A stretch of DNA of 29,705 bases from a virus, in the IMG/VR virus record IMGVR_UViG_3300042505_001866, positions 1 through 29,705 of that record; one strand, given 5' to 3'. The number at the start of each line of letters is the position of its first letter. Positions within the stretch are counted from its first letter, which is position 1. This document shows, in pieces, positions 1 to 29,705 of the stretch. The position numbers and the translations under genes are program-made. A model generated the notes under the pieces. That model worked only from the letters and a program-made list of their open reading frames with translations. It made no database searches and was not told where the DNA came from.

Positions 1-986
1 GCCTGCCTGAGCGGTTCTTCCGTGACCACGACCTGATCGTGGGGCAGGCCCGCACGCGCACGGACATCCAGTGGGCCGGCTACAACCCGTCGACCGTCGA
101 GACGGCCGTTGAGCTGATCGCGGCCTTTCAGGGCACGTTCCAGTACAACGCCAACTTCTTCCGCGACGGCTTCATGCCGGACTTCGCCCTGCTCATCAAG
201 GGCAACATGGCGCCGGAGGACATGCAGCGGTTCATGCAGCAGCTGCAGGACGCCGCGCAAGGCGTGCAGCGCGCGCACCAGCCCTTGGTGCTGCCCGTGC
301 CCGACGGCGGGAGCGGCATCGACAAGGTCGACCTGAAGAAGACCAACGCGGAGATGGGCTTCGAGACCTGGCTGTCCTGCTTGGTGGCGCTGACCTGCGC
401 GGTCTACCGCGAGGACCCGAGCTCCATCAACGCGAAGCCCTGGGCTGGCGGCGCCGGCGCGTCGCTGAGCGAGGCGAACCGCGCGCAGGAGATCGAGCTC
501 GCGCGCGCCGATGGCCTGCAGTCGCTGCTCGGGCACCTGACCGACCACCTGCTGACGCCGATGGCGCGCCGGATGCACCCCGACCTAGTCGTGCGGTGGC
601 ACTTTGGCGAGATGGACCCTGAGCGCGACGCGAAGGTCTACCAGATCCGCACGCAGGTGGACCTGACGCCGAACGAGGCCCGGGTCTTGCGCGGCATGGC
701 GCCCTTCCCGCCGTACTGGCCGGCCAAGGACCTGGGCACGCTGACCCCGGCGCAGCGCGCCGCGTTCGACGCGAACCCCATGAACCAGCTGCAGACCCCG
801 CAGTTCATGGCGGCCATGCAGGCGCGGCAGCAGCCGACGCCGACCGATGACGGCTTCGGCGAGCCGCCGCCCGAGCCTGTAGCGCCCGCCGCGCCCGCCG
901 CGCCGCCCCCGACTTCCGCGCGCCCCCCGGCGCCGACCCCCCTGGCCAAGGCCTCGCGGTTTGCGTGGCCGCTGGAGCACCCATGA
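1..986 (+). CDS. Phage portal protein, 3'-terminal part (start lies before the window)
   Basis: The reading frame is open from the left edge (codons begin at base 3) to the TGA at 984-986, so the gene is cut by the window. A GTG at 39 is only an internal codon. Portal proteins form the dodecameric ring through which DNA enters the head and onto which the tail is joined. Seen here: a GYNPST segment followed by an AAFQGTFQYNANFF stretch, a DFALLIKGN segment and an acidic-aromatic EMGFETWLSCL segment followed by ICA/TCAVYREDP-type residues; this order is typical of HK97/SPP1-like portals. The last ~55 residues are rich in proline and alanine and probably disordered. The terminase genes would be expected just upstream, outside the window. 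I am fairly sure of portal, less of the subfamily. Confidence 0.75.
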   Translation, partial: LPERFFRDHDLIVGQARTRTDIQWAGYNPSTVETAVELIAAFQGTFQYNANFFRDGFMPDFALLIKGNMAPEDMQRFMQQLQDAAQGVQRAHQPLVLPVPDGGSGIDKVDLKKTNAEMGFETWLSCLVALTCAVYREDPSSINAKPWAGGAGASLSEANRAQEIELARADGLQSLLGHLTDHLLTPMARRMHPDLVVRWHFGEMDPERDAKVYQIRTQVDLTPNEARVLRGMAPFPPYWPAKDLGTLTPAQRAAFDANPMNQLQTPQFMAAMQARQQPTPTDDGFGEPPPEPVAPAAPAAPPPTSARPPAPTPLAKASRFAWPLEHP

Positions 987-1414
987 GCCGCGACGAAACC
1001 TACAGGGGGCTGGCCCCTGACGCCCGCGTGGGCAACCCGGACTCCGCGTTCGTCGCGGTGGCGTTGTACTCCACCGACATGGCGGACCCGTCGTCGGCGC
1101 TGCAGCGACGCCCCGAGGGCTTCACCAACACCGAGGTGGAGTGGGCGGTCCTGCTGCCGTCCGGTGCCACCGGGGCGGACATCAAGCTCTGGCGGTGGGT
1201 CGACTTCATCGTCGACCGCACCAACGCGCGCCCGCACCCGGACTACCCGGCCGGCGCTTGGCACCTCGAGCAGACCATCGCCGTCACCTCGGCGTCGTCG
1301 TTCGTGCTCCAGTACGGCAACGGCCTGGGCCTGCAGTGCACCGTCGACAACATCGCGGGCTCGCCGTCCGGTAACGGCTTCATCGGCGTCCGCGGCCTGA
1401 CGAAGCGGAGCTGA
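983..1414 (+). CDS. Small hypothetical phage structural protein (143 aa)
   Basis: The ATG at 983 overlaps the portal stop codon (ATGA), which favours this start over the in-frame GTG at 965. The 143-residue product has no signal peptide or membrane segment. It is rich in W, V and T and alternates hydrophobic and polar residues, as in a beta-sandwich, and ends GFIGVRGLTKRS. I do not recognise a family. Position between portal and the Ig-repeat protein suggests a head decoration, fibre-attachment or virion accessory protein; this is inference from context only. Confidence 0.6.
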   Translation: MSRDETYRGLAPDARVGNPDSAFVAVALYSTDMADPSSALQRRPEGFTNTEVEWAVLLPSGATGADIKLWRWVDFIVDRTNARPHPDYPAGAWHLEQTIAVTSASSFVLQYGNGLGLQCTVDNIAGSPSGNGFIGVRGLTKRS

Positions 1415-1416
1415 CC

Positions 1417-3441
1417 ATGCTCTTCTCGGCGATGCACAACCGCGGGGGCGCGCTCCCGCCGACCCCGCCCGATGCCGTTGGCCCGGTGCTGCTCGAGTTC
1501 GACGAGACCGGCGCTTCGGTGCTCGTCGGCTCGTGGTCGGAGTCGGTGACCGTCACCGTCGAGGGCGTCGACCAGAACGGCGACCCGGCGCCGGTGGCGA
1601 CCGTCAGCGGCTCGGGCGCCGGACCCTACACGCTCGAGGTCGCGTCGGGCCTCGAGTCCGGCATGGTCTACGGCTACACGCTGACGGGCCTCGCCTCGTC
1701 CGGCAGCTCCGTGATCACCGTGGCCCTGTCGGTGGGCATCGCCCCGCTCACGGCGCCCATCAACCCCGCACAGGGCCCCCCGGAGCCCAGCGGGACCGCG
1801 ACCGTCACGAGGACCTGGACGCACCCGGGCGCGCCGGCCAGCGGCATCACCTACACGCTCCGCGTGCGCGACGTCGCCACCGGCACGGCCATCACGCCGG
1901 TGTCGGGCTCGGGCCTGGGGCCCTACGTCATCCCCGTGTCCGACGGGCTCGGGGCGATGGCGCTCCTCGAGGTGACGCGCACGCTCGACGGCCAGACGGC
2001 CGCGCCGACGGTGCCGCACTGGATCGAGATCACCGAGTCGCCCGCCCTGTCCTGGGCGGCGCCGGCGGCCGCGGTCGTAGCGTCTGGTGTGACCTCGGCC
2101 ACAATCACCTGGGCGACCCCCTTGGGCGGCGCGGGCGGCTACAACTACAGCGACCCCGGCATCGCCTACGACAGCGCCGGAGCGTCCTCGACGGTGACCC
2201 TGTCGACCTCCGGCAGCGGCGCGGGCGCGACCGTTGTCAGCGGCATGGTCAACGGCCAGACGGTGCTCCTGCAGCGCACTGTCACCGACAGCGATGGGAC
2301 CGTGGTGTCGGTCCAAGGCGCTGCAACCGTCGCCGCGACCGCGACCGCCATTACCGCCGGCACCGCGCCTGCAGGTCAGAGCCTCGCCGCCGGGACGACG
2401 TCGGCGACCATCGGGACGTGGGGCGCCCCGTCGGGCGGGACAGCGCCCTATACCTACGTCGTCACCGAGCTTGGCGGGTCCGGCGTCACCATCAGCGGGT
2501 CCGGCCTGGGGCCCTACACCGTCGCGGGCCTGACCGACGGGGTCACCTACGCCTTCCTGCTCACGATCAGCGACAGCGCAGGCGTGCCACTGAGGGGCAT
2601 AAGTGTCGTCACCATCAGTGTCGCTCGTAGCGCAGCGGCCAACGAGTGGGGTGTCGTTGACGAGCTTGACTTCACCGACGCCAACTGGACGGCGCTTTCA
2701 TCCACTGACGCGACCGCCTCCACCGCAGCGTGGCAGCACACGCTGTATGCGTCGGACGGCACAACCCCACGTGCATACGTGCGGAACAACTCGACGCAGG
2801 CGCGCACGCTGTCTCTGAGCCCAGGTGGTAATGGGCTGGTTCTCGTCAACGGAACCACGACCGCTACCCCGTCTGTGGCGGTCTGGCCGGCTGGCTGGAA
2901 CACGCTGAGGGCCGCATCACGGCGAGACGCCTGGTTGATCGAAGCCATCATCCAAGGTGAGGAGCCGTCTGGCTCTGGAACCTTCGTTCATGTGTTCGGG
3001 ATCAGCACAAGCAGCACCAATGCGTCGCCGCTGACTGGTGCGTCGGCCCGCAACACTGGGTCGAACACGTCTTTGCGAGCGGCATCGTATATCTCCAGCT
3101 TTGCCGAGACGACGGTTAGCACCATCACCGCTGGCGCCACACGGCTCTATACTGCCGCCTGTCAGGTCACAATTAAGGACAGCCGACGACACACGGTGTA
3201 CATCACACCGAATGTCACGAATTTTCAGGAGCCGGAAACGGGGCTGCGGGTACATGCGCAAACGGCGTCGACGACGATTTCCGCTGTCAATGCTGACACC
3301 CCAGCGTCGGCCGCGTGGTTTGACGGCACCATCGGTGGGCGCACCGCTTTCGTGCTGTTCCATGACGGCGTCGCCACATCCGGTTCGGCGGTTCGGTTGC
3401 TGAAGTTGCGCCTTTTGCGCAAGGTAAATGGGAGCATTTGA
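1417..3441 (+). CDS. Ig/FN3-like repeat protein with a distinct C-terminal domain; putative virion fibre or adhesin
   Basis: A 674-residue protein starting two bases after the preceding stop. Residues ~1-390 hold about four tandem Ig/FN3-like domains rich in T, S, G and V. Each carries a related hairpin motif (SGSGAGPYT, SGSGLGPYV, SGSGAGATV, SGSGLGPYT) near bases 1605, 1905, 2210 and 2495. Such repeats are common on phage surface proteins and are thought to bind sugars or cell surfaces weakly. From about base 2585 the base composition changes: 73% GC at 2401-2460 against 55% at 3061-3120 and 53% at 3181-3240. This C-terminal ~285 residues (starting near NEWGVVDELDFTD) looks like a lectin-like beta-sandwich domain, as in tail-spike and fibre heads. 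A head-fibre role is possible because it follows the portal. No signal peptide. Confidence 0.65.
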   Translation: MLFSAMHNRGGALPPTPPDAVGPVLLEFDETGASVLVGSWSESVTVTVEGVDQNGDPAPVATVSGSGAGPYTLEVASGLESGMVYGYTLTGLASSGSSVITVALSVGIAPLTAPINPAQGPPEPSGTATVTRTWTHPGAPASGITYTLRVRDVATGTAITPVSGSGLGPYVIPVSDGLGAMALLEVTRTLDGQTAAPTVPHWIEITESPALSWAAPAAAVVASGVTSATITWATPLGGAGGYNYSDPGIAYDSAGASSTVTLSTSGSGAGATVVSGMVNGQTVLLQRTVTDSDGTVVSVQGAATVAATATAITAGTAPAGQSLAAGTTSATIGTWGAPSGGTAPYTYVVTELGGSGVTISGSGLGPYTVAGLTDGVTYAFLLTISDSAGVPLRGISVVTISVARSAAANEWGVVDELDFTDANWTALSSTDATASTAAWQHTLYASDGTTPRAYVRNNSTQARTLSLSPGGNGLVLVNGTTTATPSVAVWPAGWNTLRAASRRDAWLIEAIIQGEEPSGSGTFVHVFGISTSSTNASPLTGASARNTGSNTSLRAASYISSFAETTVSTITAGATRLYTAACQVTIKDSRRHTVYITPNVTNFQEPETGLRVHAQTASTTISAVNADTPASAAWFDGTIGGRTAFVLFHDGVATSGSAVRLLKLRLLRKVNGSI

Positions 3442-3665
3442 TGGCCTTCAGCGCTGGATTCGAATGGAGTATTGCTCCGCCGCCCGAGGGGCTCGTCTCT
3501 GTGGTTGTGCGCATGACCCTGGCCGAGGCCAACGCCGCCGCGGGTCTGCTCGGGCCTGCGGCCCAGGCGGCGGCCAAGGTCACCGCTGGCGAGGCCCTGG
3601 CGTCTGCCATGGAGGCCGCCGTCGCGGCCGGTGACTACCCGGCGCCCGGGGCTGACGGCCCATGA
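3441..3665 (+). CDS. Small hypothetical protein (74 aa)
   Basis: The ATG at 3441 shares one base with the preceding TGA (3439-3441); a TTG at 3438 is the less likely start. The 74-residue product starts MAFSAGFEWSIAPPPEG and then becomes an alanine-rich, probably helical segment, ending in PAPGADGP. It is overlapped by the next gene through ATGA at 3662-3665. No family recognised. Its coupling suggests it is co-translated with the fibre-like gene and the morphogenesis gene; it might be a small virion protein. Confidence 0.5.
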   Translation: MAFSAGFEWSIAPPPEGLVSVVVRMTLAEANAAAGLLGPAAQAAAKVTAGEALASAMEAAVAAGDYPAPGADGP

Positions 3666-4900
3666 CCTGCCACGACCACACCCACGACGCCCCGCTCGCG
3701 CTGGCGGCCCGCGTGGTCGACGTCCTCGACGGCGTCGACCCCTGTGGGCTGCCCGACGTCTTCGCGGCGGTGGGTGATGGCCTTCACCTCGACGGTGCCG
3801 TGCTCGCGCTGGCTGTGCGCCCGCGCCCGTCGGCCTTCGATCCGCGCTTCCCGGAGCTCAAGACGCTGCTCAAGCTCGCGCGCCGGGCCTGGGAGCAGTA
3901 CGGCGCCGCGCTCATCGAGGAGGTCCGCAAGCTCGTCGACCGCGGTCGCCTGTTCCCCTTCCACGCTGAAGAGCTGGCCGAGCTGGACCGCCTGTTCGCC
4001 GCGCACGCCGTGTCGCTGCGCCTACGGCTGTTCGGCGCGCCGCCGACCCCAGCCGAGCTCGAGTCCGCGCGCGCCGCCGGCGCCGTCGAGGGCGACCCGG
4101 GCGCGGCCGCCGAGCGCAGCGCCGTCACGCTCGCCTACCGGGCCGGCAAGCGGTGGGAGACCATCGCCGCCGCCGCGGCTGAGCAGGGCGAGCTGGTGCC
4201 GCCCCCGATGCCCGGCGATGAGCAGCCCGCCGAGCCCCGGCTCGACCGCGTCATCCGCGAGCTCGTCGAGGTGCCGCTGACCGCGCGCGACCGGCGGGCC
4301 CTGGACTACATCCGCCAGCGCGGAGCGATCTACATGCGGCGGCCCATCGCCACCGCGACCGGCGCGCTGCTGGGCGAGGTCTCCGACGCCTCGGGCGACA
4401 TGCGGCGGCTCTTCCCCTCCGAGGAGAAGAAGATCCGCGACGCCGTCGAGGCCCAGGTCAAGGCCGGCGAGGGCTGGCGCACGCTGGGGCCGCGCCTGCA
4501 TGACGCTCTCGAGGGCAGCCCGACGCTGATCAACGACGTCGACCGCATCGCCCGCACCGAGCTGTCCTTCGCGCACGCGCACGGCGCGCACGTCGCGCTC
4601 AGAGAGCGCCTCGACGCGAGCGGCCTGGACCCCGAGCAGCAGCAGGTCTTCAAGCTGACGCAGCCCACGGCGTGCTCTGACTGCCTGCGCATCTGGGGCC
4701 CGCACACGGCGCCCAAGCTCTACGCGCTGTCCGAGGTCGAGGCGTCATCCTTTGCCGGCGGCAACTTCGGCAAGCCCCGCGCGCAGTGGGGCCCGACCAT
4801 CGGCCCGACGCACCCCAACTGCACGGAGGGCCCGTTGCAGCTCTACCGCCCCGAGATCGCGGCGGCGGTGAGCAGCACGCTGGCCCGCCTGCGCCGATAG
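3662..4900 (+). CDS. Head morphogenesis protein, Mu gpF / SPP1 gp7-like
   Basis: A 412-residue protein overlapping the previous gene by ATGA. The C-terminal part has the features of the Mu gpF/SPP1 gp7 minor head family: an ARTELSFAHAHG segment with R298-T299-E300, then a likely zinc site made by C338 and C341 (ACSDC) and H384 and C387 (THPNC). A helical region lies at residues ~60-130. These proteins are incorporated in a few copies in the procapsid next to the portal and are often ejected with the DNA. Length is within the family range. The portal gene lies about 2.7 kb upstream with the fibre genes between, a somewhat separated arrangement. No toxin domain is evident behind the morphogenesis domain. 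Confidence 0.75.
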   Translation: MTCHDHTHDAPLALAARVVDVLDGVDPCGLPDVFAAVGDGLHLDGAVLALAVRPRPSAFDPRFPELKTLLKLARRAWEQYGAALIEEVRKLVDRGRLFPFHAEELAELDRLFAAHAVSLRLRLFGAPPTPAELESARAAGAVEGDPGAAAERSAVTLAYRAGKRWETIAAAAAEQGELVPPPMPGDEQPAEPRLDRVIRELVEVPLTARDRRALDYIRQRGAIYMRRPIATATGALLGEVSDASGDMRRLFPSEEKKIRDAVEAQVKAGEGWRTLGPRLHDALEGSPTLINDVDRIARTELSFAHAHGAHVALRERLDASGLDPEQQQVFKLTQPTACSDCLRIWGPHTAPKLYALSEVEASSFAGGNFGKPRAQWGPTIGPTHPNCTEGPLQLYRPEIAAAVSSTLARLRR

Positions 4901-4908
4901 GAGGGCCC

Positions 4909-5292
4909 ATGGCCACGACCGACACCGCCGAGTTCCGCCTGATCGCCTACCGCCGCAACGCCCCGGGCGCCGACCCCGTGGGCGAGGTGGACCAGACGAC
5001 CATCCTCAACGCCACCGGCGGCACGCTGGTCGACAGCTTCGTGCTCGGCGCCGCTGCGTCCGACCAGACGCTGGCCCTGCCCGCCAACACCGGCATCCTG
5101 ATCGTCAGCAAGGACTACCCGTTCAGCGTCAAGCTGCGCTCGGGCGAGACCGCGCTGGCCGGGCTGATGATGTACCTGGCGGCCGGCAACGACGGCGGCA
5201 CGCAGATCGTCGGCTCCGGGTCGATGCTGCTGAGCGGCAACGGCTCGAACGCCTCGCGGCTCGAGGTCTGGGCCGTCCGCGTCGGAACCTGA
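4909..5292 (+). CDS. Small putative capsid decoration protein (127 aa)
   Basis: The ATG at 4909 is preceded by AGGAGG (4899-4904) at good spacing and follows the previous stop by 8 bases; the longer in-frame opening from 4786 would overlap the morphogenesis gene by more than 100 bases and is not needed. The product alternates hydrophobic and polar residues with many T, G and A, as in a beta-rich protein: it includes a TLALPANTGILIVSKDYPFSV segment split between two likely strands. I do not recognise the family. Context among head genes suggests a decoration or head-fibre subunit. Confidence 0.55.
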   Translation: MATTDTAEFRLIAYRRNAPGADPVGEVDQTTILNATGGTLVDSFVLGAAASDQTLALPANTGILIVSKDYPFSVKLRSGETALAGLMMYLAAGNDGGTQIVGSGSMLLSGNGSNASRLEVWAVRVGT

Positions 5293-5316
5293 ACCCCCAC
5301 CGGCCTGGAGGCCACC

Positions 5317-5679
5317 ATGAGCAACACCCCCGCCATCGGCACCAACCTGAGCTACGAGCTCGACAACGGCCCCGGCTCGCCCTTCGGCCTGCGCGCCCAG
5401 GACGTGCGCATCGCCGCGCGCCTGAACCAGCTGGCGAAGATGGTCAGCGGCAAGGCCACCATCGCCAACGGCGACACGTCCGTCGACGTCACCCTCGACG
5501 CCGCGCTCGACGGGAGCCCCGTGCAGCTGACCTTCGCCGAGTCGGCCGGCAGCGCGGCCAAGCTCTTCTACGTCTGGGACGGCACCGGGGTGCTCAGCAT
5601 CACCGTCGACACCGACCCCGGCAAGGACCTCGACGTCGCCTACTTCGTCGACGGCCGCACCACCGCTGACCTGAGCTGA
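5317..5679 (+). CDS. Small putative virion protein (120 aa)
   Basis: The ATG at 5317 has a purine-rich CTGGAGG sequence shortly upstream and sits 24 bases after the preceding stop. The 120-residue product has a charged helical N-terminal half (VRIAARLNQLAKM) and a beta-rich C-terminal half with repeated D-V-T-L-D-type strands. No transmembrane segment. No family recognised. With its neighbour at 4909 it forms a pair of small acidic beta-rich proteins downstream of the head morphogenesis gene, fitting decoration or accessory head proteins. Confidence 0.55.
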   Translation: MSNTPAIGTNLSYELDNGPGSPFGLRAQDVRIAARLNQLAKMVSGKATIANGDTSVDVTLDAALDGSPVQLTFAESAGSAAKLFYVWDGTGVLSITVDTDPGKDLDVAYFVDGRTTADLS

Positions 5680-5687
5680 GGTTGCCC

Positions 5688-6992
5688 ATGCTCCGCCTCC
5701 GTGATGACGTGCCCTTCATCGACGACGGTTTCGGTGAGGAGCGCCCGCTGCGCGAGGCGGAGGCCCGCGCGCTGCTCAAGGCTTGTGCCACGCTCAGCGT
5801 GGAACCGGTCGGGCTGGAAGAGCTCGACTTGGTCCACGTCGAGAGGTGGATCGCCGAGGTCAACCGCGCGCGGGAGTGGGCAGCCGGTGGGGCGCCGCCC
5901 GGGCGTGACCTGACCGGAGCTGCCGACGCCTGGGTGAAAGAGGTTCGCCGTGCGCGCGAGGCCGCGCAGGTCATCCGCGGCATGGGTGCGGGTGACCTCG
6001 TGAAGGCCCAGCGGTGGATCACGGCGCACCCGAACGGCCCGGGATCGCGGGGCATTCCGCTGCTCATCGAGGGCCACAAGGACGGGTCGGCGACCATCGT
6101 CGGCGGCGCCGGCGGCAAGCTCAACGGGAAGAAGCTCGGGGAGCTGAAGGCTCAGGCGTCACAGGGGCCCGGGCCCAAGACCCCGGCGCCAACCGCCGCG
6201 CCGGCGGTGCCCGCCAAGCCGCCAGGCCACACGCGAGGCAAGCTCCCGTGGATGCCCGGCAACGCCTCGCCGCAGATGAAGACGATGGTCGAGGTGTCCA
6301 CCATCCAGTTTCGTCAGTCGTTGGAGCGCGAGAAGGCCATCAAGGCGCGGTTTAGCGATGACCACGTCGTCACCGACGCCGAGCAGGCCGAAATGGACAA
6401 GGCATCACGCGCGACGGATGCCGTGCGTCGGCGGCTGGCCGAGCAGTACGACACCCGGAACGCGTGGGTGCACAAGCAGGTCAATGACTTTCTCGACGAG
6501 GTCGAGGATGACGTCAGGGCAAGCCCACCGCCGACCGCCGCCGAAAGCCGCGCCGACGTCAAGCGCGTTCAGCAACTTGCTGCCGAGCTGAGGACTCAGC
6601 ACAAGCTGCCCGATGCCCCCTCACCCTTCCCGCCCAAGAATCGAGGTGGCAACCTCGGCGGCTCCCGCCAGATGCCCCTCTTCAAGTCCGCCCGCTTCCT
6701 CCTCCCCATTGCCTGGGCCGCCCCGCTGGCCAAGTCCACGCTGGCCGCGCCGACCACCCCGGGCGAGGTCGTCGACCTCGACGGCGTCAAGGCGCGCTGG
6801 CGCCTCGCCATGTCCGGCGCAGGCGTGCTCGAGATCCCGCTGAGCACCGGCAAGGCCCTGCTCGTGCTGGCCGCCACTCTCAGCGGCGCCCTTGCCGCCG
6901 GCCGCGAGGAGCTCGCCCGCGTCCTGTCGGGCCTGGCGCCGCGCAACGCCCTCATCGGCCGCCCCGGGGCGCTGACCTCGGCGAGGAAGTAG
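5688..6992 (+). CDS. Phage protein with HPNG...GGAGGKLNGKK motif; candidate head-associated cargo (434 aa)
   Basis: Start taken at the ATG at 5688; a TTG six bases earlier is possible. Residues ~105-145 contain HPNGPGSRGIP followed by IVGGAGGKLNGKKL. I know this short motif from phage head-region and polyvalent proteins, where it is often joined to unrelated domains. A proline-alanine linker follows (~165-190), then a long charged helical region (~200-300) with coiled-coil character, and a hydrophobic, alanine-rich C-terminal section (~335-434) with one segment (LLVLAATLSGALAA) that might insert into or associate with membrane. The motif suggests virion targeting; no catalytic domain is recognised. 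GC dips to 58% at 6301-6360. Confidence 0.55.
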   Translation: MLRLRDDVPFIDDGFGEERPLREAEARALLKACATLSVEPVGLEELDLVHVERWIAEVNRAREWAAGGAPPGRDLTGAADAWVKEVRRAREAAQVIRGMGAGDLVKAQRWITAHPNGPGSRGIPLLIEGHKDGSATIVGGAGGKLNGKKLGELKAQASQGPGPKTPAPTAAPAVPAKPPGHTRGKLPWMPGNASPQMKTMVEVSTIQFRQSLEREKAIKARFSDDHVVTDAEQAEMDKASRATDAVRRRLAEQYDTRNAWVHKQVNDFLDEVEDDVRASPPPTAAESRADVKRVQQLAAELRTQHKLPDAPSPFPPKNRGGNLGGSRQMPLFKSARFLLPIAWAAPLAKSTLAAPTTPGEVVDLDGVKARWRLAMSGAGVLEIPLSTGKALLVLAATLSGALAAGREELARVLSGLAPRNALIGRPGALTSARK

Positions 6993-6995
6993 CCC

Positions 6996-8990
6996 ATGCC
7001 GGTCCCGCTGTTGCCGCCCGTCACCCCGAACCGTGACGAGCACCCCTTCGTGGGCATGGTGCTCTGGCGCGGGCTCGCGCTGGACATCGAGACCGCCGAG
7101 GGCGAGACCCGCCGCGGGTCCGGCTGGGAAGTCGTGATGCCGGCGCACTACGGCGAGGTGCGCGGGACCGTCAGCGCTCTCGACGGCGACCCTGTCGACG
7201 TCTTCGTGGGGCCGGCGCTCGACGCGCCGATGGCGTTCGTGGTGCACCAGAAGCACCCCGGCACGGCCGCCATCGACGAGGACAAGGTGATGATCGGCTT
7301 CGCCTCCGCAGAGGAGGCCGAGACAGCCTACCGCCGCGCCTACACCGCCGGGGGGTTCTTCCACGGCATGACCCGCTGGCCTGCTGACGAGCTGGCGGGC
7401 CTGCTGCGCGCCGGCGGCACCGTGCCGCGCCTGGACCGCCCCCAAGCCGTGCGCGACCGGCTGGCCCTGGCCGTCAACGAGCAGCGGCAGGTCATCGTGA
7501 CCACGGACAAGGGCCCGCGCCCGGCCAAGGTCATCGCCTCGGGTGCGATGGGCCTGACGGTGCAGGTCGACGGCGAGACGCTCAAGGTGGCGCACGGCGC
7601 CTACACCTTCCTGGGCGACGAGCTCGGGCAAGAGGACGACACCTCGACGCAGGAGCCTGCGACCTGGGATGAGGACCTCGACTTCTCCGACACCGACTGG
7701 AAGCCGCCCACCAACTGGCGCGAGCTGACCGATTCCGAGAGGATCGACTTCGCTGCGTGGCGCGACATCGAGAGCGAGATCGGGGCGCGCTACCCGGCCA
7801 ACTTCTCGAGCTCCACCGACGCAGGCAGCGCGCTGGCGCAGGCGCAAGCCTACCTGCGGCAGGCCGTCACCGACGGGTGGATGGACCGCGCCAACGTGGG
7901 CCACGCCATCGCCACCGTGCGAGAGGTCGCGCGCCTGCTCGCGGCGCCCCGCGGTGAGCTGCCGCGCCGCGACCGCGAGGTCATGCGGCGCGTGCTCGCC
8001 GACACTGCGGCCAAGGTGCTGCACCTAGAGGTCGAAGCCTGCCGCCGCGCCGAGCCTGACCGCGGCGCCCGGCACATCCACGTCGGCCTGATGCACCTGC
8101 TCAACATCCTCGACGCGCTGGACGTCGAGCCCGCGTTCAAGACGGCCGCCGCGCTGGCCTGGGTCAACCATGACCTCGGCTACACCCTGCCGATGGTCCG
8201 GGCCGGCGCCATCGACGACGCGCTGCACCCGGCGCTGAGCGCGCGCCTCTTCGCACAGTGGGCGGCCGGCTCCTGGGCCATGCGCGACGCGCTGCTGCCG
8301 CTGGACCCGTCGCTGGTTGCCAGCTGGATCGCCGGGCACGCCTCGACGCAGATCGACGCCAACGACCGGGTCGGCTCTGCGTTCCGCATCGAGGGCGCCA
8401 CGCACCTGTGGGCCACCAAGGCGCTCGAAGACCTCGTGGCCCGACCCGCCGGCGCGCAGGCCGTCGCCCGCATGTGGGGCGCGCGGGGCCCGCTGGCGGG
8501 GCCGCTGCGGGGGCGCATGGTGGCGCCCATCGACCGCGCGGCGTCCGAGCTGGGTCACACGCCCCAGGCGCTGGGTGTGCAGGCGTGGGCTGCGGCGCAG
8601 ATCGACGGCTACATCGAACCCCAGCCCGGCGGCCTGCAGGGTCACCTCATCGGCCTGGACTTCAACCCGGGCACCTCGACGCTCACCCTGCGCGTGGGCC
8701 CGTGCCAGACACGCGAGGCGCTCGACCGCGTGTTCGGCGCTGACGAGCCCACCAAGCAGGCGCGCCGAGTGTTCGGCGCCGCGGCGCGCGTGGGCGAGGA
8801 CATGGCTGTCCCGGGCCCGCTGACGCTGGCAGTCGTCTGGACCGGCGACACCTACGACCGGTCGCCTGTGCAGCTCGAGTTCGAGCGCGCCCTGGAACGT
8901 GCGGGCGAGCAGTGGAGCGGCATCGAGGCCATCCAGGACGAGGCCGTGCGCGACATGGCCGCCTTCGGTTACGCCGACATGGGGGGATGA
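6996..8990 (+). CDS. Inorganic-pyrophosphatase-like domain fused to an HD phosphohydrolase-like domain (664 aa)
   Basis: The ATG at 6996 follows GAGGAAG at 6982-6988. Residues ~15-135 contain GDPVDVFVGP and DEDKVMIGF, the pattern of the pyrophosphatase-like domain found in phage and plasmid polyvalent proteins. A small beta-rich segment follows (~155-205). Residues ~355-470 carry an HD-superfamily signature: H360/H362, H392-D393 in VNHDLGYT, H411, H448 in WIAGHA, and D454/D457. HD enzymes hydrolyse phosphate esters of nucleotides and, in some families, cyclic nucleotides. No helicase or polymerase domain is seen. As it sits in a head-gene region and has polyvalent features it may be carried in the particle and injected, possibly acting on host nucleotides or immune signals; substrate is unknown. 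Confidence 0.6.
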   Translation: MPVPLLPPVTPNRDEHPFVGMVLWRGLALDIETAEGETRRGSGWEVVMPAHYGEVRGTVSALDGDPVDVFVGPALDAPMAFVVHQKHPGTAAIDEDKVMIGFASAEEAETAYRRAYTAGGFFHGMTRWPADELAGLLRAGGTVPRLDRPQAVRDRLALAVNEQRQVIVTTDKGPRPAKVIASGAMGLTVQVDGETLKVAHGAYTFLGDELGQEDDTSTQEPATWDEDLDFSDTDWKPPTNWRELTDSERIDFAAWRDIESEIGARYPANFSSSTDAGSALAQAQAYLRQAVTDGWMDRANVGHAIATVREVARLLAAPRGELPRRDREVMRRVLADTAAKVLHLEVEACRRAEPDRGARHIHVGLMHLLNILDALDVEPAFKTAAALAWVNHDLGYTLPMVRAGAIDDALHPALSARLFAQWAAGSWAMRDALLPLDPSLVASWIAGHASTQIDANDRVGSAFRIEGATHLWATKALEDLVARPAGAQAVARMWGARGPLAGPLRGRMVAPIDRAASELGHTPQALGVQAWAAAQIDGYIEPQPGGLQGHLIGLDFNPGTSTLTLRVGPCQTREALDRVFGADEPTKQARRVFGAAARVGEDMAVPGPLTLAVVWTGDTYDRSPVQLEFERALERAGEQWSGIEAIQDEAVRDMAAFGYADMGG

Positions 8991-9634
8991 TGCAGCAGCA
9001 GCGCCGCTTGCGGTTCCTGGTGAAGGCCGACGCGCTGACCGGCGAGGCCGCCGCGCCGGCCGTGCCGCAGTCGATGGGTGCCGCCGCGGCGCTTCCGGCG
9101 CCGACCGCGGGGCGCGCCCGGCTGCTGTTGCCCGTGCCGCCCGCGCCAGGCACGCCTGTGCGGGGCCACATCCGCCGGACCGCCGACGGGGCCCGCACGG
9201 TGCGCCCGCACGGCCGCAAGCCCGCAGAGCGCCGCCTGCCGCCGCCGCCGGCCGCCGGCACAGGTGAGCCCGCCGGCGAGCAGCTCGCGCTCACAGCGCG
9301 CCCAGACGGCGCCGAGGTGCCCCTGCGGGGCCCCGTGGCCCAGGCGCTCCCCTTCGCTCGTCAGGCCGCGCCGCAGCGCGTCTGGCGCCCTGGTGACGCC
9401 CAGGCCCAGCTCGACGAGGCCTGGGCGCTGATGGAGCCCGACATGCGGCGGGGCGTGATGCCCCCGCCCGCGTTCTGTCGGCGCTGGTTCGAGGCCGCAG
9501 AGCAGCTCGAGGCTGAGCAGCTTGATGCCGCCCTGGCTGGCGACGACGGGGCCGAAGACCGGTGGCACGACACGGCCGACCGTCAGCAGGCGATGATAGA
9601 GGCCTTGGCCGCCTGCGCTCCGCGGGCGCGCTGA
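8987..9634 (+). CDS. Proline/alanine-rich basic phage protein (215 aa)
   Basis: The ATG at 8987 overlaps the previous stop (8988-8990); a second in-frame ATG follows at 8990. The N-terminal two thirds is rich in P, A and R. It contains VRGHIRR followed after a short gap by RTVRPHGRK, similar to short V-x-G-x-x-R...V-x-P-H-x-R motifs seen on other phage head-region proteins. The last ~75 residues are helical and charged, ending in CAPRAR. No enzymatic motif is visible. It overlaps no downstream gene (8 bases to the next start). Role unknown; an injected or capsid-bound DNA-binding protein would fit the basic composition. Confidence 0.5.
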   Translation: MMQQQRRLRFLVKADALTGEAAAPAVPQSMGAAAALPAPTAGRARLLLPVPPAPGTPVRGHIRRTADGARTVRPHGRKPAERRLPPPPAAGTGEPAGEQLALTARPDGAEVPLRGPVAQALPFARQAAPQRVWRPGDAQAQLDEAWALMEPDMRRGVMPPPAFCRRWFEAAEQLEAEQLDAALAGDDGAEDRWHDTADRQQAMIEALAACAPRAR

Positions 9635-9642
9635 GGAGCGCC

Positions 9643-10902
9643 ATGCGTCTGCACCTGCTGCCCCGCGCGACGCCCGGCGACGGCCTCGAAGCGCTGGCAG
9701 AGGAGCCCTGGCGCCGCGCCGACGATGCCCGCTGGGTTGCGCACCGCCACGGCTACGACTGGGAGCTGCGCGTCGCCAATGACCTCGACGTGGTCATCGA
9801 CGGCGCCGAGCCGCAGATCGAGCTGCGGCGCGACGGGGTGAGCCAAGGGCGGTTCACCCTGCAGAGCGCGGTCGACGTCGTGAACGGCTACCGCGCCACC
9901 GTGCGCGAGCTGCCCGTGGGCGGCCTCAACGAGCGCTTCGGCGAGGTCGCCAACCTGCGCGAGGGCATGCGCGGCTTCGTCCCGCTGCGTCCGGTCGACG
10001 TCAAGGCCTTCGCCATGGCGACCCGCATGCTGGCAGCGGCCTTCGCCGTGATGGTGGAGCCGGAGGCCAAGTGGGCCTGGGACCGGGCGATGAACCCGCC
10101 GCTCGAAGACGAGGACAACGACTGGGACGACGAGTGGACGCTGGGCGAGCTGCTTGACGTGCCGCTGGTCAGCCCCGACGGCGAGCCCTTCACCGAGGCG
10201 GACCTCGAAGCCCTGCCCATCTTCGTGATGACCCTGGCCATGCACGTCTGGGGCCGCGGCAACCCCGAGCAGGAGTTCGGCGTGGGCGGCGCCGGGCGCG
10301 GCGGCAAGCAGCTGCAGGCGGGCTTCATGATGCCCGAGTGGGCGTCGCTGGCCATCCTGGCCGACCGCCTGCTCAGCAACGCTGAGCTGCGGATCGTGCC
10401 TGTCGACAAGCAGACCGCCTTCGACTTCGTGAAGCGGCACCACAGCGCGCTCCCCGACGCGAACCCCCGGGGCTTGCTGTTCGCGCTGGGCGTGGCCCGC
10501 GGGGCCCGCTTGGTGGGTGTGGCGCTCTGCAACACCCCCTCGGGTCGGTACGCGGACCCGCACGGCGTCGTCGAGCTGACCCGGGTGGCGACCGACGGCA
10601 CGGTGAAGGGCGCGGCCAGCAAGCTGGTGGCCCGGGTGCTCGACACCTGGCGCATGGCGGCCCGCGGCGCGCCGTCCAAGCTCGTGACCTACAGCCTGAC
10701 CAGCGAAGAGGGCGCGACCTACAAGGCCCTGAAGGACAAGGGCCTGCGGCCGGTGGCGCGCGTCGAGGGGCGCGACCCAGCAGGCGCCCGCGGCGGCGTG
10801 TCGGGAGACCCGTCGCTGGCGCGCATCTCGAAGGTGCGGTGGGAGGCCGGCCCCGGCGCCGGGGCGGCGGACTGGTCCTTGGTTGCTCCCTCCCGGGACT
10901 GA
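9643..10902 (+). CDS. Protein with C-terminal GNAT acetyltransferase-like (XF1762-type) domain (419 aa)
   Basis: Start at ATG 9643 with TGAGGAG at 9632-9638; the longer opening from 9562 overlaps the previous gene. Residues ~1-240 are an acidic, unrecognised region (with a DEDNDWDDEW patch). Residues ~253-385 match the phage XF1762-like GNAT pattern: AFDFVKRHH, LFALGVARG, LVGVAL, VVELTRVATDG, an acetyl-CoA-loop-like AASKLVARV, then KLVTYSLTSEEG. GNAT enzymes transfer acyl groups from acyl-CoA; the substrate here is unknown. XF1762-like proteins are frequent in phage accessory regions. It is the last gene before the csf cluster, with 16 bases between them, and could belong to the same accessory cassette or to the head-cargo group upstream. 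Confidence 0.6.
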   Translation: MRLHLLPRATPGDGLEALAEEPWRRADDARWVAHRHGYDWELRVANDLDVVIDGAEPQIELRRDGVSQGRFTLQSAVDVVNGYRATVRELPVGGLNERFGEVANLREGMRGFVPLRPVDVKAFAMATRMLAAAFAVMVEPEAKWAWDRAMNPPLEDEDNDWDDEWTLGELLDVPLVSPDGEPFTEADLEALPIFVMTLAMHVWGRGNPEQEFGVGGAGRGGKQLQAGFMMPEWASLAILADRLLSNAELRIVPVDKQTAFDFVKRHHSALPDANPRGLLFALGVARGARLVGVALCNTPSGRYADPHGVVELTRVATDGTVKGAASKLVARVLDTWRMAARGAPSKLVTYSLTSEEGATYKALKDKGLRPVARVEGRDPAGARGGVSGDPSLARISKVRWEAGPGAGAADWSLVAPSRD

Positions 10903-10918
10903 GATTAGCACCACGGGC

Positions 10919-12112
10919 ATGACGCCCGACCATCCCCGCTCCGGCGCCGCTCTGCTCTGGCAGACGGCCGGCCGCCCCGACGCTGAGCAAGCACAGCCCG
11001 TGCCGCCCGGCACGGGCTGTTGGTGGTGCGGCACGCCGATCCCCGACCGCGGGCGGCCGACGTCGACGCTGCCGGACAGCTTCCACGCGACGATCCCGCG
11101 CGGGCCGGCGGACCTGAGCAGCGACTTCCTGTGCCACGCCTGCGGGTGGTCGCTGTCCGACTGGGTGGCGCTCCCGCGCGCGGTGTGGGGGCCCCAACTC
11201 GCCGCCGCCCTCGACGGCGATGGCAAGGTGTCGCTGAGCCTGGGCGGCGACCGCGGCGCGAAGGCCTCCATCTGCCGGGGGCCCGGGTCGACCGTCTACG
11301 TCTTCGCGCGGCCGCCGCAGGGCAAGCGCGGCGCGCCGCTCGAGGCGGCATGGATGGCTGGGCGCGGCGCAGCGGCGACCGGCGACCTGTCCGCCATGCC
11401 GCCCGAGCTTGCGCTCCTGGCCACGCTCGATGAGGCCGAGGTCGGCGCGGCCATGGTGGGCAAGTTCCGCAACTACGATCACCTCGCCGTCAATGGCGAG
11501 TGGCACGCGCTCAAGGTGCAGCGGCCGGCTGATCGCGACCGGGTGCGTGCGCTGCTGCTCGCCCCGCCCCCGGGCCTGTGGGCCCTGTCGCTGGGCGATG
11601 GCCAGAAGCACTGCGCCTTCATGGCGCCGCTCAGCGATGGCCGCCTGGAGCTGCAGAGCGTCTACTGCGACGGCGCCGGCGTCGTCTGCTACGCGCCCCG
11701 GGACCTGGCGGGCCTGCTCGAGGCCGTCGGCGCGCTCATCGTGGCCGGCGCGCACCCCGATGAGGTTCGCAGCGGCCGCTACCGCCCGCGTGGCGACGTC
11801 ACCCTGATGCTGGCGCGGGCGCGCTGGGATGCAGCCGTGGCCGTGTGGCGCGGCTCTGCGCTCTACGAGCTCGCCGAAACCGTGCGGCCCTCGACGGATG
11901 CACTCCGCGAGGCGGCCGCAGCCCAGGCGCCCCAGGCGGCGCCACAGACCCCCATGCCGGCGCCCGCGCCGGTGGAGAGCCCCGATGATCGAACTGCCGA
12001 CCCCGGCCCTGGAGTACCTGGCCCTGCTGCCGGAACCGGAGCGGGCGCGCCTGCTGCTGCGCGGCCTCGTGCCGACCGGCCTGCTCAACGACAGCTCGGC
12101 CTTTTCGGCTGA
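10919..12112 (+). CDS. csf1: Csf1-like large subunit of a type IV-B CRISPR-Cas effector (397 aa)
   Basis: Start taken at ATG 10919; a TTG at 10883 would overlap the previous gene. Near the N-terminus is a four-cysteine zinc-finger-like pair, C34/C37 in CWWCG and C72/C75 in CHACGW, typical of Csf1, the reduced Cas8-like protein of type IV systems. The central region has alternating strands (FRNYDHLAVNGEWHAL, LWALSLGDGQKHCAF). The last ~60 residues are P/A-rich and end in QLGLFG. Csf1 sits at the crRNA 5' end of type IV complexes and takes the large-subunit role. It is followed by cas11, csf2 and csf3 in the known order, which is the strongest support. The C-terminal 128 bases overlap cas11. 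A strong hairpin lies inside the first 35 codons. Confidence 0.75.
   Translation: MTPDHPRSGAALLWQTAGRPDAEQAQPVPPGTGCWWCGTPIPDRGRPTSTLPDSFHATIPRGPADLSSDFLCHACGWSLSDWVALPRAVWGPQLAAALDGDGKVSLSLGGDRGAKASICRGPGSTVYVFARPPQGKRGAPLEAAWMAGRGAAATGDLSAMPPELALLATLDEAEVGAAMVGKFRNYDHLAVNGEWHALKVQRPADRDRVRALLLAPPPGLWALSLGDGQKHCAFMAPLSDGRLELQSVYCDGAGVVCYAPRDLAGLLEAVGALIVAGAHPDEVRSGRYRPRGDVTLMLARARWDAAVAVWRGSALYELAETVRPSTDALREAAAAQAPQAAPQTPMPAPAPVESPDDRTADPGPGVPGPAAGTGAGAPAAARPRADRPAQRQLGLFG
10993..11020 (+). repeat. Perfect inverted repeat (13-base arms, 2-base centre) inside the 5' end of csf1
   Basis: The arms are ACAGCCCGTGCCG and CGGCACGGGCTGT, separated by CC. In RNA this would give a 12-bp stem with a GCCC tetraloop. 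It lies in codons ~25-34 of csf1, just before the first CxxC. No T-run follows, so a classic intrinsic terminator is not shown, though the stem resembles one. A GTG codon of the csf1 frame (11000) lies within the stem. Confidence 0.85.
11974..11979 (+). promoter_or_regulatory. Shine-Dalgarno site of cas11 located within csf1
   Basis: GGAGAG followed by five bases and the ATG at 11985. It sits inside the csf1 reading frame and decides the cas11 start, showing that cas11 initiates while csf1 is still being translated in another frame. Confidence 0.6.
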
Positions 12113-12500
12113 GGTGGTCGCCCCGGCCTACTTCGGCGTGCTCGCGTGGCGCGCCGGCTACGTCAAGGGCAACCTCAAGACGCTCAAGGGCTACGAGGCC
12201 CAGGAGCGGCTGGGCCACCGCATGCGCGCGGCGCGCGGGCGCAGCTCGGGGCTTGAGGGCTGGGGCCTCGCCCTGCTGCGGGGCGTCGGCTGCCGCGGCG
12301 ACGCGCTGAGCGGGCCCGCGGTGCTCTGGTGGCGCGAGGCGTGCGGCACGGCCGCGGCCGGCGCCGAGCTGGGCATCGACGCGTGGTCGACCCTCCGCGA
12401 CCCCAACGGCATGGAGCAGGTCATCCAGGCGGCGGGCCTGCTGATCGACTGGCTGCGGCAGGTCAAGCGGTTCACCAAGGAAGAGGAGAACGAGGCATGA
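11985..12500 (+). CDS. cas11: Cas11-like small subunit of the type IV-B effector (171 aa)
   Basis: The ATG at 11985 has GGAGAG at 11974-11979. The product is almost wholly helical by appearance: LALLPEPERARLLLRGL, then SAEVVAPAYFGVLAWRAGYVKGNL, and a C-terminal helix QAAGLLIDWLRQVKRFTKEEE. Small, helical and placed between csf1 and csf2, it fits the Cas11 small subunit that forms the belly of type IV-B complexes and contacts the displaced or target strand in related type I complexes. It overlaps csf1 by 128 bases in a different frame and csf2 by ATGA. Sequence alone is weak evidence for Cas11 because the family is very divergent; the assignment rests on size, helix content and gene order. Confidence 0.7.
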   Translation: MIELPTPALEYLALLPEPERARLLLRGLVPTGLLNDSSAFSAEVVAPAYFGVLAWRAGYVKGNLKTLKGYEAQERLGHRMRAARGRSSGLEGWGLALLRGVGCRGDALSGPAVLWWREACGTAAAGAELGIDAWSTLRDPNGMEQVIQAAGLLIDWLRQVKRFTKEEENEA

Positions 12501-13510
12501 GTCGGCACAGTTACACTTTCGTCCTGGAGATCACGCCGACGTCGGCGCTCACCCACGGCGCCGGCAACAACGGCAACGAGCAGGAGCTCCACCGGCGCAC
12601 CTACAACGTCTGCCGCGACGGCCGTTGGGTGCAGGAGAGCATCGCGTGCGTCTCCGGCGCGGCCATGAAGGCCACCATGCGCGAGCACGCGGGCCTGCTG
12701 TTCCTGCAGCTGGCCGGCATCGGTGAGCTCGGGCGCGACGGCCTGCGCCTCGTGTTCAAGGGCGGCCGCATGGAGGGCAGCGAGCGGGCCGCGGCCATCG
12801 ACGAGGCGCGGCGCCTGCGGGACCTGTTCCCGGTGCTGTCCGTCTTCGGCGCCATGGACGGCGCCATGATCATGCGCGGCCGCCTGCAGGTTTCGCCGGT
12901 GGTGCCGTACACGGACCTCACCCGCGAGGCTGGGTTGGTGGACCTGGCCGGTGCCGAGGTCTTCCCCGGCATGGCGCCGCTGCCGCACCACATGATCGAG
13001 AGCCCGGAGCCGATCACCTACTACCGGCACGACCTGAAGAGCTCGCACGCCGCGGCGCTGCTGCCCGCGGCCGAGCGCAAGGCCATCGAGGACCTCGCCG
13101 TCGCGCGCAAGGGCAAGGCGGCCACCAAGGACGAGCGGCGCGAGGCCAACGAGAGCATGCCGCACGCGTTCCAGGCCATCGCGCCCGGCACGCCGATGGT
13201 GTGCACCCTGCGGTTGTCCGACGCCAACGAGATCGAGGCCGCCTGCCTGATGCTCGCGCTCACGCGCTGGATCGGCGCGGGCGGCTACCTTGGTGGCGCG
13301 TCGTCGAAGGGGCACGGCCAGTGCAAGGTGCGGATCGCCGAGGCGCGCCGGGTGGTCAGCGTCGGCGGCCCCGTGCCGGTGGCGGTCGGAGACCACGCCG
13401 CGCTGGTCAGCGTCGAGGGCGTCAACCCGGGCGCCGAGGAGCTCGCGCTCCGCTACGCCGAGCACGTCCGCGCCAACGCCGAGGCCATCCGCGCCGAGCT
13501 CCTGTCGTGA
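12497..13510 (+). CDS. csf2: Csf2 (Cas7-family backbone subunit of the type IV-B effector; 337 aa)
   Basis: The ATG at 12497 overlaps the cas11 stop. The protein has the RAMP-type Cas7 plan: an N-terminal strand FVLEITPTSALTHG, a SGAAMKATMREHA segment matching the RAMP 'GxxLKGxxR' motif (~residues 53-65), MRGRLQVSPVVPY, and a glycine-rich segment GGYLGGASSKGHGQCKV (~260-280) near the C-terminus. Length is normal for Csf2. Cas7 subunits polymerise along guide RNA to form the backbone of the complex. A charged insert (residues ~180-220, KGKAATKDERRE) could form the thumb. It couples to csf3 through a GTGA overlap. No type III-like catalytic residue is evident to me. Confidence 0.85.
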   Translation: MSRHSYTFVLEITPTSALTHGAGNNGNEQELHRRTYNVCRDGRWVQESIACVSGAAMKATMREHAGLLFLQLAGIGELGRDGLRLVFKGGRMEGSERAAAIDEARRLRDLFPVLSVFGAMDGAMIMRGRLQVSPVVPYTDLTREAGLVDLAGAEVFPGMAPLPHHMIESPEPITYYRHDLKSSHAAALLPAAERKAIEDLAVARKGKAATKDERREANESMPHAFQAIAPGTPMVCTLRLSDANEIEAACLMLALTRWIGAGGYLGGASSKGHGQCKVRIAEARRVVSVGGPVPVAVGDHAALVSVEGVNPGAEELALRYAEHVRANAEAIRAELLS

Positions 13511-14169
13511 GGCCCCTGCAGGTCACGGCCGTGCTTGCCCAGCCGGCCGTGCTCAAGGTGCCCCCGGTGCTTGACGGGTTGCTGCTGGCCGGCGTGGCGC
13601 AGCTTGCATGCCGCGACCTGCCGGGCGGCATCATGCCGCTCGAGGAGGCCGACGTGCTGCCCCTGCCGTTGGCTCGCGTGGAGACCCCCGTGGGCTGGTG
13701 GTGGGCAGCGTCGCAGGCCACGCTGTGGGGGCGCGAGGCCGTGTCATGGGCCCACCGCCGCCACGCGGGCAACCTCGCCGAGCTGTTGGACGGGGTGAGG
13801 ACCATCGACACCGGCGCCGGGCCCGACAAAAGCCTGCGCGTGCCGCTCTACGCGCGGGTCGAGATGATGCAGGTCACCTGGACGTGCATCGGTGACCCCG
13901 ATGCTGTTGCGGCGGCGCTCAGCTACATCGACGGCATCGGCGCGCGGCGCACGCACGGCTGGGGCTGGGTGCGGCAGTGGATGGTCGACGACGACCCGAA
14001 GCAGCTGCAGCTCGAGGACTACGCGACCCGCCCGGACCTGCGGCACATCCCCGTCGACGCGCTCGACTCGCTGCCCAAGGGCCGCGTGCGCCTGAGCCAG
14101 GTGCCGCTGCGGCCGCCCTACCACCACATCGGCGCTGCGGTGCCATGCTGGCAGCAGGTGTCCGCGTGA
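13507..14169 (+). CDS. csf3: Csf3 (Cas5-family subunit of the type IV-B effector; 220 aa)
   Basis: Start at GTG 13507, forming a GTGA overlap with the csf2 stop; no suitable ATG lies nearby. The N-terminus (RPLQVTAVLAQPAVLK then VLDGLLLAGVAQ) has the pattern of Csf3 and related Cas5 RAMPs. Residues ~141-157 carry IDGIGARRTHGWGWV, the glycine-rich RAMP loop. Csf3 caps the 5' handle of the guide in type IV complexes. Length is normal. The gene overlaps the next RAMP-like gene by GTGA in the same manner, so the whole set is translationally coupled. Confidence 0.8.
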   Translation: MRPLQVTAVLAQPAVLKVPPVLDGLLLAGVAQLACRDLPGGIMPLEEADVLPLPLARVETPVGWWWAASQATLWGREAVSWAHRRHAGNLAELLDGVRTIDTGAGPDKSLRVPLYARVEMMQVTWTCIGDPDAVAAALSYIDGIGARRTHGWGWVRQWMVDDDPKQLQLEDYATRPDLRHIPVDALDSLPKGRVRLSQVPLRPPYHHIGAAVPCWQQVSA

Positions 14170-14924
14170 GCCCCGACCTGCCGCCGCTCGGGGCGGAGGT
14201 CGAGGGCGCGCCGTGGGCGCGGCGCGTGTCCTGGGCGCTGGCGCGGCTCGACTGCGCTTGGGGCTCGACCCCTGCGCGCATCCTGCGGGGCGCGGTGGTG
14301 CAGCAGGTCGAGGACCTGTGCGGCGCGTCGGTGTCCTGGCACAACCACGGCGACGACGCGCAGACCTCGGCGCGACCGGCCGAGGTGCACTACCGCGTGC
14401 GCGAAGGGCGGGCCGAGCTGTTCTTCATCGGGCCGCGGGCCGCCGCCAACGCGGCGCTGCTCGGGCGCGTGCGCGCGCTGCGGCTGCCGGCCGGCGAGGT
14501 CATTCCGGTCGACGGCGTTGACCTCGAGGTGGGCGCCACCGACGCGCAGTGGCTGGGGAAGTCCTGGCGCCGCTACCGGCTGGTGACGCCGATCTTCCCG
14601 TCGTCGGTGGTCGACGCCCGCCGGCCGCGCTCGGCCGATGGCGCGGGCCTGCTCTACGCCTGGGCGGGGCACTACCTCGTGTCGTCGCTGGTGACCTGGA
14701 TGTCCGAGGTGGGCGTCCGAGGCGGGTCCATCTCGCCGCACGTCGTGATCGAGCCGGGCACCCTGCGCGCGGGCGAGGTCAACTTCACGCGGCCGGCGCG
14801 GGGCCAGGGCGCGCGGGCGCAGGGGTTCATGTGCGACTTCATCACCAACGCCGTGCTGCCGTCCGGGGCAGCGCTGGGGGCCCATCGCAGCGAGGGGTGG
14901 GGCGTGGTCCATGCTCAGTCGTGA
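14166..14924 (+). CDS. Cas6/Csf5-like RAMP protein in the type IV-B locus (252 aa)
   Basis: GTG at 14166 overlaps the csf3 stop (GTGA), the same junction as csf2/csf3; the ATG at 14145 is an alternative adding 7 residues. Two ferredoxin-like halves can be read: residues ~20-125 (strand-helix-strand with RILRGAVVQQVEDLCG) and ~135-250, starting YRLVTPIFPSS and ending in a glycine-rich LPSGAALGAHRSEGWGVV (231-248). This order and the final loop are those of Cas6 endonucleases that cut CRISPR transcripts. H59 or H61 (SWHNHGDD) and H240 are candidate catalytic histidines. Type IV-B systems usually have no Cas6, so this is unexpected; a second Cas5-like paralogue is the main alternative. No close family member is recalled. 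Confidence 0.55.
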   Translation: MSPDLPPLGAEVEGAPWARRVSWALARLDCAWGSTPARILRGAVVQQVEDLCGASVSWHNHGDDAQTSARPAEVHYRVREGRAELFFIGPRAAANAALLGRVRALRLPAGEVIPVDGVDLEVGATDAQWLGKSWRRYRLVTPIFPSSVVDARRPRSADGAGLLYAWAGHYLVSSLVTWMSEVGVRGGSISPHVVIEPGTLRAGEVNFTRPARGQGARAQGFMCDFITNAVLPSGAALGAHRSEGWGVVHAQS

Positions 14925-15726
14925 GGCGCTGGCCCCGTGGTGGGACGGCCCGATGCCCGACCGCGACGACTGGGCGGCGCGCTACCCAGCCCGGCAGGTC
15001 ATGCTGCACACCAGGTCGCAGGCCTTCCGCCGGCGGCTCGACGCCGCCAAGGCGACGGTGGACCGCGCGCTGGGCACCACGCCGAGCTGGCAGGCCAGCG
15101 TGTCGTGCGGCAAGGACAGCACGGCCCTGACGCTCGTGTTGTCCGAGGTCTGCGGCGCGGTGATGCCGGTCCCGCTGCTGTCGCTGCGCGATGAGCTGTG
15201 CTGGCAGGGCGAGGAGCTCTACCTGCGCACGCTGGCCCTCCGCGTCGGCGCGGTGCTCGAGCTGCCGCGGGTCGACCTGGACCTGTCGAGGTCGCTGGAC
15301 GCCTCGACCGACGATCAGCGCAAGGGCGCCCTGTCGGGCCCGTGGTTCGACGTCGCGACCAGGTCCCGCGGCGGTCGGTCCCTGTTCTGGGGCCTGCGCG
15401 CCGACGAGAGCAAGGTGCGGCGGGCGCTGCTGTGGGGCCGCAGCGACCTGTACCAGATCACCGACGGTTCGTGGCGGTGCGCGCCGCTGATGCTCTGGTC
15501 GGCGCTCGACGTGCACGCCATGCTGTGGCGCCACGACGTGCCCCTGCACCCGGTCTATGGGTGCATCGACCCGGGCGCCGACCCGATGAAGCAGCGGCAC
15601 AGCTGGTTCGTCGTGGGCCTCGACACCTACATGGCCGCCGTGCACTACGCCTGGCTGCAGCGATGGTGGCCCGACTACTACCACCGGGCGGCCGTTCTCT
15701 GGCCGGACCTGCGCTCGATCTGCTGA
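14911..15726 (+). CDS. cysH-like: CysH-like PP-loop protein (PAPS reductase family) of the type IV-B locus (271 aa)
   Basis: ATG at 14911, overlapping the preceding gene by 14 bases. Residues 65-70 are SCGKDS, a PP-loop that binds ATP or an adenylyl nucleotide, and 161-167 are GLRADES followed by KVRR, the second hallmark of the family. Genuine sulfate-assimilating CysH ends in an ECGLH motif with the catalytic cysteine; none is seen, so sulfite production is unlikely. A cysH-like gene of this type is a known companion of type IV-B csf operons, with unknown role. The C-terminal half is W/Y/H-rich (HSWFVVGLDTYM...). It supports the IV-B assignment of the locus. It might modify a nucleotide, RNA or protein; that is speculation. 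Confidence 0.8.
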   Translation: MLSREALAPWWDGPMPDRDDWAARYPARQVMLHTRSQAFRRRLDAAKATVDRALGTTPSWQASVSCGKDSTALTLVLSEVCGAVMPVPLLSLRDELCWQGEELYLRTLALRVGAVLELPRVDLDLSRSLDASTDDQRKGALSGPWFDVATRSRGGRSLFWGLRADESKVRRALLWGRSDLYQITDGSWRCAPLMLWSALDVHAMLWRHDVPLHPVYGCIDPGADPMKQRHSWFVVGLDTYMAAVHYAWLQRWWPDYYHRAAVLWPDLRSIC

Positions 15727-15754
15727 GGCGGGATAGGCCGCGCCGCGGAGCCTG

Positions 15755-16018
15755 ATGCAGACCGACCCGCTCAAGCTGCGGTGCCCCCGGTGCGGCGCCC
15801 CCATCTCCGGCGTGCGCGCTGGCCAGCTCACCCTGGCGAGCGCCATGCTGCGCGTCGAGGACGACGGCTCCTTGTCCCTGCGGTGCCCCGGCGCGCGCTG
15901 CTCCGAGGTCATCCCGGCGCCCTTCCTGGCCCTGACGCTGCCTGAGCCGCCTCCGGCGCCGCCACAACGACGTGTGCGCCTTGCGGTCCGGGTTGACGCG
16001 CTCCGCCAGCCGGTGTAG
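15755..16018 (+). CDS. Small zinc-ribbon protein (87 aa)
   Basis: ATG 15755 has GGAG at 15747-15750. The first CxxC (CPRCGAP) is followed ~30 residues later by CPGARC, giving four cysteines that could bind zinc in a Com-like ribbon. The C-terminal ~25 residues are P/R-rich and may be disordered. The gene stands 28 bases after the cysH-like stop. Such ribbons occur as small phage regulators or nucleic-acid binders; no specific role is shown here. It could be the last gene of the accessory cassette. Confidence 0.6.
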   Translation: MQTDPLKLRCPRCGAPISGVRAGQLTLASAMLRVEDDGSLSLRCPGARCSEVIPAPFLALTLPEPPPAPPQRRVRLAVRVDALRQPV

Positions 16019-16021
16019 CCT
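15993..16021 (+). promoter_or_regulatory. Possible sigma70-type promoter ahead of the capsid genes
   Basis: TTGACG, 17 bases, TAGCCT. The -35 matches 5 of 6 consensus bases and the -10 fits TANNNT. It overlaps the end of the zinc-ribbon gene and precedes the protease-scaffold-capsid genes by ~90 bases, the largest gap in the window. Found by eye in GC-rich DNA, so chance is possible. Confidence 0.3.
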
Positions 16022-16108
16022 CGGGGCAGCAGCCGCCCATCAGGGCAACGGCCCACCGCCTCCGTCACCTCGACGGTTCGGCGCGTGGGCCTTCTGCGTC
16101 TGGGGACC

Positions 16109-16876
16109 ATGCAGAACGCCGTGCTCATGGACCTGCGCAAGTCCCGGTGGACGCCGACGCGTCCGCTTGGGGGCTGGCTGGCCACGTCGCACGAGCTGCT
16201 CCCCGACGGCTCCATGGTGCCGGTCGTGGACCGCGCGCAGCAGGTCTTCACCGCCGCGGCGTCTTCGGCGACCTGCAACGCGGACCCCTACACTGGTTGG
16301 GGCCTGTGGAATCACGAGCACCAGCCGGTCTTCGTCGGTGTGCCGACCTACCTCGAGTTCTGCGGGCCCAAGCACCCGCTGGCCATCGAGCACGGCAAGG
16401 TCGGCCTGTGGACCGAGGGGCACCTGTTCGATCCCGCCGACCCGCGGTCGTGGGAGGACTTCGCCCCCGGCCGGCCGGCGTCGATCTGGGGTGCGATCCC
16501 CAAGCCCGAGGGGCGCTTGGTGCCGACCGCGGCCGAGCTGGCCCAGGCCGACACCTACTGGCGCGTGGCCACCGCCCTGGAACCCACCGGGCGGGGCATC
16601 GGCTTCTCGGCGCACGGCGTGACGGCCGTGGTTGGTCGCGAGCTGCCGCGGGCCGTGCTGACGCAGGCGGCGGTCTGCATGACGCCGATGAACCCGCACG
16701 CCATGGCGCAGCCGCTAGCGCTGTCCGCCGGCGTCCACATGCACACGCCGCTGACCGCCAGCGACCGCGCCGACTCGAGGCGGCGGGCCGAGGTGGTCCG
16801 GCTGCTGTGCGCAACCAAGGGGTACTCCCCGCAGATGGCCGAGGCTGTTGTGGCGCTCGGCTGGAGCCAAGCATGA
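16109..16876 (+). CDS. Prohead protease, S78 (HK97 gp4)-like (255 aa)
   Basis: ATG 16109 preceded by GGGGA (16102-16106); the GTG at 16085 is a longer alternative. The reading pattern is that of S78 prohead proteases: H69/H71 in WNHEHQP near the first strand, a VGLWTEGHLF strand, S167 in GIGFSAHG as the probable nucleophile, and a later MTPMNPHA segment that corresponds to the common EVSVTPxPxNP region. These enzymes cleave the scaffold and capsid delta domain during maturation. The gene precedes the scaffold and capsid genes, the usual order. The catalytic residues are assigned by pattern only. Confidence 0.65.
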   Translation: MQNAVLMDLRKSRWTPTRPLGGWLATSHELLPDGSMVPVVDRAQQVFTAAASSATCNADPYTGWGLWNHEHQPVFVGVPTYLEFCGPKHPLAIEHGKVGLWTEGHLFDPADPRSWEDFAPGRPASIWGAIPKPEGRLVPTAAELAQADTYWRVATALEPTGRGIGFSAHGVTAVVGRELPRAVLTQAAVCMTPMNPHAMAQPLALSAGVHMHTPLTASDRADSRRRAEVVRLLCATKGYSPQMAEAVVALGWSQA

Positions 16877-17631
16877 CCACCACGCCAGCCGAGATTGCCG
16901 CGAAGGGGGAGAGCCACATGGGCGACCTCCTGCGCGGCGTGAGCGACGGGCTCGCCGAGATCGTGAACCTGCTCAAGGGCAAGGCCCCCGAAGCCGCTGA
17001 GGCCGCGGAGAGCGAGGCCGAGGAGGACGCCGAGAACGAGGAGGCCAAGGACGACGACAAGCCGGCCGAGGCCGAGGGCGACGGCAAGGGCGCCGGGTAC
17101 GATGACCTCGAGAAGGCGATCATCAACCTCGACCCCGAGGGCAACGCCTACATCGACGCCACCAAGCTCGTGACCGACATGGCCAAGAGCCAGGCCGACA
17201 CCGCGGCCACGCTGGCTGAGGTCAAGGCACTCCTGTCGAGCATGAGCGCCGAGCTGGTCGGCACCCGCGAGGACCTCGCCAAGGCGCAGGTCGAGATCGC
17301 AGCCCTGACCGCAAGCGGTGAGGCCACCCGCCTCGCGCTGGCCTGCATGACCGAGAAGGTCCTGAGCCCGATGGCCAAGGCGGTCATCGACCGCGACGCG
17401 GGCCAGCCCGCCGGTGTGGCGGCCAACCCCGCTGGCGCCGAGGCCCGCATGGGCGTCTCTGCCGGCGTCGCTGCGGCGCCGGCCTTCACGACTGAGCAGC
17501 TCGAGAAGGCGGTGTCTGAGGGGCGGATCACCGTCGACCAGCACGTTGCCTACGCCACCATCGGCGTGTTCAGCCGCAACAAGGCCGAGCACATCGCCGC
17601 GCTCGCCAGCCTGTCCACCCCCAAGGCCTGA
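16873..17631 (+). CDS. Capsid scaffolding protein (252 aa)
   Basis: Start at ATG 16873, overlapping the protease stop (ATGA) with GGAG upstream. Residues ~38-75 are very acidic (E/D/A), ~95-150 form a heptad-like coiled coil (TLAEVKALLSSMSAELVG), and the C-terminal ~60 residues could be the capsid-contacting part. This order and its place between protease and major capsid are typical of tailed-phage scaffolds. An in-frame ATG at 16918 has a strong Shine-Dalgarno (16903-16913) and may give a second, shorter form. Confidence 0.7.
   Translation: MTTTPAEIAAKGESHMGDLLRGVSDGLAEIVNLLKGKAPEAAEAAESEAEEDAENEEAKDDDKPAEAEGDGKGAGYDDLEKAIINLDPEGNAYIDATKLVTDMAKSQADTAATLAEVKALLSSMSAELVGTREDLAKAQVEIAALTASGEATRLALACMTEKVLSPMAKAVIDRDAGQPAGVAANPAGAEARMGVSAGVAAAPAFTTEQLEKAVSEGRITVDQHVAYATIGVFSRNKAEHIAALASLSTPKA
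16903..16913 (+). promoter_or_regulatory. Strong internal ribosome binding site in the scaffold gene
   Basis: AAGGGGGAGAG, four bases before the in-frame ATG at 16918. It is stronger than the GGAG before 16873 and makes the true scaffold start uncertain by 15 codons, or permits two forms. Confidence 0.5.
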
Positions 17632-17640
17632 GGAGGCCCC

Positions 17641-19197
17641 ATGTCGATCCCTTTCAGCCACGCCGGCCTGCTCGCCCGCCTCGAGCTCGCGTTCTCCGAC
17701 GCGAACGTCAACCTCGCCAAGTCGGTGACCTCGGACGGCATCGCCGTCGCGGTCCCGCAGAGCCTTGAGGACGTCGCCCACAACACCCTGTGGGACCAGA
17801 ACAGCCCCAACGAGCTGACCCTGCTCAAGTCGCTGCCGAGCACCAAGGCGACCAAGGTCATCCACGAGACCGCGCGGATCACCAGCTACGGCCTCGGCAA
17901 GGGCAGCGGCTTCTTCGCCGAGAGCGGCCTGCCCAGCGTCAACACGCCGACGCTGGACAAGCTCAGCACCTACCTGAAGCTCCAGGGCATCGAGGTCGAC
18001 ACCACGATGCTGGCCGAGCTCCAGCAGACCGTCAGCGTCATGGGCACCAACAGCCCGGCCGCGGCGCACGCGGTGATGGCGCTGAACGTGATGCTGCGCC
18101 AGAAGCAGCGCAACATCGTCTACAGCGACGACAGCAAGGTCCGCGGCGGCACCGCCAGCCTGCGCATCAAGGGCATCATTCAGCAGATCCGCGAGGGCAC
18201 CGACGGCACCTACGGCGTCGGCGTGGACGGCGTCTCGCACGTCATCGACATGCGCGGCCTGCCGCTGAACCTGCTGAACATCCGCAACGCGGTCGCCGGC
18301 GGTATCCGCAAGTTCGGCAGCATCAACAGCCTGTACATGGACGCCTCCGTGCGGCAGGACTTCGAGTCCAGCCTCGACGGCGCGGCCCGGCTCGAGATCC
18401 CCACTGGCAGCGCGCCCATCAAGATGGGCCAGCTCGTCGCGGGCGTGCAGACCAACGGCCAGATGGTGCGGTTCCTGACCGACAACACCCTCTCGCCCGA
18501 CTGGTGCCGGCCGTTCTACAGCGACACCCTCGAGATCGGCGCGCCCACCAGCCTGGGCCCGGCCAGCGGCAGCGTGGCGACCACCACCGACGCCAACAGC
18601 CGCTTCGACAGCAACCCCGTGGGCGCCGGCGACTACTTCTGGGTGGTCACCGAGGTCATCGGCGAGCGCGAGGGCGCCGGCCGCCGCATCCCGGGCTCCG
18701 GCTACACCACCGTGGCCGTCGGCTACAAGGCCACCCTGTCGCTGACCCCGAGCGCCAGCAACGTGGAGAGCTTCCGCATCTACCGCGGGTCGGCCACCAC
18801 CGGCTCCGGCGGCGGCCTGACCACCGACGCGCAGCTGATCGATGAGGTCGCGGTGCCGTCGGGCGCCTCGGTGTCCTACGTCGACCGCAACTACAACCGC
18901 AACGGCCTCGGCACCGCGCTGGGTCTGCGCCTGATCAGCCCGGCGATGACCGCGCTGGCCTCGCCCAACGTGGCCGACTACGAGGCCGCCTGGCAGCGCC
19001 GCGCGAGCTTCACCAACATGGCCGACGGCCCGCAGAACACGGTCACCGCCGTGCACCTCGGCCCGCAGTCCATGGTGATGGACCTCGCCAAGCTGGGCTT
19101 CACCGCCCAGCGGCAGCTCGTCGCGAGCGTGTACGGCGTGCTGGTGCGCAACCCGCTCCAGAACTACGTCTTCACCAACGTCGGCCGGCGGTCCTGA
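17641..19197 (+). CDS. Major capsid protein with inserted Ig/FN3-like domain (518 aa)
   Basis: ATG 17641 follows AGGAGG (17631-17636), the best ribosome site in the window, as expected for the most abundant protein. The N-terminal ~300 residues include NLAKSVTSDGIAVAVPQSLE, HETARITSYGLGKGSGFFAESG and VMALNVMLRQKQRNIVYSDD, in keeping with large HK97-fold capsid proteins of myoviruses. Residues ~302-425 form an inserted Ig/FN3-like domain: GDYFWVVTEVIGEREG, SLTPSASNVESFRIYRG, and VSYVDRNYNRNG. Related capsids carry such surface domains. The C-terminal ~90 residues return to the capsid fold. Position after protease and scaffold supports the call. Confidence 0.85.
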   Translation: MSIPFSHAGLLARLELAFSDANVNLAKSVTSDGIAVAVPQSLEDVAHNTLWDQNSPNELTLLKSLPSTKATKVIHETARITSYGLGKGSGFFAESGLPSVNTPTLDKLSTYLKLQGIEVDTTMLAELQQTVSVMGTNSPAAAHAVMALNVMLRQKQRNIVYSDDSKVRGGTASLRIKGIIQQIREGTDGTYGVGVDGVSHVIDMRGLPLNLLNIRNAVAGGIRKFGSINSLYMDASVRQDFESSLDGAARLEIPTGSAPIKMGQLVAGVQTNGQMVRFLTDNTLSPDWCRPFYSDTLEIGAPTSLGPASGSVATTTDANSRFDSNPVGAGDYFWVVTEVIGEREGAGRRIPGSGYTTVAVGYKATLSLTPSASNVESFRIYRGSATTGSGGGLTTDAQLIDEVAVPSGASVSYVDRNYNRNGLGTALGLRLISPAMTALASPNVADYEAAWQRRASFTNMADGPQNTVTAVHLGPQSMVMDLAKLGFTAQRQLVASVYGVLVRNPLQNYVFTNVGRRS

Positions 19198-20006
19198 TGT
19201 ACGTCGAGCGCATCCGCAAGCCTGGCGACGCGACCACGTCCTACCGGACGATGCTCGGCAACGTCGTCCTCGACTTCGCCCTCATGGTCGACGTCCGCGG
19301 CCGGCATCTCCTTGCCGCCGAGGTGGCGCCTGGGGACGAGGCCGAGGTGCGGATGTGCGTCGGCGCCGCCGTGGGCTACCGCCTCGTCAAGGACGAGCAG
19401 ATCGGCCGCAAGCCGGTCCGCTTGTCCGACGGCGTGGCAGCCTTCCGCGCTGAGCCGGGCCCGTCGGCGTCGCCGGCGGACCTGGCCATCGCCAACGGGT
19501 GGCAGCCCGAGGACCTCCACGGCACGAACCAGGGCGGCGACCCGGGGCCCAAGGGCGGCACAAGCCCGGCCACGGGCCTGAACCTGGGCCAGATGGCCAT
19601 GTGCACCCCGCCCGCGGGCTGGCTGACGGCGCGCGCCGAGAGCTACCCGTGGCAGGTGCCCGGCTGGGTGCCGCCGCCTCGGTTTCAGCAGCCCGCCGTG
19701 GCGCCGAAGGTCGCCCCCGCGGCGCCCTCGGCGCTCGAGGCCGCGCCCGTCGAGGTCCTTGAGGGCGCGCGCGAGATCATCGCGCCGGTCATCGAGGCCG
19801 CCGAGGCGGTGGAGCCCTACCCGGACCGGGACGGTGCCGTCAGCGTGATTCTGCCGCTGTTCCCCAACACCAAGCGCCCGAGCGTGGCCCGCGTGCGCGC
19901 CGCCCTGGAGCGCGCTGGCCTGCCCCCGCTGTCCGACGACGACAAGCAGGCCAAGCAGCAGCTTGAGCCCCTCTTCCTCCACATCGAAGCCTCGCGAGGT
20001 GCCTGA
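19197..20006 (+). CDS. Hypothetical head protein (269 aa)
   Basis: The ATG at 19197 shares a base with the capsid stop (TGATG). An N-terminal ~95-residue domain looks mixed alpha/beta (YRTMLGNVVLDFALMVDVRGRH cut into two strands), a middle P/G/A-rich linker follows, and the C-terminal ~60 residues are a helical, K/R-rich domain containing FPNTKRPSVARVRAALERAGLPPL. I do not recognise either domain. In many myoviruses a small head-completion or linker gene lies directly after the capsid gene, which this could be. Confidence 0.55.
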   Translation: MYVERIRKPGDATTSYRTMLGNVVLDFALMVDVRGRHLLAAEVAPGDEAEVRMCVGAAVGYRLVKDEQIGRKPVRLSDGVAAFRAEPGPSASPADLAIANGWQPEDLHGTNQGGDPGPKGGTSPATGLNLGQMAMCTPPAGWLTARAESYPWQVPGWVPPPRFQQPAVAPKVAPAAPSALEAAPVEVLEGAREIIAPVIEAAEAVEPYPDRDGAVSVILPLFPNTKRPSVARVRAALERAGLPPLSDDDKQAKQQLEPLFLHIEASRGA

Positions 20007-20500
20007 TGGCCGCCGTGGTCCCCCCCGTGTTCTTTTCCGACACCGTCCTGCGCCTGAGCGCCGCTGCCAAGGCCGCGCTCTTCAACGGGCTCAACACCCT
20101 TGGGTTCAACCTGGCCCCCGTGGTCGTTGAGCAGGCCGGCATCATCGCGCTGCCGCTGCACGGCGCCGACGCGTCGTCCGGCACCACCGCGACCGGCCCG
20201 TCGTGCATCGTCCCCTTCGCGTGCGAAGTGGTCCTCGTGCACCACAGCGCCATGACCGCAGGCGGCGCGACCGGCACCATGCAGGTCGAGCGCGCCGCGC
20301 TGGCGACCCCGACGAGCTTCAGCTCGATCCAGACCGCGGCCACCGACGTCAAGACCGACGTGACCAAGGAGGTGGCGGCGTCGCTGGACGACACCAAGAA
20401 CACCTTCGCGGCCGGGGACCGCATCCGCCTCAGCGGCACGTCCGGCTCGGGCGGCGCGCTGAACACCCAGCGCTCCACCGTGTACCTCCGCCGCCTCTGA
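20006..20500 (+). CDS. Putative head decoration/fibre protein (164 aa)
   Basis: TGATG overlap with the gene before. The product starts MAAVVPPVFFSDTVLRLS and then holds a T/S/G/A-rich beta-sandwich-like region (IVPFACEVVLVHHSAM, GTMQVERAAL), ending in TVYLRRL. The strand pattern resembles phage surface or decoration proteins. It lies just after the capsid genes, which agrees. No family recognised. Confidence 0.5.
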   Translation: MAAVVPPVFFSDTVLRLSAAAKAALFNGLNTLGFNLAPVVVEQAGIIALPLHGADASSGTTATGPSCIVPFACEVVLVHHSAMTAGGATGTMQVERAALATPTSFSSIQTAATDVKTDVTKEVAASLDDTKNTFAAGDRIRLSGTSGSGGALNTQRSTVYLRRL

Positions 20501-20507
20501 GGTCCTC

Positions 20508-21458
20508 GTGAGCCTGCCGCCGGTCCCGACGTCCTACCGCACCCTCGGCCTGACCTGCTCGGTCGCCGAGGCCATCGACCCCGTCAAGTGGCGGGAGCGG
20601 TACGCGTGGGGCGTCAACCTCGGCGGGTCCATGGACCTCAAGGCCGCACTCCGGCGCTGCGGGGCCGACCCCGCGGCGTTCGAGCGCTTCGTCGACGCGA
20701 TCCCGACCCGGGTGATCTCCTGGCACCTGCGGTCGGCGCTGTCCGAGCTCGAGATCAAGCTCGGCATCCCCATGGGCATCCGGCGCTTCAAGTGCACGCC
20801 GCTCGACGAAGGCGTGGAGCACGGCCGCGACTACGACGTGCTGACCGAGCCCATCACCTACACGCCCAACGCGGCGCAGAACTACCTGCGGTTCGACCTC
20901 ACCCCGAGCGTCATCAGCGTGGAGCGCATCCGGGGCGTGCTCTTCGGCAACGTGGTCTACGAGTGGGAGCAGGGCGGCACGGACGCCCGGATCGAGATCG
21001 TCGACCACGTCCGAGGCGAGGTGCGGGTCTTCCTGCAGCCGAGCGCCACCACCATCGCGCCCTCAGCCATCCCGGCGCTCGCGCCGGCGCTGGGCTACGG
21101 CCGCACCGTGCCCGGCTTCTGGCGGGTGGACTACACCTGCGGGCCCTGGGCCAAGTACGAGGGTCGCGACGAGCCTGGGCGCATTGAGCTGGCTCTGGCC
21201 GACTGGATCGGCCTTCACGCGGGCGTCAAGCTGTTGAGCCTCGCGGGCACGGCCGCCGGCGGCGGCATCGCGTCGGGCTCGCTCAGCATCGACGGCCTGA
21301 GCAAGTCCTTCGGCACCACCGCGAGCGCCATGTACGGCCTCAACAGCGCGTTGGAGGAGGTCTACCAGAACCACAGGGACTCCATCGACTGGAAGAGCCT
21401 GCGCGCCTACAAGAACCCCATGCGGGTGCTGCCGATGAACACGCGGAGCCAGGCGTGA
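20508..21458 (+). CDS. Putative neck/adaptor protein (316 aa)
   Basis: Start at GTG 20508, seven bases after the previous stop with TGAGG upstream. The protein includes RVISWHLRSALSELEIKLGI, a two-stranded region around ENYLRFDLTPSVISVERI-type residues, and near the end LSIDGLSKSFGTTASAMYG, then a helical C-terminus (SALEEVYQNHRDSIDWKSL). The place between capsid and head-closure genes is that of the head-tail adaptor. I recognise the overall pattern but not a named family. It joins the next gene by a GTGA overlap. Confidence 0.5.
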   Translation: MSLPPVPTSYRTLGLTCSVAEAIDPVKWRERYAWGVNLGGSMDLKAALRRCGADPAAFERFVDAIPTRVISWHLRSALSELEIKLGIPMGIRRFKCTPLDEGVEHGRDYDVLTEPITYTPNAAQNYLRFDLTPSVISVERIRGVLFGNVVYEWEQGGTDARIEIVDHVRGEVRVFLQPSATTIAPSAIPALAPALGYGRTVPGFWRVDYTCGPWAKYEGRDEPGRIELALADWIGLHAGVKLLSLAGTAAGGGIASGSLSIDGLSKSFGTTASAMYGLNSALEEVYQNHRDSIDWKSLRAYKNPMRVLPMNTRSQA

Positions 21459-22264
21459 GCGAGCGCGGCCTCCCGAGCGTCGATGAGGCCTTTGCGCGGC
21501 TGACGAGCTTTCCGCCGCTGCACCTCGACCCCGAAGAGTTCGACGCGTTCATCGCGCTGCACGGCACCTGCGGGCACCTGCGCCGGGCGCTGGTGTGCCC
21601 CTGCCGTCGCGCGGCCAGCGAGCAGCCCGCCGTCGACTGCCCCGACTGCGCCGGCGCGGGCCTGCTCTACCCGGCGAGCCTGGACGTCCACACGACGGCG
21701 TTGCTCACCAACCGCGACGCCAGCTCGCGCGCGCTGCCGGTGGGTCAGATGACCACCGGCAGCGTGGACGCGACGTTCCAGTCGACCATCCGGCCGGGCG
21801 AACCGCTCATTCCCGGGCGCGGTGACCAGTTTTGGCCCGAGGGTGAAGAGCACGTCGTGTCGCAGCTGCTGTACCGCGGCGGCATGCCGGACCTGACCGA
21901 GCGCCACGACATGGACTGGGGCCCCGAGCCGCCCCCAAGCCCGGTCGCGCCCGCCGAGGACCGGCTCCTCTACCCCAAGGTCGTGCGCGTCGAGTACGCC
22001 ACCTACCGCGGCCCGACCGGCTCGATTGAGGTGCGTCAGGACGTCGACTTCGAGCTCATCCAGCGCGCGCGCCACACCTTCATCGCGTGGAAGCCCGGGC
22101 GCGGGCCCGACCGCGGCCGGGCCGTGTCCTTGCGCTACCGCGCACAGGCGGTCTACATGGTCGCCGAGAGCGCCCCGCGTGCTCGTCTCGAGGCCGGCGC
22201 GCTGATGCCGCAGCACGCGCAGCTGCATCGTCTCGACCGCTGGGGCGAGGAGGGCCTGCGCTGA
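21455..22264 (+). CDS. Zinc-binding phage neck protein, head-closure candidate (269 aa)
   Basis: GTG 21455 overlaps the previous stop. Residues ~33-68 carry CGHL, then VCPCRR and DCPDCAGAGLLY, i.e. a cysteine cluster in the pattern CPC...CPxCxGxG that occurs in phage head-tail joining proteins. The rest is beta-rich (RVEYATYRGPTGSIEV, VRQDVDFELI) and ends in a helical segment. Its neighbours (adaptor upstream, gp10-like downstream) support a neck role. The final part overlaps the next gene by TGATG. Confidence 0.6.
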   Translation: MSERGLPSVDEAFARLTSFPPLHLDPEEFDAFIALHGTCGHLRRALVCPCRRAASEQPAVDCPDCAGAGLLYPASLDVHTTALLTNRDASSRALPVGQMTTGSVDATFQSTIRPGEPLIPGRGDQFWPEGEEHVVSQLLYRGGMPDLTERHDMDWGPEPPPSPVAPAEDRLLYPKVVRVEYATYRGPTGSIEVRQDVDFELIQRARHTFIAWKPGRGPDRGRAVSLRYRAQAVYMVAESAPRARLEAGALMPQHAQLHRLDRWGEEGLR

Positions 22265-23244
22265 TGCCGATCCTGAGCGACGTGCGCATCGAGGGCGCGC
22301 CCCTGGACGTCGACATCGACCCGGCCAAGCTCTCCATGGCCATGGAGCGCGGGGCGCTCATCGCTGGCGAGTACGTCAAGCAGGTCTGGGGCGTGACCGC
22401 GCTCGAGCTGGGCGCGTTTGACACCGGCGAGTACCGCAACGGCATCACCGACGACGGGCGCGTCGAGGTCACCCGGGCCGTCGACGGCAGCACATCGGTG
22501 GGCGTCGAGCTCAGCGTCACGAACACCGCGCCCCACGCGAGCATCGTCGAGGAGGGCCACGGGGCCTATCGGCTCGCCGACAAGATCGACTGGGGCAACA
22601 CCGGCGGCTCGATCAAGCTCGGCAAGGACGGCACGCCCTATCTGCACATCCCTTTCCGCCACACCGTGCCGGGCGGCGAGGGTGGCGGAATGACCAAGTC
22701 GGCCGCCAAGGCTCAGATGCCGCAGTCGGTGTACCAGCAGGCGAAGCGCCAGGTGTGGCGCGTGGCGAATAACGCGGGCCCCCAGCGCGCCCCGGCGCCC
22801 GCAGGCCAGCGCGGCCAGTTCCGGCAGCGGGACACCTACCGCACCGAGGACTTCGGCCGCGGCGGCACCAGCACGCGCATGCGGCGCGGGCAGACCTCGA
22901 CGTCGTTCGCGCCCGACCCGTCGACCGGCGAGCTCGTTCAAGAGCGCCGCGGCGCGCGCACCGTGGCCGCTGGGCGCCGCGGCAAGGACCTGGTCAACCC
23001 GGAGTGGAAGACCAGCCGCTTCGAGGGCATGATCAAGACGGGTGGCCCGGGGCACACCCGCTACCTGACGATCCGCACCTTGACCCCCGACAGCGAGGGC
23101 TGGAACATCCCGGCGATGATGGGCTACTACGTCGCAGCGCGCACGGCCGCGGTCATCAACAGCGGGCCCGAGCTGGGCGACCTCTTCGGGCAGGCGGTCC
23201 TGACCGTGGTCGACCCGTCGGCCGCGCCCGGGGGTAGCCGATGA
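22264..23244 (+). CDS. HK97 gp10-like neck/tail-completion protein with basic insert (326 aa)
   Basis: ATG 22264, TGATG with the gene before. Residues ~25-125 match gp10-like proteins: GALIAGEYVKQVWGV, DTGEYRNGI, VTNTAPHASIVEEGHGAY (the conserved 'apYA.yvE.Gt' region). A glutamine/arginine-rich stretch (~165-240) is probably disordered and basic. The C-terminal ~90 residues return to a folded domain (RYLTIRTLTPDSEGWNIP). The family is usually half this length (~120-150), so the basic insert and extra domain are unusual. It probably works at the head-tail joint. Confidence 0.6.
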   Translation: MPILSDVRIEGAPLDVDIDPAKLSMAMERGALIAGEYVKQVWGVTALELGAFDTGEYRNGITDDGRVEVTRAVDGSTSVGVELSVTNTAPHASIVEEGHGAYRLADKIDWGNTGGSIKLGKDGTPYLHIPFRHTVPGGEGGGMTKSAAKAQMPQSVYQQAKRQVWRVANNAGPQRAPAPAGQRGQFRQRDTYRTEDFGRGGTSTRMRRGQTSTSFAPDPSTGELVQERRGARTVAAGRRGKDLVNPEWKTSRFEGMIKTGGPGHTRYLTIRTLTPDSEGWNIPAMMGYYVAARTAAVINSGPELGDLFGQAVLTVVDPSAAPGGSR

Positions 23245-23999
23245 CGGTGCGTCCGAACGGTGGCCGGTCGATCAGCACGCTGGCGCGCGCGCTCCGCGAC
23301 GTGCTGTGGCGCGGCTTGGTGGAGCTCGCCAACGACGACGCCGCGCTGGAAGAGCTGCTCACCGAGCAGACCCGGCTGGTTGCGCCCGACCAGGCCGAGC
23401 GCGCCGCAGCCCTGCGCATCAAGTTCAAGCAGACCATCCTGGGCCCCGAGAACCGGCTGCGGATCACGCCCGGCTACCCCGCCAGCGACGCGGCTATGCC
23501 CGCCCTGAGCGTGGCGGTGATGACCGGCGGCGAGCAGCCTGACGAGGCCATGGCGGCTGACCACCTCTACTCGACCACGCAGCAGCTGGGCGTGGCGGTG
23601 GCGACGATGCCCGACGGCTCCGAGCAGGAGTTCCTCGGGCCGGCGCCCGCCGGCTACGAGTCGGTGCGGCTCGCCCCCGTGGTGGAGCACCGCGTGCGGG
23701 CCGGCACGCTGGCGCAGAGCGTCGAGGTGAGCGCGTGGTCGGTCAGCAGCGAGCTGTCCGAGGCCCTGTTTGCGGCCGCCCACCGCGTGCTCTTCGAGCG
23801 CAAGGGCTGGCTCATCGACACGCTGGGCCTCCTGTCGCTGGACATGGCCCACGGCAGCGTGGCGCCGTCGCCGCAGATGACCCCGACGCAGGCCCCGGTC
23901 CCCGTGCTCAAGGTGTCGGCGCGATACATGGTCACCTACACCGACCGCATCGGCCCGAAGCCCGGCGGCTTCCAGGTCCTCCCCGGCACCTTCTTCTGA
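23241..23999 (+). CDS. Putative tail terminator / completion protein (252 aa)
   Basis: ATGA overlap at 23241. The N-terminal helix LARALRDVLWRGLVELANDD is followed by a beta-rich centre, then VSAWSVSSELSEALFAAAHRVLF and YMVTYTDRIGPKPGG near the C-terminus. The order and the position between gp10-like and sheath genes fit the tail terminator (tail completion protein) that caps the tube. Low sequence conservation prevents a firm family name. Confidence 0.5.
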   Translation: MTVRPNGGRSISTLARALRDVLWRGLVELANDDAALEELLTEQTRLVAPDQAERAAALRIKFKQTILGPENRLRITPGYPASDAAMPALSVAVMTGGEQPDEAMAADHLYSTTQQLGVAVATMPDGSEQEFLGPAPAGYESVRLAPVVEHRVRAGTLAQSVEVSAWSVSSELSEALFAAAHRVLFERKGWLIDTLGLLSLDMAHGSVAPSPQMTPTQAPVPVLKVSARYMVTYTDRIGPKPGGFQVLPGTFF

Positions 24000-24008
24000 G
24001 AGGTCCCC

Positions 24009-25769
24009 ATGCCCTTGTTCACGACGCCCACGGGCGAGACGGTCTACATCCCCGGCGTCTACTCGCTGGTCCGCGCGGTCAGCGGCACGCCGACCCCGCT
24101 GCCCGAGTTCCACACGCCGATCTTGGTCGGCGGCGCGCCGCAGGGCATCCCCTACACGGCCAAGGCCGACCGGGAGGCGCACGAGACCTTCAACCCGTGG
24201 ACCTACTTCGGCACCAACACCGCCGCGGCCGCCGTCATGGGGCAGGCCCGGGACGCCGAGGCCATCCAGGCCGCGGAGTGGGCCGCACGGGCCGGTCACG
24301 AGGGGTCGTTCTTCATCAACGCCTCGGCGCTGGTGCGCGGCAACGTCGTGTGCCCGAGCACGGGCCCGGTCGCTGAGCTCAACGTCTTCCCGCGCCTCTT
24401 TGGCGCGCCCCCGACGTTCATGAAGCTCAAGTGGACCTCGAGCGGGGCCGTCGAGGTCATCCCGCTCAAGCGCTTCACCGCGGTCACCGAGGCCTTCAGC
24501 TCCGGCACCCGCATCTACGTCGCGGACAACAGCTGGGCCGTGCCGGGCCTCGCCATGGAGCTTGGCGACAACGACACCAGCAACGTCGCCGCCGTCGTGG
24601 CGGGCACCGGCGAGGAGACCCTGGCCAACGGTCAGAAGCGCTACTGGATCGACCTCGCCAGCAGCGTGACCGTGACCCTGACCCTGGCCGACTTCCCCTA
24701 CGCCGTCGTGTACGACACCGCGGCGTCCGAGACGGCCACGGGCATCACGACCACCGCGCAGTTCTTCACCTGGGCGCGCTACACCTCGCGCCTGATCGAC
24801 TGCACCAAGACCGGCACCTACACCGGCGCCGCGCCGGTGGCCTACCTGTCGAGCGCGACCCCGCTCAAGCAGATCAGCACCTGGGGCACCGTGACCCCCG
24901 GCGAGAGCCCGGCGGCCACGGCCACCGACTTCGCGGACCTGATCACCCTGCTCGACGCGGGGATGTACAACGACTTCGCCTTGACCGAGGGCCGCCTCAT
25001 GCGGGCCTTCTTCATCGGCACCAGCTCGGCGACGGCGCACGCCTCGTTCGGCACCTGGGCGCGGTCCATGCGGACGCGGCGCCGGCCGGTGAACGTCACC
25101 GCCGGGTGCGCGTGGGGCGACGTCGTCGTCAGCGCGAGCGACTCCACGTCGCCCGTCTACCGCGCCCGGGCGCTCAACAACCAGGACTTCTGCCTGGTGG
25201 CCAACGGCATGTCCTACCTCGGGTCCTACCTGACCCGGGCCGCCTTCGTGTGGGGCGCGCGGTGCGCCGGGGGCGTGGGCCACAACCTGACCAGCGACCC
25301 GTTCCCCATCGAGCCCGACGAGGTCACCTGGAACGAGGACGGCCTCGGCGAGATCACCAGCCTGACCCGGGCCGGCGTGGTCACCAACCGGCTCAAGTAC
25401 CAGGCGCCCGTCGGCTACGTCATCACGCAGGGCCTGTCGACCTACCAGACCAACATCCAGGCCTGGGACACCGCCGCCAACGCCTCGTGCCTCGTCATGC
25501 AGCGGGACCTCGCCGACGCCGTCGACGCGGCCATGCTCGACGCGCTCGGCGCGCAGCAGGGTGCCGACGGGGTCGACCCGGACAGCATCCGGTCGGTGAT
25601 GTTCGCCAAGATCGGCCAGGTCACCGACCGCGGCTGGCTGCGCCCCGGCACCGGCCGCGTGTTGTCGGTCACCCCCGACGACTCGGGCGCCGGCTACAAC
25701 GTGACGTGGACCGGGTCGCCCCCGCGCACCGTCGACTTCATCGGCTCCACCCTCAACCTCCTGGTGTGA
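24009..25769 (+). CDS. Contractile tail sheath protein (586 aa)
   Basis: ATG 24009 with GAGAGG upstream (24000-24005). The N-terminus (YIPGVYSLV, GTPTPLP, TPILVGGAPQG) corresponds to the sheath core arm seen in myovirus sheaths. A YLTRAAFVWGARCAGGVGHNLTSDP segment (~400-425) and a C-terminal beta handshake region (TGRVLSVTPDDSGAGYNVTW) follow the sheath pattern. Length is normal. The next gene is a tube protein of the usual size, which supports the call and shows that the phage is a myovirus. Confidence 0.75.
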   Translation: MPLFTTPTGETVYIPGVYSLVRAVSGTPTPLPEFHTPILVGGAPQGIPYTAKADREAHETFNPWTYFGTNTAAAAVMGQARDAEAIQAAEWAARAGHEGSFFINASALVRGNVVCPSTGPVAELNVFPRLFGAPPTFMKLKWTSSGAVEVIPLKRFTAVTEAFSSGTRIYVADNSWAVPGLAMELGDNDTSNVAAVVAGTGEETLANGQKRYWIDLASSVTVTLTLADFPYAVVYDTAASETATGITTTAQFFTWARYTSRLIDCTKTGTYTGAAPVAYLSSATPLKQISTWGTVTPGESPAATATDFADLITLLDAGMYNDFALTEGRLMRAFFIGTSSATAHASFGTWARSMRTRRRPVNVTAGCAWGDVVVSASDSTSPVYRARALNNQDFCLVANGMSYLGSYLTRAAFVWGARCAGGVGHNLTSDPFPIEPDEVTWNEDGLGEITSLTRAGVVTNRLKYQAPVGYVITQGLSTYQTNIQAWDTAANASCLVMQRDLADAVDAAMLDALGAQQGADGVDPDSIRSVMFAKIGQVTDRGWLRPGTGRVLSVTPDDSGAGYNVTWTGSPPRTVDFIGSTLNLLV

Positions 25770-25772
25770 CCC

Positions 25773-26252
25773 ATGTCCTACGCTGACTTTCAGGCGCTTC
25801 CTGAGTTCCGCGAGAAGCAGTCGGGCGCTGGCGTCGAGATCCTCATCTTCGACGCCGCCAACCCGGGCGCGCCCATCATCGGCGCCGCCAGCTCGCTGAA
25901 CGTCACCCAGGAGTTTGCCGTCACCCCGGTCGAAGAGGCCGGCAACGACGGTGTTGACGAGTTTGTGCAGGACCGGCACACCGGCCGAGCTGAGGTGTCC
26001 GCCTTCTTCACCCCGGCGTGGTCGGAGTCGGTCCCGACCCGCCAGAGCTTCATCGGCAAGAGCTACACCGTGATCGAGCGCGTGGCGCCCGGCCGCGCCG
26101 GCTCCGGCACGGTGCTCAGCGTGCTCACCAAGTGCCGCATCACCGGCGTCAGCGACGGGCACGGAGCCCGCGGCGCGATGACGACCAACCTGAGCTTGGT
26201 CTTCTCCCGCAAGTACAACGGCGCCGAGTGGGCCGCGGCGGCCGGGTCATGA
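25773..26252 (+). CDS. Tail tube protein (159 aa)
   Basis: ATG 25773, three bases after the sheath stop. The 159-residue product contains VEILIFDAANPGAPIIGAASSL, a TQEFAVTPVEEAGNDGVDEFV strand and SLVFSRKYNG at the end. Tube proteins of this length with this strand-loop pattern form the rigid inner tube of contractile tails. The match is by size and position more than by motif. It overlaps the chaperone gene by ATGA. Confidence 0.65.
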   Translation: MSYADFQALPEFREKQSGAGVEILIFDAANPGAPIIGAASSLNVTQEFAVTPVEEAGNDGVDEFVQDRHTGRAEVSAFFTPAWSESVPTRQSFIGKSYTVIERVAPGRAGSGTVLSVLTKCRITGVSDGHGARGAMTTNLSLVFSRKYNGAEWAAAAGS

Positions 26253-26785
26253 GCCTCCCCGTCAAGGTCATCGGCACCCGCGTGATCGACGGCCGGGCGT
26301 TCTTTGTCACCCCCGCCGGGGGGTGGTCAGAGGACCCCGCCGAGGCGCTCGAGGTTGTGCTCGAGGGCGACCCCACGGTGCGCCAGCTGGCCGCGGCCGA
26401 CCGCGCGGTGACTGCCTTCCTGGGCGGCTACCGCGAGCAGGCCGAGCTGACCGCGGTGCTCCGCGACCTGTACGCCGAGCTCCGAGACGAGTGCGATCAG
26501 CAGCTCGACCCGGGCCTTGAGGGGGAGGCCCGCGAGCAGGCGCGAGACCGCGTGTTTCGCTCGATCGACAGCCCGCTCAAGGACGCCTTCGTGCGCGCCC
26601 GCTCAAGCTCCCGCCGCGCCGAGTGGGTGGGGCGGTGGAACGCCTGCTTCATCCGGGGCCCCGAGGCGTGGCGCAAGCTCGACGCGGTGGTGGCCGACGA
26701 CGCCATCATCGACACGCTGCGGGAGGCCTACGAAGAGGCGGCCGAAGAGCTCCGCGTGGGAAAAGCGCAGTCCTCCGGGCGCTGA
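26249..26785 (+). CDS. Tail assembly chaperone, short form (178 aa)
   Basis: ATG 26249 overlaps the tube stop. The product is helical and charged after residue ~45 (VRQLAAADRAVTAFLGGY, ELRDECDQQLDPGLEG) and shows no structural-protein features. Its place between tube and tape measure, together with a slippery site near its end, is that of the gpG-like tail assembly chaperone, which keeps the tape measure soluble during tail assembly. The frame continues 21 bases past the slippery heptamer before TGA at 26783-26785. Confidence 0.7.
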   Translation: MSLPVKVIGTRVIDGRAFFVTPAGGWSEDPAEALEVVLEGDPTVRQLAAADRAVTAFLGGYREQAELTAVLRDLYAELRDECDQQLDPGLEGEAREQARDRVFRSIDSPLKDAFVRARSSSRRAEWVGRWNACFIRGPEAWRKLDAVVADDAIIDTLREAYEEAAEELRVGKAQSSGR

Positions 26786-27183
26786 GCGTCGCCGGCCTTC
26801 TGCCGGACCTGGAGGGCCTGCAGGACGCTTGGCTGGTCGCTCAGGCGCGCGAGCGCGCAACCTCGCTGCGGTTCGCCTACCGCCGGCGCTGGAACCTGTC
26901 GGCGGCAGACCCCGCCCTGCTGGACCTGTCCGAGTCCGAGATGATGGTCGACCTGCTGGCCGACCGCATCGCTGACGAGACGGAGATGGTGCGGCGCAAC
27001 CCTGGCATCGTCGACGTGATGAAGCTCGCCGCCGACAAGCAGGCGCAGGCCGACATGACCAGCAACGCGCTGGCCTGGCTCAACGACCCGGCCACAATGC
27101 GGGCCCTGCGCGCGATAGGGGGCGGCGCGCCGGAGAGCCCGCCGGCGCCGCCGCGACTACGACTGGGGGGCGTGAATGGCTGA
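26249..27183 (+). CDS. Tail assembly chaperone, long form made by -1 frameshift (gpGT-like)
   Basis: If ribosomes slip -1 at 26758-26764 the chain continues as GKSAVLRALSVAGLL... to TGA 27181-27183, adding ~140 residues. The added part is helical and charged (WLVAQARERATSLRFAYRRRW, DLSESEMMVDLL) and has no good start codon of its own close to the junction, so it is best explained as a fusion extension. Its end overlaps the tape measure start. Lambda gpG/gpGT and many myo- and siphophages use the same arrangement. The switch ratio cannot be seen from sequence. Confidence 0.75.
26758..26764 (+). other. -1 programmed frameshift slippery heptamer GGGAAAA
   Basis: The zero-frame codons read GTG GGA AAA, so the heptamer is G-GGA-AAA in the X-XXY-YYZ register. 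After a slip to GGG AAA the other frame is open for ~140 codons. A possible stimulatory stem is GGCG/CGCC at 26778-26793, and a second (CCGGC/GCCGG) at 26792-26806. Confidence 0.8.
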
Positions 27184-29005
27184 AACGACCCTCAAGATCC
27201 GCACCCAGACCGAGCTCGCCGGCCTCAAGGACCTGCGCGCCGAGCTGCGCGGCGCCAAGTCCGACGCGGACGCGCTGGCCGAGGCGCTCAACCGCGCCTC
27301 TGGCGGCACGGGCGGCGGCTCCGCTGCGCCGCCGGCCCCGGGCGCTCCGCCTGCCCCAAGCGGCTCGCCCCCGGCTCCGCCTGCGCCCGGCGGTGGCGGC
27401 GGTGGCTTGGGACCGCCCCCTGCCGGCGCTGGAGGCACCCAGGGCGGCGCCGCGCCCGCAGGTCAGCCGCCAGCACCCGCGGGACAGGGCGGCGGCCTGG
27501 GGCGCGCCCCAGCGCCCCAGCGCGAGGGCTCTGGCTGGCGTGACGCGGCATCGAGCCTCGCCCAGGGCGCGGCGGCCGCGGCCGGCTTCGGCCTCGGCAC
27601 GAGCCTCATCGGCATCCTGTCGTCGGCGGCCTCGAAGTTCATGGAGCTGTCCGGCACGGTGACCCAGCTCGGGCGCCAGTTCCGCGACACGGGCTCCGAG
27701 GTGGCCACCTACGGCTACAACTTCGGGTACACGATCAGCAAGAACGCTGCCATCGTCGAGGCTCTGGGGCGGCAGACCGACGTCGTCACCCGCGGCGACT
27801 ACGGGCGGATCGTGGGGTTCGCGCGCGACCGCGGCCTCGACCCGCAGACCGCCGCGGCCACGCTCGGGCGGATCGGCACCCTGTCGGGCGGACCGATGTC
27901 GAACGCCGACATGGCCCGCCTCGCCGGCCGCGCGACCATTCAGGGCATGGGGCAGGGCCGCCTCAGCGAGTTCCTCGAGTCGCAGACGACGCTGGCCGAG
28001 GCCATGTTCCGCCAGACCGGACGGGCTGACCTCGATCAGCTGGCGGCGCTCACGCAGATCCCCGGCATGGCGTTCGGGCCCGGCGACGAGCGCGGCCGCG
28101 GGCGCTCGGCCGCAGACCTGCTCGGGCGCCTGTCCGAGGGCATGCGCAACCCGGCCACCGACGTCTTCCGGCTGCGGATGATGGGCTACGGCGAGGAGGG
28201 CGGGCCCGGCTACATCGAGGCGCAGAAGCGCCTGGAGGCGGGCGCCTACGACCCGCGCAACATCGCCGACATGTTCAGCGGCTTCCAGCGCATGGGCCTC
28301 GGGCGCACCGCGTCGTTCCAGGCGCTCAAGAGCGCCACGGGCGGCGCGCTCAAGGCGCACGAGCTCGAGGCCATGGTCGACCGCTTCGGCACCGCGGAGG
28401 GCCTCGCAGAGCTGCAGGCGGTCATCGCCGGCGGCGACCCGGCGGCCATGCGGGCCTTCATGAGCGACATGAGCGGCGGCGACCGCGCCCGCTTCGAGAA
28501 GGGCGGGTTCAGCGCGCTGGGTCGCGCCCCCGGTCGCATCGGCGCGGGCGAGGGGTTCGCTGTGGAGACCGAGGCGATCCAGATGGCCCTCGGTGGCCCG
28601 GCGACGACGCTCATCATGGGCCTGCGCGACATGGCGATGGACCTGATCAAGACGCTGGGCAACCTCACCGGTTTCCGGGCCAGCGACATTCCCGGCATGA
28701 TCAACGGCCTCACGTCGGCACTGACCAACCTTACCGGCGCCATTGAGTCCGGCACCCGTCAGGGGTCTGAGGCTCGGTCAATCATCGAAGCCCCCGCCAC
28801 CATGATGGGGCCCATGGTCGACTACCTGTCGGCCAACCCAATGATGCACGAAAATGTCGCGCGGGTTGCCGGTTCACAGGTGTCGCGAGGCCTTGCCCCA
28901 TTGGCTGAGATCGGCCTGCGCACTGGCACGATGGGGCAGTCGTTCGATCAGGCTGTGAGCTCGATGGGTCTGCCGACCTTCGGGCCGGCCGGGAGCGGCA
29001 ATTGA
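27176..29005 (+). CDS. Tail tape measure protein (609 aa)
   Basis: ATG 27176 overlaps the end of the long chaperone. The first ~40 residues are helical (LAGLKDLRAELRGAKSDADALAEAL). Residues ~42-118 are a P/G/A-rich, low-complexity tract, then come hydrophobic alanine-rich segments (LAQGAAAAAGFGLGTSLIGIL, ~125-150) typical of tape measures, and repeated amphipathic helices. At about 1.5 angstrom per residue, 609 residues imply a tail near 90 nm, short for a myovirus. The GC content falls from 82% (28501-28560) to 57% (28801-28860) near the C-terminus. The following gene overlaps it by ATTGA. Confidence 0.7.
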   Translation: MAETTLKIRTQTELAGLKDLRAELRGAKSDADALAEALNRASGGTGGGSAAPPAPGAPPAPSGSPPAPPAPGGGGGGLGPPPAGAGGTQGGAAPAGQPPAPAGQGGGLGRAPAPQREGSGWRDAASSLAQGAAAAAGFGLGTSLIGILSSAASKFMELSGTVTQLGRQFRDTGSEVATYGYNFGYTISKNAAIVEALGRQTDVVTRGDYGRIVGFARDRGLDPQTAAATLGRIGTLSGGPMSNADMARLAGRATIQGMGQGRLSEFLESQTTLAEAMFRQTGRADLDQLAALTQIPGMAFGPGDERGRGRSAADLLGRLSEGMRNPATDVFRLRMMGYGEEGGPGYIEAQKRLEAGAYDPRNIADMFSGFQRMGLGRTASFQALKSATGGALKAHELEAMVDRFGTAEGLAELQAVIAGGDPAAMRAFMSDMSGGDRARFEKGGFSALGRAPGRIGAGEGFAVETEAIQMALGGPATTLIMGLRDMAMDLIKTLGNLTGFRASDIPGMINGLTSALTNLTGAIESGTRQGSEARSIIEAPATMMGPMVDYLSANPMMHENVARVAGSQVSRGLAPLAEIGLRTGTMGQSFDQAVSSMGLPTFGPAGSGN

Positions 29006-29705
29006 GCCTCGGTCGGCCGCACGTCTGGCTCTTCGCCGCCGACCCCTTGGTGGGCAAGGTCGACATCTCGGGCGAGGTGTTGGCCTTCCAGGTGCAGAAG
29101 GACGTCGACGGCCCGGTCGGGACGTGGTCGCTGCGCGTCGCGCCGCGCACCTCGGGGCCCGCCGACTTGCCCGGCAAGGTGCGAGACCAGTTCTGGTGGC
29201 TGCGCGCGGTGCAGCCCAACGACGTCGTGAGCATCGGCTTTGACCGCCCGGGCGGCATCACGCTCGGCATGGTCGACCGGGTGAGCATCGACCGTCAGCA
29301 GTCCGTGCGCAACGGCGCCGGCACGATGTCGGTCGCGGTCACGCTCACCGGCCGCACCATGGGCAAGCTGCTCATCAACGACCACATCGTGCTGAGCACG
29401 GTGCTGGGCCCGACGCAGGCCGACTTCGAGACCAAGATCGCCGACTCGCTCGGCGCCGACCACCCCCTGCTGCAGATGATCTACGGCCTGCGCGGCCCCG
29501 CCCGCGGCGCAGAGGGTGACGAGGGCTTCACGTTCCTGGGCGCCGAGGTCGGTCAGGCCGCGGCCTTCGCGCTGCGGTTCGGATCGACCCTGCAGGTGCC
29601 AGCCCTGCAGGATGCCTTCGGCGCGCCGGGCCCGTCGCGCTCTGCGGCCACGGCTGAGCAGATCATCGACGCGGAGACCTTCATCGCGCCCACCGACGTC
29701 CGGCT
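29002..29705 (+). CDS. Putative baseplate/tail hub protein, 5' part (runs off the window)
   Basis: Reading frame from TTG 29002 (overlapping the tape measure stop) stays open to the right edge (234 codons seen). The start TTG is chosen for the tight overlap; an ATG appears only far downstream. Sequence begins SLGRPHVWLFAADPLVGK, then VLAFQVQKDVDGPVGTWSLRV, ending in this window with TAEQIIDAETFIAP. The beta-rich start with a GTWSLRV strand and the place after the tape measure suit a gpD/gp27-like hub or a baseplate protein. No lysozyme or LysM motif is in the visible part. Confidence 0.55.
   Translation, partial: MSLGRPHVWLFAADPLVGKVDISGEVLAFQVQKDVDGPVGTWSLRVAPRTSGPADLPGKVRDQFWWLRAVQPNDVVSIGFDRPGGITLGMVDRVSIDRQQSVRNGAGTMSVAVTLTGRTMGKLLINDHIVLSTVLGPTQADFETKIADSLGADHPLLQMIYGLRGPARGAEGDEGFTFLGAEVGQAAAFALRFGSTLQVPALQDAFGAPGPSRSAATAEQIIDAETFIAPTDVR

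Follow-up and report, generated by a model that had tools for sequence, protein, structure and literature searches.

The analyzed stretch of DNA (hereafter, the window) comprises 29,705 bases of an IMG/VR virus record. Its central feature is a single open reading frame (ORF) whose product we refer to as the fusion protein (Table 1). The gene starts 3 nt past the stop codon of the preceding gene, and its 3′ end shares an ATGA overlap with the start of the following gene. An earlier account made from the DNA letters alone (hereafter, the sequence-only reading) had described this frame and quoted the words GDPVDVFVGP and DEDKVMIGF, which we located at aa 64–73 and 94–102, respectively, in agreement with that account. 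This ORF is a real, conserved gene. It was also correctly placed among head genes: a portal fragment, a weak head-morphogenesis match, and a major head protein gene lie nearby.

Table 1. Features of the window and of the sibling phage discussed in the text
Feature	Position	Strand	Basis or remark
Portal protein, C-terminal part, cut by window edge	39–986	+	phrog_2662, E 9e-15; PF04860, E 8.5e-8
Head-morphogenesis protein	3662–4900		Weak match
Upstream neighbor, 434 aa	5688–6992	+	phrog_62, E 5e-12, profile positions 12–63 of 1881
Fusion gene, InPase plus candidate HD-like part, 664 aa	6996–8990	+	Single ORF
InPase domain, aa 20–133, with DGDPVD (aa 63–68) and DEDK (aa 94–97)	7053–7394	+	PF18823
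Linker and possible small beta domain, aa 141–235	7416–7700	+	46% identity in relative; no credible Pfam match
Candidate HD-like core, aa 355–481 (H362, H392-D393, H411, H448, H470)	8058–8438	+	Conservation, five-block test
C-terminal alpha/beta segment of unassigned kind, aa 546–664	8631–8987	+	54% identity in relative
XF1762-family (Mom/GNAT-like) C-terminal part	9643–10902	+	NCBIfam, E 9e-20; 59% identity in sibling phage
Type IV CRISPR effector module	10919–15726	+	Within head-gene block
csf1/Cas8	10919–12112	+	
Cas11-size ORF	11985–12500	+	
csf2/Cas7	12497–13510	+	E 4e-41
csf3/Cas5	13507–14169	+	E 7e-31
Cas6-like protein	14145–14924	+	
CysH-like protein	14911–15726	+	
Major head protein	17641–19197	+	phrog_752, E 3e-25
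Sibling phage, HD_4 (RelA/SpoT-hydrolase-like), small separate protein	L094:9592–10074		E 6e-12
Sibling phage, ThyX	L094:5436–6284		
Sibling phage, NrdB	L097:3148–4140		

Analysis of the N-terminal half revealed that aa 20–133 match the Pfam family InPase (PF18823) with an E-value of 8.9e-29 (100.5 bits vs a cut-off of 26.8); PF00719 was also matched, weakly. In an alignment of 67 proteins, 10 residues proved invariant (G26, E32, R39, G53, D63, D68, G72, D94, E95, and K97), and the fusion protein retains all 10. With this family match and every invariant residue intact, the pyrophosphatase-like N-terminal part proposed by the sequence-only reading is firmly confirmed at the sequence level as the phage InPase, i.e., the type I-pyrophosphatase-like module of polyvalent proteins. 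Iyer et al. (2017) described the InPase family of polyvalent proteins and noted that the phage InPase lacks a beta hairpin that cellular PPases have between strands 1 and 2 (PMC5512222). They suggested that polyvalent proteins act in conflicts, that those carrying InPase are packaged and then injected, and that the InPase targets are PPi or nucleotides made upon infection (PMC5512222). No InPase substrate is reported in the literature we searched; judging from its family and residues, the InPase of the fusion protein, for which the family predicts a type I pyrophosphatase fold, is very probably catalytically active as a PPi-type phosphohydrolase and probably hydrolyzes PPi or a nucleotide phosphoanhydride.

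Next, we explored where InPase occurs in other phages. A total of 454 INPHARED phage records matched the fusion protein, and among the matches listed, coverage was confined to the N-terminal part (within about aa 2–139), with the matching proteins often annotated as portal or minor head proteins. A domain scan of the 67 InPase proteins revealed Phage_portal_3 in seven and, in fewer proteins, other portal families or Mu-F-like, XkdF-type head protease, DarA_N, LPD, and ART domains. In Pseudomonas phage Pa193, the portal gp19 (structure 9b41) matches InPase at aa 631–734, and portal residues 529–765 show no density in the virion structure (PMC11042391); the position of the InPase stretch inside this density-free region would fit a flexibly tethered module. 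The InPase of Pa193 gp19 and that of the BcepF1 minor head/portal protein are about 39–46% identical to ours and likewise reside in virion proteins, whereas in the fusion protein the InPase is N-terminal and off the portal, which is encoded by a separate gene (39–986). Based on the head operon, the virion-linked relatives, and the published proposal, the fusion protein probably travels in the virion and is injected. None of the other InPase proteins sampled (67 scanned) showed the HD-like C-terminal part, and 49 other InPase-bearing records were likewise without it.

Scanning viral contigs with an eight-sequence InPase alignment uncovered one full-length relative (52% identity over 661 aa), encoded by IMGVR_UViG_3300037493_006316 (86 kb; contig piece L009; hereafter, the sibling phage). 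In further scans, the C-terminal part was matched in this contig only (n = 1 orthologue), and one such scan returned an extra contig matching the InPase part alone. When viral contigs were scanned with one sequence at a time (the complete fusion protein, its C-terminal half, or the capsid protein), nothing was returned, and a tblastn search of the C-terminal half against phages and plasmids was likewise negative. Bacterial genome contigs searched with the C-terminal and InPase alignments yielded no relative, a result obtained with narrow search patterns that does not imply absence.

Across the compared block, synteny between the two phages holds gene for gene. Along the fusion protein, identity to the relative was 79% in the InPase, 46% in aa 142–235, 37% in aa 236–354, 62% in aa 355–481, 30% in aa 482–545, and 54% in aa 546–664; aa 355–481 are thus the best-conserved part of the C-terminal region, and the final segment (aa 546–664) has no Pfam match. 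Every His between aa 343 and 470 is kept in the relative. The upstream neighbor shares 36% identity with its syntenic counterpart in the sibling phage, which makes it the second most divergent gene in the compared block. It carries a 52-aa motif (RWITAHPNG...GGKLNG) that is also present near the N terminus of a large family of phage helicases (PHROGs), and this motif may be a module that recurs in polyvalent or packaged proteins.

The second half had been read as an HD phosphohydrolase from the residues H362, H392-D393, H411, H448, and D454. All of these residues are in place, and the His residues and D393 are conserved in the relative; D454 is replaced by Glu there, and we rejected it as a metal ligand. 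Of the ordered ligand motif H...HD...H...H...D, four of the five elements are conserved, and the canonical last Asp is missing where it would be expected. The family assignment itself fared less well. Neither phage protein matched any HD family in Pfam at E-values up to 10, and a PF01966 search of both whole phage records found no match, while the same profile matched in 14 of 14 control genomes. For profile comparison, we used a reference set of 28 HD proteins, all taken from a single bacterial record: hhalign scored the two-sequence core at 12.6, inside the shuffled range of 11.0 ± 1.9, whereas 26 of the 28 real HD proteins exceeded 33 when left out singly. The best short hhalign alignment nevertheless paired the HD helix in the correct register. 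Comparison with YqeK-type Ap4A hydrolases, for which the query sequence was checked by a 99.5% match, was at chance level. Structure prediction by AlphaFold with one- and two-sequence input gave mean pLDDT values of 39.6 and 37.9, and the fold was not usable; Foldseek returned no match at an E-value of 0.001, and its matches to the first low-confidence model were chance-level helical proteins.

These results leave room for a different reading, namely that the C-terminal region is helical and serves in the virion or in assembly, its conserved His residues binding a structural metal or making contacts, with the InPase as the sole catalytic part. The missing fifth Asp, the long helices predicted in the low-confidence model, and the lack of an HD match by HMM or profile are all consistent with it. 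In addition, shuffling this region produced an H-HD-H-H pattern with like spacing in ~6% of cases, and the motif by itself is therefore weak evidence for an HD domain. Set against this reading, which we consider rather unlikely, are the retention of the H/HD/H/H residues while the flanks diverge and the outcome of an ordered five-block test.

The five-block test employed an ordered, spacing-limited motif chain trained on the 28 HD proteins. The fusion protein scored 7.5, compared with a background best of 7.0 among 78 windows of sibling-phage proteins, and its score was reached in 4 of 150 single-sequence shuffles. The relative alone scored 4.5, which is within background, and the joint score of both phage proteins was reached in 5 of 1,000 column shuffles. 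At the joint optimum, the first four expected ligand positions were filled by H362, H392-D393, H411, and H448, and the fifth was taken by H470, not by D457. Since the chain was designed after the protein had been seen and the two versions of the test are not independent, the support it lends is modest. Taken together with the conservation of the core, it makes a divergent HD-like metal enzyme the somewhat favored identity for the C-terminal part. Likeness to the HD superfamily (PF01966 relatives, YqeK, and HD-GYP) would lie in the ordered H...HD...H(P)...H motif and its spacing, which the block test weakly supports; the fusion protein differs in having no HMM or profile match and in the replacement of the canonical last Asp by H470.

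The explanation that we consider best, at slightly below even confidence, is a head-operon protein of the polyvalent type that is packaged and injected and combines InPase with a divergent HD-like phosphohydrolase. Expressed from the head operon, the protein would travel in the capsid and reach the cell together with the DNA. Its InPase would hydrolyze PPi or a nucleotide phosphoanhydride, using metal ions held by the acidic residues of DGDPVD, and its middle region would act as a divergent, metal-dependent HD-like phosphohydrolase through H362, H392-D393, H411, H448, and probably H470. The HD-like part might cleave a nucleotide, with the InPase removing the released pyrophosphate and so rendering the reaction irreversible.

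The same two activities could instead serve replication, with the InPase clearing PPi and the HD-like part hydrolyzing dNTPs or other nucleotides to adjust pools, with no role against host defense. PPi clearing is among the published suggestions for InPase (PMC5512222), and the sibling phage encodes NrdB, ThyX, and a separate HD_4 protein, which indicates that such phages manage nucleotides and keeps this idea alive. The gene, however, sits in the head block and not beside the helicase and ThyX genes, which favors a virion-linked role; we regard a pool-adjusting function as unlikely. The HD superfamily includes messenger hydrolases, and this can be counted in favor of an injected enzyme that counters defense by destroying messengers of the cyclic oligonucleotide or alarmone type. 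In the same direction point the proposals that polyvalent proteins act in conflicts and that InPase acts on infection-induced nucleotides (PMC5512222). The putative HD part had no HMM or profile match, and the substrate is conjectural; we judge this role improbable. PADLOC returned no match for the fusion protein, a result of little weight because its library covers defense and not counter-defense. More speculative still is a specific version in which the HD-like part acts on a messenger nucleotide or alarmone of the host and the InPase destroys the PPi that is released, so that the head would deliver an irreversible messenger-quenching enzyme before phage gene expression; we consider it quite improbable.

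Neither the InPase family nor the polyvalent class is new. The sequence-only reading placed the pair in no named phage family; the InPase half does belong to one (PF18823; PMC5512222). In the material searched, the pairing of InPase with a putative HD-like part was not found elsewhere and appears to be new. The fusion protein resembles phage polyvalent InPase in sequence family, conserved acidic residues, and head/virion context and differs in its partner, the putative HD-like C-terminal part; the terms “HD domain,” “HD superfamily,” and “phosphohydrolase” are absent from the main text of PMC5512222. Polyvalent proteins are defined by at least two domains that differ in function within a single polypeptide, and here the InPase is certain while the second enzymatic domain is suggested. 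InPase domains occur widely among phage virion proteins, and their fusion here to another candidate nucleotide hydrolase, which would place both predicted activities in one protein, is a concrete hint that the substrates of InPase are released by nucleotide cleavage.

Further along the head-gene block, we observed a type IV CRISPR effector module, preceded by a gene whose product has an XF1762-family C-terminal part (Table 1). The sibling phage carries csf1, csf2, csf3, the Cas6-like gene, and cysH in identical order, and no CRISPR-like repeats were found in 9000–17700 of the window. Type IV-B systems with CysH are known from a few viruses (PMC10848311), and the presence of a Cas6-like gene alongside CysH seems unusual. 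That the fusion protein is an accessory of this adjacent module is very improbable: the two lie on the same strand in an order kept in both phages, but two other genes separate them, and InPase relatives occur beside portal and capsid genes with no such module in view. Finally, the predicted genes at the two ends of the 86 kb sibling contig (L093 1–158 and L097 5928–6218) encode proteins with shared sequence close to the start, an indication that the contig ends overlap and that the map is complete and circular.
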